A stretch of DNA of 64,000 nt from Arcobacter suis CECT 7833 (GTDB lineage: Bacteria; Campylobacterota; Campylobacteria; Campylobacterales; Arcobacteraceae), in NCBI RefSeq assembly GCF_003544815.1, contig NZ_CP032100.1, positions 2,046,001 to 2,110,000 of the forward strand. The letters are read 5' to 3'. A program made the translations under genes and the position numbers. The notes beneath the pieces are model-generated. The model saw only the letters and a list, made by a program, of their open reading frames with translations, had not been told where the DNA came from and did not search any database. Of this stretch, positions 1 through 64,000 are shown piece by piece. Positions within the stretch are counted from its first letter, which is position 1. Each line of letters starts with the position of its first letter.

Positions 1-2842
<2,842 letters not shown>

Positions 2843-3170
2843 ATAAACAGAATTAAATTCTGTCGCATTTTTGATAATATTCTTTGGCTACTATCTTATT
2901 AAACATATTATTTAAAATATATCAATAAAATAAGTTGTGTTCTATCTATTTCTAGATAATTAAAATTTTTGTTTTTAATTATTAGTTCTACTTTGAATAA
3001 ATTCTCATAGTTCTTTTAATTAAACGAAAAAATTAAAGACTTTAACATTATATTTTTAAATATCATTTTGATTCGAAAATCAAATATAAATTCAAACTCT
3101 ATTTGAACTTATATTTAACTTTTTTTCAAGTTTCTTAATTTTAATTATAAACTTCTAAACTATTTAAAGG
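2843..3170 (-). other. internal transcribed spacer between tRNA-Ala and 23S
   Basis: About 330 bases of very AT-rich spacer with no ORF. Next to the 23S 5' end, 2847-2863 is a hairpin with arms ACAGAATT and AATTCTGT around one A. It is probably part of the 23S processing stem, whose other arm would lie outside the window. I see nothing else in it. Confidence 0.7.
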
Positions 3171-3246
3171 TGGTGGAGAATAGCGGGATCGAACCGCTGA
3201 CCTCCTGCGTGCAAAGCAGGCGCTCTCCCAGCTGAGCTAATTCCCC
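3171..3246 (-). tRNA. tRNA-Ala (TGC)
   Basis: A 76-nt cloverleaf with acceptor GGGGAAT, anticodon loop TTTGCAC (anticodon TGC) and encoded CCA. It lies between 23S and tRNA-Ile in the 16S-23S spacer, the usual place for this gene, and is co-transcribed with the rRNAs. Confidence 0.97.
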
Positions 3247-3274
3247 ACACTGATTAATCTTTAAGATTATTTAA

Positions 3275-3351
3275 TGGTGGGCCTATCAGGACTTGAACCT
3301 GAGACCTCACGATTATCAGTCGAGCGCTCTAGCCAGCTGAGCTATAGGCCC
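3275..3351 (-). tRNA. tRNA-Ile (GAT)
   Basis: A 77-nt cloverleaf with acceptor GGGCCTA, anticodon GAT and encoded CCA. It is the first tRNA after 16S in the spacer and is released by processing of the rRNA transcript. Confidence 0.97.
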
Positions 3352-3367
3352 TTAAACCTATTTTAAA

Positions 3368-3389
3368 TAATCTTTATAAACCGAATATA
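3368..3389. repeat. 3' arm of the 16S processing stem
   Basis: These 22 bases are the exact reverse complement of 5144-5165. The two arms bracket the 16S gene, as expected for the long helix cut by RNase III during pre-16S processing. The function is inferred from position. Confidence 0.85.
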
Positions 3390-3445
3390 AAATCTCATAT
3401 ATTTTTTAGTTTTAAGTTAAGAAACAAATCTTAACTTAATTCTCT

Positions 3446-4963
<1,518 letters not shown>

Positions 4964-5143
4964 ATTGAAGTTTTTGAACTTGACTTTTTCTGTATTATTT
5001 TACTAACACAAAATTATCACTCATTGTTATAGACAAGATTTCTATGTTTTACCATTTCTCTCTTGTTATATGTATATATTTTATATTAACATTTATTCTT
5101 ATTTTACATCTGTAATAAACAACAGATTATATTACAAGAATTC

Positions 5144-5165
5144 TATATTCGGTTTATAAAGATTA
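5144..5165. repeat. 5' arm of the 16S processing stem
   Basis: This is an exact 22-base inverted copy of 3368-3389, lying in the 16S leader about 180 nt upstream of the mature 5' end. Pairing of the two arms would loop out 16S for RNase III. Confidence 0.85.
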
Positions 5166-5267
5166 CTTCACAAACGTTTATAATTATTTTTAAAGATCAT
5201 CCTAGCTTCGATTACAACGTCTCTCATCATTCTCTCGTTTGATGCGTTCCAGTCAAATTGGACGGGA

Positions 5268-5296
5268 ATTATAATAGATTCTTTTGGCTTTGTCAA
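5268..5296 (-). promoter_or_regulatory. consensus sigma-70 promoter of the rRNA operon
   Basis: On the minus strand, TTGACA (5291-5296) and TATAAT (5268-5273) are separated by exactly 17 bp, a full consensus match. The bases after the -10 are TCCCGTCC, a GC-rich discriminator of the kind found at stringently controlled stable-RNA promoters. Transcription should start near 5260, giving a leader of about 300 nt. Confidence 0.88.
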
Positions 5297-5498
5297 TACC
5301 TTGCAGCTTAAATTTGGCTTAAATTTTTGGATTCCTCTTACTTACTAGTTTTCTCTTGCCTTTCTTTATCATTTACCTTTTTCTTTTAAACTTTTTGTAT
5401 ACTTATTTAGCTATATCTTAAAGAATTTTTAAACTTAAAGCACTTATTTGATAAAATACAACCCTAATAATAGTTTCACAATCAAAGGTTTAATAATA

Positions 5499-7766
5499 AT
5501 GAGTGAGCACAAAGATTTTTTACGTACAATAGTTGACGAGGACTTAAAGTCTGGTAAATATAAAAAAATAATTACAAGATTTCCTCCAGAACCAAATGGT
5601 TTCCCACATATAGGACATGCAAAATCTATCTGCATAAATTTTGGTATTGCACGTGATTATAATGGCTATTGTAACCTTAGAATGGATGACACTAATCCAA
5701 CTACTGAAGACACAAAATATGTTGAAGCCCTAAAAGATGCTGTTAAATGGCTTGGTTTTGACTGGAATGATAATGTATATTTTACATCTGATTATTTTCC
5801 TAAAATATATGATTATGCCGTTGAACTTGTTAAAATAGGTAAAGCATATGTTGATAGTCTAAATGAAGAAGAGATCAGAGAATACAGAGGAACTGTTAAT
5901 GAAGCTGGTCGTAGAAGTATTTATGCTAAGCGTTCTATTGAAGAAAACTTGGACTTACTTGAGCGAATGAAAAATGGTGAGTTCAAAGAGGGAGAACATA
6001 TTTTAAGAGCTAAAATAGATATGAGTGCAGCGAATATGAAAATGAGAGATCCTCTTTTATATAGAATTAGACATGCTCATCATTTTAGAACACAAGATGA
6101 ATGGTGTATTTATCCTATGTATGACTTTGCACATTGTTTATCTGATTATATCGAAGGAGTTTCTCACTCTATTTGTACATTAGAATTTGAAAACAATCGT
6201 GATATTTATGATTGGCTATTGGATACACTTAATCTTGTTCCTCCAAGACCTTATCAACATGAATTTGCACGTTTAGGTATAAACTATACTGTTATGAGTA
6301 AAAGAAAACTTTTAGAGCTTGTAAATGGTAACTATGTAAACGGTTGGGATGACCCTAGACTTCCAACAATTGCTGGATATAAAAGAAGAGGTTATACACC
6401 TGAATCAATTCTTAATTTCTGTGACCAAATTGGAATTGCAAAAGCAAACTCGATGGTTGATGTTTCTCAACTTGAATTTTGTATAAGAGATGATTTAAAT
6501 ACAAAAGTTCCAAGAGTTATGTGTGTGCTTGACCCACTTAAAGTAACTATTGAAAATTATGAGGGAAGTGAAGAGATTGAAGCTTCATACTATCCACATG
6601 ATGTGCCTAAAGAGGGTTCAAGAAAAATACCTTTTTCAAAAGTAATTTATATTGAGCGTGAAGATTTTATGGAAAATCCTCCAAAAGACTACAACCGTCT
6701 TTCACCAGAACAATCTGTTCGTCTAAGACATGCATATATTATAACTTGTAAAGAGGTGATAAAAGATGAAAATGGAAATATCATTGAAATAAAAGCAGAA
6801 TATAACCCTACTTCAAAAAGTGGTTCAGATACAAGTGGGATAAAAGTTAAAAGTGCAATTCAATGGGTTGATGCAGCACAAGCAAAAAAAATTGAAGTAA
6901 GACTTTATGATAGATTATACTCTTGCGAAGCTCCGGATGGACTAGAAGATTTAAACCCTGATTCATTACACATTATTAAAAATGCACTTGTTGAGGCAGC
7001 TGTTATCACAGATAGAGCAGATGTTAGATTCCAATTTGAAAGACAAGGGTATTTTTATGCCGACCCAATTGATTATACAGATGAAAAACCAGTATTTAAT
7101 AAAATTGTAGGATTAAAAGACTCTTGGGCTAAAAAAACAAAAGTAATTGAAAATATAGATAATATTGAATCAACGCCTAAACAAGAAACTAAAAATTTAC
7201 AAATTATTGGTGAAGTTACACCTATGAGTGGAAATCAAAAAGCATTATTTGATAAGTATACAAATGAACTTAATCTAAATAGTGAAGTAGCAAATATTCT
7301 TGCACGTGATGAAAAACTTTCATCATTTTATGAAGAAGCATTATCAAAACTTAATAGCCCTGTTCCAATTGCAAATATTGTAGCAAATGAAGTGGCAAAA
7401 GAGATAAAAGAAAAACAAGCAAATGAGTTAAAATTCACAGCATCTCAAATAGCTGAACTTATTAAGATGGTAGATGATGAAATCATTTCAAATAAAATCG
7501 CAAAACAAATATTTGAAGAGATGAGTCAAACAGGAGTAAATCCTTCAAAAATAGTTGAAGATAAAGGTTTAGTTCAAATAAGTGACCCAAGCATTATTTT
7601 ACCTATCATAGATGAAATCATTTCAAGAAACCCTGACAACGTAGAAAAATTCAAAGCAGGTAATACAAAACTGTTAGGATTCTTTGTAGGACAAGTTTTA
7701 AAGGCTACTGGTGGAAAAGCTAATCCACAAGTTGTTAATGAGCTTGTGGCTGAGAAATTGAAATAA
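5499..7766 (+). CDS. glnS: glutaminyl-tRNA synthetase with C-terminal YqeY-like domain
   Basis: This cytoplasmic class I synthetase charges tRNA-Gln with glutamine. The 755-residue product has PEPNG (30-34), the HIGH signature (37-40) and VMSKR (265-269, the KMSKS equivalent), then the anticodon-binding barrels. The last roughly 150 residues resemble the YqeY/GatB tail domain that helps bind tRNA (ATGGKANPQVV near the end). The start is the ATG at 5499, preceded by AAAGG ten bases upstream; a TTG at 5448 would add 17 residues unlike the family. Many Campylobacterota lack GlnRS and make Gln-tRNA by transamidation, so its presence marks the Arcobacter branch. It is transcribed away from the rRNA operon. 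Confidence 0.95.
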   Translation: MSEHKDFLRTIVDEDLKSGKYKKIITRFPPEPNGFPHIGHAKSICINFGIARDYNGYCNLRMDDTNPTTEDTKYVEALKDAVKWLGFDWNDNVYFTSDYFPKIYDYAVELVKIGKAYVDSLNEEEIREYRGTVNEAGRRSIYAKRSIEENLDLLERMKNGEFKEGEHILRAKIDMSAANMKMRDPLLYRIRHAHHFRTQDEWCIYPMYDFAHCLSDYIEGVSHSICTLEFENNRDIYDWLLDTLNLVPPRPYQHEFARLGINYTVMSKRKLLELVNGNYVNGWDDPRLPTIAGYKRRGYTPESILNFCDQIGIAKANSMVDVSQLEFCIRDDLNTKVPRVMCVLDPLKVTIENYEGSEEIEASYYPHDVPKEGSRKIPFSKVIYIEREDFMENPPKDYNRLSPEQSVRLRHAYIITCKEVIKDENGNIIEIKAEYNPTSKSGSDTSGIKVKSAIQWVDAAQAKKIEVRLYDRLYSCEAPDGLEDLNPDSLHIIKNALVEAAVITDRADVRFQFERQGYFYADPIDYTDEKPVFNKIVGLKDSWAKKTKVIENIDNIESTPKQETKNLQIIGEVTPMSGNQKALFDKYTNELNLNSEVANILARDEKLSSFYEEALSKLNSPVPIANIVANEVAKEIKEKQANELKFTASQIAELIKMVDDEIISNKIAKQIFEEMSQTGVNPSKIVEDKGLVQISDPSIILPIIDEIISRNPDNVEKFKAGNTKLLGFFVGQVLKATGGKANPQVVNELVAEKLK

Positions 7767-7777
7767 CACATTAATAT

Positions 7778-7803
7778 CAAAGACTATTTAATAATAGTCT
7801 TTG
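7778..7803 (+). terminator. hairpin terminator after glnS
   Basis: A perfect 11-bp stem (CAAAGACTATT / AATAGTCTTTG) with a four-base loop starts 11 bases after the glnS stop. The T tract behind it is poor, so termination may be partial. Confidence 0.65.
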
Positions 7804-7836
7804 TTCGATTCAATAAAGAGACTAATCCCGTTTTTA

Positions 7837-8046
7837 TTATTTTATTTCTCTTCCCACTTTTAGATATTCTTCTAAAAATTTTGAGTATTCTTTTTCAAAT
7901 TTATCTACACCTTTAATCTCTTTATTAAATGCAAATAATATTGAATACACACATTGAGATATACTTAACATTAATGTCATTATAACTCTAAATCCATGTT
8001 GAATCATTGCTTCTGCACTAAATGTGTTATCCTTTTTATTAATCAT
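7837..8046 (-). CDS. small protein of unknown function
   Basis: I do not recognise this 69-residue product. A hydrophobic segment of about 20 residues (VIMTLMLSISQCVYSILFAF) in the first half suggests one membrane helix, followed by a charged helical tail ending KVGREIK. The ATG at 8046 overlaps the stop of the upstream ORF by 8 nt, which would fit translational coupling; a TTG at 8058 is the alternative start. The neighbours are doubtful small ORFs, so this may be decayed DNA. Confidence 0.4.
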   Translation of the reverse strand: MINKKDNTFSAEAMIQHGFRVIMTLMLSISQCVYSILFAFNKEIKGVDKFEKEYSKFLEEYLKVGREIK

Positions 8047-8314
8047 TCCAATGCACAATAGTTCGATGAATAATATCTGGCGAAGTTCTATAAATAGTTA
8101 TATGAGCTCGTTGTAAAAATCTTGATACAGTATCTCCATATTTTTTATTAATCATCTCTATACGTTTTTCTATATTTATACTTTTATCCTTTTCTTTTTT
8201 TCTCCAATCTTTTAGGTCACCTTTCATTTTAAAAGAATTATTTTTACTAAAACCAACAGAATGGTTTTCTCCATCAAAAGTAATAAAAATATCATCCTTG
8301 AAATAGCATAACAA
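8039..8314 (-). CDS. small hypothetical protein, start uncertain
   Basis: An open frame of 91 codons whose only initiator is a TTG at 8314, with the purine stretch AAGAGA directly against it and so a poor ribosome site. The product is basic and mostly polar (KGDLKDWRKKEKDK) with no motif I recognise. It lies 22 bases after the stop of the 53-codon ORF and overlaps the next by 8 nt, as in an operon. It could equally be the remnant of a larger broken gene. Confidence 0.3.
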   Translation of the reverse strand: MLCYFKDDIFITFDGENHSVGFSKNNSFKMKGDLKDWRKKEKDKSINIEKRIEMINKKYGDTVSRFLQRAHITIYRTSPDIIHRTIVHWND

Positions 8315-8336
8315 TCTCTTATTTTATTAATTTTAC

Positions 8337-8498
8337 TTAAAATAGTGTTCCTAGTGAGTCAGAAATACTTAATAAAAGTAAAAATAATTCTTTACTATGT
8401 TTTGTATCTGATTTTAATATAAAATCACAAGCTTTTTTATATACATCAATTTTTTTATCTAATATTTCTGCTAATTTATGTACTTTTTCTATATCCAT
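8337..8498 (-). CDS. 53-residue hypothetical protein
   Basis: A short ORF from ATG 8498 (MDIEKVHKLAEILDKKID...) to a TAA at 8337. An AGGTG lies about six bases before the ATG, and a possible -10 (TATGAT) is at 8526-8531. The product is helical and charged, with no recognised family. It is the first gene of a possible three-gene operon with the two ORFs to its left. Confidence 0.4.
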   Translation of the reverse strand: MDIEKVHKLAEILDKKIDVYKKACDFILKSDTKHSKELFLLLLSISDSLGTLF

Positions 8499-8714
8499 TA
8501 AACACCTATTTTTAGTTCAATAGGTATCATATCTTTAATAAAATTAAGTAGATATAATCAATTTAGTAAATAATATTTTGAAAGAGTTTAAGGGAAATTA
8601 ATTTTTTAGTATAGAAGTTACCATCAGGTAATGAGTACATTAAAAAATTGTTTTAACACTGAGATTTTTTAAAAGTATGTTTAGAAATTTGATTTATTTT
8701 TGATAAAAAAGAAG
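8499..8714. other. AT-rich gap between small ORFs and tRNA-Asn
   Basis: About 215 bases with no ORF or RNA that I recognise. A T-rich stretch directly after the CCA of the last tRNA-Asn (minus strand, below 8715) may terminate the tRNA transcript. Confidence 0.5.
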
Positions 8715-8789
8715 TGGCTCCGGCACCAGGATTCGAACCTGGGACCAAATGATTAACAGTCATCTACTCTACCGCTGAGCTATGCCGGA
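8715..8789 (-). tRNA. tRNA-Asn (GTT), copy 3 of 3 in transcription order
   Basis: A 75-nt cloverleaf with acceptor TCCGGCA, anticodon GTT, discriminator G and encoded CCA. It is identical in the tRNA body to the two copies upstream. The three are spaced about 31 nt apart and presumably share one transcript. Confidence 0.97.
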
Positions 8790-8820
8790 ACTTGTAAGTT
8801 TGTTTTTTGAAATTTATAAA

Positions 8821-8895
8821 TGGCTCCGGCACCAGGATTCGAACCTGGGACCAAATGATTAACAGTCATCTACTCTACCGCTGAGCTATGCCGGA
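8821..8895 (-). tRNA. tRNA-Asn (GTT), copy 2 of 3
   Basis: Identical in the mature sequence to its two neighbours; 75 nt with anticodon GTT and encoded CCA. The spacers between copies differ, so the duplication is not of very recent whole-unit type. Confidence 0.97.
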
Positions 8896-8927
8896 ATCTA
8901 TAAATTTAAACATTAAAAAAGAAGTTA

Positions 8928-9002
8928 TGGCTCCGGCACCAGGATTCGAACCTGGGACCAAATGATTAACAGTCATCTACTCTACCGCTGAGCTATGCCG
9001 GA
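8928..9002 (-). tRNA. tRNA-Asn (GTT), copy 1 of 3
   Basis: First copy downstream of the consensus promoter at 9030-9058; 75 nt with anticodon GTT and encoded CCA. The promoter is about 20 nt from the mature 5' end, so the primary leader is short. Confidence 0.97.
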
Positions 9003-9029
9003 TTTTGACTTCATCTTTAATGGGTTGGA

Positions 9030-9058
9030 ATTATAGTAAAAAAATACTTAATTGTCAA
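9030..9058 (-). promoter_or_regulatory. consensus sigma-70 promoter of the tRNA-Asn operon
   Basis: On the minus strand, TTGACA (9053-9058) and TATAAT (9030-9035) have an exact 17-bp spacer. As at the rRNA promoter, the -10 is followed by TCC (TATAATTCC), which suggests shared growth-rate or stringent control. Confidence 0.88.
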
Positions 9059-9068
9059 GTCAGAAAAA

Positions 9069-9992
9069 CTATTTCAATAAATTTTTATAAAATTCAACTC
9101 CACTGCTATTTACGATAGTAATTATATTACTTTTAATTAAATCATCTAAAGTCATTTTTGATTGATTATCAAACATATTTACTATATCTTCAGCAGTTAA
9201 TGGTCTTCTTTTTAACATTTTAATTATTTCACCTTCTGAATATGTTTGCATAGATTTTGGTCTATTTTTGTAAACAATATTTACATTAATATTTTTAAAC
9301 TCACTAGCAACATTTTCCAAAAATTCATAAGTTACAGGTTTCACCTCATAAGCTGGTGGTCTGTCTATTGTTCCTATATCTACTCGTTTAGGGTTAATCT
9401 GAGTTATGGCATGATTTAGCAATGCTATCTCATCTATTTTGTCATTTAAATCTTTTACAAATAAAATTTCTAATACCAAATCATTTTTTGTTTGTTTTGA
9501 AAAATTTATCATGGCAGGAACTATTTTTTGTGTTTCAACACTACTATTTACCCTATCAAGTTTTTTAAAACATTTTTCACTTATACAATCAAGAGATAAC
9601 TTTACAATATCGATTTTTAAAAGTGCATCGTAAATCTCTTTTTTATAAATAGTACTTCCATTTGATAAAATCAGAGTTTTTGTGTTTGTCTTGATTTTAT
9701 TTATTTCATTAATCAATTCATCTAATTTTGGATATAAAGTAGGTTCACCATTCGCTGTTAGTGTTATAACATCTATTTTGGGATGTATTCCAAAACTATT
9801 CTTAATCTCTTTAATTATATCTTCAACACTTGGATATTCATCCATTTTATCAACTGTTTTAGCACCTTCTAATTCACAATATAAACAATCAAAATTACAC
9901 TGTTTTTTTGCTGGTGATAAATCAATACCTAAAGATATTCCAAATCTTCTTGAAGGGATTGGTCCAAAAATAATAGAGTTTGAATATGACAT
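9069..9992 (-). CDS. radical SAM protein
   Basis: A 307-residue enzyme with an N-terminal cluster motif CNFDCLYC (CX3CX2C, residues 32-39) that binds a 4Fe-4S cluster and S-adenosylmethionine. LTANGEPTL (about 83-91) is the glycine-rich motif that contacts SAM. The opening GPIPSRRFG is typical of the COG0731-type Fe-S oxidoreductases. The substrate is unknown. The C-terminal 60 residues (LKRRPLTAEDIVNMF...) look like a small winged-helix-type addition. It is downstream of hemE on the same strand, separated by 49 nt with a palindrome. Confidence 0.85.
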   Translation of the reverse strand: MSYSNSIIFGPIPSRRFGISLGIDLSPAKKQCNFDCLYCELEGAKTVDKMDEYPSVEDIIKEIKNSFGIHPKIDVITLTANGEPTLYPKLDELINEINKIKTNTKTLILSNGSTIYKKEIYDALLKIDIVKLSLDCISEKCFKKLDRVNSSVETQKIVPAMINFSKQTKNDLVLEILFVKDLNDKIDEIALLNHAITQINPKRVDIGTIDRPPAYEVKPVTYEFLENVASEFKNINVNIVYKNRPKSMQTYSEGEIIKMLKRRPLTAEDIVNMFDNQSKMTLDDLIKSNIITIVNSSGVEFYKNLLK

Positions 9993-10010
9993 GATTTTTC
10001 TTTCGATAGT

Positions 10011-10032
10011 TTAAGTGGGAATTCCCACTTAA
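10011..10032. repeat. 22-bp perfect palindrome between hemE and the radical SAM gene
   Basis: Self-complementary sequence with half-site TTAAGTGGGAA, no loop and no T tract. It fills most of the 49-bp gap. It could be an operator for a dimeric regulator or an RNA hairpin that separates the two genes; I cannot tell which. Confidence 0.6.
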
Positions 10033-10041
10033 TTGGTTAGA

Positions 10042-11073
10042 TTATTTTTTACTTATTCTTTGACACTCTTTTACAAAGTGAATAGCATTTTCAACTGGAA
10101 CATCAGGTAATATTCCATGACCTAAATTAAATATATGTCCTTCACCTTGCATAATATTATGTAAAGCTTCAACACATTGTGTAGTTTTTTCTTTTGAATA
10201 TAATCTACAAGGTTCCATATTTCCTTGTAAAACATATTTTGAACCAAGCTTTTCTTTTGCAAGTGCCATTGGAGTTCCCCAATCAACACCAAATACATCA
10301 AAGTTTCCATAAACTTTATCTAAAAATGCAGGTATTCCTTTTGGGAACATGATAACTGGAATGTGAGGATATTTTTCTTTTAAATATTCTGAAATTTCAA
10401 CCATATATTTCCATGAGAATTCATCATACATTGAAGGTTCAATTGCAGATGCCCAAGAATCAAAGATTTGAACAACATCAATACCTGATTGAATTTGTTT
10501 TTCCATATAAAATTTTACAACTTCTGTCACTTTTTTTAATATTTTATGTAAAAGTTCAGGATTTGAATACATCATTTTTTTACAAAGATTATAAGTTTTT
10601 GTCCCCTGCCCTTCAATCATATAAGTAGCAAGTGTCCAAGGAGCACCAGTGAAACCAATAAGAGCTTTATCCTCTGGTAATCTTTGTTTTAAAATTTTAA
10701 TTGTTTCATAAACGTAAGTTAATTTATCAGCAGCAGCTTCTCCACCTAAAAGTGCATCAACATCAGCTTCATTTACTATTGGGTCTTTAAAAATAGGACC
10801 TTCACCTTTGATAAAATCAAGGTGCATTCCCATTTCATTTGGAACTACTAAAATATCTGAAAATAAAATTGCAGCATCAACACCTACAATATCAAGTGGT
10901 TGAATAGTAACTTCAGCAGCTAATTCTGGATTATGACAAAGATTTAAAAAGTTTCCAGCTTGAGCTCTTACTTTCATATATTCAGGAAGGTATCTTCCTG
11001 CTTGTCTCATCATCCAAACTGGTGTATATGGAGTTGGTTTTCTAAAACATGCATCAACAAAAATTTTTGACAT
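10042..11073 (-). CDS. hemE: uroporphyrinogen decarboxylase
   Basis: This enzyme removes four carboxyl groups from uroporphyrinogen III to give coproporphyrinogen III in heme synthesis. The 343-residue length is normal. The family signature [15 protein letters not shown] is at 18-32 and the second signature [16 protein letters not shown] is near 140-155. The aspartate in AILFSDILV is the family's catalytic residue. It is cytoplasmic and acts as a dimer. The ATG at 11073 is preceded by AAGGA, part of which is in a hairpin (see 11081-11108). Confidence 0.97.
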
Positions 11074-11080
11074 TTTTATC

Positions 11081-11108
11081 CTTAAAATAGTCCCTATTTT
11101 AAGGGACC
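11081..11108 (-). promoter_or_regulatory. two mutually exclusive hairpins over the hemE ribosome site
   Basis: CTTAAAATAG (11081-11090) and CTATTTTAAG (11094-11103) form a 10-bp stem with a 3-nt loop. The alternative pair GTCCC/GGGAC uses overlapping bases (11090-11107). In the first form the AAG of the hemE AAGGA is inside the stem, so the fold could limit translation. Regulation is inferred from the overlap only. Confidence 0.5.
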
Positions 11109-11147
11109 AATATTTATATATTTACTTTTTTAAAAGTAACAAAAAAT

Positions 11148-11660
11148 TTAATGTTTTCCAACTTTACCTAAAAAGTAAAGTCCTACAGATAATATTCCAA
11201 TTGATAAGGCAAAATATAACATTTGCAATGCACCATCATAATTTGTATGTAATACCTTTTGGAAAAAACTAACAATTAATACCATCACAATAACTTTTGC
11301 AATTTTATCTTTTAATTGATCTAAGGAATGAATTGCTAAAATATTATTTCCAGCTGAACTATTATCAGCTGCATCAATTTTTGAAATAAATAATTCATAA
11401 ATACCAAATGCGAAAATCAACATAACAACAGCAATTAAATATAAATCAACTGCTCCTATAATTCTACTTACTATTTCTTCATGGAAGTTTGCAGGATGTA
11501 ATCCATTGTAATAGACATCTAAAGTATAAACAAAAACCTTAAAAATATCTATTGATGCAACTACAAAAAGTATTCCTGCACCTATAAGTCCAAAAACAAC
11601 TGGAAGCAAGACAAGAAGTCTTGTTTTCCACATAGCATTTTCAAATATTTTTTCTATCAT
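11148..11660 (-). CDS. YqhA/UPF0114 family membrane protein
   Basis: A 170-residue inner-membrane protein. The N-terminal MIEKIFENAMWKTRLLVL closely follows the E. coli YqhA pattern (FLENAMYASRWLL), and LKDKIAKVIV after a central loop is also typical. About four hydrophobic helices are visible, near 14-40, 68-92, 118-136 and 146-166. Function is unknown in the family. Its ATG follows the asd stop by zero bases, so the two are probably co-transcribed. Confidence 0.85.
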   Translation of the reverse strand: MIEKIFENAMWKTRLLVLLPVVFGLIGAGILFVVASIDIFKVFVYTLDVYYNGLHPANFHEEIVSRIIGAVDLYLIAVVMLIFAFGIYELFISKIDAADNSSAGNNILAIHSLDQLKDKIAKVIVMVLIVSFFQKVLHTNYDGALQMLYFALSIGILSVGLYFLGKVGKH

Positions 11661-12698
11661 TTAAATATTATTCTCCATATCAGCCCATTTAAGAGCAATT
11701 CTAACTGCATTTGTAGCAGCTCCAACTCTTACTTGGTCAGCTACATTAAAATAATGAATAATGTTTGGTGCATAAATATCTTTTCTAATTCTTCCAACAT
11801 AAGTAATATCTGTATCTGTTGAAATAATTGGCATTGGATATTTTTTATTAGGTAAATCATCAATAACTTCTACATTTTCAAAGTTATTTAATACTTCTCT
11901 TACTTTATCTAAATCAACATCAACATTATCTTCAAATGTTACAGTTAATGATTCACTATGAGATCTTAAAACTGGAACTCTTACACAAGTTGCTGCAATT
12001 TGCATTTGTTTGTGCATAATTTTTTGAGTTTCTTTTACCATTTTCATCTCTTCTTTAGTAAAACCATTATCAGTAGCAACGTCAATTTGTGGAATTACAT
12101 TTAAAGCAATTTGATGAGGAAATGCTTTGATTTCTGCATCTTCAAGATTAAATGCAAAAAATGCTTGCATTTGTTTTACAAGTTCTTCCATACCAGTTTT
12201 TCCAGCACCTGAAACTGCTTGATAAGTTGAAACATCAACTCTTTTGATTCCATATAATTCATCAAGTGGTTTTAATGATAAAACCATTTGAATTGTTGAA
12301 CAATTTGGATTTGCAATAATTCCTGATTCTCTCCATAATTTAATATCTTCTGGATTTACTTCAGGTACAACTAAAGGAACTTTTGGATCCATTCTAAAGT
12401 GACTTGTATTATCAATTACAACAGCTCCCGCTTCAACTGCAAATTTTGCAAATTTTTCAGAAACACTTCCACCTGCACTAAAGAAAGCAATTTCAATATC
12501 ATTTTCTTCAAAACAAGTTTCAGTTAATTCTAAAACTGTATATTCTTTATTTCTATACTCAATTTTTGAACCAGCACTTCTTGAACTTGCTAATGGAACT
12601 AATTTGTTAATAGGAAAATCATATTCTTCTAAAACTCTAAATAACTCTTCTCCAACAGCACCAGTAGCTCCAACAACTGCAACATTAAACTTTCTCAT
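11661..12698 (-). CDS. asd: aspartate-semialdehyde dehydrogenase
   Basis: It reduces aspartyl phosphate to aspartate semialdehyde with NADPH, the branch step to lysine/diaminopimelate, threonine and methionine. The 345-residue product has the nucleotide motif VGATGAVG (9-16) and the catalytic cysteine in ANPNCSTIQ (C133). I start at the third in-frame ATG (MRKFNVAV), which matches the family; starts at 12710 or 12716 overlap the end of gyrA and add six residues at most. It is four bases downstream of gyrA. Confidence 0.95.
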   Translation of the reverse strand: MRKFNVAVVGATGAVGEELFRVLEEYDFPINKLVPLASSRSAGSKIEYRNKEYTVLELTETCFEENDIEIAFFSAGGSVSEKFAKFAVEAGAVVIDNTSHFRMDPKVPLVVPEVNPEDIKLWRESGIIANPNCSTIQMVLSLKPLDELYGIKRVDVSTYQAVSGAGKTGMEELVKQMQAFFAFNLEDAEIKAFPHQIALNVIPQIDVATDNGFTKEEMKMVKETQKIMHKQMQIAATCVRVPVLRSHSESLTVTFEDNVDVDLDKVREVLNNFENVEVIDDLPNKKYPMPIISTDTDITYVGRIRKDIYAPNIIHYFNVADQVRVGAATNAVRIALKWADMENNI

Positions 12699-12702
12699 CG
12701 TT

Positions 12703-15300
12703 CTACTCATCCTCACCTTTTTCTAAATTATCTTCTTCACCATCTAATGTATCTAATAAAGTTGGTGTTTTATTTGATTCAGGGTCAATTGAAATTGATT
12801 CTAAAACTTCACCATCTTCTGTATATCTAATAATATTTCCATTTTCATCTAGTTCTATCTCTTCATCCTCTTTTGGACATTTTGCAATTGATACAACTTT
12901 ATCATTTTTATCTACATTTACAATAATTACACCGGCTGTATTTCTTCCAGCTTTTCTAATTGATTGCATATCAACTCTAATCATTTTTCCAATTGAAGTT
13001 AATAACATTAAATCTTGTGTATCATCTACTAATACTTCTCCTACAACATTTCCTGTTTTTGGAGATAGTTTCATAGATATAACTCCTGAACCTGCTCTAT
13101 TTGTAAGTCTATACTCTTCAACAGTTGTTCGTTTTCCTATCCCTTTTTCAGAAACAGTCAATAACTCTTGTTCTTCATTATTTACAACATCTGCATCTAC
13201 AACGAAGTCAATATCATGTTTAAACTTGATACCTCTAACTCCTCTTGTACTTCTTCCTTGGTCTCTTGTTTTTTCAATTTCGAATCTAATACATTGACCC
13301 ATGCTTGTAAAAATCATTAAATATTGAGTTTCAACATCTGCAATTTTTGCTGTTACTATTTCATCTAAATCATCTAAAACAATAGCTCTTACACCATTTG
13401 ATCTGATATTTGAGAATTCACTCAAAGATGTTCTTTTAATAATTCCGTTTCTTGTGAAGAATACTAAAGATTTAGATTCATCAAAATCTGGAGTTGGAAT
13501 AATTTCCATAATTTTCTCGTCAGGTCTTAAGTTGATTAAGTTAACAACTGCTTTACCTTTTGCAGTTCTACTACCTTCAGGAATTTTGTAAACTTTTAAC
13601 CAATATAATTGTCCCATATTTGTAACAAACATTAAAGTATCATGAGTATTACTTACAAAGAATTTCTCAATAAAGTCATCATCGTGAGTAGTCACGGCAA
13701 CTTTACCTTTTCCACCTCGTCTTTGTTTTTCATAAGATTTGATTGGAACTCTTTTTACATAACCATTATGAGTGATTGTAACAACCATTGGTTCATTTGG
13801 AATTAAATCTTCAATATCAATTTCATCGTAAGAATCTTCAATATCTGTTCTTCTATCACTTGAAAATCTTTCTTGAATATCAGTTAATTCTTCTTTAATG
13901 ATTTCATTTAATTTTTCTTCAGATTTTAGAATAGCTTCTAATTCAGCAATTAAAATCATTAATTCTTGATATTCAGCTTCTAATTTATCTCTTTGAAGAC
14001 CTGTTAATCTTCCAAGTCTCATATCTAAAATAGCTTGAGATTGAATTGGACTTAAACCAAATCTATTTTGTAAACTATCTTTTGCTTCCTGATCATTTGC
14101 ACTAGCTCTGATAATTTTTACAACTTCATCAATATTGTCTAAAGCAATTTTTAAACCTTCTAAAATATGCGCTCTTGCTTTTGCTTTTTCTAAATCGAAA
14201 ATTGTTCTTCTAATAATTACTGTTTTTCTATGTGATAAGAAAACAGTTAATAATTGAGGTAATGTAAATACTTTTGGTTCTTTATTGAAAACAGCTAAAA
14301 GAATAATTCCAAATGTAGTTTCCATTGGAGTTGATTTATATAAGTTATTTAAAACAATTTCGCTCATCGCATCTTTTTTAAGCTCAATTACAACTCTGAT
14401 TCCTTCTCTGTCAGATTCATCTCTAACTTCTGAAATTCCATCAATTTGTTTATCTTTTGCTAAGTTTGCAATAAGTTCAATTAATCTTGCTTTATTCACT
14501 TGATAAGGTAATTCATCAAGAACTATAATCTCTTTTTTACCTCTTGTTTCAATGTGATGTTTAGCTCTAATTCTTACTCTTCCTCGACCTGTATTATACG
14601 CATCAATGATTCCTCGTCTTCCAAAGATTGTTCCACCTGTTGGGAAATCTGGACCTTGAATAAACTGCATTAATTCATCAGCAGTTGCATCTGGATTATC
14701 TATTGTGTATAAAACAGCATTTAATAATTCATTAATATTATGTGGAGGAATTTTTGTAGCCATACCAACAGCAATTCCTTCACTTCCATTTAGAAGTAAA
14801 GTAGGAATTCTTGTAGGAAGAACTGATGGTTCTCTCATTGTATCATCATAGTTTGGTGTAAAATTTACTGTATCTTTATCCAAATCTCTTAATACTTCTT
14901 CAGCTATTTTAGTCATTCTAGCTTCTGTATATCTCATAGCAGCTGCACTATCACCATCAACCGAACCAAAGTTTCCTTGTCCATCAACTAAAGGAGCTCT
15001 CATAGAGAAGTTTTGAGCCATTCTAACTAATGCATCATAAACTGAAGTATCACCATGAGGATGGTATTTACCAATAACATCTCCAACAATTCTTGCAGAT
15101 TTTTTATACGCTGATTTTGAAGTAATATTCAAATCATGCATTGCGAATAAAATTCTTCTGTGTACTGGTTTTAAACCATCTTTTGCATCAGGTAATGCCC
15201 GACCTATAATAACACTCATAGAATAATCTAAATATGAAGCTTTTACTGAGTCTTCAATATTTATATCTATAATATCTTGATTTTCGAAAAGGTTTTCCAT
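12703..15300 (-). CDS. gyrA: DNA gyrase subunit A
   Basis: This is the breakage-reunion subunit of gyrase, which with GyrB introduces negative supercoils. The product has 865 residues. The catalytic tyrosine is Y124 in [10 protein letters not shown], and the GyrA box is the QRRGGKG motif in the middle of the protein. The quinolone-resistance region reads [12 protein letters not shown] with T85 and D89, the usual susceptible residues. The C-terminal beta-pinwheel ends in an acidic tail. A possible -10 (TATAAT) is at 15333-15338, and AAAGG lies nine bases before the ATG. The integrated element ends only about 100 bp upstream. Confidence 0.98.
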
Positions 15301-15332
15301 AAAAAAAGGCCTTTGTAATATAAAATTGATTT

Positions 15333-15338
15333 ATTATA
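15333..15338 (-). promoter_or_regulatory. candidate gyrA -10 box
   Basis: TATAAT on the minus strand within GATATAATAA, about 33 nt before the gyrA ATG. No good -35 is seen, common in Campylobacterota promoters. It is on the host side of the left att site, so the insertion leaves it intact. Confidence 0.5.
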
Positions 15339-15398
15339 TCTAAAATGCGCTTAGCATAAGTTGTAATAAAATTTATTAAAATAAAAATATAAAAAAAG

Positions 15399-15414
15399 GG
15401 GACAAAAGCCTAAA
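15399..15414. repeat. left attachment site core of the integrated element
   Basis: The 16 bases GGGACAAAAGCCTAAA occur again at 20951-20966 in the same orientation, the integrase gene lying just inside the right copy. The repeat extends to 18 of 19 with one mismatch. The run of A before it (15391-15397) is the T tract of the original host terminator on the minus strand. Confidence 0.8.
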
Positions 15415-15505
15415 TTTATAAAATAAAAACTAAAAACATATAAAACACCTTATTTTCGTACTTCTAACAAAAATCATAAGAGATTATTTTGTAAAATCAA
15501 TCTCT

Positions 15506-15527
15506 TTTTGGAACAATTTTGGAACAA
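15506..15527. repeat. tandem 11-bp repeats at left end of the element
   Basis: TTTTGGAACAA occurs twice head to tail, 92 bp inside the left core. The same pattern, one unit degenerate, lies inside the right core. These are probable arm-type binding sites for the integrase. Confidence 0.6.
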
Positions 15528-15568
15528 TATAATTATATTTAAAAAGAATACAAAAATTAAATTTAAAG

Positions 15569-16234
15569 TTATTTTTCTGAATATAAATTATAATTGGAAG
15601 TTAATACATACGCTGTATTACTTTTAGCACATATACCTTTACTACCAATTATTTCCATGATTTTTTTTTCATCATCTGATAATTTTTCAAAATCTAAAGA
15701 ACCATTATTTTCAAGTATTCTGTAAAATAATTTTCTTTCATCTTCAGTTAATCTAATTATTTTTTTAAAATTTTGGATTTCATGTGTTTTATTGCTGATT
15801 TTATTACTCATTTCTTCAAATTGATTTTCATAATTTTTAAGAACATCTGCATAATCTTTAGAATTAACATAATCAATATCTAACGATTTTTTCACTCTTT
15901 TTGATAAGTAATACTGAAATTCTCTTATGTATGTTCCAACTACAAACAGCAATGAATAAATAATCATTGTTACAATAACTAATAAAATTGCATAAATATA
16001 CATTGGAAAGTAATCTAACCAATTAAAAATTCTATCAGCAGTTGAAACCTCACAGATTATTTCCTTTATCTGTTCAATTTTCAATTTTGAATCTAATTTA
16101 TCATCAAAAGAAATAAATATTACTGGCCAATAATAATAAAATAAAACAATTATAAATGTTAGTAAAAAAGGACTTGTTACTCTTTCATATAAATGCCCTT
16201 TGATGTTCAATATTGTATCTTTGATACTTTCCAC
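15569..16234 (-). CDS. two-helix membrane protein of unknown function, element cargo
   Basis: 221 residues from a GTG at 16234, with AAGGAA about eight bases upstream. Membrane helices lie at about 22-42 and 78-102, with the motif ERVTSPF just before the first. A helical, charged stretch (about 120-160) follows, then a C-terminal domain that starts LTEDERKLF and ends near SNYNLYSEK, reminiscent of a winged helix. This architecture (two N-terminal helices, cytoplasmic LTxxE domain) resembles SieB-type superinfection exclusion proteins, but I see no decisive motif. It is divergent from the 376-residue gene, which suggests a shared control region of 121 bp. Confidence 0.6.
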   Translation of the reverse strand: MESIKDTILNIKGHLYERVTSPFLLTFIIVLFYYYWPVIFISFDDKLDSKLKIEQIKEIICEVSTADRIFNWLDYFPMYIYAILLVIVTMIIYSLLFVVGTYIREFQYYLSKRVKKSLDIDYVNSKDYADVLKNYENQFEEMSNKISNKTHEIQNFKKIIRLTEDERKLFYRILENNGSLDFEKLSDDEKKIMEIIGSKGICAKSNTAYVLTSNYNLYSEK

Positions 16235-16355
16235 TTTTAGTTTCCTTGTATTATTTTTAATAGTTGTAAATTATATTTAAATAATTATAAAATCTATGTA
16301 TTAATATTTAATAAATTATTTTTTGTTACTATATTAAGAAAATTTAAGATTTTTC

Positions 16356-17486
16356 ATGAAAGTATTAACAGAAGAAATAGAGTATTTTATTGATAATAAC
16401 TTATTCTTTGAAAAAGTCTATATCCATTCTTGTCCTATTCATATATTACAATATATTAAATATTATAAAATAAAGAATAAACTTTCATTAAATGAATTAG
16501 TTGATAATACATTAAATAGATACATAGCCGATTTGAAAGAATTAAAAAGAGTCTATGAATTAGATGAAGATGTAAATTTTTTGTATAGTGAAAAAAGATA
16601 TAAAAACAATATTTCAAAAGAATTATTAGAAAAATTAAAATATAAATTTATGAATAGTAAATTATATTATTTAGATTGGATAGTATCAAGTATTAGAAAT
16701 CCATACCTAGAATATTTTTATTTATTTTTAAATTCAATAAATAATAGTTTATATATTAAAGAAAATCAATTTAATAATTCATCAACTCAATATAATTATG
16801 ATAATTTTGTTAATAAAACAAAAAGCATGAGAGAAAATGCAGAAAACTTTTTTGACGAAAATTTATTAATAGATTCAAAATTACATAAAGGTATTATTGA
16901 AACATACAAAGAAGATAAAATTGAAGGTTCTATGATTATATCTTCTATAACAAATAAAATATTCGCTAAATTAATACAAATTATGGATATTGAAGAAATA
17001 GATGAAAAAGATAAAATCATTTTAAATAGAAATCAACAATTTCATAAAAAATTTGAATATGTAAATTTCACTGAAAATGAAATGTATAATGGATTTGCTC
17101 AAGCTTGTTTTTATAATTATGCTCAAGCTAGGATTGAACAATTTAAAAGTTTAAGAAAAGAATATAATAAAAATAAAACAGCAACAATACCCAATTTTAC
17201 TAAAGATATTATTTCTAAAAAAATAATGGAATTATTTAATTTAGTGTTAGATGAAAAAGATGCAATTAAAAATATTCGCCAAAATAAAAAAACACCTAAT
17301 ATTCTAAAAATTTATGATGATATTAAAATTTATACTACAAAAGATTTATCAGAAATAGACAAAGGATTTTATAAATTTATCATTGAAAACTTTTTTGATG
17401 AAACTCCTAAAATGCAAAATTTCCTGAATGAGCATAAAGAAGAAATGCAAAACTTCACTTCTCAACTACGTATCATATTTTATTAA
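16356..17486 (+). CDS. unrecognised 376-residue protein, element cargo
   Basis: A complete ORF from ATG 16356 with only a weak ribosome site. The product is rich in Lys, Asn, Ile and Tyr, predicted almost all helical, with no signal peptide, membrane span or catalytic motif that I recognise. It begins MKVLTEEIEYFIDNN and ends SQLRIIFY. It is the largest cargo gene of the element and divergent from the membrane protein. A hairpin (17494-17531) follows eight bases after its stop. Being cargo on a small phage-like element, an interference or toxin role is possible but unproven. Confidence 0.6.
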   Translation: MKVLTEEIEYFIDNNLFFEKVYIHSCPIHILQYIKYYKIKNKLSLNELVDNTLNRYIADLKELKRVYELDEDVNFLYSEKRYKNNISKELLEKLKYKFMNSKLYYLDWIVSSIRNPYLEYFYLFLNSINNSLYIKENQFNNSSTQYNYDNFVNKTKSMRENAENFFDENLLIDSKLHKGIIETYKEDKIEGSMIISSITNKIFAKLIQIMDIEEIDEKDKIILNRNQQFHKKFEYVNFTENEMYNGFAQACFYNYAQARIEQFKSLRKEYNKNKTATIPNFTKDIISKKIMELFNLVLDEKDAIKNIRQNKKTPNILKIYDDIKIYTTKDLSEIDKGFYKFIIENFFDETPKMQNFLNEHKEEMQNFTSQLRIIFY

Positions 17487-17493
17487 ATATTCT

Positions 17494-17531
17494 CTGCAAA
17501 TAACAACTCAAAAACAAGTCAATATTTGCAG
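17494..17531. repeat. stem-loop after the 376-residue gene
   Basis: CTGCAAATA (17494-17502) pairs with TATTTGCAG (17523-17531) across a 20-nt loop. The plus strand continues with a run of A rather than T, so it is not a classic terminator for the gene before it. It could be a replication hairpin of the element. Confidence 0.5.
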
Positions 17532-17670
17532 AAAAAAACTTTTTATTTCAATTAAACTTCCAACAGATTAATCAAAACAAAGTCATATAAATTTATATAA
17601 CAGTAAAGACGTTTACTAAACTTTCTATTTTAATAATTATAAAAATAGATAAATCCATAAAGGATAAAAA

Positions 17671-17931
17671 ATGATTACTTTAAAAGGTTTACTTTTAAAT
17701 ATTATTCCAGCTACAACTTACAAAAAACAAGGAGAAACTTTAGCTACTCCTGTAAAAGCTAAATTACAAATTTTAGTAGAAAGTAAAAGAGCAAATGGAA
17801 CATTAGTTAAAGATTTACAAACTATTTCCATTCCAGATGAAAAAATCAATCTTTATACAGACAAGATTTCAAAAGAGGTTTCTGTAGAAGTAGGAATCAT
17901 TTCAAAACAATTTAGTTTCTATGGTGTCTAA
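17671..17931 (+). CDS. probable small ssDNA-binding protein of the element
   Basis: 86 residues, from an ATG preceded by AAAGGA. It is predicted mostly beta, with alternating hydrophobic strands (VKAKLQILVES, VSVEVGIISKQFSFYG). Size, fold type and place directly before the Rep gene fit the helix-destabilising proteins (gene V type) that filamentous phages use to coat single-stranded DNA. No sequence motif proves this. A strong hairpin terminator follows immediately, so its transcript probably ends before rep. Confidence 0.5.
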   Translation: MITLKGLLLNIIPATTYKKQGETLATPVKAKLQILVESKRANGTLVKDLQTISIPDEKINLYTDKISKEVSVEVGIISKQFSFYGV

Positions 17932-17944
17932 GAGAAAAGAAAAG

Positions 17945-17977
17945 TTTTCAGAGGCAACTCTGAAAATGTTCTTTTTT
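17945..17977 (+). terminator. Rho-independent terminator after the small binding protein
   Basis: A perfect 9-bp stem TTTTCAGAG / CTCTGAAAA with a GCAA tetraloop (GNRA class), followed by TGTTCTTTTTT. It would end the transcript of the 86-residue gene and reduce readthrough into rep, as in filamentous phages, where binding protein and Rep are made at different levels. Confidence 0.8.
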
Positions 17978-17990
17978 CGTGACAAGATTT

Positions 17991-18012
17991 CGGGGTATAT
18001 AGTAATACCCCG
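17991..18012. repeat. GC-rich hairpin before rep, candidate replication origin
   Basis: CGGGGTAT and ATACCCCG form an 8-bp stem with loop ATAGTA, 26 bp before the rep ATG. It stands out in the AT-rich element. Hairpins with an exposed nick site next to the initiator gene are typical rolling-circle double-strand origins; an operator or attenuator is the alternative. Confidence 0.45.
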
Positions 18013-18038
18013 TACTAAAACACTCAAAAGGAGAAAAG

Positions 18039-19385
18039 ATGAGTGAAATAAAAAAAGTATTTGGTATTGATTCACTTTATTTCTTCTTTGAAACCAATGA
18101 AAACTATGATGATTTATTTTTAGAAATATTAGACCAATTAGAAGAGTTAAAAGGTAAGTTTGAAAAGAGAGATATTGAGTTTGAGAACAAAGATTTAACA
18201 ATTTCAATAAATGATATTCAATTATCTTATCTTGGAAAACAAGAGGGCTTTTATTGGTTTAAAGATTCAAATGAATTTTTTAGAATTGGATTTAAAGATA
18301 AATATAAAAACAGAGGATTAAATGATATTAGAGTACAGCTTCAAGGAAATGGTATTTATACTTTTGGTATTAGTTCTATTATTGAATTACTCAAAGACTC
18401 TCTAAAAGAAGTTATAAGTGATTATATACCAATAACAAGAGCAGATTTAAACTGCTTTATACAATATGATTTTTCATTTGTTAAAAAAGATATGTTTAGC
18501 ACTAGAAAAAGACAATATTCAACTATTAATGAAATTGGTAATGCAAATACAACACAAACTTTATATGTTGGAAAAGAGCCTTTTAAATTAAGACTTTATA
18601 ATAAATCACTAGAACTAAAAAAATCTAAAAAGTTTGAAATTATGAATGAATACTTTTTAAATAATGACTTTGATTTAGAACAAACAATTTTTAATATTGA
18701 GTTTCAAATGAATAGAGGTCATTTAAAACAATACAACATAAATACAATAGATGATTTATTATGTAATGCTAAAAATCTTTTTCAAAGTGCTATGGATGAT
18801 ATTAGATTACTAGATATTGATTCAGTATCAAATGAAAGATTGATAAATAATAAATATCAAGCAGATACTCATCCTCTATGGGAAGAGATAAAAAGTGAAT
18901 ATGATTTAAAAGATTTTTTGCAAATTGATTTTCCATTGGAAAGATTAAAAAGAAAAATATCCGTTTATGATGAAAATAAATTTGAATATGAATATATATC
19001 ACTAATTAGAAAAGCATATATAAATAATCTAACTTTGGATATTGATTTTTTAAATGAACTATATTTTAAAGCAAAAGAATCTTTGAAAAAAACAACTACT
19101 CAAAAAGAGCTAAAAAAAGATTATATTGAAGTTGATGTTATCAACCAAAATACAAATAAAAAAGAGAATTTTAGATTACTAAATAATGGAGAGTTAATTA
19201 AACCTCTTAGAACTGAAACAGTTGCTAATTTATCTGATTATGAATTATTGGTTTATCTTGATAAAACTTCTGAGAAACAACATCTTACAGCAAGAGATAA
19301 TCAAATTTATACTGTGGCTTATAAAGAAGCTAAAAAGAGGAATTTACTGCTTGATATTAGTTCTAGTGAAGCGATAGAGTTTTAA
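18039..19385 (+). CDS. replication initiation factor, Rep_trans-like
   Basis: 448 residues from an ATG with a strong AAAGGAG. ITRADLN (132-138) and TLYVGK (174-179) followed by LRLYNKS (184-190) match the conserved blocks of the Rep_trans replication initiation factors found in filamentous phages and some rolling-circle plasmids. Such proteins nick one strand at the origin through a tyrosine. The C-terminal 150 residues are lysine-rich and helical. Upstream are a hairpin (17991-18012) and the small binding-protein gene; downstream are xis-like and int genes on the same strand. Family assignment is from motif memory, so moderately sure. Confidence 0.7.
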   Translation: MSEIKKVFGIDSLYFFFETNENYDDLFLEILDQLEELKGKFEKRDIEFENKDLTISINDIQLSYLGKQEGFYWFKDSNEFFRIGFKDKYKNRGLNDIRVQLQGNGIYTFGISSIIELLKDSLKEVISDYIPITRADLNCFIQYDFSFVKKDMFSTRKRQYSTINEIGNANTTQTLYVGKEPFKLRLYNKSLELKKSKKFEIMNEYFLNNDFDLEQTIFNIEFQMNRGHLKQYNINTIDDLLCNAKNLFQSAMDDIRLLDIDSVSNERLINNKYQADTHPLWEEIKSEYDLKDFLQIDFPLERLKRKISVYDENKFEYEYISLIRKAYINNLTLDIDFLNELYFKAKESLKKTTTQKELKKDYIEVDVINQNTNKKENFRLLNNGELIKPLRTETVANLSDYELLVYLDKTSEKQHLTARDNQIYTVAYKEAKKRNLLLDISSSEAIEF

Positions 19386-19428
19386 GGGAGTTATATCTTA
19401 AACAGATTATGAAAGGAGAATATAAACA

Positions 19429-19734
19429 ATGGATATATCATTTGAGAATTTAAAAAAGATAGACACCATATTGGAAAAATTGGAAAGTTTAGAAAATAAA
19501 ATTTCTAGTGAAAAAAGGTGGCTAAATATAAAAGAAGCTTCAATTTATATTGGTTATTCAAAAGACCATATACACAAACTAAAAGATAGCCATTTAATAG
19601 AGGGAAAACACTATTTTAAAAAAGCAGGTAGGATTTTATTTGATAAAATTGAGCTTGATAATTGGGTTAAATACTCTTTAAATCAATTAAATCCAAAACA
19701 AATAGCAGAAAGTATTTTAAAAGATTTAATATGA
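19429..19734 (+). CDS. excisionase-like helix-turn-helix protein
   Basis: 101 residues, ATG 19429 behind AAAGGAG. An N-terminal coiled-coil-like stretch (about 5-30) is followed by a MerR-type winged helix (LNIKEASIYIGYSKDHIHKL, 37-56) and a lysine-rich strand ending in FDKIELDNWV, the pattern of excisionase-family (HTH_17) DNA-binding proteins. Placed between rep and the integrase, it probably directs excision or represses the element's promoters. Confidence 0.7.
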   Translation: MDISFENLKKIDTILEKLESLENKISSEKRWLNIKEASIYIGYSKDHIHKLKDSHLIEGKHYFKKAGRILFDKIELDNWVKYSLNQLNPKQIAESILKDLI

Positions 19735-19798
19735 ATTGTAATAAAATAAAATCTGTTAAAAGTATTAGAATCAAGGTGTTTTTCAAAGGAGAAACACA

Positions 19799-20872
19799 AT
19801 GGTTAAAATGACAGAACCTAAACTATTTACTCGAGGTGCAAAACTTTGGGTAAGGTTTAGTTTAAATGGTGAAGTGATTAAAAAGTCACTTAATATAGAA
19901 GATTCAAAAGCTAATAGAAAATTAGCAACAACGCAAATAATTCCACAAATGCTTTTAAAAGTGCATAGTGGAGAGTTCTTTGAAAATAAAATTGTTCCAA
20001 CTGTACAAGAAATGATTGATATTAGTTTGAAGATGAATAAAGCTAGTAGAAAAGCAAATACACATGGTATATATCAGTACATTTTGAATAAGCATATTAT
20101 TCCAATATTTGGAAAAAGAAAAATAGATACGATAAAAGCTTCGGAACTTACTTTATGGCAAAATAATTTACTTGATATTCTTTCTAATAAATCCGTTTTA
20201 AATATAAGAATAGTTTTTTATGGCATATTTGAAGATGCATTTAGAGATGAGATTATCCAAAAGAATCCATTTTCAATAATAAAAGCTCCTCAAAATATAG
20301 CAAAAAATGAGAATATTCCTTTCTCAAAAGATGAGATATTTCAAATCCTTGAAGCTAGTCCTTTAAAAATCAGAGCATTTTTTGCCATAGGTTTTTTTAC
20401 TGGCATGAGAACTGGAGAAATTATAGCTTTAAAATGGTCTGATATTGATTTTACAAATAGAATTATAAAAGTAACTAAAACTAGAAATAAAGGAATTGAA
20501 ACAACGCCTAAAACAAAATCAAGTATTAGAGATGTTGAAATACTTGATGTACTTTTACCATATTTGGAGAATCATTTACAATTTAAAACAGATAGTGAAT
20601 ATATCTTTTTAACTAGAGGTAATATTCCATTTAATTCATCAAAAAAAATATCTACTCTTTATTGGTCAAAAGTTTTAAAAGAGCAAAATATAGCTTATAG
20701 AAATCTATATCAAATGAGACACACTTTTGCATCAATGATGATAGCAAGTGGAGAAGATATTTTATGGGTTGCAAATATGTTAGGACACAAAAATTCTAAT
20801 ATAACACTTTCAACTTATGCAAAATATATAAAAAATGATAAAAAGATAAGAGGAAAGTTTTTATTAGATTAG
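19799..20872 (+). CDS. tyrosine recombinase/integrase of the element
   Basis: 357 residues, ATG 19799 with AAAGGAG. It has an N-terminal arm-binding region, a SAM-like core-binding domain (about 68-160) and a catalytic domain. Catalytic residues visible are R204 in TGMRTGEI, R307-H308 in QMRHTFAS (the usual first His of HxxR is Tyr), the His of LGHKN and the nucleophile Y340 in LSTYAKY. It recombines the 16-bp cores and catalyses integration and, with the xis-like protein, excision. The gene ends 78 bp before the right core, the usual arrangement. Confidence 0.93.
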   Translation: MVKMTEPKLFTRGAKLWVRFSLNGEVIKKSLNIEDSKANRKLATTQIIPQMLLKVHSGEFFENKIVPTVQEMIDISLKMNKASRKANTHGIYQYILNKHIIPIFGKRKIDTIKASELTLWQNNLLDILSNKSVLNIRIVFYGIFEDAFRDEIIQKNPFSIIKAPQNIAKNENIPFSKDEIFQILEASPLKIRAFFAIGFFTGMRTGEIIALKWSDIDFTNRIIKVTKTRNKGIETTPKTKSSIRDVEILDVLLPYLENHLQFKTDSEYIFLTRGNIPFNSSKKISTLYWSKVLKEQNIAYRNLYQMRHTFASMMIASGEDILWVANMLGHKNSNITLSTYAKYIKNDKKIRGKFLLD

Positions 20873-20878
20873 AACATC

Positions 20879-20899
20879 TTTGGCACAGTTTTGGAACAA
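20879..20899. repeat. tandem repeats at right end of the element
   Basis: TTTTGGAACAA (20889-20899) is preceded directly by a degenerate copy, TTTGGCACAG. It is the counterpart of 15506-15527, in the same orientation, 52 bp from the right core. Probable integrase arm sites. Confidence 0.6.
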
Positions 20900-20944
20900 T
20901 TAGGATTTAAAACTTCTGGAAAAGCCTATAAATAGCTTATTAAT

Positions 20945-20978
20945 AAAAAAGGGACAAAAGCCTAAACTTTCATCCCCT
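20945..20978 (-). terminator. Rho-independent terminator of the ydcH-like gene, rebuilt by the element
   Basis: On the minus strand the arm AGGGGATGAAAG (20967-20978), a TTTAGG loop and CTTTTGTCCC then six T form an intrinsic terminator with two G-U pairs. The loop and right arm are the att core, and the T tract on this side comes from the element, so integration preserves termination. Confidence 0.75.
20951..20966. repeat. right attachment site core of the element
   Basis: Second copy of GGGACAAAAGCCTAAA, 5552 bp from the left copy. The host side to the right continues with the left arm of the terminator of the ydcH-like gene, which shows that this end borders original chromosome. Confidence 0.8.
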
Positions 20979-21001
20979 ATTTTTCTCTAAGTATTAAAGA
21001 A

Positions 21002-21217
21002 TTATTTTTCGCTTTTGTATTTAACAATTGCTGAATAAATTTCATCTTTTAATTTTAATTTTTCTTTTTTCTTAGCTTCAATTTCAAATTGGTCAGCATG
21101 TGATTCTTCAAGTTTTACGATAATATCATCTAACTCATTATGTTTTTCAAAAAGTTTGTGAAAGTGTCCATCTTTTTGTTTTAATTCTGTAATTACATCT
21201 CTGTATTCGTGAAACAT
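21002..21217 (-). CDS. YdcH-like (DUF465) protein
   Basis: 71 residues, MFHEYRDVITELKQKDGHFHKLFEKHNELD, matching the YdcH pattern (FPEYRDLISRL...FDKHNKLD). It is a helical hairpin with charged coiled-coil character and a KLKLKDEIYSAI C-terminus like the family. Function unknown. It is monocistronic or the last gene behind argJ's neighbour; its terminator is the integration target of the element. Confidence 0.88.
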   Translation of the reverse strand: MFHEYRDVITELKQKDGHFHKLFEKHNELDDIIVKLEESHADQFEIEAKKKEKLKLKDEIYSAIVKYKSEK

Positions 21218-21293
21218 TTTGCATCCTATGTGTTTAATTTATTTTTTGGATTATACTATCTAAGTACTTAATTCTTTGTAAAAAAGCTATTTA

Positions 21294-22475
21294 CTAACTT
21301 CTGTAATCTGCATTTATCTCAACATATTTATAACCTAAATCACAACCGTAAGCTGTAAATTTACCCTCACCTAAACCAATATCACAAATAATTTTATATT
21401 TATCTTTTTTTAGAACTTCACCAGCTTTTGCCTCAGTTGCTGCATCAAAACAAATTTCACCTTTGTTAAAAACAACAACATCATTATATGAAATTACTAA
21501 TTTTTCATCATCACAATCAATTCTTGAAGCTCCAATTGTTGAAGCAATTCTTCCAAAATTTGGATCTTCTCCAAAAAGTGCAGTTTTTACTAATAATGAA
21601 TTTGATAAAGCTTTTGCAGCAATCATTGCCTGTTCGTTTGAAACTGCATTTATAACTTCAAAAGCTGCAACTTTTTTTGCACCTTCTCCATCAGCTACCA
21701 TTAACATTGCCATGTCATGCATTACAAGTCTTAAAGATTCTGCAAATGCTTCTTTATCATAAGCATTTGAATTTCCATTTGATAAAACCATAACGGTATC
21801 ATTTGTTGAAGTATCTCCATCAACTGATATTGCATTAAAAGTTGTGTGACTATTTATTTTTAATGCCTCTTTTATATCTTGGTAAGGAACAGCAGCATCT
21901 GTACAAATAAAACAAAGCATAGTTGCAAGATTTGGATTTATCATTCCAGCACCTTTTGCAACAGCACCTATTTTAAAAGAAGTTCCATTTTCAAGTTTTA
22001 CTTCATACATGCAAGCTTTTGGATAAGCATCTGTTGTCATAATTGCACGTGACAAATTCTCCCCATTTTTTGAAGTTAAATCAAATTTTTTCGCACCTGC
22101 TACAATTTTTTCAATAGGAAGAGGATTTCCAATAACTCCTGTTGAACTCATAATTGGATTTACTAAATTAAAATCCAATTGAGAGAATAAAGTATTAATA
22201 TTTTCAATACCTTTTCTCCCAGTTAATGCATTTGCATTTTTAGAATTTATTAAAACAAAATTTGTTTTAAAATTTTCTTCATATTGCAAAAAATGTTTTA
22301 ATGGAGCTGCTTGAAATCTATTTTCAGTAAAAATTGCTGCAACAATACAAGGCTTATCACTATAAATGAAACCTAAATCGTTATTTCCATTTGGCTTAAG
22401 TCCAGCATGAATTCCATCACAATAAAATCCATCTATTTGATCAATATAACCTTTAATTGGTAAAATAGTAAACAT
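21294..22475 (-). CDS. argJ: bifunctional glutamate N-acetyltransferase / ornithine acetyltransferase
   Basis: It transfers acetyl from N-acetylornithine to glutamate, recycling acetyl in arginine synthesis, and may also use acetyl-CoA. The 393-residue precursor cleaves itself before the threonine in NPNLATMLCF (T185), which becomes the nucleophile. GAVAKGAGMI just before it is conserved. I start at MFTILPIKG; an ATG 12 nt upstream overlaps the stop of the potassium channel gene by 8 nt, suggesting coupling. Confidence 0.95.
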   Translation of the reverse strand: MFTILPIKGYIDQIDGFYCDGIHAGLKPNGNNDLGFIYSDKPCIVAAIFTENRFQAAPLKHFLQYEENFKTNFVLINSKNANALTGRKGIENINTLFSQLDFNLVNPIMSSTGVIGNPLPIEKIVAGAKKFDLTSKNGENLSRAIMTTDAYPKACMYEVKLENGTSFKIGAVAKGAGMINPNLATMLCFICTDAAVPYQDIKEALKINSHTTFNAISVDGDTSTNDTVMVLSNGNSNAYDKEAFAESLRLVMHDMAMLMVADGEGAKKVAAFEVINAVSNEQAMIAAKALSNSLLVKTALFGEDPNFGRIASTIGASRIDCDDEKLVISYNDVVVFNKGEICFDAATEAKAGEVLKKDKYKIICDIGLGEGKFTAYGCDLGYKYVEINADYRS

Positions 22476-22479
22476 AATT

Positions 22480-23607
22480 TTATACATCCTCTGGTTTTTT
22501 AGTTAAATTTATAATTTTTTTAGCTCTTACAATACCTTTTTGAGAACCTACTAACAATAATTTGCAATTTGCATTTATTGGCATAGTTCCCTTTGGCATT
22601 TGTATAAACTTACCTTTTTCTTCAGTGATTCCAATTATTGAAACTTTTAATCTGTCTCTTAAATGTAAATCTTTTATCTCTTTATTCACTACCCAAGAAT
22701 CTTCATTTACAAAAACTTCTTCCATATCTATGGGAGTATCTCTTTTATATAAAAATTCATCAAGAACATTTTCCATATCTGGTCTTATAGCCATTGCTGA
22801 AACTCTTTTTGCCATTAATGAAGGAGTTGCTACAACTTTGTCTGCTCCAAGTTTTTTTAGTCGGATTTTTTCATTTTGTGTTTCAGCGTTTGAAATAATC
22901 AAAAATGGATTTCTTCCTAACTCTTTTTCATATAGTCTAACTGAAGCAATTAAAGTAATATTATCTGAAATATTTTTTGATAAAGAAATAGCACCTTTTG
23001 CTGAACTTAAATGTGATTTTAAAAAAGCAACTTCTTTATAAGGTTCTTCTTTTACGAAATATGGATAGTTATTCTCTTTCGCTATTTGTTCTATATCATC
23101 ACTTGGATCAACAACAACAAAAGGAATATGATTTTCCCTAAACTGCCGTGCTAATTGTGCTGTATATTCATTATGATAACAAATCACAAAATGTCTTCTT
23201 AATCTTGCTATTTTATAAAGCATTTTTCTCTCCCTTAATAATACTAATAAAGAACCATTTGCTATAACGTCAATTACGATACCCACAGAAAAAGTAAGAG
23301 TGGCAAAACCAGCCAACATCAAACATACAGTAAATACAATTCCTTGGTTACTGAAATTTGCTTCATTTAATGCACCAAATCCAGTTGTTGTAAATGTATA
23401 TGCTGATTGAAAAATTGCATGCATTATTGAATAATCTTCAATATAAACATAACCTAACGTTCCTATCATCATAATTGATTGAAGTAGGATTAAAGGTAAT
23501 CTAAAAGGTTTTAATTGCGAGTATATTAGGGGATTTAAATCGTATTGAGGTTTGGCTGATCTGATTTCCCAGCCAATAGCCTTTTTTACTTTAGTAAAGA
23601 TGCTCAT
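22480..23607 (-). CDS. potassium channel with RCK (TrkA-N) domain
   Basis: 375 residues. Two membrane helices (about 36-55 and 90-120) flank a pore loop with the filter TTTGFGAL (73-80), a variant of TVGYG. A cytoplasmic RCK domain starts at about 138 (HFVICYHNEYTAQLARQF, a Rossmann fold without the classic GxGxxG), and a RCK-C part follows near 290. It probably conducts potassium under ligand control. It lies between rpmB and argJ and overlaps the argJ alternate start. Confidence 0.88.
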   Translation of the reverse strand: MSIFTKVKKAIGWEIRSAKPQYDLNPLIYSQLKPFRLPLILLQSIMMIGTLGYVYIEDYSIMHAIFQSAYTFTTTGFGALNEANFSNQGIVFTVCLMLAGFATLTFSVGIVIDVIANGSLLVLLRERKMLYKIARLRRHFVICYHNEYTAQLARQFRENHIPFVVVDPSDDIEQIAKENNYPYFVKEEPYKEVAFLKSHLSSAKGAISLSKNISDNITLIASVRLYEKELGRNPFLIISNAETQNEKIRLKKLGADKVVATPSLMAKRVSAMAIRPDMENVLDEFLYKRDTPIDMEEVFVNEDSWVVNKEIKDLHLRDRLKVSIIGITEEKGKFIQMPKGTMPINANCKLLLVGSQKGIVRAKKIINLTKKPEDV

Positions 23608-23632
23608 GAAAGCACTTTTTCTACAGCCTTAA

Positions 23633-23821
23633 TTATGAATGTTTTTTAAGAGTTCTTAACTCTCTTGCAGAAATTTTTAACTTAGTTGTAGTTCCATCAT
23701 CTAATGTAACTCTAACTGTTCTAATATTTGGTAAAAATCTTCTTTTAGTTCTGTTTTTTGCATGACTTACGTTGTTTCCAGACATAGGTCCTTTTCCAGA
23801 TATTGCACATCTTCTTGACAT
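23633..23821 (-). CDS. rpmB: 50S ribosomal protein L28
   Basis: 62 residues, [29 protein letters not shown]..., the full L28 pattern with normal length. It binds near the 23S exit-site region. Only one cysteine is left of the CxxC..CxxC zinc motif of some L28 forms, so this is the zinc-free type. It is followed by the channel gene after 25 bp. Confidence 0.97.
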
Positions 23822-23882
23822 TTGTATTCCTTCTATAGTGAAAAATATTTGCGTATTGTATCTTAATTTTCTTAAGTTAAAT

Positions 23883-24752
23883 TTAAATATTCTCTATAAC
23901 ATTGTTTATTTTTACCAAATTATTTTGAATAGTAAATTCTGAGGCTAATTCTTTATTCTGATTTTTAATCATTTCTAAGTCACTCTCATTTGATAAAATA
24001 GCATCTATTTTAAAGGCTGTACTTGGATCAGTTGGAGAATCCATAGAAGCAAAAACATCTACAATTTCTTTTGCATCATTTTCTAAACTTAAAAAAACCA
24101 CACACTTACAATACATTGCTTTTATAATATTTGTTGAAAATGATTTGTTGTAAGTTGGTAATAAAAATATATCCGAAGCTAAAAACAAATCATCTATCTT
24201 TGAATAATTTCCTAATAAAATTATTTTATCTTGTAATTTAGAATATTTAGGAAGTTGAAAATTTAAATTAGCTATTTGTTTTTGTTCCCCTGCAATTATA
24301 ATTTTAAAATCTAAATAAGTTATAGAAGAGCATATATCTAGAAATTCTTTTACACCTGATGATTTAAAGTTTTTTGCTGTAAAAAAAATAAGTTTAGTAT
24401 TTAAATCTATTTGTAATTCTTGACAAAGTTTTATTTTAATCTCTTTTATATTTTTATATTCAACATTTATACTTGGATAAATTACTTTGATTTTTTCATG
24501 GGAAATTTTAGTTTTTGCTATGATTTCATTCATTGAAGCAAATGAATTTGTTACTGTGATTTTTGAATTTTTGATATTTTCAATAGCTTTTTCATCTAAG
24601 TTACCTGAATGAAAATATATATCAGGAAAATGATTTTTTGAAAATAATAAAGAAAGGAAACCTTTCTCTTTTAAAACTTGAATATTTGCTTGTTGTTTTA
24701 ATTTTTCTATTAATAAATTTGTTGTTTTATATGAGATTGTTGTTTTGTTCAT
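23883..24752 (-). CDS. glycosyltransferase, GT4-like
   Basis: 289 residues. The C-terminal GT-B half is clear: [13 protein letters not shown] (about 92-105), [21 protein letters not shown] (rGKG-like loop), then [38 protein letters not shown], where the usual ExxxxxxxE motif is weak. The N-terminal domain is short, so acceptor binding may be unusual or the gene trimmed. It borders the heptose cluster and probably adds a core sugar of lipooligosaccharide. Divergent from gmhB. Confidence 0.8.
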
Positions 24753-24841
24753 AAACTACTTTCTATTGAATATTATATTTCTTATTATAGTTAAAAGTGC
24801 TTTATGTTAATATTTAATAAATTGTTATAAAAAGGATTTTT

Positions 24842-25366
24842 ATTCAAACTGTAAAAAAGAAGATAATTTTTCTAGATAGAGATGGTGTAATAAACCATGA
24901 TTATGGTTATGTAAGCCAAATTGATAAGTTTCAATTTATTGATGGTGTTTTTGATGCTTGTAAATATTTTATAAATTTAGGTTATGAAATTATTATTATT
25001 ACGAACCAATCAGGAATAGGAAGAGGATATTATTCAAAGGATGATTTTAAAAATTTAACAAATTGGATGATAAAAGAGTTTAATAAAAAAGGTATTGAAA
25101 TATTAAAAGTATATTTTTGTCCCCATTCACCTACTGAAACCTGTGAGTGTAGAAAACCCAAAATTGGTATGATTCAACAATCTTTAAATGACTTTAATAT
25201 TGATTTACAAAATTCTTGGCTTATTGGTGATAAAAAAAGTGATATTGAAACTGCAATAAATGCAAATATTTCAAATAAAATATTAATCTCTCAATATAAA
25301 AAGAATTCTGAATTTTTAAATATTGCGAGTAATTTAATAGATACAATAAACATAATTAAAAATTAA
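24842..25366 (+). CDS. gmhB: D-glycero-beta-D-manno-heptose 1,7-bisphosphate 7-phosphatase, ATT start
   Basis: It removes the 7-phosphate in ADP-heptose synthesis. The 174 residues include FLDRDGVIN (nucleophile Asp of the HAD family), ITNQSGIGRGYY, a zinc site CPHSPTETCECRKP and IGDKKSDIETA. The frame is open from 24821, but there is no ATG, GTG or TTG before the DRDG motif. AAAGG (24831-24835) is followed six bases later by ATT at 24842, which I take as start; the first ATG (25067) would remove half the enzyme. Either a rare ATT start or a start-loss mutation. First gene of the heptose operon; hldD follows 8 bp after. Confidence 0.85.
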   Translation: MQTVKKKIIFLDRDGVINHDYGYVSQIDKFQFIDGVFDACKYFINLGYEIIIITNQSGIGRGYYSKDDFKNLTNWMIKEFNKKGIEILKVYFCPHSPTETCECRKPKIGMIQQSLNDFNIDLQNSWLIGDKKSDIETAINANISNKILISQYKKNSEFLNIASNLIDTINIIKN

Positions 25367-25374
25367 GGCTGATA

Positions 25375-26382
25375 ATGAAATATAATGATATAAATTTTAA
25401 TAAAAAAACTATTTTAATAACAGGAGGAGCTGGATTTATAGGTTCTAATATCGCATTTTATTTTCAAAATAATTATCCTAAATGTAAAATAATTGTCGTT
25501 GATTGTTTTAGAAGTGGTGAAACTTTTTCTAATGGGAATTTAAAAAGCTTTGGTCACTTTAAAAATCTTTTAGGTTTTAAAGGAGTTGTAATTAGTGGTG
25601 ATATAAATGATAAGAAATTATTAAAAGATTTAGAAAAAAACTATAAATTTGATTATATCTTTCATCAAGCTGCTATTTCTGATACAACTGTTAATGAGCA
25701 AGATTTAATGATTAAAACAAATGTAAATGCCTATGAAGATTTATTAAAAATTGCCATAAAACATAAAGCAAATATGGTTTATGCAAGTAGTGCAGCTACA
25801 TATGGAGATAGCAATAAATTTGAAGTAGGTTATGAACAACCAAATAATGCTTATGGCTTTTCAAAAGTTATGATGGATAATATTACATATGAATATCTAA
25901 AAAAAAATTTAGACATATCTATTGTTGGATTAAAATATTTTAATGTTTATGGACCAAAAGAATTTTACAAAAATAAAACTGCTTCTATGATAATTCAATT
26001 TGGACATCAAATTTTAAAAGGACTTACTCCAAAACTTTTTGAAGGTAGTGATAAAATACTTAGAGATTTTATTTATATTGAAGATATTATTCAAGCTAAT
26101 ATATTAGCAACTAATCCAAAAAAATCGGGAGTATATAATGTTGGAACTGGAAAAGCTAGAAGTTTTGAAGATATAGTAAATATTTTACAAAAAGAATTAA
26201 AAATCAATAATGGTAAAGAGTATATTCCAAATCCATATATAGGACAATATCAATTTTTTACACAAGCAAATATAAAAACTTCAGAAGAATTTTTAGGATA
26301 TAACCCACAGTTTGAAATGGAAGATGGAATAAAAGCATATATTCCTGAAATAAAAAGATTATTTAAAGAAGAGATAAAATAA
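25375..26382 (+). CDS. hldD: ADP-L-glycero-D-manno-heptose 6-epimerase
   Basis: The last step of ADP-heptose synthesis, inverting C6. 335 residues of the extended SDR type: GGAGFIGSN (17-25) binds NADP, and the active-site pair is YGFSK (about 160-164). LRDFIYIEDI and VGTGKARSFEDIV are typical. It lies between gmhB and hldE, its TAA touching the hldE ATG without a gap. Confidence 0.95.
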   Translation: MKYNDINFNKKTILITGGAGFIGSNIAFYFQNNYPKCKIIVVDCFRSGETFSNGNLKSFGHFKNLLGFKGVVISGDINDKKLLKDLEKNYKFDYIFHQAAISDTTVNEQDLMIKTNVNAYEDLLKIAIKHKANMVYASSAATYGDSNKFEVGYEQPNNAYGFSKVMMDNITYEYLKKNLDISIVGLKYFNVYGPKEFYKNKTASMIIQFGHQILKGLTPKLFEGSDKILRDFIYIEDIIQANILATNPKKSGVYNVGTGKARSFEDIVNILQKELKINNGKEYIPNPYIGQYQFFTQANIKTSEEFLGYNPQFEMEDGIKAYIPEIKRLFKEEIK

Positions 26383-27819
26383 ATGTATAAGCTAGAAAAT
26401 ACAAATACAAATATTCTTGTAATTGGTGATTTAATGATTGATCATTATTTATGGGGAAAATGTGAAAGAATCTCCCCAGAAGCACCTGTACAAATTGTAA
26501 ATATAGAAAAAGAAAGCTCTGTTTTAGGTGGAGCAGGAAATGTAATAAATAATCTTAGAGCTTTAGGCTCAAAAGTTGATGTAATAAGCGTAATTGGAAA
26601 TGATGAAGTTGCCAATGAATTAAAACTACTTTTAAACAAAATTGGAGTTGAAGATAAAAAATTAATTATAGAAGAAGATAGAAAGACTTCAAAAAAAAGC
26701 CGTTTGATAGCAGCTCAACAACAAGTTATTAGATATGATAAAGAGAGTATTGAAGATATATCTGAGAATAGTTCTAAAAAAATATTAGATATCTTGGAAA
26801 AAAACATCTCAACATATAATGCTATTATTCTATCTGATTATGGAAAAGGTGTGTTAACTAACTCTTTAACAAAAAAAATCATTTCACTTGCAAACAATAA
26901 CAAAATAAAAGTTTTAGTTGATCCAAAAGGAAAAGATTATAGTAAATATAGTGGTGCATATACTCTAACACCAAACAAAAAAGAAGCTATTGAAGCTACA
27001 AATATAGATATAGTAAATAATACAAAATTAGAAGAAGCTTTAAAATATCTAAAAGATACTTGTAATTTAGAAATATCTTTAATTACACTAAGTGAAAATG
27101 GTATTGCAATTTTTGATGATAATTTAAGAATCAAACCAACAGTTGCTAGAGAAGTTTATGATGTAACAGGAGCTGGGGATACTGTAATTGCTTCAATTAC
27201 ATTTGCAATTGCAAATAATTTAAATATCGATGAAGCAATAAATTTTGCCAATCTAGCAGCAGGTGTTGTTGTAGGAAAAATTGGTAGTGCAACTGCAACT
27301 TTGGATGAAATATATGAATATGAATCAAGTTTGCATAAATCAAGTTCAACTTCTCATATAAAAAGTTTTGATGAAATTGAGAAATTATCTAAAAAGTTTC
27401 ATGAAAAAGGGAAAAAAATAATTTTTACAAATGGATGCTTTGATATATTACATGCTGGACATGTCAAATATCTTGAAGTTGCCAAAAGTTATGGAGATAT
27501 TTTAATATTAGGCTTAAATGCTGATAGTTCAGTAAAAAAATTAAAAGGTCCAACAAGACCTATTAATACTCAAAATGATAGAGCTTATATTTTAGCTTCC
27601 CTAGAATCAGTTGATTATGTAGTAATCTTTGATGAGGAAACACCTTATGAATTAATAAAAAAAATTCAGCCACATATATTAGTTAAAGGTGGAGATTATG
27701 AAGGTAAGAAAGTAATAGGTTCTGATATTGCTCAAGAAGTAAGACTTGTTCAATTTTTAGATGGGAAAAGTACAACAAATATAATTCAAAGGATTCAAAA
27801 TAATGAAACAAACAATTAA
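26383..27819 (+). CDS. hldE: bifunctional heptose 7-phosphate kinase / heptose 1-phosphate adenylyltransferase
   Basis: 478 residues with two domains. The first 320 form a ribokinase-type kinase ([10 protein letters not shown] near 46, [10 protein letters not shown] near 260). The remainder is a nucleotidyltransferase with [17 protein letters not shown] (about 347-363), with HAGH as the HxGH active site. It phosphorylates heptose 7-phosphate and later transfers AMP. gmhA overlaps its 3' end by 17 nt. Confidence 0.97.
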
Positions 27820-28369
27820 AAATGAATTATTATCTCATTTAGAAGTAATAAATCTAACTATTGAAACTATGCAAGATAAATTAGAAAGCGCTTCAAAATT
27901 GGTTGTAGATACACTAAAGAGTGGAAATAAAATATTACTTTGTGGAAATGGTGGAAGTGCAGCAGATGCTCAACATATTGCAGCTGAATTAACAGGAAGA
28001 TATAAAACAGAAAGAAGAGGACTTCCAGGAATTGCACTTACAACGGATACAAGTGCTTTAACTGCTATTGGAAATGACTATGGTTATGATAGAATTTTTG
28101 ATAGACAAATTGAAGCTTTAGCAAATAATGGTGATTTAGTAATTGGTATTAGTACAAGTGGAAATAGTAAAAATATAATAAATGCGTTAAAGGTTGCAAG
28201 AAAATTAGGTTGTAAAACTTTAGGATTAACAGGACGAGATGGAGGAATTATGAATGAACTTTGTGATATAAATCTAATAGTTCCTTCAAATAATACTCCG
28301 AGAATTCAAGAAATGCATATTTTATTTGGACATACTATTTGTCAAATCGTAGATAATAAGTTAAGTTAA
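27803..28369 (+). CDS. gmhA: sedoheptulose 7-phosphate isomerase
   Basis: The first step to ADP-heptose, converting sedoheptulose 7-phosphate to heptose 7-phosphate. 188 residues of a SIS-fold protein: [19 protein letters not shown] (about 51-69) and [11 protein letters not shown] carry substrate-binding serines. It works as a tetramer. It ends the heptose operon and converges on the minus-strand acetyltransferase 17 bp away. Confidence 0.97.
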
Positions 28370-28386
28370 ATTTGTTAAATCTTAGA

Positions 28387-28956
28387 TTATTTTTTTATAT
28401 GTTTTGATATAAAATCATCTATATTAGGGCTTAATATTAAATCAAAATTAGCCTTGATTTTTTCTATGTCCCAATTCCACCATTTTATTTCCAATAAAGA
28501 ATTAATTTGAGATTCTGAAAATCTGAATTTTATGTGTCTAGCAGGGTTCCCCCCTACTATTTCATAAGGTTTCACATCTTTAGTTACAACTGACCTTGCA
28601 GCAATAACCGCTCCATCGCCAATTGTAACACCGGATAAAACCAACACACCATCGGCAAGCCATACATCATTTCCTATTATCACATCGCCTTTACTTTTTG
28701 TACAAGGGATACATTTGAATTTTGGACTAAAGTTATAAGAACTTATCCAATTATAATTATGTTCACCTCCCGCATAAAAAACTACATCTGATGCAATAGA
28801 ACAAAATTTTCCTATTTTAAAATTTTTAGGATTTGCATATATTTTAGGACTTCCATATGTATAATTACCTATAGAAAAATTTTTATATCTCTTTTTTTTA
28901 TTTGTATAATAGGGTCTTCTCAATTCTTTTATAAACTCTTTTATTTTTTTTATCAT
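28387..28956 (-). CDS. CatB-type hexapeptide O-acetyltransferase
   Basis: 189 residues of left-handed beta-helix repeats. KIGKFCSIASDVVFYAGGEHNYNW and VIIGNDVWLADGVLVLSGVTIGDGAVIAARSVVTKDV are typical of the CatB/xenobiotic acyltransferase group, with the histidine in GGEHNYNW as the likely base. It probably acetylates an O-antigen or core sugar. It is the last gene of the polysaccharide cluster and overlaps the preceding gene by 4 nt. Confidence 0.88.
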   Translation of the reverse strand: MIKKIKEFIKELRRPYYTNKKKRYKNFSIGNYTYGSPKIYANPKNFKIGKFCSIASDVVFYAGGEHNYNWISSYNFSPKFKCIPCTKSKGDVIIGNDVWLADGVLVLSGVTIGDGAVIAARSVVTKDVKPYEIVGGNPARHIKFRFSESQINSLLEIKWWNWDIEKIKANFDLILSPNIDDFISKHIKK

Positions 28957-29918
28957 TTTATTTGCTCTAAAATGTCATGTAAACGATTTATATATGTATG
29001 TTTTTCTAAAACTAACTTTTTACCCTTATTAATTAAATTATTCATCAACAATTTATCTCTTTTCATTTTAAAAATCAATTCATTCAATTCTTCAATATTA
29101 TTATACACAAGTATATTTTTATTTATTTCAAAATTAATTTCTACATCTTTCACATAATCCTGAAATAAACATCCTCCTGATGCAATAGCTTCGAAAGTTC
29201 TCATATTCAAACCATTAACAACATTATGTTCATGCTTAATATTTAAAATAAACTGTGATAAATTGTATTCATTAGCTACTTGATTTAAAGTTATATTTTC
29301 ATCTATGCATTCAATATTATTTTTTAGATCTCTTTTTTGCCATTTTGCTCCAATAACTCGTAAATCAATAGAATTAATTTGATTTAAAAATTCCATTCTT
29401 TGTTTCGTATAAGAAGCAATAAAAAGTAATCTTTCTTCTCTTTTTTTATTTCTATCAAAAAATCTATTTTGATTAACAGCTAAAGGAAGATATTCTCCCT
29501 CAGGAAAATTAAAATTTTTCCCATCCTGCAAAAAATATGAATCTGTATAAAAAAGCTTATCAAATTTATTAGCTATATTTTTGTGAGAAAGTGAGAATCT
29601 ATCTCCTATCCAAGCAAATTTAATTATATTTGGAAAATTATCAAAACATTCAAAAAAATTTTCATTAAACATAAAAGGACTTATTACAATTATTAAGTCT
29701 GGTTTAAATTTAGATATGTGAACATCTATTGTTTTACTAATATTCATATTCATTAAATCTTTAGAAACCATTTTTAAAATATTTCTTTTTAAATCTTCTA
29801 TAAAACCTAATTCATTTAAAAATAGTATTTTATTTTCTAAATTCATTTTAGAACATGCTTCAGCTAAATTCTCAATCCAAGAAAGCATATTCTTTTTACC
29901 AATTAATAAAATTTTCAA
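28953..29918 (-). CDS. glycosyltransferase, CgeB-like
   Basis: 321 residues. The C-terminal half shows the Glyco_trans_1_2 pattern: LRVIGAKWQKRD, then LNIKHEHNVVNGLNMRTFEAIASGGCLFQDYVKDVEI, where RTFEAIASGG is the donor-binding motif. The N-terminus ([14 protein letters not shown]) starts a Rossmann domain. The sugar is unknown. It overlaps neighbours on both sides by 4 nt, in an operon with the GT2 gene. Confidence 0.82.
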   Translation of the reverse strand: MKILLIGKKNMLSWIENLAEACSKMNLENKILFLNELGFIEDLKRNILKMVSKDLMNMNISKTIDVHISKFKPDLIIVISPFMFNENFFECFDNFPNIIKFAWIGDRFSLSHKNIANKFDKLFYTDSYFLQDGKNFNFPEGEYLPLAVNQNRFFDRNKKREERLLFIASYTKQRMEFLNQINSIDLRVIGAKWQKRDLKNNIECIDENITLNQVANEYNLSQFILNIKHEHNVVNGLNMRTFEAIASGGCLFQDYVKDVEINFEINKNILVYNNIEELNELIFKMKRDKLLMNNLINKGKKLVLEKHTYINRLHDILEQIK

Positions 29919-30760
29919 AGTTTATTCCAATATTTATATATAAAATATTTGAATAAATACTTAGCCAAATATTTAAAATTAAAAGTTCTTAAAGCTAAAA
30001 GATAAGATTTTCTATATATTCTTAAAATAGCACTTTTTTTTAATATAGAATCTTCTATATTTTTATTAAATATTTTTACAATTTCATCATTTGTAAATTT
30101 TAATTTATTTTTATCATCACTTAAATTAGAATCATGTCGTCGATAGTAAGTATGAAACTTATTTATATAACCTACTTTAAATTTCTTAGTTAATCTAAGC
30201 CAAAAATCAGTATCTTCAAATTTTAAAGAGCTATCATAATTACCTATTTTAGCATAGACTTCTCTCCTAATCATTGTAGAAACAGTATTTATACCTCCTC
30301 GAGAAAAAATGATAGCTTTAAATAAATAACCACTATTTTTTCTATTTGAATAATCTATTTCACCTTTTTGATTGCCACAATCATCTACAATTATAGAGTT
30401 AGAGTGAACCAAAGCTACATCTTGATTTTTGCTTAAAAAATCAATTTGTTCTTCTAGTTTATTCAACATCCAATAATCATCAGATGCTGTTATAGATATA
30501 TATTCCCCTCTTGATAAAGACAATAATTCATTCAATGTATAACAAAGTCCTTTATTCTCTCTTTTTTTTAAAATATAATTACTAAATTTTTGTGCATTTA
30601 AATAATTTTGAGCTATAAAATAAGAATTATCATTGGATCCATCATCAATCATAATAATTTCAAAATTAGTATATGTCTGATTTATAATTGACTCCAAGCA
30701 CTGCTCTATATACTTTTCGTGATTGTATATCGGAATACAGATACTAATTAATTTTTTCAA
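29915..30760 (-). CDS. family 2 glycosyltransferase
   Basis: 281 residues with the GT-A start [20 protein letters not shown], the donor-binding [12 protein letters not shown] (about 35-46), ITASDDYW (DxD-like) and [10 protein letters not shown]. It adds a sugar from a nucleotide donor to the growing O-unit on the cytoplasmic side. The C-terminus is basic and aromatic, as in membrane-attached members. It overlaps the transaminase gene by 4 nt. Confidence 0.92.
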
Positions 30761-31866
30761 TTTTTATCTCCAAAAATATTTAGAAGATTAACTATTTTTA
30801 CAGTGTCTTCCAAACTCTGAACTCCACTAATAGGCAAACTAAATACTTCATCATGTATTTGTTCACTTATTGGATAACTTTCATTATTCCACTCTTTATA
30901 TGCATTTTGTTTATGTGGTGGTATTGGGTAATGTATCAAAGTTTGAATTCCATTTTCAGCTAAATATTTTTGTAGTTCATCTCTATTTTTTGTTCTTATT
31001 ACAAACAGATGCCACACATGATTATCTTCAGCTCTTACTGTTGGCAAGATAATATTATAATTTTTAATATTTTCTAAATAATAGTTTGCTATTTCTCTTC
31101 TTTTTTCTACTTCATTATCCAAATACTTTAGTTTTACTCTCAACATTGCAGCTTGCATTTCATCAAGTCTACTATTTACACCTTTATAAAGATTTTCATA
31201 TTTTTTATGACTTCCATAGTTCCCTAGTGCTTTAATAGCAAGCGCTAGTTCTTCATCACTAGTTGTAACTGCTCCACCATCACCTAAAGCTCCAAGATTT
31301 TTCCCTGGATAAAAACTAAATCCACTAGCATCACCTAAATTTCCACTTCTTTTATCTTTATAATACGCACCATGTGATTGGGCTGAGTCTTCTATTACTT
31401 TTAGATTATTTTTTTTTGCAATTTCATTTATTTTATCCATCTCACAAGTTTGCCCATAAAGATGAACTGGTAAAATTGCTTTTGTTATAGAAGTGATTTT
31501 TTCTTCTATTTTATCTGGATTAATAAGAAAGGTATTAATATCTGGTTCAACTAAAACTGGAACTAGATTATTTTGTGAAATTGCAAGAATTGAAGCTATG
31601 TAGGTATTTGAAGGAACAATTACTTCATCACCATCTTTCATTATTCCTAATTCTTTATAAGCTCTTAATATTAAGATTAGTGCATCAAGACCATTTGCAA
31701 CACCAATAGCATATTTTGTACCACAATATTCAGCGAATTCTTTTTCAAATTCATTAAATTCATTACCTTGAACATACCAACCACTATCTATTACTTTAGT
31801 ACAAGCTTCTATAAGTTCTGCTCTATATTGAGCATTTAAACCTTTTAAATCTAAAAATGGAATCAA
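30757..31866 (-). CDS. sugar 3-transaminase, DegT/DnrJ/EryC1 family (FdtB/QdtB-like)
   Basis: 369 residues. It is a PLP enzyme: the Schiff-base lysine is K189 in [14 protein letters not shown], and [10 protein letters not shown] binds the cofactor. With the 3,4-ketoisomerase and acetyltransferase genes nearby, it should aminate dTDP-3-keto-6-deoxyhexose to the 3-amino sugar, using glutamate. Whether the product is Fuc3N or Qui3N cannot be told from sequence. In the sugar cluster, downstream of the hexapeptide gene by 13 nt. Confidence 0.9.
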
Positions 31867-31879
31867 GATTGAACCTACC

Positions 31880-32479
31880 TTAATTAATATGTTTTATGAA
31901 TTCTGCAGGTATACCACCTGCAACCACATTATTCTGAATATTTTTTGTAACTATTGAACCATTTGAAATTACAGCATTATTTCCAATAGAAACACCTTTT
32001 AAAATTTTAACATTGGATCCAATAAAAACATTTTCTCCTATAAAAACTTTTTTTGTACTAGGTTTACCACTAATCCTTTTATCAATTGAAATATTATGAA
32101 AATCACTATCATATATTTCACAATTAGTACCTATTAATGTATTCTTAGAAATAGTAATACCTTCCCCTTCACTAATCAAAACAATATTATTATTTATAAT
32201 TACATTATCACCGATAATTATTTTGGAATTTTTATTTCTTGATTCAATATAACCATAACCACTGTATAAAAATGGAGATAGAGAGCATCCAATTATGACC
32301 TTATCACTAAAAATAATTTCTCCTTTTCCATTTAATTGACAAGGTTGAATAAATTTTGCTTTTCCTTTAACATTATCACAAGTTGATAGGATATAATACT
32401 TAAGAAACCTAGGCAACTTAAATATAATATATATAAATCTTTTCTTTAAACTATTAATTATTTTCATTACAATTCTCAC
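31880..32479 (-). CDS. hexapeptide-repeat acyltransferase
   Basis: 199 residues with a hydrophobic or basic N-terminal segment and isoleucine-rich hexapeptide repeats: [55 protein letters not shown] carries a likely catalytic His. It probably O-acetylates a sugar of the O-unit. It overlaps the adjacent N-acetyltransferase gene by 26 nt in another frame, unusual but both are complete. Confidence 0.82.
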
Positions 32480-32966
32480 AAATTAATTTATTATCACATT
32501 TTTGTCCACATTTACAAACATACCCTTTGTGTTTTGCTGGATTTCCATACCATAGTTCTTGATTTCCTACATCCTTCGTTACAACACTTCCTGCTCCAAT
32601 CATTGCATATTCATTTATTGTAATTCCACATACAATAGTGCTATTTGCACCTATTGAAGCTGATCTTTTTATAGTTGTTTTTAAAAAAGAATTTGGATAT
32701 TGTTTACTTCTTGGTAAGAAATCATTTGTAAAAGTTACATTTGGTCCAATAAATACATTATCTTCTAAAAATATTCCATCCCAGATTTGTACACCACTTT
32801 TTATTGTTACATTATTTCCAATAATTACATCATTTTCTATAAGAACTTGTGCATTTATATTACAATTACTACCGATTTCTGCATTTTTTAATACTACACA
32901 AAACTGCCAAATATTTGTATTTTCTCCCACATTCTGCGTCTGTACATCTGCTAGCTTATGAATCAT
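32454..32966 (-). CDS. dTDP-3-amino-3,6-dideoxyhexose N-acetyltransferase (FdtC/QdtC-like)
   Basis: 170 residues of hexapeptide repeats ([32 protein letters not shown]), like the WbbJ/QdtC family, with [11 protein letters not shown] as conserved loop. The C-terminus [16 protein letters not shown] has a cysteine cluster that could bind zinc. It should acetylate the amino sugar made by the transaminase. It follows the ketoisomerase by a 1-nt overlap. Confidence 0.85.
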
Positions 32967-33361
32967 TATTTTACAACTTCTAAAAATTTATCATAATTAG
33001 TTATATAATCACTTACATCATAATAATCATCAGATAAAACCATAAGTACGCAATCTAAACTAAAATCATGCATACTTCCCCAAATAAGAGCATCTTGAAA
33101 AAGTCCTAGATTTGGTTTATTTAAATCAAACGTCTCTTTTTCTTTTCCATTATCTAATGTAACTTTACAACTACCATTTACAGCTATCAAAAACTGTTTT
33201 GTTTTATAATGAGAATGATTTCCCCTTGGAATTCCGTCTAGTGTTCCATAAATATAAAAAACTCTTTTTACATCAAATGGTATTTGTCTATTTGCTTCAA
33301 GAGCTACAAGCTGACCTCTATGGTCTCCTAATACTTTGAATTCTTCTAATTTTGTTATCAT
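32966..33361 (-). CDS. dTDP-4-oxo-6-deoxyglucose 3,4-ketoisomerase (FdtA/QdtA-like)
   Basis: 131 residues of the cupin type (WxcM-like). It has [22 protein letters not shown] and [22 protein letters not shown], with the His pair of the NHSHYK motif. It converts the RmlB product to the 3-keto sugar, the first committed step to dTDP-Fuc3NAc or Qui3NAc. It overlaps rmlB by 4 nt (ATGA), and its substrate depends on an active rmlB. Confidence 0.9.
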
Positions 33362-34394
33362 CCATTCATTCCATACTTATTCAAATACCACTCAATAGTC
33401 TTCACAATCCCACTATCAAAATTCTCATCAGCTTTCCAACCTAGCTCATTTTCTAATTTTGTTGCATCTATTGCATATCTTCTATCATGTCCTGCTCTAT
33501 CTTCTACAAAGGTGATTAATTCTTTATAAGAAGAATTATCAGCTTTTGGAACTTCTTTATCTAAGATAGTACAAATAGTATTAACTATTTGAAGATTTGT
33601 TCTTTCATTTCGTCCACCAATATTATATGTTTCTCCAGTAATTCCTGCGTGGAACACTATATCTATACCTTTACAATGGTCAAGTACATATAACCAATCT
33701 CTTATATTTTTCCCATCACCATAGATTGGAATATTTTGATTTGATAAAGCTTTTCTTATAATTGTAGGGATTAGTTTTTCATCATGTTGTTTTGGTCCAT
33801 AATTATTTGAGCAGTTTGTAATTACTGTATTCATTCCATAAGTTTCATTATATGCTCTTATTATCATATCACTTGATGCTTTAGAAGCTGAATATGGTGA
33901 GTTTGGTGCGTATGGAGTATTTTCAGTAAATAAATCATTTGGATCAAGACTTAGTGTTCCATAAACTTCATCAGTTGAGATATGATGAAATCTATAGTTT
34001 TATAATTTGATTTATATTCAAATGGTTTATTCATCCAGTATTTATACGCTACATCTATTAAAGTAAAAGTCCCATTTACATTTGTTTGGACAAATACACC
34101 TGGATTTTTAATTGAGTTATCCACATGAGATTCAGCTGCGAAATGAATTACACCAGAAATATCATATTCAGAAAAAATAAATTCTACTAATTCTCTATTA
34201 CAGATATCACCTTTTATAAATTTATATCTTGGATTATTTTCACACTCTGTTAGATTTTCTAAATTTCCTGCATAAGTTAAAAGGTCAAGATTAATTAAAT
34301 TATAATCTGGATATTTATCTAAGAAATAAGGTACAAAGTTTGAACCTATAAATCCGGCTGTTCCTGTTAGTAATATATTCTTATTTTGCTGCAT
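33358..34394 (-). pseudogene. rmlB: dTDP-glucose 4,6-dehydratase, frameshifted
   Basis: It would make dTDP-4-keto-6-deoxyglucose. One frame holds TAGFIGSN, HFAAESHVDNSI and ends in [12 protein letters not shown]...; another frame, open from [13 protein letters not shown], carries the catalytic [14 protein letters not shown] and the C-terminus. The shift is at a run of four T at 33998-34001 (A in the gene). One added base restores a 345-residue protein of normal size. Either an inactivated gene, a slipped homopolymer in the population or a sequencing error. It lies between rmlD (gap 0) and the ketoisomerase (4-nt overlap). Confidence 0.9.
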
Positions 34395-35273
34395 TTATTT
34401 TCTTTCTCCCATTATTTTTAAACACTCATCTAAGCTATCTTTCCAATATGGAATTTCTATATTAAATGTTGATTTTATTTTTGATTTATTCAACAATGAA
34501 AAATGTGGTCTCTTTGCAGGTGTTGGATACTGAAATGTTTCTATTGGGTTTATTTTACAATTCAATTTTGCCATTCTCATTATCTCTTTTGCAAAATCAT
34601 ACCAAGATAATACTCCCTCATTTGAGTAGTTGTAAATCTCTACTTTTTCATTAGTTATTCGAGGAATTATATCTAAAATAGTTTTTGCCAAATCTTTTGC
34701 ATAAGTTGGAGTTCCAACTTGATCAAAAATTACACCTAAAGACTCTTTTTCACGTCCTAGTCTTAGCATTGTTTTTACAAAGTTATTTCCAAAGCTTGAG
34801 TAAACCCAAGAAGTTCTAATTATAATTGAATTCTTTGGATTAATATCTCTCATTTCATTTTCACCATCAAGTTTTGTTTTCCCATAAATTCCTTGTGGGT
34901 TTGTTTGAAACTCTTCAATATAAGGTTTAAAATTTTTACCATCAAATACATAATCAGTTGAAATATGAATGAGTTTAATATTTAACTCTTTAGATACAAG
35001 TGCTAATTTTTTTACTGCTTTTCTATTTATTAAATCTGCGTTTATTTCATCTGACTCTGCAATATCAACTGCAGTATATGCTGCACAATTTATAATAACA
35101 TTTATATTATTTATTTGGCAAAATTTCTTGATACTCTCTTTAGAAGTAATATTTATATTATTTCTATCCGTGAAAAAGAAATTATAAGAATAGTTTGAAG
35201 ATATTACTTTTATTTCACTCCCTAGTTGTCCGTTTGTTCCTGTTACCAAAATATTGTAATCTATATTAAGCAT
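34395..35273 (-). CDS. rmlD: dTDP-4-dehydrorhamnose reductase
   Basis: The last step to dTDP-L-rhamnose, reducing C4. 292 residues. ILVTGTNGQLGSEI is the nucleotide-binding motif; HISTDYVFDG and the active-site YGKTKLDGE (YxxxK) follow, then RTSWVYSSFGNNFVKTM. It overlaps rmlC by 8 nt and abuts rmlB. It works only if RmlB supplies the substrate. Confidence 0.95.
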   Translation of the reverse strand: MLNIDYNILVTGTNGQLGSEIKVISSNYSYNFFFTDRNNINITSKESIKKFCQINNINVIINCAAYTAVDIAESDEINADLINRKAVKKLALVSKELNIKLIHISTDYVFDGKNFKPYIEEFQTNPQGIYGKTKLDGENEMRDINPKNSIIIRTSWVYSSFGNNFVKTMLRLGREKESLGVIFDQVGTPTYAKDLAKTILDIIPRITNEKVEIYNYSNEGVLSWYDFAKEIMRMAKLNCKINPIETFQYPTPAKRPHFSLLNKSKIKSTFNIEIPYWKDSLDECLKIMGERK

Positions 35274-35841
35274 AATAATTTACTCCAAACTCAAATAAAT
35301 CATTAGTTTCATTTAGTTTTGGTTGTTTTGTATCTTTTTCTGAAAGTTTTAATTCTTCTTTTTTTATTATCCAATCAATATTTAAACTTTTATCATCAAA
35401 AGCTATTCCCCTATCACACTCAGGACTATAATAATTATCAACTTTATATGCAAATATTGTATCATCTTCAAGAACTACAAATCCATGAGCAAATCCTCTT
35501 GGAACTAACATTTGTTTTTTATTATCTGCACTTAATTCAACGGCTACATATTGACCAAATGTTGGAGAATTTTTTCTTATATCAACGGCTACATCTAAAA
35601 CTCTTCCTTGAATAACACGCACAAGTTTTGTTTGAGCATAGGGAGAAAGTTGATAGTGAAGACCTCGTAAAACTCCTTTTGAAGATTTTGACTCATTATC
35701 TTGACAAAAATTTATTTTATATCCTAAAAACTCTTCTAATTTATCAGCACGAAAAGTCTCTATAAAATATCCTCTTGAATCTCCATGTACTTTTGGTTCA
35801 ATTATTACCACATCATAAATTTTTGTTCTTGAAAACTGCAT
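35266..35841 (-). CDS. rmlC: dTDP-4-dehydrorhamnose 3,5-epimerase
   Basis: 191 residues. GVLRGLHYQ carries the catalytic His (H62), followed by KLVRVIQGRVLDVAVDIRKNSPTFG and the VPRGFAHGFVVL motif of the cupin epimerases. A full-length enzyme of the dTDP-rhamnose branch, one base downstream of rmlA. Confidence 0.96.
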   Translation of the reverse strand: MQFSRTKIYDVVIIEPKVHGDSRGYFIETFRADKLEEFLGYKINFCQDNESKSSKGVLRGLHYQLSPYAQTKLVRVIQGRVLDVAVDIRKNSPTFGQYVAVELSADNKKQMLVPRGFAHGFVVLEDDTIFAYKVDNYYSPECDRGIAFDDKSLNIDWIIKKEELKLSEKDTKQPKLNETNDLFEFGVNYYA

Positions 35842-35842
35842 A

Positions 35843-36733
35843 TTACATTACTCTTCTTGGTTGATTTGCTCTTGCTACTAGATATTGACCATATTGATTT
35901 TTTTTCAATGGTTCTGCAAGTTCTAATAACTTTTCTTTTGAAATATATCCCATTTCATAAGCTATTTCTTCTAAACATGCAACTTTTAAAGATTGCCTAT
36001 TTTCTATTGTTTGAATAAATTGACTAGCTTCTAATAAACTTTCATGAGTTCCTGTATCAAGCCAAGCATAGCCTCTTCCCATTAATTCTACTTTTAATCT
36101 ATTTTCATTCAAGTAATCTTGATTTAAAGTTGTAATTTCAAGTTCTCCTCGATGGCTTGGTTTTACATTCTTTGCTTTTTTAACTACATCAGCTGGATAG
36201 AAATACAATCCTACAACTGCATAATTTGATTTTGGTTCGTGAGGTTTTTCTTCTATACTTATTACATCCCCATTATCATTAAACTCTGCAACACCATATC
36301 TTTCTGGATCTTTTACGTAATATCCAAATACTGTTGCTTTATTCTCTTCTTTCACATTTTTTACGCTCTGAGCAAGAAGTTTAGTTAATCCATGACCATA
36401 AAAAATATTATCACCTAAAACTAAACAAGCATCATCACCATTTAAAAACTCTTCACCTAAAATAAATGCTTGTGCTAATCCATCTGGACTTGGTTGCACT
36501 ACATAAGAAAATTTCATTCCTAAATCTTCTCCACTACCTAAAAGTTCTTCAAATCTTGGTAAATCATTTGGTGTTGAAATTATTAGTACTTCTTTTATTC
36601 CTGCTAGCATTAAAACAGAAAGTGGATAATAAATCATTGGTTTATCATAAATTGGCACGAGTTGTTTTGAAACACCTTTTGTAATTGGATAAAGCCTTGT
36701 TCCACTTCCTCCGGCTAAGATTATACCTTTCAT
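35843..36733 (-). CDS. rmlA: glucose-1-phosphate thymidylyltransferase
   Basis: It makes dTDP-glucose, the entry to both dTDP sugars in this locus. 296 residues. [13 protein letters not shown] (6-18) binds the nucleotide, with [22 protein letters not shown] and [13 protein letters not shown] as family blocks. It is first of the rml genes and directly follows the O-antigen ligase gene. Confidence 0.97.
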
Positions 36734-37906
36734 TTAGTTTTCCCCTTTTAAATTAATTTTGTCACTATAAATATAAAACATTAAAATTGTAAAAAATGAT
36801 AAATATATTTTACCTGTAAAAATATCTTGATCAAAAAAACTAATAACTATTAAATATATCAAAACACAGAATGCACTAGAATTTTTATAATAGTTAATTT
36901 CTTTTAATATATTTATAAAAAAATAAGTAAAACTGAAAAGTCCAAAAATTCCTAAATATAATAGTATCTCAAGAATACTATTGTGAACATTAGCATAATC
37001 TTTCAGCCCTATTATAGACCAAGTGTCAAGTCCCCATCCGAAAATTGGTTTTTGTTGAATCAAATTAAGAGTATATAGCCAAATTTTATCTCTATTTGAA
37101 GAATTACCATTTAATAATAAATCTAATCTATTTTGTAAAGAATCAACATAAGCAAAAGCTATACCAATAACTAAAAATATACTGATAACATACAAAATAT
37201 GAGTAATTTTGATACTTTTTAAATTAATAAAAAAATAAAAAAATAAAGATAAAAAAAGAGCTACCCAAACAGCTCTTGAATAAGAGAACAAAGTACAAAA
37301 TATAAAAATAAAGCCCAATAAAATCACAATAAAATTTATTTTATTAGACTTTTTTATTTTTATAGAAAATACACATAATAAAACTCCTAATCCTACTATT
37401 AATGCAAAAATATTCCTGTTAAAAGTAAAACCTGTTAATCCTTCTTCTAGATTTCCTAAATTATGTTTAAAAAAATCATATCCTAGAATACTTTGATACA
37501 AGCCATCAAAAGATTGAACACTTAATGAAAATAGTAAAAATATGTATAATATCTTTTTTGTAAAAATTTCTTTTGAATAAAAATATAAAAGTATTATAAA
37601 CATGAGTACATATCTATAAATATAAGCAAATTGAATTTTCCAAGAATCAATATTTACATCATTGATTATATTTGATATAGCCATACTAATCAAAATAATT
37701 AGAAATGAATACAATATACCTTTATATCTTAATATTAAATCTTTAAAATATAAAAAATCCCTATGCTTTATTAGATAAATTAAAAAAAACAATATCAATA
37801 AAATTGTAGATGCTTGATAAATTGAATTTTTAAATGGTATAGAAATAATCCAAATTAAAAATATAAAATTAAATATATTCTTCCAACTTAGTAATATACT
37901 AATCAT
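36734..37906 (-). CDS. O-antigen ligase/polymerase-type membrane protein
   Basis: 390 residues with about ten to eleven membrane helices. The Wzy_C-type blocks are LFSYSRAVWVALFLSLF, then a periplasmic loop with FGWGLDTW and the conserved HNSILEILLYLGIFG. It could ligate O-antigen to lipid A-core (WaaL) or polymerise units (Wzy); the two are hard to tell apart by sequence. Location beside heptosyltransferase and rml genes favours WaaL. It overlaps the GT9 gene by 8 nt. Confidence 0.82.
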   Translation of the reverse strand: MISILLSWKNIFNFIFLIWIISIPFKNSIYQASTILLILFFLIYLIKHRDFLYFKDLILRYKGILYSFLIILISMAISNIINDVNIDSWKIQFAYIYRYVLMFIILLYFYSKEIFTKKILYIFLLFSLSVQSFDGLYQSILGYDFFKHNLGNLEEGLTGFTFNRNIFALIVGLGVLLCVFSIKIKKSNKINFIVILLGFIFIFCTLFSYSRAVWVALFLSLFFYFFINLKSIKITHILYVISIFLVIGIAFAYVDSLQNRLDLLLNGNSSNRDKIWLYTLNLIQQKPIFGWGLDTWSIIGLKDYANVHNSILEILLYLGIFGLFSFTYFFINILKEINYYKNSSAFCVLIYLIVISFFDQDIFTGKIYLSFFTILMFYIYSDKINLKGEN

Positions 37907-38879
37907 TCAATATCTCTTTAACTTTATTTAAAACCATATCTACTTTTATACTAGACATACATTCCATATTTGTAGGACATTTTGTTTTATAGCAAGGATG
38001 ACATTTTATATTTTCATTTGGTTTTAAAAAGTCATGTTTCCCCATATATGGCATAAACTTAACACAATGTTTAATATCTGTTGAACCAAAAATAGTTATT
38101 GTATTAGTACCAACTCCTGCTGCTATATGAGAAGGTCCACTATCATTTCCAATATACAAATCAACCTCAGCTAATAAATTTTTTAACTGAGTTAAATTTG
38201 TATTATTAACAAAAGAAATAATTTCATCTTTTGAAAATTGATTTAATATCAAATTAGAATCTTCTACTTCTAAATTACTTCCTATAAGAATTACTTGATA
38301 ATTATTGCTAACTAATTCTTTTATTAACCCAAGATAATTTTGAACACCCCATTTTTTACTAATCCATCTTTCACTTGTTCCAATAGAAATTGCTATATGT
38401 TTTTTAACATTTTTATTTTTTAGAAAAATATCTTCACCAACTGGTAGTTTTATATATTCTTTTGTATTATTAAAGTAAGTATCTATTGTATCTTGTGGAA
38501 TAAAAGTTGTTGCTTCAATAATTTCTTTTATTGTTTTTGATTTTGCTTTTAATCCAAATATTTTATGTGTAAAAGAGTGTGATTTATTAACAATTAAATT
38601 CTTTTTTAAAAACATATTTATGTAGTGAGATGGCTTATTCCCTTGTAAATTAATAACTATGTCATATTTATTATTTTTCAATTTTTGTATACTAGAAAAT
38701 ACACTTTTATGTAAAATGTATTCATCAAAATAATTACTATCTTGATATAATCCTTTTCCTACACTCGTAGTTAAAAAAGATATTTTTGAATCTTTATAAA
38801 AATATCTTATTGCTCTAAAAGTTGGTTCTAAAGTAACCAAATCACCAAGAGATGAAAATCTAATAATTAATATGTTCAT
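37899..38879 (-). CDS. heptosyltransferase-type glycosyltransferase (GT9)
   Basis: 326 residues: MNILIIRFSSLGDLVTLEPT is the classic GT9 opening, IGTSERWISKKW and LYIGNDSGPSHIAAGVGTNTITIFGST are the donor-site blocks. It transfers L-glycero-D-manno-heptose from ADP-heptose, supplied by the plus-strand operon. The C-terminal CHPCYKTKCPTNMECM is cysteine-rich, as in several ADP-heptose transferases. I cannot tell whether it is waaC or waaF. Confidence 0.9.
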   Translation of the reverse strand: MNILIIRFSSLGDLVTLEPTFRAIRYFYKDSKISFLTTSVGKGLYQDSNYFDEYILHKSVFSSIQKLKNNKYDIVINLQGNKPSHYINMFLKKNLIVNKSHSFTHKIFGLKAKSKTIKEIIEATTFIPQDTIDTYFNNTKEYIKLPVGEDIFLKNKNVKKHIAISIGTSERWISKKWGVQNYLGLIKELVSNNYQVILIGSNLEVEDSNLILNQFSKDEIISFVNNTNLTQLKNLLAEVDLYIGNDSGPSHIAAGVGTNTITIFGSTDIKHCVKFMPYMGKHDFLKPNENIKCHPCYKTKCPTNMECMSSIKVDMVLNKVKEILND

Positions 38880-38882
38880 GGA

Positions 38883-39869
38883 TTAACTTCTCTCTATTTT
38901 ATTATCTATTTTAGAGATAAAATTCTCAAAATCAATTTTTGTTTTATCATAAATCTCTAAAAATTTTTTATATCCATTTTCTGCTGTACTTTCTAATAAA
39001 TCTGGATTATTTATTAAATTTATTAAATTTTCAGATAAAGTTGAAGCATTTCTATCACATGTGATTAAATCGTTTTCATCAAAAAGCTCAAAGATTGCTT
39101 CACTATACATAGTTACTATAGTTTTTTTAGATGCAACAGCTTGATAAAGTTTATTTGGAATTACACTTTTTGCTTTTTTACTATCTCCAAATATACCTAA
39201 AATTATATCGTGCTCTCTAATTTCTTGAGCTAGTTTATTTTCATCAATAAATTTACCATCCATTTGAACATTTTTTAATTCTAATTTTTCATATAAATTT
39301 TTCATTTTTGAATAAATTTGACCTGTTCCTATAATTTTTGCTTCAAAATCAACACCTGCTTTTTCCATCAAACTAAATGCTTCTAAAATTATATCTATTC
39401 CATGTAATGGTATAAAAGAACCATAAAAAAGTATTTTTATTTTTTTATTTTTAAGTTCTTTATCTAAAGGATAATATATTTGTTTATCTGCTAAAACAGG
39501 AAATACAAATAATTCTCCTTTATATTTTCCAAATAAACTTTCCCAATATTTAAAATGAGTATAAGTATCACTTAACAGATATTTAGAAAATTTAAAATTA
39601 AACCAATCTTGGAAAAATTTCCACCATGCCCTTGGATTTTTTACTGTAATTTTTTTTCTATCATAAACGTAAGTATCAAAATTTGATATAAAAAAATCAT
39701 TTATTATTCTATCTCTTTTTAAAAAATTCTTAAAAAATTGATTCTTTGAAAATGGTAATAGAATATAAATATTATTTTTAAGTTTTAAATCTTTTGTAAA
39801 CTGTTTAATTATATTAAATCTTGAATAATCTTTATTCTGTCTGAATATATATTTTATCATTTGTACCAC
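38883..39869 (-). CDS. glycosyltransferase, GT4-like
   Basis: 328 residues. The GT-B C-terminal half is visible: KILFYGSFIPLHGIDIILEAFSLM, then AKIIGTGQIYSKMKNLYEKL, ILGIFGDSKKAKSVIPNKLYQAVASKKTIV. The motif KLYQAVASK stands for the usual donor-binding EAxAxG. It belongs to the core/O-unit cluster. The ATG overlaps the next gene's 3' end by 13 nt. Confidence 0.85.
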   Translation of the reverse strand: MVQMIKYIFRQNKDYSRFNIIKQFTKDLKLKNNIYILLPFSKNQFFKNFLKRDRIINDFFISNFDTYVYDRKKITVKNPRAWWKFFQDWFNFKFSKYLLSDTYTHFKYWESLFGKYKGELFVFPVLADKQIYYPLDKELKNKKIKILFYGSFIPLHGIDIILEAFSLMEKAGVDFEAKIIGTGQIYSKMKNLYEKLELKNVQMDGKFIDENKLAQEIREHDIILGIFGDSKKAKSVIPNKLYQAVASKKTIVTMYSEAIFELFDENDLITCDRNASTLSENLINLINNPDLLESTAENGYKKFLEIYDKTKIDFENFISKIDNKIERS

Positions 39870-40855
39870 TCATATGTTTTTAAATCTTTTAAATCATTAT
39901 TATCTAAACTAAGTATATATTTAGCAACTCTTTTTGAATTAAATAAATCATGTACCCTTTTTCTTAACCACATAGATTTTGCAATCCTCTCTTCTTCATT
40001 ATTCATAAAATAATTAATTTTTGAAACTAATTCTTCATAAGATTCATAATATTCCAATTTATCTTCAAAAAAATCTTCTCCATTAATTATTTTAGTGCTT
40101 AAAGAGAAAGAGCCATTTCCTAAAATATGAAAAAGTCTATCTGAAGTGTACCATTCATATTTAAGAGTAAAATCTCTATTATGATTTATACATATTTTAG
40201 AATTTGCCAATATTTTTAAATATTCTTCACCAATTAAAACTGATTGTTTATTATGTCCAACAAATTTTAAATTAATATTATTACTTATATTTTTTTCTAA
40301 ATAATTAATAAGGGATTCTCTTTCTTTATCATGCCTTCCTGTAAATAAAACATCATTTTCATATTTTTTATTTTCATAAGCACGATATTTTTCAATATTT
40401 TCATCAACTAAATTTGGAAGAAAGAATGCATTTTCATTATATTTTTTTATATCAGAAATAAAATCTCCTCCAGCTGTTGTTAATATAAAATCAAAATAAT
40501 GGGCAATACTTTTAAAATGATTTTGTAGAGGAATATCGTTATACCAAAAAATCATTCTAATATTTTTCTTTTTAATATATTCAAAAGTCTCTTCTAATAT
40601 AAGTTCAGCATGTCCAAAAATTATAAGTTCAGGAGAAATATCATCAACAAGTGTTCTAAAAAATTCATTCATTTTTTTTTGCCCATTTTTTTTATTTCTA
40701 AAAAAAGACATATACCTTGAAGTATCTCTATAATCAAAATTATGTACAAAATGATTATTCTGAATCAAACCTTGTGAAATTTTTATAGGATTTGCATATA
40801 AAGCACCACCTGTTTTTGTTATTATGTTAAAGGGAGCACAATGTATAATTCTCAT
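39857..40855 (-). CDS. glycosyltransferase family protein, CgeB-like
   Basis: 332 residues. It starts with MRIIHCAPFNIITKTGGALYANPIKI; later NSKICINHNRDFTLKYEWYTSDRLFHILGNGSFSLS is the Glyco_trans_1_2 block, with RLFHILGNGS in place of RtFEilAsGg. No signal peptide. The sugar is unknown. It overlaps the neighbouring transferase genes on both sides. Confidence 0.78.
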   Translation of the reverse strand: MRIIHCAPFNIITKTGGALYANPIKISQGLIQNNHFVHNFDYRDTSRYMSFFRNKKNGQKKMNEFFRTLVDDISPELIIFGHAELILEETFEYIKKKNIRMIFWYNDIPLQNHFKSIAHYFDFILTTAGGDFISDIKKYNENAFFLPNLVDENIEKYRAYENKKYENDVLFTGRHDKERESLINYLEKNISNNINLKFVGHNKQSVLIGEEYLKILANSKICINHNRDFTLKYEWYTSDRLFHILGNGSFSLSTKIINGEDFFEDKLEYYESYEELVSKINYFMNNEEERIAKSMWLRKRVHDLFNSKRVAKYILSLDNNDLKDLKTYEWYK

Positions 40856-41940
40856 TTTAATAAATCCTCATAAACTTTTATCGTTTTCATTACCATGTTT
40901 CCCAAAGAAAAATTAGTAGAAATATAATCATATCCATCAAATTTTAAAGTTCTTGCTTTTAAAATATTGTCTGCCAGCTCTTTATCATTGCCCACTTCAA
41001 AGAAAAAGCCATTAACATTCTCTATTATTATATCTTTTACACCACCATGATTTGTAGCAATTGCAGGTTTATTCATACAAATAGCTTCAGCAACTGCCCT
41101 TCCAAAACTCTCTGGTTTTTTTGAACTACTAATTACCACATCACTTAAAGCATAAATTTGCTCAATTTTACTTTGGCTTCCTGTGAAAATAATATTCTCT
41201 TCTAAATTTAGTTCTTTTATTAAATTTTTTAAAGAGTTTAAATAATCCTCTTTATCACTTCTTACACCACCAACAATTAAACCAATTATATTTGGAATCT
41301 CTTTTTTTACAAGTAAAATAGCTTTTATAAAAGTTTCATAATCTTTTAATTGAGTTACTCTTCCCACACTTGAAACTACAAATTTATCTCCTAAATCAAA
41401 CTCTTTTTTGAAATTTTCTATAAAAGTTTCATCAATTTTTTTTGGATTAAAAAGCTCTAAATCTATTCCTCTTGGAATCACTGTAATTTTATTTTCACTT
41501 GTTTGATAATGTTTTTGAATATACTCTTTTATGCTATTACTAACACAAATTACAGCATCTGATTTTTGCATAATTGAGCTATAAAATCCAACACTATTAA
41601 AACCATGAACAGTGCTAACTACTTTTATATTTGATTTTTTATTTGCAAAATAAACAAGCCATGCAGGAACTCTACTTCGTACATGAATAATATCTGGATT
41701 TATTTCTTTTAAAATCTTCTTCAAAGCATTTACTCTTGAAAATGCTGTAAAAATATTTTTACTACAAACATCAAATTTTATGTGATTTCCACCATCAAGA
41801 TTTATTTGATTTTCAAGTTTTCCACCATCACTTATCACAAAAGACTCTATTCCTTTTTTTACAAACTCACGGTTTAGTTCAACAACACCTCGTTCAACTC
41901 CACCTTCATTTAATTCAGGAATAACTTGTACAATTTTCAT
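40852..41940 (-). CDS. family 4 glycosyltransferase
   Basis: 362 residues: VQVIPELNEGGVERGVVEL opens the GT4 N-domain, HVRSRVPAWLVYFAN and IPRGIDLELFNP are in the linker, and FVVSSVGRVTQLKDYETFIKAI and SSSKKPESFGRAVAEAICMNKPAIA (EX7E motif) form the donor site. Probably adds a core or O-antigen hexose. It overlaps the next gene by 4 nt. Confidence 0.92.
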   Translation of the reverse strand: MKIVQVIPELNEGGVERGVVELNREFVKKGIESFVISDGGKLENQINLDGGNHIKFDVCSKNIFTAFSRVNALKKILKEINPDIIHVRSRVPAWLVYFANKKSNIKVVSTVHGFNSVGFYSSIMQKSDAVICVSNSIKEYIQKHYQTSENKITVIPRGIDLELFNPKKIDETFIENFKKEFDLGDKFVVSSVGRVTQLKDYETFIKAILLVKKEIPNIIGLIVGGVRSDKEDYLNSLKNLIKELNLEENIIFTGSQSKIEQIYALSDVVISSSKKPESFGRAVAEAICMNKPAIATNHGGVKDIIIENVNGFFFEVGNDKELADNILKARTLKFDGYDYISTNFSLGNMVMKTIKVYEDLLK

Positions 41941-41943
41941 ATA

Positions 41944-43212
41944 TTATAATTTCCAAGAAGGTTCAGGAACAATTCCTTTTACATCTATTATAATTTTCTC
42001 ACCATTTATTATATTGTCATACTCTTTTTGACTTAACGATTTAAATTTATCATGTCCAACTGCCACAAGAATCGAATCATATTTTTTTGAATTTTCAAAT
42101 GGATTTTCTACGAAGTTATAGTTATAATAACCCTTATCTTTTTCATCGATCCAAGGTTCATATACATCTATATTTGCACCATAATCTTTTAATTCTTCGA
42201 TTATATCTACTACTTTTGTATTTCTTATATCTGGGCAATTCTCTTTAAAAGTTAATCCCATAATTAAAATATTTGAATCTTTTATTAATTTTCCAGATTT
42301 AATCATAAGTTTGATAGTTTTTTCAGCTATATATTTACCCATTCCATTATTTATCTGTCTAGCACCTAAAATTAGGTTTGGTTTATATCCTAACTCTTCT
42401 GCTTTATGTGTTAAATAATATGGATCTACACCAATACAGTGTCCACCAACTAATCCTGGTTTTAATTTAATAAAATTCCATTTAGTTGCAGCTGCTTCTA
42501 TTACATCATTTGTATTTATATTCATCGTATCAAAAATTAATGCTAATTCATTTATTAAAGCAATGTTTACATCTCTTTGAGTATTTTCTATTACTTTTGC
42601 AGCTTCTGCAACTTTTATTGAGCTAGCTTTATGAGTTCCTGCTGTTATTATTGATTTATAAAGTTCATCAACAACTGTTGCAATTGTAGGATTTGAACCA
42701 GAAGTTATTTTAAGAATCTTTGTAACAGTATGTTCTTTATCACCGGGATTAATTCTCTCAGGAGAATATCCACAAAAGAAATCTTTATTAAAAATCATTC
42801 CAGATTCACGTTCTAGTTCTGGTACACAAATTTCTTCCGTAACACCTGGATATACTGTAGATTCATAAATTACAATATCCTCTTTTTTTAGAACTTTTCC
42901 AATAGTTTGAGAAGATTTAATTAAAGGAGTTAAATCAGGTCTATTTGATGAATCAATAGGAGTTGGAACTGTAACGATATAGATATTACAATCTTTTATA
43001 TCATCCATATTTGTACTGTAAATCATTCCATTAGATATTGATTCTTTTACTTCATCATCTGTTAATTCTAAAGTTCTGTCATAACCACTTCTTAATTCAT
43101 TAACTCTTGGTTCATTTATATCAAAACCTACAACTTTATATTTTTTACTAAATGCATGAGCTAATGGAAGTCCTACATATCCAAGTCCGATGATACATAT
43201 TTTTTTATTCAA
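41944..43212 (-). CDS. nucleotide sugar dehydrogenase, WbpA/TviB type
   Basis: 422 residues. It oxidises the C6 of a UDP-N-acetylhexosamine to a uronic acid in two steps with NAD. GLGYVGLPLAHAF (9-21) binds NAD; the catalytic cysteine is C259 in GGHCIGVDPYYL. TVYPGVTEE and GLTFKENCPDIRNTKV are also conserved. UDP-GlcNAc or UDP-GalNAc is the likely substrate. It links the ELM1-like gene and the transferases, so the O-unit may contain a HexNAcA. Confidence 0.93.
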   Translation of the reverse strand: MNKKICIIGLGYVGLPLAHAFSKKYKVVGFDINEPRVNELRSGYDRTLELTDDEVKESISNGMIYSTNMDDIKDCNIYIVTVPTPIDSSNRPDLTPLIKSSQTIGKVLKKEDIVIYESTVYPGVTEEICVPELERESGMIFNKDFFCGYSPERINPGDKEHTVTKILKITSGSNPTIATVVDELYKSIITAGTHKASSIKVAEAAKVIENTQRDVNIALINELALIFDTMNINTNDVIEAAATKWNFIKLKPGLVGGHCIGVDPYYLTHKAEELGYKPNLILGARQINNGMGKYIAEKTIKLMIKSGKLIKDSNILIMGLTFKENCPDIRNTKVVDIIEELKDYGANIDVYEPWIDEKDKGYYNYNFVENPFENSKKYDSILVAVGHDKFKSLSQKEYDNIINGEKIIIDVKGIVPEPSWKL

Positions 43213-43243
43213 CTTTTTTCCTTTAATTATGATTCTTTTTCTT

Positions 43244-44119
43244 TTAAATTTTTATTTTTTTTAATAATTTCGCAAAATTTAATTTTTCATCCATATCATT
43301 TATTATAGATGCTAATTTATGATATTTTGTATTCTCTTTTTTTGATTCTAACTCAATAATATTAATTTTTGCATCACTATTTGCTCTTACTTCGCTAAGC
43401 ATTGAAGTCGAATCAATAGTTATAAAAAACTCATCACAAATAGCTATAAAATCACCTATTGGATTTATATTAGGTTCTCGTGAATAGATTAATTTATAAT
43501 CAAATCCATATTCATCAATCAAAGATTCAATATCAAAAGAAGTTCTTCTTGATGTTGTAATATATTTTAAATATTCAGGATATTTCTCAAAAATCTCATC
43601 TAATTTATCTTTTATTAGATAATAATTCATCGAAAAAACACCATTATCTCCACCAATTATTATAGCTAAGGATTTTTTATCATCGTCTTTTTTTAGATAA
43701 CCTTTTGGGCTTGGATATGATAAATTTAAAGGAATAGCTATTAAATTATCTAATAAAACTGGATGATCATGCTCTTGTGCAACTATATAATAAAAATTTG
43801 AATATTTATAAGATTTGGGAAGCATTAAAGCTATCGATTTTTTATTATATTTTTGAGCAATTAATTTATTAAAATAATAAGTTCCAGAACCTGTACTTAT
43901 AATTGCATCATAAAATTCTGGATAATACTTTTTATGCTCTTCAAAAAGTGAATCTGTAAAAAAGTTGAACCTATCTAAGATATATGATAAAATTTTATAA
44001 AATTTTGATTTGAATTTAACTTCTAAAATATCATAACTAATATTTTTGATTTTACAAAAAGCTATTGATTGATTTAAATGACCTGGTTTCCCATCACTTA
44101 TTATTAAAATTCTTTTCAT
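43244..44119 (-). CDS. ELM1/GtrOC1-like protein
   Basis: 291 residues. ISDGKPGHLNQSIAF at the N-terminus, AIISTGSGTYYFN, and a C-terminal GDFIAICDEFFITIDSTSMLSEV fit the mitochondrial-fission ELM1 family of bacteria, which are GT-B-like proteins with no proven activity. Position after the acyltransferase and before the dehydrogenase suggests a role in lipid A-core assembly. Its start overlaps the lpxL-like gene by 26 nt. Confidence 0.85.
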   Translation of the reverse strand: MKRILIISDGKPGHLNQSIAFCKIKNISYDILEVKFKSKFYKILSYILDRFNFFTDSLFEEHKKYYPEFYDAIISTGSGTYYFNKLIAQKYNKKSIALMLPKSYKYSNFYYIVAQEHDHPVLLDNLIAIPLNLSYPSPKGYLKKDDDKKSLAIIIGGDNGVFSMNYYLIKDKLDEIFEKYPEYLKYITTSRRTSFDIESLIDEYGFDYKLIYSREPNINPIGDFIAICDEFFITIDSTSMLSEVRANSDAKINIIELESKKENTKYHKLASIINDMDEKLNFAKLLKKIKI

Positions 44120-45008
44120 ATATCTCTTTATAATGACTTTTAAACCTTTTATGAGGCCAAAACCATTGTTTTTTATCTTCTTTTATTATAGCAGATATTG
44201 CATTAGCTTCCAATTGAGAAATTATTTTTATATCATCTTTTTCATTATCTGTTTTAACTGGAATAATTGGTTCGTAAATTTTTATTTTATATTTATAATT
44301 CTCTTGATTAAAAATAGCAAGAGGAACAATATACGCATCAAATTTTCTAGCAAGAGAGGCACTTGAAGAAGTTTGATAAGCTTTTTTACCTAAAAACTCA
44401 ACTTCTTCACCATCTTTTGAATTTATATTTTGATCAATTAATAAAGAAACTGCTTCTTTTTTCATCATAGCTTTTACTAATTTTTTCAAAGCTCCCGTTT
44501 TAAAGATAATTTTACTTCCAGAAGCTTCCCTTGCTTTTATTATAAATTCATCTATTTCTTCAAAGTTTGATTCTCTTGCTACTTGATGTAAAGGTATTAC
44601 AAATTTATTTATATAACAACTTAACATTTCAATATTTCCATAATGAGCAGAAATTAAAATAATTGGTTTATTCTCTTTTCTTAAATTCTCAAGTATATGA
44701 GCATTTTCTATTTGAACTGTTTGTTTAAGTTCTTCATCTGTAACATCTAAATTCTCAATAAGTGATTGAACCCATAAAATCATATTAAAATAAGAATATT
44801 TTTGTATCTCTTTTATTTGTGAATCTGATAAAGAGTTATCAAAAATAAAATTTAAATTTGTTTTTATTATTTCATTTGTTTTTTTAGCAAACAAATATCC
44901 ACAAGTAGCTACAAATTTAAAAAAAGTTCTTCTTAAAAATCTTGGCATTTTTCTTAGTATAAAAACAACTACTAAAAAAAGTTTATACACTATTTTTTTC
45001 ATCATCAT
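44094..45008 (-). CDS. lipid A late acyltransferase
   Basis: 304 residues of the LpxL/HtrB/LpxM family. An N-terminal membrane helix (about 4-20) is followed by the active-site HX4E motif at H122-E127 (SAHYGNIE). It transfers a secondary fatty chain to lipid A at the inner membrane. RQ..RE-like and LLIDQNINSKDGEEVEFLGKKA are further family blocks. The ATG overlaps the ppx stop by 4 nt. Confidence 0.9.
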   Translation of the reverse strand: MMMKKIVYKLFLVVVFILRKMPRFLRRTFFKFVATCGYLFAKKTNEIIKTNLNFIFDNSLSDSQIKEIQKYSYFNMILWVQSLIENLDVTDEELKQTVQIENAHILENLRKENKPIILISAHYGNIEMLSCYINKFVIPLHQVARESNFEEIDEFIIKAREASGSKIIFKTGALKKLVKAMMKKEAVSLLIDQNINSKDGEEVEFLGKKAYQTSSSASLARKFDAYIVPLAIFNQENYKYKIKIYEPIIPVKTDNEKDDIKIISQLEANAISAIIKEDKKQWFWPHKRFKSHYKEIYEKNFNNK

Positions 45009-46470
45009 ATCTTTATATTTAAATCTTCTGGACTTTCTAATTTTTCAATATTTGATTCAATCAAAAATGATTTATTTAATAATGTTATTTGTAAAGTATC
45101 ATCGTTTAATACATACTCAACTTTTGGTCTTGATAAATCTTGATTTATCGCAATATTTAAAGAAATCATAAAAGACATCCATTGCATAACTCCTAAAGAT
45201 GGTAATAAATCTTCATATTTTAAAATATCATTTCTCGTAGGAAGTGCCTTTTTTGAGAATTTAATCGTATGAGCTACAACAACTCGTGAAGTATGTAAAA
45301 AATCATAATTTAAGCCATTTAAAATAAAATCAAAAGCATTATCATTTGATTTGTAAAAATTTAGTGTTGAACCAATAGAATGAAGTTTTGAAGAGATTAC
45401 TAATAAACTTCTAAACTTATTATCTAAATTATGCATTGGTTTTAAAACATCAAATATTTTTTTAGCATTATTTCCTAAATAAGCACTTTGTTTTTCATCT
45501 ATTTGAAATCTATCAAGTAAACTTCTAACACTTATATTAAAATTTTCTGGAAATTTATGATTTGAGTTTCTTAATAAATCAGTTAAATAAGCACCTTCTC
45601 TTACTCCAACTCCTGAAGTAACAACTTCATCTATTTTTAACTCTTCTAAAATAGTTTTAAAAATAAATGCACCCTCTTTTATCGTATCAAATCTATCTTT
45701 TTTTACACCAAAAGATTTTAAATCTTCATTGTTTTTAGCTCTTGATATTCTATCAAATAAACTAATTTCACTTTCAACTTTATACATATATCCATGTAAA
45801 ATATCTAAAGGATATTGATTTTTTGCCATTACAATTTTTGATAAAGCTCTTATACTTCCACCAATTCCCACAACTTTTTTAGGAATTGTTATCTCTAAAT
45901 CTAAAATTTTTTTTAAATTATCTAAAATATATTTTTTAGCACCATCAATATCATTTTTATTAAAATAAAGTTCTTTTATTCTAACTGTTCCAATATTTAA
46001 AGATATTGATTTTTCTACTTTTCCCTTATTTACAAAACAAAATTCAGTTGAACCACCACCAATATCAACAGTTACAAAAGTATCATCGTGAAGTAAATTT
46101 AAAGCTGCAACACCACCATAATAAGCCTCTTTTTCACCATCAATAACTTTTATATTTAATCCTAAATCTTTTCTAATTTTAGATATAAAAATATTTGAAT
46201 TAGGAGCATCTCTAAGTGCTGATGTTGCAACACAGATAATTTTTCTTGATTTTAAAGCATTAGATATATTTAAAAAAGATTTTAAAGACTCATACGCTCT
46301 TTGCATAGGAATCTCTTGCAAATTTCCATCATTTTCATAGCAGCCTTCAGATATTTTCACCCTACTTTTTGTTTCATTTATTAAATTAAATGCAAACCTA
46401 CTACTTTTTTGTAATACAACCATACGCATTGAGTTAGACCCAATGTCGATAATAGTTGTTACTTTAGACA

Positions 46471-46471
<1 letters not shown>
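45005..46471 (-). CDS. exopolyphosphatase / guanosine pentaphosphatase family
   Basis: 488 residues of the actin-like Ppx/GppA family. TIIDIGSNSMRMVVL is the first phosphate loop and VTVDIGGGSTEF the second; VGIGGSIRALSKI is the adenosine-like motif. A C-terminal HD-like helical half makes it a long form. It hydrolyses polyphosphate or pppGpp, with effects on the stringent response. Its ATG overlaps the ferredoxin TAA by 1 nt. Confidence 0.9.
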
Positions 46472-46746
<275 letters not shown>

Positions 46747-46768
46747 TTATTTATGGTGGAGTTATAAC

Positions 46769-47521
46769 CTAAACTTCTTTAATAAATTCTTTAATTAAAT
46801 CAAACTTTTGCTTATTTTTTGAGATGAGAAGGGATTTATCTGTTTTATAAATATATAAATCTTGACAAATATATAAAGAAGCCGCAATATCAAACTCTCG
46901 TATTTTTCCACAATACAATACAAAATCATAATTATCTGCATCACCTAAAGACAAAGCAACTGCACCTAAAGATCTAAATTTTATGTTATTTTTTGATAAT
47001 TTATGACAAATTTCTGGATATTCATAAGCTCTTTCAAAAACTGAAATCTTAGTTTTATTTGTACTAATAGGAATAAAATTTTCATTTTTAATAAGTGATA
47101 AGTGCTTTATTTCATCATCGAATGCTCTGTATTTTATAATTGCAGATATTAAATTTGTGACAAAACCAGCTAGTGTTATTCCATTTTTCTGTAAAGCAAT
47201 TGAAGTACCATAATAAGGTAATTTTGAATAAAAATTATTACTTCCATCCAAGGGATCAATAACAATTGTAAATTCTTTCTTTGTATTTAATAATCCACAT
47301 TCTTCTGAATAAATATTCCCAAATTTTTCTAAATGTTTTATAAAAATATTTTCAGCAATTAAATCTATTTTTAAAGAATTATCTCCACCAAAACCAGTGA
47401 TATTTGTGTATTCATAATCATTTAAAGATAGATTTTTATTTATGTAAGTATATAGTTCTTTATTTGCAAGTATTACAGCCTCTATAAAACTTTTTTTATA
47501 CGAGGCTGTAAGATTATTCAT
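46769..47521 (-). CDS. inositol monophosphatase family protein
   Basis: 250 residues. IDPLDGSNNF is the metal-binding signature, and IYSEECG carries the other metal ligand. Substrates could be inositol phosphate, fructose bisphosphate or phosphoadenosine phosphate; sequence does not settle it. It lies 4 bp downstream of gltD. Confidence 0.88.
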   Translation of the reverse strand: MNNLTASYKKSFIEAVILANKELYTYINKNLSLNDYEYTNITGFGGDNSLKIDLIAENIFIKHLEKFGNIYSEECGLLNTKKEFTIVIDPLDGSNNFYSKLPYYGTSIALQKNGITLAGFVTNLISAIIKYRAFDDEIKHLSLIKNENFIPISTNKTKISVFERAYEYPEICHKLSKNNIKFRSLGAVALSLGDADNYDFVLYCGKIREFDIAASLYICQDLYIYKTDKSLLISKNKQKFDLIKEFIKEV

Positions 47522-47524
47522 TTA

Positions 47525-48901
47525 TTATAATAACTCTTTTATGATAGCTTTAGCAGCTTCTCTTCCATCAACAGCAGCAGTAACAGCTAAGTGAGCGCCT
47601 CTTTGGCAATCTCCACCCGCATATACTTTTTTATTTGAAGTTTTGTATGAAGAATCAATTACAATTCCTCCCCATGAATTTGTTTCAACATTTAATTCTT
47701 TTAAAAATGCTGGAACTTCAGGAGAGAAACCTAATGCTAAAATAATTACATCAGCTTCTTCTAAATATTCACTTCCTTCAACTAATACAACTTTCTGTCT
47801 TCCACTAACATCTGCTTCACTCATAGAAGTTTCAAGTAATTCAACAGCAACTGCTAAATCTTTTTCAACTTTTATTGATTTTGGACTTACATTAAATACA
47901 AATTCAACACCTTCTTCTTTTGCATTTACAACTTCTTTTTTAGATCCTGGCATGTTTTTTTCATCTCTTCTATAAAGACATTTAACACTTTCAGCACCTT
48001 CTCTAACTGAAGTTCTCACGCAGTCCATAGCAGTATCTCCACCACCAATTACAACTACTTTTTTATCTTTTACATCAATGTAATTAACATTTTTATTTCC
48101 AAGATTTCTTTTTTGAATTCCTGTTAAAAAATCAATAGCAAAGTGAACATTTGATGATTTTTCACCTTGGATTTTTACTGTATTGCTAGTAGTTGCTCCT
48201 ATACCTAAAAATATTGCATCAAACTCTTTTTCAAGTTCAGAAATAGATTTATCTTTTCCTATCTCACAATTTGTATGTAATTTCATTCCAGCTTCTAATA
48301 ACCAGTTAATTCTTCTATCAACAGTAGTTTTATCTAATTTAAATCCTGGAATTCCATACATTAAAAGTCCACCAGCACGATCTGCTCTTTCAAACATTTC
48401 AACATTAAAACCTTTTCTTAAAAGGAATGTTGCTGCCGAAATTCCAGCAGGTCCAGAACCAATAATTGCAACTCTTTTATCATTTTTATGGTCACTAAAC
48501 TTAGGTTTCATTCCTTTTTCAAAAGCATCTTCTGAAATAAAAGTTTCAATCGCTCCAATAGAAATTGCACCATGACCTGTATTTAATGAACATGCACCTT
48601 CACATAAAACATCTTGAGGACAAATTCTTCCTAAAATTTCAGGGAAAGGAGAAGTTTGGTTTGATAATGCAAAAGCCATATCTGGGTTTTTAGTTGCAGT
48701 TTGTTTTAACCATGCAGGAATATAATTTCCTAAAGGACATCCTGTATGACAATATGGATCACCACATTGCATACATCTATCAGATTGTTCAACTGCTCTT
48801 TGTTTTCCAAATACTTGATATACCTCATTAAAATCTTTTAATCTTTGAAGTACATCTCTTTTTTCAGGATTAATTCTTTCAAATTTTGTAAAGTTTAACA
48901 T
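47525..48901 (-). CDS. gltD: glutamate synthase small subunit
   Basis: 458 residues. It carries the N-terminal 4Fe-4S cysteines CMQCGDPYCHTGCPLGNYIP, FAD-binding IIGSGPAGISAATFL and NAD(P)-binding VVIGGGDTAMDCVRT. It passes electrons from NADPH to the large subunit. It lies 4 bp after gltB. Confidence 0.96.
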   Translation of the reverse strand: MLNFTKFERINPEKRDVLQRLKDFNEVYQVFGKQRAVEQSDRCMQCGDPYCHTGCPLGNYIPAWLKQTATKNPDMAFALSNQTSPFPEILGRICPQDVLCEGACSLNTGHGAISIGAIETFISEDAFEKGMKPKFSDHKNDKRVAIIGSGPAGISAATFLLRKGFNVEMFERADRAGGLLMYGIPGFKLDKTTVDRRINWLLEAGMKLHTNCEIGKDKSISELEKEFDAIFLGIGATTSNTVKIQGEKSSNVHFAIDFLTGIQKRNLGNKNVNYIDVKDKKVVVIGGGDTAMDCVRTSVREGAESVKCLYRRDEKNMPGSKKEVVNAKEEGVEFVFNVSPKSIKVEKDLAVAVELLETSMSEADVSGRQKVVLVEGSEYLEEADVIILALGFSPEVPAFLKELNVETNSWGGIVIDSSYKTSNKKVYAGGDCQRGAHLAVTAAVDGREAAKAIIKELL

Positions 48902-48905
48902 ATCT

Positions 48906-51900
48906 CTAATCTCCCTTGTCCGGATCCAGTGGCAACACTGTCATATTTTTAGGTTTTATCATCCAGAAATTTCTAATTTCTGCTCTAAAGTTTTGTAAGA
49001 TATCTTCAGCCATTTCACTTTGCGTTTCATGTAAATAGTCTAATAATAATCTTTTTAAATATAATCTTTCTCTTTCAGTATCATCTGTATCAACTCTTAC
49101 TGGTTCGATTAATTCTTGATTCATTTTATCAACAAAAGTTTTTTCAGGGTCATATACAAATGCTAATCCACCTGTCATACCTGCACCAAAATTAATTCCA
49201 GTATTTCCTAAAATAACAACTATTCCACCTGTCATATATTCGCAAGGATTATCTCCTGTACCTTCTACAACTGCGATTGCACCAGAGTTTCTTACAGCAA
49301 ATCTTTCACCAACATTTGCTCTAATATACAGTTTTCCGCCAGTAGCTCCATATAAACATGTATTTCCAGCACCTGCGAAATCTTTTCCTTGATGAGCTGG
49401 ATTTATAATGATTTTACCACCATTCATACCTTTTCCAACATAGTCATTTGCAGCTCCATCTAAATGTAAATTCATACCTTTTGATAAAAATGCTCCAAAA
49501 GATTGCCCAGCAATTCCATTTAAGTTGATAGAAATAGAATTTTCTGGTAAACCTTTATCTCCATAAAATCTTGCTATTTCTCCTGAAATTAATGCACCAA
49601 AAGATCTATTTAAGTTAGAAATTTCTGAACTTATTTTTATTGGAGAGTTTGGATTTTCTATAGTTCTGTGAACTTTTTTTAATAACTCTTTTTCAAATTT
49701 ATTATCATCAAAAGGAGCATTTGTCTCTTTTTGACAAGTATCAATTCCATCAATTCTTCTTAAAATATTTTGGAAATCGAATTTTTGTGCAAATTTATCA
49801 TCAATAACTTTTAGTAAATCAGATCTTCCTACAATTTCTTCAATTGTTTTATAACCTAAACTTGCAAGAATATTTCTAACATCTTCAGCTATAAATGTAA
49901 AATAAGAGATTAATCTTTCAACCGTTCCAGTAAAGTGATCTCTTAATGTTTCATCTTGAGTTGCAACTCCAACTGAACATTTATTTGTATGACAAATTCT
50001 TAAAATTTTACACCCAAGTAATGTTAAAGAAGCTGTTCCAAATGCATAAGATTCAGCTCCAAGCATTGCTGCTTTAACAACATCAAGACCAGTTTTTAAT
50101 CCACCATCTGTTTGTACATGAACAAATTCTCTTAGTTTATTTGCTTTTAAAGCATTATGAGCTTCAGAAAGCCCCATTTCCCAAGGATTTCCAGCATGTT
50201 TGATTGAAGTTAAAGGAGCAGCTCCTGTTCCTCCATCTCCACCTGAAATAACAATTTTATCAGCATAAGCTTTAGCAACTCCAGCTGCAATTGTTCCAAC
50301 ACCAATTGAAGATACAAGTTTTACTGTAATTTTAGCTAATGGATTAATTTGTTTTAAATCAAAAATTAACTGAGCTAAATCTTCAATAGAATAAATATCA
50401 TGGTGTGGTGGTGGTGAAATTAATGTAACACCTGGAACTGTATGTCTTAGTGTTGCAATTAAAGGAGTTACCTTATGACCTGGTAATTGACCACCTTCAC
50501 CTGGTTTTGCACCTTGAGCTACTTTAATTTGTAACTCTTCTGCACTTCTTAAATATGCAGGAGTAACCCCAAATCTTCCAGAAGCAACTTGTTTAATTTT
50601 AGAGTTTCTGATAGTTCCAAATCTTTTTGAGTCTTCACCACCTTCACCAGAGTTACTCATACCACCAATAGTGTTCATTGCTATTGCCATTGCTTCATGA
50701 GCTTCAGGAGAAATAGATCCAAGTGACATAGCAGCAGATGCAAATCTTTTGAAAATAATCTCTTTAGATTCAACTTCACTAACATCAATAGGTTTTCTAT
50801 CTGAATTAAATTCAAAGAAATCTCTAATGAATTTTTTATCTCTGTTTTTTACTAATTCTCTTAACCCATCAAAATCAGTTAAATCTTCTTTTTTTGTTGC
50901 ATTTTTATTATGCATTGCTTTTGTTGTAGCTGGACCATAATCATGGTATTCACCACCATTACTATATTTATAAAATCCACCTAAATCTAAAGGGAAAATT
51001 GTATTTTCTTCTTTAAATGCATTATGGTGAGATTTATTAATTTTTTCTTCAATATCACTATAATCTAAACCAGCTAAATCACTATGCGCTCCAGTAAAAC
51101 AGTCATTAACAATTTCATCGCTTAAACCAATAATATCAAATAAGCCTGAATTTCTATATGATGCAATTGTACAAATACCCATTTTTGACATGATTTTTAA
51201 TAATCCAGCATTTACTGATTTTTGAGTATTTTTTAAATATTTTTGCATTTCATATTTAGTTGGTTTTTCTCTTTGGAAAAATGAAACTGTTGATGAGTAC
51301 ATCATATATGGATAAATAGCTGTACATCCGAATGCAACTAAAACAGCTGCCATATGTGGATCATAAACTTCACCTGTAATTACAACAATTGAAACACTAT
51401 GTCTAATTTCTTCTTTTAATAATTTTTGATTAATATAACCAACAGCCATTGCAGCTGGAATTACTTTTTCATTTTCATTAAGAGTTCTATCATCTAAAAT
51501 AACAACTGAAACTTTATCTTTTTTTACAGCTTTTACCACATAAGAAGCAAGTTTTTCTAAAGATGCTTTTAAATCTGATTTAAATGTTGTAGCAAATACT
51601 CTATTTTTATAATATGCATCATATCTTGGTGATTTTTCATCTCCAAAAGAGTATAAAACATCATATTTCTCTTTCATTAAAATAGGACTTGTTACTTTTA
51701 ATCTTCTTGCATATTCAGGTTTTTCATCTAATACATTGTGTACTTGACCAAACCCTGTTTCCAAAGACATAACCACTTTTTCTCTATAAGGATCAATCGG
51801 TGGATTTGTAACTTGTGCAAATTTTTGTCTAAATAAATCTGTAAAGTTTCTGCTAACTTGTGAAAAACATGCTAATGGAGTATCATCGCCCATAGAACCA

Positions 51901-53345
51901 ACCGGTTCTTTTCCTTCTTTTGCCATTGGCTCAATAACTTGATCTAATACTTCATATGTGATATTAAAGAATTTTTGTTTTTTTTCTAAGTTTTCTAATT
52001 TATAATCTTTTACATTTAAAAAAGTATCTTCAATATATTCTTGAATATAATCCATATCATCATTTAACCATTTTGAATAGTGTTGAGATGATTTTAAATA
52101 ATTATTAATATCTTCTTCTTTTAATATTTTCCCATGTTTAAGGTCAAGTGCAATCATTTGTCCTGATTGTAATCTTCCTCTTTCTAAAATATTATCATCT
52201 TCGATTTCTAGTGTTCCATACTCAGATGTAATATATAATTTATCATCTTTTGTAATAACATATTTAGAAGGTCTTAATCCATTTCTGTCAATTAAACATC
52301 CAATATGTCTTCCATCTGTTAAAGAAACAGCAGCTGGTCCATCCCATGCTTCCATTGCAGTTGCAGTGTATTCATAAAATGCTCTTAAATTAGAATCCAT
52401 ATGTGGAGCATTTTGCCAAGGTGCAGGAATTAAAGATCTTGCAGCTTTAAAAAAGTCAACACCATTTGCTAATAAAAATTCAAACATATTGTCTAAAGAA
52501 GTAGAATCTGAACCAATATTTTGTAAAATTGGTAATAATCTTTTCATCTCTGCTTCAGAAAAAATTTCTGATTTTAATTGTTCTGATTTTACTTCTACAT
52601 TAAATCTATTTGCTTCAACAGAGTTAATTTCACCATTATGAGCTATTGCTCTAAATGGTTGTGCTAATCTCCATAAAGGTAAAGTATTTGTTGAAAATCT
52701 TTGGTGAAATAAAGAAAACGATATTTTAAAATCTTCATCTCTTAAATCTATATAAAAATTTTTAATATGCGTAGGCATAATCAGCCCTTTATAGGCTATA
52801 ACTTTTGACGAAAATGTTGGAATATAAAAATCTTTATCATCTATTAATTTGTGTTCACATTCTTTTCTTGTTAAATAAAGCATTGCATCAAATCTTTTTG
52901 ATGACATTAGTGTATTTGGAACAACAAATACCTGTATAATTTGTGGTAAACTTTCTAAAGCTTGTTGTCCTAATGCGTTTGTATCAACAGGAACTGTTCT
53001 TGTAAGTACTACTTTTAAATCATTTATTCCACAGAATTCTGTGAAAACATCTATATTTTTTAAATCTCTTGTAAAAATCATAGCAACAGCATATATTTCT
53101 GGTAAATCAATACCTTTTTCTAAAGCTATTTTTCGCATAAAAGAGTCTGGCATTGATAATAATAAACCTGAACCATCTCCTGTTTTACCATCTGCTGCTA
53201 CTGCACCTCTGTGCATCATTCTTTCGAGTGAAGTTATTGCATCTTCTAAATTTTTATGACTTGGTCGGTTTTTCATATCAGCTACTAAACCAAACCCGCA
53301 ATTATCTTTAAAAGAAGTTAGTAAGTCTAAGTTGCACCCCATCAT
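48906..53345 (-). CDS. gltB: glutamate synthase large subunit
   Basis: 1479 residues. It converts glutamine and 2-oxoglutarate to two glutamates. The N-terminal nucleophile cysteine is at C16 (DNCGFGLVAD), so a 15-residue propeptide must be cleaved. The central part has the FMN-binding synthase domain (GEGGEDSKRFG, GGDGGTGAAPLTS), followed by cysteines for a 3Fe-4S cluster (LGCKILRICHTNKCSVG) and a GXGXG-type beta-helix tail. The start is preceded by AAAGGAAA. The gap of about 200 bp upstream holds a -10 candidate. Confidence 0.97.
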   Translation of the reverse strand: MMGCNLDLLTSFKDNCGFGLVADMKNRPSHKNLEDAITSLERMMHRGAVAADGKTGDGSGLLLSMPDSFMRKIALEKGIDLPEIYAVAMIFTRDLKNIDVFTEFCGINDLKVVLTRTVPVDTNALGQQALESLPQIIQVFVVPNTLMSSKRFDAMLYLTRKECEHKLIDDKDFYIPTFSSKVIAYKGLIMPTHIKNFYIDLRDEDFKISFSLFHQRFSTNTLPLWRLAQPFRAIAHNGEINSVEANRFNVEVKSEQLKSEIFSEAEMKRLLPILQNIGSDSTSLDNMFEFLLANGVDFFKAARSLIPAPWQNAPHMDSNLRAFYEYTATAMEAWDGPAAVSLTDGRHIGCLIDRNGLRPSKYVITKDDKLYITSEYGTLEIEDDNILERGRLQSGQMIALDLKHGKILKEEDINNYLKSSQHYSKWLNDDMDYIQEYIEDTFLNVKDYKLENLEKKQKFFNITYEVLDQVIEPMAKEGKEPVGSMGDDTPLACFSQVSRNFTDLFRQKFAQVTNPPIDPYREKVVMSLETGFGQVHNVLDEKPEYARRLKVTSPILMKEKYDVLYSFGDEKSPRYDAYYKNRVFATTFKSDLKASLEKLASYVVKAVKKDKVSVVILDDRTLNENEKVIPAAMAVGYINQKLLKEEIRHSVSIVVITGEVYDPHMAAVLVAFGCTAIYPYMMYSSTVSFFQREKPTKYEMQKYLKNTQKSVNAGLLKIMSKMGICTIASYRNSGLFDIIGLSDEIVNDCFTGAHSDLAGLDYSDIEEKINKSHHNAFKEENTIFPLDLGGFYKYSNGGEYHDYGPATTKAMHNKNATKKEDLTDFDGLRELVKNRDKKFIRDFFEFNSDRKPIDVSEVESKEIIFKRFASAAMSLGSISPEAHEAMAIAMNTIGGMSNSGEGGEDSKRFGTIRNSKIKQVASGRFGVTPAYLRSAEELQIKVAQGAKPGEGGQLPGHKVTPLIATLRHTVPGVTLISPPPHHDIYSIEDLAQLIFDLKQINPLAKITVKLVSSIGVGTIAAGVAKAYADKIVISGGDGGTGAAPLTSIKHAGNPWEMGLSEAHNALKANKLREFVHVQTDGGLKTGLDVVKAAMLGAESYAFGTASLTLLGCKILRICHTNKCSVGVATQDETLRDHFTGTVERLISYFTFIAEDVRNILASLGYKTIEEIVGRSDLLKVIDDKFAQKFDFQNILRRIDGIDTCQKETNAPFDDNKFEKELLKKVHRTIENPNSPIKISSEISNLNRSFGALISGEIARFYGDKGLPENSISINLNGIAGQSFGAFLSKGMNLHLDGAANDYVGKGMNGGKIIINPAHQGKDFAGAGNTCLYGATGGKLYIRANVGERFAVRNSGAIAVVEGTGDNPCEYMTGGIVVILGNTGINFGAGMTGGLAFVYDPEKTFVDKMNQELIEPVRVDTDDTERERLYLKRLLLDYLHETQSEMAEDILQNFRAEIRNFWMIKPKNMTVLPLDPDKGD

Positions 53346-53452
53346 TTTCCTTTATATTAATCTTTTATATCCCTTGTAAAGTCCGATAATTTACTACAAA
53401 ATTGTTTAAAATATGGTTAAATACCTAAAATACCGAATTCTTATACACTAAA

Positions 53453-53458
53453 ATTATA
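53453..53458 (-). promoter_or_regulatory. candidate gltB -10 box
   Basis: TATAAT on the minus strand about 110 bp upstream of the gltB start, in the 203-bp gap between gltB and the next gene. No good -35 is seen. I see no other feature in this gap. Confidence 0.4.
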
Positions 53459-53548
53459 CTACACTATTTAGTTTTGAAATTTCAATTTTTGTATATTTTT
53501 TATATACTTATTATTTTTTATACAGTATTAAATATTTAAAATAAATTG

Positions 53549-54241
53549 TTAAAATTCAAAAATTACACTATCAACTTTTTTATTTACTTTTTTATACTTT
53601 TCTTTTGAATTAATCGTCCAAGAGATAATTGGTAAATTATTTTTTACACAAAAACTATAAATTGAACTATCTAATAATTTATAATCTAATGAAATAAAAT
53701 CTGGTTTTGTTTTAAAATATTTATACAAAAAAAGAGTTTTATTATATTTTTGAAATTTTTTTGGATTAACTTCAAATATTAATCCTCTTTTTAAACTTGA
53801 TTTATTTTTTTTAAACCAAGTTAAAATCTCTTTTTCAAAGGAACAAATAAAATATTCTCCCTTATAATTATTCAATAAATCACATAAAATATCTTCCAAA
53901 ATTCCAACATTTTTATGTTTTTTAATTTCAATAATTAAAGGTATTTTTCCATCAATCAAAGCTAAAACTTCATCAAATAATGGAATATATTCATCGGTTT
54001 CATAAAGTTTTAACTTTTTCAAAAAAGCATAATCAAACTCTTCAATATTTCCATTTATATTACATAATCTATTTAAAGTTTCATCATGAAAAACAACTAT
54101 TTGGTTATCTTTTGAAATAGTAATATCAAGTTCAATTCCATAACCTTTTTCAACTGCTTTTTGAAAAGCTAACATTGAATTTTCAGGGATTTCCATTCCT
54201 TTATGTAATCCTCGATGAGCTATTAATTTAGTTGTTTTCAA
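53549..54241 (-). CDS. glycerophosphodiester phosphodiesterase
   Basis: 230 residues: AHRGLHKGMEIPENSMLAF and ELDITISKDNQIVVFHDETLNRLCN are the metal and substrate motifs of the GDPD family. It hydrolyses glycerophosphodiesters to glycerol 3-phosphate and an alcohol. No signal peptide, so it is cytoplasmic. The ATG overlaps the EI24-type gene's stop by 14 nt. Confidence 0.95.
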   Translation of the reverse strand: MKTTKLIAHRGLHKGMEIPENSMLAFQKAVEKGYGIELDITISKDNQIVVFHDETLNRLCNINGNIEEFDYAFLKKLKLYETDEYIPLFDEVLALIDGKIPLIIEIKKHKNVGILEDILCDLLNNYKGEYFICSFEKEILTWFKKNKSSLKRGLIFEVNPKKFQKYNKTLFLYKYFKTKPDFISLDYKLLDSSIYSFCVKNNLPIISWTINSKEKYKKVNKKVDSVIFEF

Positions 54242-55010
54242 TTTTATTTAACTCATCAAGTTTTACAAAATAAGCATGTCCTAAATAAATAATATAATAA
54301 ACAGCTGTGAAAAGTGTGGCAAAAGGAATCATAGAAATAAAATATAAAAATAGAGTTCTTAGTCTAAAATTATTCCCCTCTTTTTCATAAATAATTTTAT
54401 ATTGTTCAGCACTTAAAATCGTAGAACTAACATCAAAATTTAGGAGTTTGTGGAAAAAATAATAAAGAGGCAATGCAAAAGCAATAATATTTAAAACAGG
54501 TACAAAATAAACTGGAATTAAAAGTATAATTAAAAGTATCATCATAAAAGCACTTTTTACTAAAACCCAAATAGAAGAAGTAATAGTTCCATAACCATTT
54601 AATTGTAAATGCAAATAATATTTTTTATGTAAAATTCCCAAAATCATTGGTGTTAAAAATCCAATTATAATAATTGTAAAAATAACAGAAGCCTGCAAAA
54701 CAATCACTGTTCCAATAGTATAAAGTAAAAATCCAGCAATCCAAGATGTAAACGAATATTTAAATAAAAATACTATGAAGTAAGTCATCCAAACAAAATA
54801 AAAGGGAGCATTTTCATCAATAACTATTTCTTCTCCATTTTGTGAAGCTTGAGCAATTTCTTGTAAACTTGAGATTCCAAAATCTGCTGCTGCAAAAAAT
54901 AACATATATAAAATAATCATTGATGTAATCAAAGGGATTAAGGCTATTTTTAGCATTGAACTTGAAAAAAAATCTTTTACACTTTTTAGTATAATTTCTA
55001 CTTCATTCAT
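54228..55010 (-). CDS. EI24-domain membrane protein, CysZ-like
   Basis: 260 residues with about six hydrophobic helices and no signal peptide. LPLYYFFHKLLNFDVSSTILSAEQYKIIYEK and PFATLFTAVYYIIYLGHAYFVKL agree with the EI24 domain (CysZ and relatives). The exact substrate is unknown; CysZ is a sulfate transporter. It is downstream of the radical SAM gene by 8 bp. Confidence 0.85.
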   Translation of the reverse strand: MNEVEIILKSVKDFFSSSMLKIALIPLITSMIILYMLFFAAADFGISSLQEIAQASQNGEEIVIDENAPFYFVWMTYFIVFLFKYSFTSWIAGFLLYTIGTVIVLQASVIFTIIIIGFLTPMILGILHKKYYLHLQLNGYGTITSSIWVLVKSAFMMILLIILLIPVYFVPVLNIIAFALPLYYFFHKLLNFDVSSTILSAEQYKIIYEKEGNNFRLRTLFLYFISMIPFATLFTAVYYIIYLGHAYFVKLDELNKIENN

Positions 55011-55018
55011 TTTATCTC

Positions 55019-55876
55019 CTATTTATCAAATCTTGTTCGATATTCACACTTTTGACAAAGTTCTTCAACTAAAATATTGTTTTTAAAACCTTTTTGAATA
55101 TCTTTTACACGTTTTGAATTTAATATATCTTCTATTTGTGTACTATTTGTATTTCCAAGCTTCACACAAGCATTTTGATCTAAACAACATGGAATCACAT
55201 CACCATTTACTAAAATTCCAAAATGTGAATCCAAACCATAGCAAAAACCTGTTTTTGAAACTATCTTATTTTTCAAAGATGGCCAAGAGAAATATTCATC
55301 AAAGTTAAAAAATATTTTTCTAGCGATTCTTATATTTTTTGGTTTTTCTTTATAAATTTCGTCTATATTTATATTTGAATCAAAAGTTTCATTTATTTTA
55401 TCAAAAACTTTTTTGTTAAATTCTTTTGCACTTTTTTCTTCATCTAAATTCCAAATTCTAAAGTTTATAAAATATTCATGGTTTTGTTTTTGAGCAAATT
55501 TTACAAAATCTAAAATTGGATTTAGATACTCTTCAAGGGATTTTTTATGTGAATTTGCATTATAAGAGTTTATTGAAAAATTGATTTGTTTGATTGTGGA
55601 ATTTAATAAAGTCTCATAATGCTTTTCATTTATATTATTTGCTGTTGTTGTTATATTTACTTTTAAATCATGTTTTAGACTGATATTTAAATACTCATTT
55701 AGATTTGATAAGACAAGTGGATCACCAACAATATGATAAGCTAACTCTTTTGTATATGGTTTTAATTGAGCATTTAAATCATCAAATTTTTCTAAACTCA
55801 TCGTTCCATTTGGAAGTATTTTTGGAGGACAAAATGTACATTTTAAATTACAAATATTTGTGATTTCTATATGCAC
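55019..55876 (-). CDS. radical SAM/SPASM protein, start codon uncertain
   Basis: 285 residues from GTG 55876. CNLKCTFCPP is the radical SAM cluster motif (CX3CX2C) and the C-terminal FCYGLDSHFGILVNGDVIPCCLDQN...CQKCEYRTRF is a SPASM-type cluster site. The substrate is unknown; no obvious peptide target nearby. The AAGGAA ribosome site (55899-55905) is about 24 nt from this GTG but 6 nt from ATA at 55892-55894. A start there gives IKKFKKVHIEI, probably the real N-terminus, so an ATA start is possible. Confidence 0.85.
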   Translation of the reverse strand: MHIEITNICNLKCTFCPPKILPNGTMSLEKFDDLNAQLKPYTKELAYHIVGDPLVLSNLNEYLNISLKHDLKVNITTTANNINEKHYETLLNSTIKQINFSINSYNANSHKKSLEEYLNPILDFVKFAQKQNHEYFINFRIWNLDEEKSAKEFNKKVFDKINETFDSNINIDEIYKEKPKNIRIARKIFFNFDEYFSWPSLKNKIVSKTGFCYGLDSHFGILVNGDVIPCCLDQNACVKLGNTNSTQIEDILNSKRVKDIQKGFKNNILVEELCQKCEYRTRFDK

Positions 55877-55970
55877 TTTTTTAAATTTTTTTATAATATT
55901 TCCTTTTTAAATTTTCAAAATTGTATCTAATACTTTATAAAAACTAATCTTAGGCTAACTTTGGTTTAAT

Positions 55971-55976
55971 TATAAT
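55971..55976 (+). promoter_or_regulatory. candidate -10 of the 107-residue gene
   Basis: TATAAT followed by CCC, 27 bases before the ATG at 56003, with a poor -35. The 126-bp gap is divergent, also serving the radical SAM gene. Confidence 0.5.
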
Positions 55977-56002
55977 CCCAACAATAATATTAAGGGCAAA
56001 AT

Positions 56003-56326
56003 ATGGAAATGATTTTAAATGAAAATGATTTAGTTGTTGGAGCTAGATTTGATACAGGAACTATTCAAGATTATATTGATGAAAACAAAACTTATGGTCT
56101 TGTAAGAATTGAAGAATCAACTGCAAACTGGTTTTTATTCAACAAAGATGAAAGTGAAAATGATTTACAAAAACTATATAAACAAGTGTTAAAAGAAGAA
56201 CATTTCATTCAAAATGATTTTGGCGAAGAGATTGTAGTTTTTAACAAAACTGGAAATAAATCTTTTGAAGATTTCATCAAAAAAATTGATGAATATTTAG
56301 GAGATGAATTAGGAAGTTTTATTTAA
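56003..56326 (+). CDS. conserved small acidic protein of unknown function
   Basis: 107 residues, acidic, with no membrane segment; ATG 56003 has AAGGG upstream. LVVGARFDTGTIQDYIDENKTYGLVRIEES and FLFNKDESENDLQKLYKQV are visible features, and I do not recognise a family. It is a lone plus-strand gene between two minus-strand genes and converges on the chemoreceptor 20 bp away. Confidence 0.75.
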   Translation: MEMILNENDLVVGARFDTGTIQDYIDENKTYGLVRIEESTANWFLFNKDESENDLQKLYKQVLKEEHFIQNDFGEEIVVFNKTGNKSFEDFIKKIDEYLGDELGSFI

Positions 56327-56346
56327 CTTCCTTTCTTCATAAAATT

Positions 56347-58815
56347 TTAAAAATTCTCCCACTCTGCATTATCAGATTTATCTGAAACACTTTTTTTCTT
56401 TTCCCCAGATACATGCTTATGTACAACTGAATTTGTTTTTATATTCGTAGAAGATTCACTTTTTTTATTCATTTTTTTTGCTTGTACTTCATTTTTTCCT
56501 ACAAACTCTTTTGCATTTGCATCACTTACAATCAACCTTGCAATTTCATCTGTTATTTCAGCTACATCTTGAGTTTGAGATGCAACAGCTGCATTTTTTT
56601 GCGTTTGTTGGTCTAACTGATTTACAGCATCATTTATTTGTTCTATTCCTGAAAGTTGCTCTTTACTTGACATCTCAATATCTTGAATCAGATTAATTGT
56701 ATTTGTGATATTTTGATTTAACTCTTTGTATCCATTAATCATATTTCCAGCTATTAATTTACCTTGATTTGCTTTTGTAGTAGCATTTTCAACTATAGAT
56801 TTTATCTCTTTAGCTGCTTCTGCTGAACGAGAAGCTAGGTTTCTTACTTCTGCTGCAACTACTGCAAATCCACGTCCAGCTTCACCAGCAGTTGCTGCTT
56901 CAACAGCTGCATTTAAAGAAAGAATATTTGTTTGGAATGCTATTTGATCTATTACACTTATTGCTTCATTTATAGAATTAACTTGCACATTGATTTCATC
57001 CATTGCTTGTGTTGTTTGATTTGCTAATTTTTCCCCATCATTAGCCGATTTCGTTACACTATTTGAATAAGTAGCCATTTTTGCAATATTTTCTGTATTG
57101 TTTCTTATATTAGAAGTTATCTCTTCAATAGCTGCTGCTGTTTCTTCTAAAGAAGCTGCTGCTTCATTTGAGCTTATATTTAATTTATCTACATTTGAAA
57201 GAAGAATATTTGAACTCTCTTCTAAAGTCAATCCATTTGATTTACTTTCAACTAACATATGATTAATTGTATCAGCTAAAGAGTTTAAAGCTTTTGCAAC
57301 AACTCCATGAGGATTATTTATTCTAACAGTAAAATTAACATTTTTATATTCATTTAAAACTTCATCAATAACTATTAAATCATCATTGATTTTTCCAGAA
57401 ATCAAAGTTAACATTTCATTTAAAATATTTTTTAATTCTTCTAAACTCTCATTGTCACTTTTTGCTTCTATTCTATTTTTTAAGTTTCCTTTATTAATTT
57501 CTGAAACAACATTTTTTACATTATTAATTAATTTTTCATCTTGTTCAATTAATTTATTTGTTTTTTCTATATTTGAATTGACAATTTCAGTCATTGTCCC
57601 TATTTCATCGTTGGATTTAACTGAGATTTTTTCAACATTTTTAGTTTCTTTATTAAGATATTTGAAGAAATTTAAAAGACCAACTTCAAAAGTATTTAAA
57701 GGAGCTATTATTTCTTTATTTATAAAAAATGTTACAAATAAAATTATAATAGCTGAAACAATCAATGCAATAAGTAATATTCCAAATATTGTTGAAGTTA
57801 TTTTTTCTGCTGAATTATTTTTCATAATTTCGATATTTTTTTCAATATCATCAGTATAAGCACCTGTTCCAATCATCCATTTCCATTCATCAAAACCTAC
57901 AGCATAACCTATTTTTTCATATAATTTAGTGTCATTTGGTTTTTCAAAATCAAAAGTTACAATTCCTCCGCCTTTTTTAGCAACTTCAATTAAATCTTTT
58001 ATATAATAAACACCCATTTTACTTTTTAAATCAATTAGATTTTTTCCTACAAGTTCAGGTTTTACAGGATGCATTATGTTTACACCAGTATAGTCATAAA
58101 TATAAAAATATCCATCTTTACCAAATCTAAGTTGAGAAATATCTTCTAAAGCTTTTTTTTGTAAAGTTTCCGTTACATTATCAATATATACACCTGTTCC
58201 AATTACCCAATTAAAAGGTTTAAATAGTTTTACATAAGATACTTTTTGTCTTGATGGTTTATCTTTTACAATTTGTTCATAAGGAACTAAACCTTCTCCA
58301 TTTTTAAATGCTTTATCTATAAACTCTTTAACATAAGGTTGAGTATTTTTTGTACCTTCTCTTTCTGGACTAATTGGTAATTTTAATATAGTTGAATTTT
58401 CATCATAAACAAAAAAATAATCTTTATTTTCACCATATCTAACAGCATCAATAGTGTCTAAAATCATTCTTTTTAACTCTGCTTCAGAAACTTTTCCTTT
58501 TTGTTCTTCATATAATCTATTAAGCATAGTAAATAAAAAATCCGTTTGATTTTTTAAATTATCTTTTGCATTTTCTTTAACTTTTTCAGGTAATGATTGA
58601 TTATAAAGATGTACTGCAATATTTTTCGCAAAGTTCGTAAATGCTTTTAACTCTTCATTTGCATTATTATAAGCATTCTGCTTGTACTCTTCAATATTCT
58701 GCTGCGTTAAATTATTTATCTCGTATATTGATTTTAGAGCTATCATTGTAGCAACAAGAATTATAGTAGCTATAACTATAATCAATAATTTACTTTTTAT
58801 TGAAAAGTTTTTCAT
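56347..58815 (-). CDS. methyl-accepting chemotaxis protein with double Cache domain
   Basis: 822 residues. Membrane helices at about 9-29 and 345-367 enclose two periplasmic Cache_2-like units ([16 protein letters not shown] and [16 protein letters not shown]). A HAMP-like region follows, then the signalling hairpin with [40 protein letters not shown]. The last residues are EWENF, like the NWETF tether that recruits CheR/CheB. Ligand unknown. Preceded by its own promoter region near 58816. Confidence 0.93.
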
Positions 58816-58897
58816 GTGTTTCCTTTTTTTAGGCTTAACTAAGTGTTAACCAAATATTAATAGAATCTTAATTAAATCTTAATTAATAAGATTTACA

Positions 58898-59434
58898 TTA
58901 TTTTAATAAATAAGGTAAACCTCTTTTTAAAGACTCTAATAAATCTTCATTTAAAAAAAACTTTCCATAGTCCTTGTTCAAATTATGAAAACAATAAACA
59001 CAAACATATCTATTTCTTTTTATTATTTCTAAACTAGAATTTAATGATTCTTGTAATTGAATATTATTTCTATAATAGTTATAAATATCTATTAAATCAT
59101 TTTCATTAATTTTTTCTTTTATAAAAACAACTGCATCTTGCATAAACTCTATTACATTTTCAATTTCATCTTTTATATTTAAAAATGCCTCTTTTACATC
59201 TTCAAATCTAATATCAAATTTTGCACCAACTAAAAGTAACTCTTTTAGGTTTTTTAAATCATTTTGTTGAAAATAGTGTTGTAATAATAAATTCAAATAA
59301 TGTTTTTGTATATCCATATCATAATCTTTTATAAATTCTAAAACTTCATTTGCATTTTTTATTTTTTTATTTTCTAATAATTGATTATGTAAAATACCTA
59401 TTTGTCCCATTATTTCATGTAATCTATCACTCAT
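58898..59434 (-). CDS. hypothetical protein
   Basis: 178 residues, helical, with no membrane segment. MSDRLHEIMGQIGILHNQLLEN and VCVYCFHNLNKDYGKFF are the only distinctive parts; CVYC could bind a metal or be structural. I do not recognise a family. It lies upstream of the chemoreceptor in the same orientation, with a gap of 82 bp. Confidence 0.7.
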   Translation of the reverse strand: MSDRLHEIMGQIGILHNQLLENKKIKNANEVLEFIKDYDMDIQKHYLNLLLQHYFQQNDLKNLKELLLVGAKFDIRFEDVKEAFLNIKDEIENVIEFMQDAVVFIKEKINENDLIDIYNYYRNNIQLQESLNSSLEIIKRNRYVCVYCFHNLNKDYGKFFLNEDLLESLKRGLPYLLK

Positions 59435-59529
59435 GAAATTTCCTTTTTGATTAAATTTTTAATTATTGTATCTAAATAATATTATAAAAAAGTATCCACA
59501 AAACAATCCAAAATAATCAAATTTTATAT

Positions 59530-59535
59530 TATAAT
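59530..59535 (+). promoter_or_regulatory. candidate -10 of the sensor kinase gene
   Basis: TATAAT ends 20 bases before the TTG start of the sensor kinase gene, in the 121-bp divergent gap. The leader would be only about 14 nt, with AAGAAGAG as the ribosome site. Confidence 0.45.
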
Positions 59536-59555
59536 CTAAATAAAAAGAAGAGAAA

Positions 59556-62500
59556 TTGAGAAGAATAATAAAGGGAAGTATTTTAATATTCCTAATAATA
59601 AATAATTTTTTATTTGCAAACCAAACAGATGAATTAAAAAAAGTAACTTTACGGCTTGAGTGGAAGCATCAGTTTGAGTTTGCTGGGTTTTATGCTGCTA
59701 TTGAAAAAGGTTATTACAAAGATGTTGGTCTTGAGCTTGAAATAAGAGAGTTTCAAGAAGGTGTTAACATTACTCAAGAAGTCTTAAGTGGAAATGCTAC
59801 TTTTGGAATATCTTCTTCTGCTTTGATTTTAGAAAAACTCAATAAAAAACCTGTTGTTTTAATTGCTTCATATTTTAAGCAAAATGCTCTTGCCCTTGTT
59901 ACTAAACCAAATATTAAAACTCCTGCTGATTTAAAGAATAAAAAGATTATGGCTGTTGATTGGGAAATGGGACATACAAGTTTAGGGGTAATATTAAAAG
60001 ATGCTGGAATTACTTCAAATGATTATACTTTAGTAAACCATGATTTTAAGGTTGACAAGTTTGTAAATGGAGAAGTTGATGCTATGAGTGTATTTATAAC
60101 TTCACAACCTTATGAGCTTGATAAATTAGGAGTAAAGTACAATATTTTAAATCCAGCTAATTTTGGAATTTATTCTTATGATGTTGAGCTTTTTACAAGT
60201 GAAGATGTAATAAATTCTGATATGCAAAAGGTTAAAAACTTTGTTGAAGCTACAAATAAAGGTTGGGAATATGCTTTTAAAAATAAAGAAGAGATAGTTG
60301 AGTTAATTTATAATAAGTATTCAAAAAGAAAAACAAAAGAGTCTTTATTATTTGAAGCTAATCAAACAGAAAAGATATTTAAAACAAATGTATTTAAAAT
60401 AGGAGCAATTGCTCCTGAGTTAATTAAACTAAATGCAGATATGTATACAAATTTAGATTTAGTTGATAAAGATTATGACATTACTACTATATTAAACAAC
60501 TACTATTTTGATATAAACAATAAAATACAAACTATATTAACAAATGAAGAAAAGAACTATATTAAAAACTCTATTATAAAAGTACATAATGAATTAAACT
60601 GGCCACCTTTTAATTATAATATAAATGGAAAAGCAACAGGTTATTCAATAGATTATATGAATCTATTAGCTTTAAAAGTTGGATTAAATGTTGAATATAT
60701 CTCAGGACCAAATTGGAATGATTTTTTAGAACTGATGAAAGATAATAAACTTGATGTTATGTTAAATATTGCAAAGACAGAAGATAGGGAGAAGTATTTA
60801 AATTTTACAACACCTTATTTAAAAGCAGTGGATAGTGTATTTGTAAGAAAAGAAGTAAATAATTTAAAAAGTTTAGATGATTTTAAAGGAAAAACTATAG
60901 CTGTAATAGAAGGTTTTTATGAAGAAGAACTTTTTAAAAAGTATTATCCAGAGATAAGATTATTATTAGTAAAAGATTCATTAGAAGGACTTAAAAAGTT
61001 AGCATTTAAAGAAGTAGATGGGTTTGTAGATAGTTTTGCAGTTGCGAATTATTTTATAGAAAACAATTTTATAATAAATTTAAAACCAGCATTTGAGATA
61101 AAAGACCAAAGATTTAATTTATCAATGGGATTAGCAACAAATAAAGAGAATAAATTATTACAAGAGATTTTAGATAAAGCAAAAAAAGAGATAACAGTAG
61201 AAGAAGAGTTTGAATTAAAAAGAAAATGGATAAATACAAATAATATAGGAGCAAAAAGTACAATACCTTTTAGTGTGGAAGAGGAGGATTATTTATCAAC
61301 AAAAAAAGTAATAACCATGTGTGTAGACCCAGACTGGGAGCCATTTGAAATATTAGATAAAGATGGTAAACATGTGGGAATTGCAGCAGATATTATAAAA
61401 TTAATTACTTCAAAATTAGGGATAGAAATAAAGATTATTCCAACAAAAACATGGGAAGAGAGTATTGAATTTTCCAAAGCAAAGAAGTGTGATATATTAA
61501 GTTTTTTAAATCAAACTCCGCAGAGGGAATCTTGGCTTACTTTTACTAAGCCTATCTTTCAGGACCCTAATGTGATTATAAGTCGAGTAGAAAGTGATGC
61601 TATAGAAGATTTGTCAAAAGTAAAAGCTTCAATTGCTATTCCAAAAGGAACAGCAATGTATGAGAGATTTGAAAAAGATTTCCCTAATCTGATTATTATT
61701 CCTGTAAATTCAGAAAATGAAGCTTTTAAATTTGTAGAAGAAAAAAAAGCTGATTTAACTGTTCGATCTATGATTATTTCAGCATATACAATAAAAGACA
61801 AAGGCTTATTTAATCTAAAAATTATAAATCAACCAAAAAATTATGAAAATTATTTAAGAATGGGAGTAATAAAAGAAGAAGATATTTTAAGAGATATTTT
61901 AAATAAAGCAATTATAACTCTAACTAAAGATGATATTCAAAATATTGTTAATAAATGGGTATCAATCAAATATGAAAAAGTTGAAGATTATACTTACTTA
62001 TGGTTATCAGTATCTCTTATTATAATATTGTTAGTATTCTTTTTATATAGACAATATTTATTAAAACATAATAATAACTTTCTTCAAAATGAGATTTTAA
62101 AAAGAACTCATCAATTGGAAAAATCAAATCAAATTTTAAAAGAAAAAAAAGATGAGTTGGATAAATTAAATTCTTCTCTTGAAGAAAAAATAAAAGATGA
62201 AGTTGAAAAAAATAAACTCTTTCAAGAAAAACTTTTTAAAGCCGATAAATTAGCTTCAATGGGAGAAATGATGAGTAATATTGCTCATCAATGGAGACAA
62301 CCTTTATCTATGATTTCTACAGTTGCAACGGGAACTAAAATACAAAAAGAGTTTGGAACATTGATTGATGAAGAATTAATTCAAAATATGGATTTAATTA
62401 ATAAAAATGCTCAATATCTATCTGAAACTATAAATGATTTTAGAAACTTTATAAAAGGTGATAGAAAAATAAAAACATATGATTTATCTGCTACTATAAA

Positions 62501-62945
62501 TAATTTTTTACATATTATTGAATCTTCAATAAAAAAAGATAGTATAAATATAATTCTAAATTTAGAAAAAAATATAAAAATAAATGGTTATCCAAATGAA
62601 TTAATTCAATGTTTAATAAATATTTTCAATAATTCAAAAGATGCCTTAGAAGAAATAAAACAAGAAAATCCACTAATATTTATTTCAACAGTTTTACAAA
62701 ATAATACAATATTTATAAGTATAAAAGACAATGCAGGAGGAATTCCTCAAAATATAATTACTAAAATATATGATCCATATTTTACAACAAAACATAAGTC
62801 ACAAGGTACTGGACTTGGATTACATATGACTTATAAACTTATTGATGAGGGAATGCATGGAAAAATTGAAGCACAAAATGTAGAATTTGAATATGAAAAT
62901 AAAATATATAGAGGTGCCGAATTTATTATTAGTTTAAATATTTAA
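59556..62945 (+). CDS. sensor histidine kinase with three periplasmic binding domains
   Basis: 1129 residues from TTG 59556. A signal peptide or anchor (about 6-20) is followed by an NMT1/SsuA-type domain (LRLEWKHQFEFAGFYAAIEKGYY, about 30-310). Next are two SBP_bac_3 domains (about 330-560 and 580-800, the second opening TMCVDPDWEPFEI), a membrane helix (about 812-832), a coiled coil, the phosphoacceptor H911 in IAHQWRQPLS, and an ATPase domain (INIFNNSKDAL, DNAGGIP, GTGLGL). The first domain resembles pyrimidine- or thiamine-precursor binders, so several ligands may be sensed. No response regulator is adjacent. Confidence 0.92.
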   Translation: MRRIIKGSILIFLIINNFLFANQTDELKKVTLRLEWKHQFEFAGFYAAIEKGYYKDVGLELEIREFQEGVNITQEVLSGNATFGISSSALILEKLNKKPVVLIASYFKQNALALVTKPNIKTPADLKNKKIMAVDWEMGHTSLGVILKDAGITSNDYTLVNHDFKVDKFVNGEVDAMSVFITSQPYELDKLGVKYNILNPANFGIYSYDVELFTSEDVINSDMQKVKNFVEATNKGWEYAFKNKEEIVELIYNKYSKRKTKESLLFEANQTEKIFKTNVFKIGAIAPELIKLNADMYTNLDLVDKDYDITTILNNYYFDINNKIQTILTNEEKNYIKNSIIKVHNELNWPPFNYNINGKATGYSIDYMNLLALKVGLNVEYISGPNWNDFLELMKDNKLDVMLNIAKTEDREKYLNFTTPYLKAVDSVFVRKEVNNLKSLDDFKGKTIAVIEGFYEEELFKKYYPEIRLLLVKDSLEGLKKLAFKEVDGFVDSFAVANYFIENNFIINLKPAFEIKDQRFNLSMGLATNKENKLLQEILDKAKKEITVEEEFELKRKWINTNNIGAKSTIPFSVEEEDYLSTKKVITMCVDPDWEPFEILDKDGKHVGIAADIIKLITSKLGIEIKIIPTKTWEESIEFSKAKKCDILSFLNQTPQRESWLTFTKPIFQDPNVIISRVESDAIEDLSKVKASIAIPKGTAMYERFEKDFPNLIIIPVNSENEAFKFVEEKKADLTVRSMIISAYTIKDKGLFNLKIINQPKNYENYLRMGVIKEEDILRDILNKAIITLTKDDIQNIVNKWVSIKYEKVEDYTYLWLSVSLIIILLVFFLYRQYLLKHNNNFLQNEILKRTHQLEKSNQILKEKKDELDKLNSSLEEKIKDEVEKNKLFQEKLFKADKLASMGEMMSNIAHQWRQPLSMISTVATGTKIQKEFGTLIDEELIQNMDLINKNAQYLSETINDFRNFIKGDRKIKTYDLSATINNFLHIIESSIKKDSINIILNLEKNIKINGYPNELIQCLINIFNNSKDALEEIKQENPLIFISTVLQNNTIFISIKDNAGGIPQNIITKIYDPYFTTKHKSQGTGLGLHMTYKLIDEGMHGKIEAQNVEFEYENKIYRGAEFIISLNI

Positions 62946-62949
62946 GATT

Positions 62950-63026
<77 letters not shown>

Positions 63027-63085
63027 ATTAGTAAAAAATTAACAGTATCAAGTATTAATTAGATTTTATAATAAAAAAGTTTTTG

Positions 63086-63160
63086 TGGATGGGGTAGAAG
63101 GATTCGAACCTTCGAATAACGGTACCAAAAACCGTTGCCTTACCACTTGGCGATACCCCA
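63086..63160 (-). tRNA. tRNA-Gln (TTG)
   Basis: 75-nt cloverleaf, acceptor TGGGGTA, anticodon TTG, encoded CCA. The U1-A72 closing pair of bacterial tRNA-Gln is present, as the GlnRS of this window (glnS) needs. Confidence 0.96.
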
Positions 63161-63179
63161 AGAAAATAAAGTTTAAATA

Positions 63180-63256
63180 TGGAGCTGGTGAAGGGAGTCG
63201 AACCCCCGACCTGCTGATTACAAATCAGCTGCTCTAGCCAACTGAGCTACACCAGC
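63180..63256 (-). tRNA. tRNA-Thr (TGT)
   Basis: 77-nt cloverleaf with acceptor GCTGGTG, loop TTTGTAA (anticodon TGT), discriminator T and encoded CCA. Confidence 0.96.
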
Positions 63257-63275
63257 ATCCGTATTTCTTTCGAAA

Positions 63276-63352
63276 TGGTGTCAAGAGAGGGACTCGAACC
63301 CTCGACCTCCGGCTTATGAGACCAGCGCTCTAACCAGCTGAGCTACCTTGAC
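63276..63352 (-). tRNA. tRNA with CAT anticodon (elongator Met or Ile2)
   Basis: 77 nt, acceptor GTCAAGG, anticodon loop CTCATAA, encoded CCA, without initiator features. A CAT tRNA may be elongator Met or, after lysidine modification, Ile for ATA codons; I cannot tell from sequence. A second CAT elongator-type gene (63747-63823) is present, so one of the two is probably Ile2. Confidence 0.93.
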
Positions 63353-63362
63353 ATCTTAAAAT

Positions 63363-63439
<77 letters not shown>

Positions 63440-63477
63440 ATATAAATAAAAGAACGTTTAATCCCTGAAGATTATAG

Positions 63478-63554
63478 TGGAGCGGGAGACGAGACTCGAA
63501 CTCGCGACAGTCTGCTTGGAAGGCAGAAGCTCTAGCCAACTGAGCTACTCCCGC
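63478..63554 (-). tRNA. tRNA-Gly (TCC), copy 2
   Basis: 77-nt cloverleaf with acceptor GCGGGAG, loop CTTCCAA (anticodon TCC), discriminator T and encoded CCA. Identical to the copy 53 nt upstream. An ORF running through it in the plus direction is spurious. Confidence 0.97.
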
Positions 63555-63607
63555 ATTAGTAAGATAAAAAATAAAAACAAAATAGTCTTACAAGTTCTAT
63601 TAAGTAG

Positions 63608-63684
63608 TGGAGCGGGAGACGAGACTCGAACTCGCGACAGTCTGCTTGGAAGGCAGAAGCTCTAGCCAACTGAGCTACTCCCGC
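63608..63684 (-). tRNA. tRNA-Gly (TCC), copy 1
   Basis: Identical in the mature part to 63478-63554, a tandem duplication with a different spacer. Confidence 0.97.
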
Positions 63685-63746
63685 ATAAAAATGCATCGAA
63701 ATACATTTCTAAATCACAAAAAGTGAAAACTATTTAATTAAAATAG

Positions 63747-63823
63747 TGGTGGGTTATGAAGGACTCGAACCTTCGACCACTCGGTTATGAGCCGAGTGCT
63801 CTAACCAGCTGAGCTAATAACCC
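63747..63823 (-). tRNA. tRNA with CAT anticodon (elongator Met or Ile2)
   Basis: 77 nt, acceptor GGGTTAT / ATAACCC, anticodon loop CTCATAA, encoded CCA. Partner of 63276-63352; one is elongator Met, the other possibly Ile2. Confidence 0.93.
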
Positions 63824-63828
63824 ATTAA

Positions 63829-63919
63829 TGGCGGACAGTGAGGGATTTGAACCCTCGGTGCCGTTACCAGCACGTCTCCTTAGCAGGGAGGTGGTTTCAG
63901 CCAGCTCACCCAACTGTCC
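63829..63919 (-). tRNA. tRNA-Ser (GCT)
   Basis: 91 nt with the long variable arm of class II tRNAs (ACGTGCTGGTAACGGCACC), loop CTGCTAA (anticodon GCT), discriminator G and encoded CCA. First gene of the run; a TATAAT at 63961-63966 on the minus strand is the likely -10 of its promoter. Confidence 0.93.
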
Positions 63920-63960
63920 GCAGTTTTCCATAATTTTAACTTCTTAAAATCAGGATGGAA

Positions 63961-63966
63961 ATTATA
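63961..63966 (-). promoter_or_regulatory. candidate -10 box of the tRNA run
   Basis: TATAAT on the minus strand, followed by TTCCATCC, similar to the discriminators of the other two stable-RNA promoters here. The -35 is not a good match. Confidence 0.55.
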
Positions 63967-64000
63967 ATACTATATCACTTAAAACATACTTAAAAGCATG

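Follow-up and report, generated by a model that had tools for sequence, protein, structure and literature searches.

Much of the anti-phage arsenal of bacteria is borne by small elements that have neither capsid nor conjugation genes, and to our knowledge few families of such elements are known outside Vibrio, the enterics and the Firmicutes. The single-stranded DNA of one satellite, RS1, is packaged by proteins of a filamentous helper phage.

The closest described systems fall into four groups, each of which resembles the element reported here in part. In ICESt3, Tn916 and ICEBs1, a relaxase of the Rep_trans/MOBT type is paired with OB-fold proteins (PMC12614216), and its nic site lies within the loop of a GC-rich hairpin (PMC9371924). 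Like these ICEs and the streptococcal IMEs, the Arcobacter suis element combines a tyrosine integrase, a Rep_trans-type nickase and an OB-fold partner; it also has a predicted nic hairpin, in which the nick would fall in the loop as theirs does. Unlike them, it belongs to another phylum, its Rep is much diverged with no recognised N-terminal HTH, the loop in its family is mostly GTAA rather than CT'AA, no coupling protein is recognised, and relatives carry cargo of the defence type. Like PICMIs and other minimal satellites, such elements have no capsid genes and are limited to genes for integration, excision and replication, with defence cargo added; they differ in that a rolling-circle Rep stands where PICMIs have their own replication gene, in a terminator or tRNA target, and in having no known helper. 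Filamentous phages (Tubulavirales; Paulinoviridae phage Zuza8) and their satellites share with them a distant Rep kinship and a small ssDNA-binding-like gene, but the elements are without recognised coat, adsorption and assembly genes and have a tyrosine integrase and an excisionase-like gene. The catalytic residue pattern and nick-site stem-loop recall pT181-type rolling-circle plasmids, whereas the element is integrated, larger, and equipped with integrase and cargo. Open-access full text, the scope of our literature search (subscription papers and preprints lie outside it), yielded no description of the family.

Results

Insertion site and ends

The window, a 64,000-nt stretch of the A. suis CECT 7833 genome, contains a mobile element of ∼5.6 kb (15399-20966) flanked by gyrA and a DUF465 gene. 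Its ends are as follows.

15399-15414, no strand: attL, a copy of the 16-bp core; this end no longer has the terminator hairpin
15506-15528, no strand: left arm-type repeat, TTTGGAACA repeated, of which 13 nt recur exactly at the right end
20879-20901, no strand: right arm-type repeat, counterpart of the left one
20951-20966, no strand: attR, a copy of the 16-bp core and exact repeat of attL
20949-20978, minus strand: terminator hairpin of the DUF465 gene, 13 pairs and a T tract, intact after insertion

A sequence-only reading of this DNA had reported 16-bp direct repeats, and the two copies of GGGACAAAAGCCTAAA are indeed perfect. Repeat length alone is weak evidence, because shuffles come near or equal it: for the window, 20 first-order-Markov shuffles of the left side gave repeats of up to 15 nt, and across 37 loci ≥16 nt came up in 7 of 740. 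Insertion is settled instead by empty sites in relatives, for which that reading had suggested a search. We compared 30 other genomes of the genus and obtained the locus in 29 (G016 excepted). The gyrA–DUF465 distance without the element was 131–157 bp in all 29 relatives measured. An exact single copy of the core was present in five of these sites, 11 resembled the core at 11–15 of 16 positions, and 13 matched it at only 8–9 of 16, which is the noise level. The core sits inside the terminator-like hairpin of the DUF465 gene (minus strand), in agreement with the earlier description of the integrase as terminator-targeting. Comparable arm-type repeats lie just within both element ends in several relatives, and the left repeat is likely an arm site for the integrase.

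Integration and replication genes

The remaining features, from left to right, are these.

15569-16234, minus strand: 221-aa cargo protein, GTG start as listed
16356-17486, plus strand: 376-aa gene, at a hypervariable position upstream of the OB gene
17575-19358, no strand: 1,784-bp block identical to a second element (L014) of the A. suis genome
17671-17931, plus strand: 86-aa predicted OB-fold protein, SSB/PriB-like (AlphaFold2 mean pLDDT 78)
17944-17967, both strands: terminator-like hairpin in the interval between the OB gene and rep
17991-18012, plus strand: putative double-strand origin or nic hairpin, with TAGTAA in the loop
18039-19385, plus strand: Rep, a divergent Rep_trans-type nickase, predicted nucleophile Tyr187
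19429-19734, plus strand: HTH protein, excisionase-like (PHROG excisionase families, 1.3e-5 and 4.7e-4)
19799-20872, plus strand: tyrosine integrase (Pfam Phage_integrase, E 9.4e-25; PHROG integrase, 1.1e-62)

The integrase gene adjoins the right repeat, as had been noted, and the HTH_17 match of the excisionase-like protein falls under the Pfam cut-off. Integrase, excisionase-like protein, att repeats and empty sites make up an integration/excision module, a gene content from which excision may be expected.

The 86-aa protein had been described as tiny, beta-rich and ssDNA-binding-like. Its predicted strand order is β-β-β-α-β-β, that of a five-strand OB barrel, and the model matched SSB and PriB structures in the PDB (Foldseek best E 2.6e-3, probability 1.00; VIA-align Z up to 8.9), with SSB, PriB and RuvA heading the match list. 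The model thus predicts an ssDNA-binding-like OB fold. For the proposed comparison with gene V proteins, the searches of Pfam, PHROGs and NCBIfam returned no match to a family of that kind, and no homologue was found in IMG/VR.

The Rep_trans-like blocks seen earlier in Rep are borne out by its active-site residues and by its profile score against shuffles. Rep carries T174, Y176, G178, R185, Y187, K189 and E192, in the same order as T176, Y178, G180, R189, Y191, K193 and E196 of staphylococcal Rep, with a G-to-R loop two residues shorter; 12 positions are invariant in 44 of 44 Rep sequences. Of the seven active-site residues named for Rep_trans (PMC4797284), five are among these 12, namely G178, R185, Y187, K189 and E192; T174 and Y176 fall below 90%. 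The Rep profile scored 29.2 against eight Rep_trans proteins, beyond all 60 column shuffles (maximum 24.5), but the hhalign probability was only 4.2%. A. suis Rep has no match in Pfam, PHROG or NCBIfam, and the sole Rep_trans match (PF02486) among relatives reached 20.3 bits versus a gathering cut-off of 29.6. Since the cut-off is missed, we term Rep Rep_trans-like and not a Pfam member. AlphaFold2 (five sequences) gave a pLDDT of 38.8, too low to read the crescent β-sheet fold, and the Rep profile, run against PDB sequences, returned only one irrelevant match (E 0.58).

Rep aligns with the Reps of two phage-like Campylobacterales elements, L119 and L120 (hhalign 97.8), and the endonuclease of Zuza8, a filamentous phage of Thermus, is in turn matched by the L120 Rep at 32% over 99 aa (E 6e-5). 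By way of these two elements, the alignments favour a filamentous-phage lineage for Rep. No Rep homologue was found in 50,697 phage records or in plasmid records (tblastn), nor by two IMG/VR scans.

In 34 of 36 loci, a nic-type hairpin occupies the interval from the OB gene to rep, with 28 distinct versions. It is GC-rich and covaries, with 198 of 224 cells Watson–Crick versus a shuffled mean of 154.5 and maximum of 169. The loop reads GTAA in 27 of the 28 and ATAA in the remaining one; the C of CT'AA is thus not conserved. Together, the Rep_trans catalytic residues and the covarying hairpin make rolling-circle initiation by Rep a well-supported prediction.

Cargo and a hypervariable position

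The sequence-only reading counted two unknown cargo genes. Neither the 221-aa nor the 376-aa protein has a trusted match in family searches or a defence match in PADLOC, in line with that count, but the 376-aa gene occupies a fixed hypervariable position. The 221-aa protein runs from hydrophobic N-terminal stretches (by eye) through a coiled-coil-like part to a tail, which in one relative gives a weak winged-helix match (HTH_27, below cut-off); weak relatives occur in four other genomes of 398.

A homologue 70% identical to the 376-aa gene lies at the corresponding place in locus L006. Because this position is filled in 33 of 51 loci by a gene belonging to one of six groups linked by blast, we regard the place upstream of the OB gene as fixed and its content as fast-changing. 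Profile comparison did not connect the 376-aa protein with the other groups (probability at most 1.2), and we therefore claim no homology to them; those groups are partly interlinked, at profile probabilities of up to 98.9. The genes at this position in the window, L092 and L108 had no counterpart in phage records.

The two A. suis elements share the identical 1,784-bp replication block and have unrelated genes upstream of the OB gene. This identity points to a recent exchange of the block in this genome. All three co-resident pairs that have both genes (G000, G281, G276) differ at the hypervariable position. By our own arithmetic from group sizes, the chance of all three differing is about half, so we offer an obligatory difference between co-residents only as a hypothesis.

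Distribution across the Campylobacterales

Strong Rep matches occurred in 36 of 398 genomes searched (46 counting all Rep genomes), in several groups of Campylobacterales. OB-fold protein, Rep and integrase form the common set, often with the excisionase-like protein, and sizes range from 3,758 to 11,066 bp. Of 37 loci tested, that of the window among them, 30 are delimited by direct repeats, accepted by eye; those of L006, L016, L083, L084, L103, L116 and L117 are not above noise, the 21-nt repeat of L015 was equalled by one shuffle, and the ends of L096 and L104 are less sure. In 24 of the 29 other delimited loci, the core lies on the end of a tRNA gene.

The left arm of relatives often bears defence genes. 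Among 20 hand-chosen cargo proteins (one main ORF per locus from 20 loci, smaller ORFs omitted), 14 match PADLOC (E≤1e-5), and Pfam adds NB-ARC, NACHT, GmrSD, HaeII, TIR, RT and others. One caveat here is that the control is soft: a set of 52 flanking genes also gave PADLOC matches, to 138 families in all and with viperin-like models for at least 5 of the genes, and hence we make no claim of enrichment.

Discussion

We interpret the locus as an integrative, rolling-circle-replicating, helper-dependent mobile element, a 'hitcher', with a probability of roughly 0.75; transfer as a phage satellite or mobilizable element is the likeliest mode. Int would recombine the 16-bp core in the terminator that follows the DUF465 gene, and it would release a circle with the help of the excisionase-like protein. 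Rep would nick the hairpin loop (17991-18012) via Tyr187 and start rolling-circle replication, as its motifs and the hairpin suggest, and the OB-fold protein, judging by its fold, may coat or handle the displaced strand. A helper would pick up replicated circles, ssDNA or concatemers; this is most probably a phage, on the pattern of PICMIs and other minimal satellites, and failing that a conjugative system. The left arm is a cargo bay, and the 221-aa protein, possibly also the 376-aa one, would be anti-phage-type cargo; more speculatively, the hypervariable position might set immunity or helper specificity.

Searches of the carrier genomes lend no support to a resident Zot-phage or VirB4 helper. 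We limited the Zot count to E≤3e-8, because many weaker matches lie in ∼800-aa frames and are presumably FtsK-type; A. suis has no strong Zot, only a single 5.9e-5 match in a 799-aa frame. Strong Zot matches were found in 2 of 36 strong carriers versus 52 of 362 other genomes (P = 0.20, no enrichment), and VirB4 in 0 of 36 versus 40 of 362 (P = 0.037); over all 46 Rep genomes the counts are 3 and 1. Co-occurrence is a poor test of a helper relation (PMC11389934).

The alternative that fares best, though we hold it only tentatively, is a satellite of a tailed and perhaps virulent phage, with rolling-circle concatemers packaged as in PICMIs. For PICMIs, excision and replication genes with defence cargo suffice, and concatemers travel in virulent phage particles (PMC10803314); a jumbo phage carries tyrosine-integrase islands with defence genes and without transfer genes (PMC12595487). 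Yet we found no shared packaging site or helper, and the absence of Rep homologues from the phage records and both IMG/VR scans counts against this origin.

Somewhat less probable is an integrative and mobilizable element whose Rep is chiefly a MOBT-like relaxase and whose hairpin is an oriT, leaving through a foreign conjugative pore. Rep_trans/MOBT enzymes act in both replication and transfer, and such IMEs are common in streptococci (PMC5704250); the OB-fold partner and hairpin fit as well. The pore marker counted, VirB4, is nonetheless absent from every strong carrier.

The sequence-only reading had named filamentous phages and their satellites as the closest type, and the Rep lineage through Zuza8 keeps part of that view alive. 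The observations that this reading had set down as counting against it were not borne out here. Rolling-circle ssDNA would then be packaged by a helper's coat and assembly proteins, and the pairing of the OB protein with Rep recalls, by position only, the order of gene V and gene II. However, directly against Zuza8 the Rep profile is weak (probability 11), a scan found no hairpin near rep in L119 or L120, and Zot is not enriched in carriers. As the earlier reading had observed, coat, minor coat and Zot-type families are absent from the six element proteins (Pfam, PHROGs and NCBIfam, E≤1), which consequently lack the coat and Zot-type assembly genes that define a filamentous phage (Tubulavirales). 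We consider such a satellite unlikely. More improbable still is an immobile remnant, or an integrative plasmid inherited vertically, that is no longer transferred: two decayed copies in the genus, with an internal stop in Rep, speak for it, but the A. suis genes are open, the 1,784-bp block is identical in two elements of one genome, and occurrence is patchy (6 of 31 genus genomes).

Returning to the helper-dependent element, a broader version would make the family Campylobacterales-wide minimal phage satellites, with a rolling-circle Rep of filamentous lineage, traded anti-phage cargo bays and a hypervariable switch for immunity or helper specificity that permits elements sharing one replication module to reside in a single cell; this we think rather doubtful. 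The Campylobacterales gain a well-delimited family: its ends are mapped, its origin and a catalytic residue are predicted, and its cargo site recurs, which opens every step to direct testing. With their many proteins without a family match, the cargo bay and the hypervariable position are a place to seek new defence systems.

Insertion site and family layout

Six genes lie between gyrA and a DUF465 gene, and exact copies of GGGACAAAAGCCTAAA form both ends of the element:

12703-15300, minus strand: gyrA, left neighbour of the element
15399-15414: attL, left copy of the 16-bp core
Minus strand: gene for a 221-aa protein
Gene for a 376-aa protein
17671-17931, plus strand: gene for an 86-aa protein (OB gene)
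17991-18012: hairpin in the gap from the OB gene to rep; 34 of 36 loci have it
18039-19385, plus strand: rep (448 aa)
Gene for an HTH protein, excisionase-like
19799-20872, plus strand: int, tyrosine integrase
20951-20966: attR, right copy of the core
21002-21217, minus strand: DUF465 gene, right neighbour of the element

The sequence-only reading had taken this stretch for an element integrated into a terminator, and both parts of that proposal are borne out. Among the 31 genomes of the genus set, all 29 others giving the locus have a gyrA-DUF465 gap of just 131-157 bp, with one exact copy of the core in 5, a match at 11-15 of 16 positions in 11, and no resemblance in 13. The core covers the loop and one arm of the terminator hairpin serving the DUF465 gene, which is intact at attR and lost at attL. 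Thus, the integration is real and its target is the terminator. Three tRNA-Asn genes near gyrA (8715-9002) are unoccupied here; in L015 and L017, two loci of relatives, a family element sits at tRNA-Asn genes of seemingly the same neighbourhood, giving two insertion sites within ∼12 kb.

Across 51 loci, the window included, gene order is constant: cargo on the left, a gene of ∼290-415 aa, the OB-fold gene, rep, often an excisionase-like gene, and int adjoining the right att. Elements range from 3758 bp (without cargo) to 11,066 bp. Of the 37 loci that could be tested, 30 have direct repeats at their ends; the window aside, 24 of the remaining 29 are inserted at the end of a tRNA gene. An integrase of this family's kind is absent beside rep in L005 and L020. 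In L005 (2819-9347), which has Rep and the OB gene, another integrase stands at the extreme left, so the integration module is subject to exchange.

The same Rep occurs at a second place in the source genome and in 6/31 genomes of the genus. Its profile matches 46 of 398 Campylobacterales genomes, 36 strongly (E ≤ 1e-60) and 10 through distant matches only. Matches in the phylum (6/130 sampled genomes) all come from this order.

Rep and the putative replication origin

Twelve Rep positions that we followed (R134, D136, N138, G178, R185, Y187, K189, E192, N219, E221, F222 and R226) are invariant in all 44 of the Rep sequences that reach 400 aa. The Rep_trans active site is described as T176, Y178, G180, R189, Y191 (the nucleophile), K193 and E196 (Carr et al., PMC4797284); the counterparts here are T174, Y176, G178, R185, Y187, K189 and E192. 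Comparison of the Rep profile with eight phage and plasmid Rep_trans proteins gave a score of 29.2, higher than any of 60 column shuffles (maximum 24.5) and than the reversed profile (18.4); hhalign itself gives a probability of 4.2%, and the Pfam Rep_trans model matches one family member, below cut-off.

Stems of the hairpin vary in sequence while pairing is kept (198/224 cells, versus a mean of 154.5 and a maximum of 169 in 1000 shuffles). The loop retains TAA, mostly as GTAA, whereas MOBT and Rep_trans systems are reported to nick such a loop at CT'AA (PMC9371924). In a structure model, the 86-aa protein has a predicted OB fold resembling SSB and PriB, a likeness also described for OB-fold partners of MOBT relaxases (PMC12614216). 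Together, the Rep residues, profile score, paired hairpin and modelled fold make rolling-circle initiation by the element likely.

A relative of the focal Rep (probability 97.8) is encoded by L119 and L120, two further elements from Campylobacterales. For the L120 Rep there is a match to the endonuclease from Thermus phage Zuza8, which is placed in the filamentous family Paulinoviridae, and with this endonuclease sequence added to the L119/L120 profile the link to the focal family stays at 98.0. By this sequence relationship, Rep may be of filamentous-phage lineage. L119 (6780-16297) and L120 (6452-17470) hold ∼10-kb elements, possibly small phages, with a small protein before the related Rep, many unknown genes, an IS110-type transposase and an M15 peptidase (both by Pfam in L119); in L119, another copy begins in tandem.

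Variable genes

The gene upstream of the OB gene is hypervariable. In 17 element pairs whose Reps are alike and whose members both have a gene here, similarity of that gene is undetectable in 12, 25-27% in 4 and 64% in 1. The focal element and L014, the second element of the same genome, share a block of 1784 identical bases (17575-19358) that starts ahead of the OB gene and stops shortly before rep ends; their genes upstream of this block are unrelated, and integrase identity is 49%. L015 and L017 have integrases 99% identical and unrelated genes at the position. Six blast-linked groups take in 33 of 37 candidate genes. Gene turnover of this kind next to an unchanging replication block suggests either that the position has a role in specificity or that it is another slot for cargo.

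Taking one main cargo protein from each of 20 loci, 14 match PADLOC (E ≤ 1e-5); these include TIR-NLR, retron or DRT-type reverse transcriptases, PtuA-like ATPases, NsnA/GmrSD-like and SEFIR/TIR proteins. Further cargo domains recognised by Pfam are NB-ARC, NACHT, Schlafen-type helicases, patatin, HaeII with a cytosine methylase, HEPN and HD-CE domains. The family's cargo is rich in defence genes; because a control set of 52 flanking genes also gave PADLOC matches, largely single ones, our claim is of richness and not of statistical enrichment. For the 221-aa protein of the focal element there is no trusted family match, only weak relatives. Longer relatives in L124 (1072-1962) and L125 (1135-2001) retain the N-terminal motif and occur as solitary genes in chromosomal surroundings; the one in L124 has a winged-helix-like C-terminus. 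L014, a 7.9-kb sister element at a tRNA-Leu gene, encodes a 931-aa NB-ARC/TPR protein with no PADLOC match, and L095 (2455-4880) a cytosine methylase, a HaeII-type restriction enzyme and a Vsr-like protein (the last by eye).

Possible modes of transfer

The focal element has no recognised gene for a coat protein, for assembly or for conjugation. Zot is strongly matched in 2/36 carriers versus 52/362 other genomes, and VirB4 is matched in 0/36 versus 40/362; these low counts argue against a resident helper of either kind. Helpers are reported to be often missed by co-occurrence (PMC11389934). Integrase, replication and defence genes can be enough for a satellite, as described for PICMIs (PMC10803314), and the same minimal set is reported to suffice in islands that target tmRNA and that a jumbo phage carries (PMC12595487). 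An immobile remnant is the least likely reading and a filamentous satellite the next; a mobilizable element is likelier than either, and a satellite of a tailed phage is the likeliest.

Follow-up and report, generated by a model that had tools for sequence, protein, structure and literature searches.

The locus lies in a 64,000-nucleotide stretch of DNA, referred to as the window, and consists of the operon gmhB-hldD-hldE-gmhA together with the divergent intergenic region that precedes it (Table 1). The operon is intact and its gene order is the same in nearly all gmhB-bearing genomes of the genus; the upstream neighbours, namely the divergent glycosyltransferase gene and the rpmB-like and TrkA-like genes, are also common to most genomes of the genus. 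The gmhB product is matched by NF006506 (199.3 bits, cut-off 178) and TIGR00213 (187.7 bits, cut-off 149.6) and stays under the cut-off of the domain model NF050049 (196 against 250). It aligns with the E. coli GmhB structures 3l8e/2gmw at an E value of about 2e-39, and in this alignment the DRDG, TNQSG, C/H/C/C zinc loop, RKP and GDK motifs are all present in it. On these profile and motif matches the protein is GmhB, the HBP 7-phosphatase of HAD type IIIA, an enzyme required for making the surface coat of the cell. A search of the genome at E <= 0.001 revealed no second GmhB. The following gene, hldD, possesses a Shine-Dalgarno site of its own in addition to its ATG.

Table 1. Genes and predicted signals at the gmhB locus (positions in the window)
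Feature	Position	Strand	Remarks
Divergent glycosyltransferase gene, upstream bound of the gmhB leader	23883..24752	-	PF00534; location shared by most of the genus's genomes
Extended -10-like promoter element GCTTTATGTTAATAT in the divergent intergenic region	24799..24813	+	Putative promoter role
In-frame TAA stop upstream of gmhB	24818..24820	+
Shine-Dalgarno AAAGGA	24831..24836	+	5 bases before ATT; spacing 5-6 bases in ten of ten species
ATT initiation codon of gmhB (predicted)	24842..24844	+	AT[T/C] invariant in ten species plus G017
gmhB, D-glycero-beta-D-manno-heptose 1,7-bisphosphate 7-phosphatase	24842..25366	+	174 aa counted from ATT
hldD, ADP-glyceromanno-heptose 6-epimerase	25375..26382	+	ATG start; TIGR02197 334 bits, above cut-off
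hldE, bifunctional heptose-7-P kinase / heptose-1-P adenylyltransferase	26383..27819	+	ATG start; TIGR02198 and TIGR02199 above cut-off
gmhA, sedoheptulose-7-phosphate isomerase	27803..28369	+	ATG start; TIGR00441 231 bits, above cut-off

At the level of the reading frame, gmhB occupies a stop-to-stop frame (24821-25366, +) whose translation begins with IVIKRIFIQTVKKKIIFLDRDG... The original prediction that this frame contains no ATG, GTG or TTG ahead of the catalytic DRDG motif was confirmed, as none is found between the in-frame stop and DRDG and the earliest canonical start is the ATG at 25067, downstream of the catalytic motif. The TAA at 24818-24820 rules out an in-frame start further upstream. 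The AAAGG that had been placed six bases before ATT is exactly there (AAAGG at 24831-24835, ATT at 24842-24844), and 11 codons precede DRDG if gmhB starts at this ATT. A first canonical start located more than 25 codons in was observed in only four of the 63 non-overlapping long frames of the window, gmhB among them, so that chance in an AT-rich genome does not account for the case; of the remaining three, two adjoin or lie within the rRNA operon and one is a frame-shifted rmlB. A gene caller restricted to ATG, GTG and TTG would deliver either a 99-residue frame from 25067 without the catalytic motif or a pseudogene call. As for rmlB (dTDP-glucose 4,6-dehydratase; window 33358-34394, -), a frameshift near 33970-34000 leaves frames of 147 and 213 aa that cover TIGR01181 positions 1-117 and 118-314, and an intact further copy of the gene is found at G000:C1:1995375-1996388.

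Upstream of gmhB, the intergenic region contains the sole exact match within the window to TATG[AT]TA[AT]TAT, the putative extended -10 element. Each of the ten species without a canonical start (defined below) has this element ahead of gmhB, as do most species of the genus that start with ATG. The 5' leader of gmhB is predicted to be about 20-28 nt long. Since the 16S rRNA encoded in the window ends in ...GGATCACCTCCTTTC, the AAAGGA of the leader is fully complementary to UCCUUU and six pairs are possible. Pairing over six bases is available in ten of ten non-ATG species as against 4 of 14 ATG species, a comparison that is uncorrected for relatedness, and would fit with a compensation for the weak codon. 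Three other candidate elements in this region were discarded. Folding of the gmhB leader revealed no extra stability relative to shuffled sequences (z = 1.27), and leader structure was rejected as a regulator of the gene on these grounds. An upstream open reading frame beginning at the ATG within the -10 element keeps neither its length nor its phase on inspection, and the motif is present in ATG-start species too. Finally, a frameshifted upstream start was rejected because, in the ten species, no frame of the leader beyond the -10 element contains ATG or GTG; out-of-frame TTGs number just two, in two of the ten.

That the missing canonical start of gmhB is no chance feature is settled by the comparison between species. 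Among the 31 genomes of the genus examined, 27 carry gmhB, while G018 gives just a weak match to another HAD protein. No canonical start was found from the promoter-like element to DRDG in ten of the 27 (G000, G001, G004, G006, G010, G011, G014, G019, G021 and G028), and eight of these ten have none even when the stretch is extended to the in-frame stop. The frame of G001 and G004 continues upstream into the promoter-like element, where it contains a canonical codon whose exclusion depends on the promoter call. All ten species display AAGGA-N5/6-AT[T/C], with ATT in nine and ATC in G028, and the codon at the site keeps its spacing to the Shine-Dalgarno site, not to DRDG, which lies 10 or 11 codons away. 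The presence of AT[T/C] at the same Shine-Dalgarno distance in ten species supports the proposal that gmhB starts with ATT. In G017 an ATG directly precedes the same ATT, and five of the ten species have a near-cognate codon, ATC or ATT, in that preceding position; the exact start could be one codon off in some species. Elsewhere in the genus, where a later clade moved to ATG, eleven species start gmhB with ATG, and three species related to A. caeni read TTG ATT, have a different upstream gene and lack the promoter-like element. G003 and G027 (L082, L083) carry ATA at the site, with an in-frame ATG nine bases later and 14 bases from AAGGA, and may start at ATA. Outside the genus, TTG is the start in five relatives (G035, G116, G119, G120 and G123), and a canonical start (ATG or TTG) lies near DRDG in all 49 readable gmhB genes of other genera of the family (from 51 retrieved regions, of which two lack the motif). 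This natural series of ATT, ATC, ATA, ATG and TTG within one genus would provide a testbed for the loss and regain of start codons and for selection on a throttle by AUU.

The constancy of the site was evaluated on a species tree built from the HldD, HldE, GmhA, GmhB and TrkA-like proteins, which for the ten species has a total length of about 1.95 amino acid substitutions per site. The tested site was picked by frame and spacing only, hence AT[T/C] was not forced by the choice. Parsimony assigns 0, 0 and 1 changes to the three positions of the start codon, the sole change being that between ATT and ATC, whereas the preceding codon shows 3, 1 and 4 changes and the flanking columns a mean of 2.5. 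None of 20 three-column stretches of the flanks is as conserved as the start codon (range 3-14 changes versus 1), and the Shine-Dalgarno site is the only other element as constant. Four changes on the tree account for which species have a canonical start and which do not, and none of 2000 label shuffles gave as few. ATT may have been ancestral to the genus, but some backbone nodes of the tree are weakly supported. At the protein level, pN/pS of gmhB is 0.127 (G021-G019) and 0.16 (G006-G001) in close pairs that both lack ATG, and the range for such pairs starting with ATG or TTG is 0.16-0.26; GmhB is under purifying selection. The genomes of the genus without gmhB (G015, G018, G029 and the incomplete G025) are also without hldE, and this joint absence indicates that the pathway tends to stay or go as a unit. 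G018, G029 and G015, two of which are complete single contigs, appear to have lost the ADP-heptose pathway.

These observations fit with the idea that gmhB is an intact gene that is very probably translated from the AUU at 24842, the codon acting as a fixed translational throttle of low yield. According to this model, the AAAGGA Shine-Dalgarno site in a short and weakly structured leader would place the 30S subunit, and the ordinary initiator tRNA (anticodon CAU) would pair with AUU through a third-position mismatch, so that GmhB would begin with fMet-Gln-Thr. The poor codon would then cut GmhB synthesis, as expected from the reduced yield of AUU in published reporters of Listeria (PMC13068326) and Staphylococcus (PMC13009471), and the gmhB-hldD-hldE-gmhA operon would be throttled at its first enzyme. 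The window holds two initiator tRNA genes of the ordinary type. An unusual initiator tRNA was considered and rejected, both copies showing by eye the CAU anticodon, the C1-A72 mismatch and the GGG/CCC anticodon stem.

Regarding the reason why the codon persists, a neutral history is a serious possibility. An ancestral switch to AUU may have been inherited ever since, a strong Shine-Dalgarno site and a small demand for GmhB leaving weak selection for ATG. The four changes on the tree point to such long inheritance, and ATG was regained a single time, in a large clade. However, a neutral codon sits uneasily with the fact that ATT/ATC is the only change within the ten species despite ATG being one base away, and with the preference for switches to AUG in other prokaryotes (PMC5622118). 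A regulatory function, in which IF3 level or growth state would tune GmhB by analogy with infC autoregulation, is possible but rather doubtful. Precedents exist, since the AUU of E. coli infC is discriminated against by IF3 (PMC9410913) and the AUA start of Staphylococcus ccpN gives medium-sensitive expression (PMC13009471), and the codon has not drifted to ATG, GTG or TTG in ten species, with ATG a single substitution away. Nevertheless, the AUU is dispensable, since the later clade moved to ATG; in addition, the AUU of cvfC1 shows no medium effect (PMC13009471) and infC of this genome appears not to use AUU itself. It seems unlikely that the AUU of gmhB has been selected for regulation, tying the supply of ADP-heptose precursors to the stringency of initiation (IF3 level or growth state), a situation that, if true, would link the translation apparatus to lipopolysaccharide core synthesis in Aliarcobacter.

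Initiation at the preceding near-cognate codon (ATC, ATT or, in some species, ATG), with ATT as residue 2, is improbable. The ATG of G017, the TTG of the caeni-type clade and the ATC or ATT of five species speak for it, but that codon is TTT in the window and in three other species and ACA in one, none of them start codons, and its spacing from AAGGA is just 2-3 bases. Conservation across species refutes a recent strain-level loss of ATG that leaves GmhB absent or barely made and the surface deep-rough, the alternative offered by the original prediction. A lost start is what one would normally suspect first, as just two E. coli genes are known with an AUU start (PMC9410913), and the later clade does have ATG, but a canonical start is missing from this place in nine further species, the closest relatives included, no ATG species is nearer than the non-ATG ones, and the frame is unbroken and subject to purifying selection. 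The check suggested at that time, in which ATG in close relatives would denote a mutation, was run: ATG is missing from the closest relatives as well, whose protein identity is 80-85%. The pN/pS values and the joint retention or loss of gmhB and hldE led to the rejection of a start loss with a deep-rough surface.

Conservation of an AUU start is very rare, and gmhB has retained AUU, or ATC in one species, across a deep part of the genus. A survey of related prokaryote groups reconstructed two switches to AUU in all, one from 61,358 ancestral AUG starts and one from 5,080 ancestral GUG starts (PMC5622118). A literature search whose reach excluded most subscription journals found no report of a non-canonical start in gmhB. 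With no usable canonical start and an AUU conserved at Shine-Dalgarno distance, gmhB would join the AUU-start genes, and the earlier statement that such starts are known for infC and few others agrees with the published cases of infC, pcnB and Staphylococcus cvfC1. The infC gene for IF3, in E. coli and others, resembles gmhB in an evolutionarily kept AUU behind a Shine-Dalgarno site, but it encodes the very factor that discriminates against AUU and is thereby subject to feedback, whereas gmhB encodes a metabolic enzyme. In the present genome, infC (L106 1990-2040, -) shows by eye an apparent start TTG AGT AAA GAC after GGAG, and it was rejected as an AUU gene. The Staphylococcus genes cvfC1 (AUU), ccpN and citZ (both AUA) share with gmhB a conserved non-canonical start and a strong Shine-Dalgarno site, and cvfC1 is likewise the first gene of an operon (PMC13009471). 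Their starts were mapped by ribosome profiling and reporters and their Shine-Dalgarno pairing is extended (PMC13009471), while the gmhB start is predicted from sequence and its pairing spans six bases. According to Binns and Masters 2002, as cited in PMC9410913, E. coli pcnB is not a translation-factor gene and has an AUU start that limits its expression; it differs from gmhB in gene and phylum. In Listeria, infC (ATT), rnhC (ATC) and the ATT/ATA mutants of rsbW demonstrate that ATT or ATC can be fixed in conserved genes with translation below that from ATG (PMC13068326), although these cases concern other genes and variation within one species.
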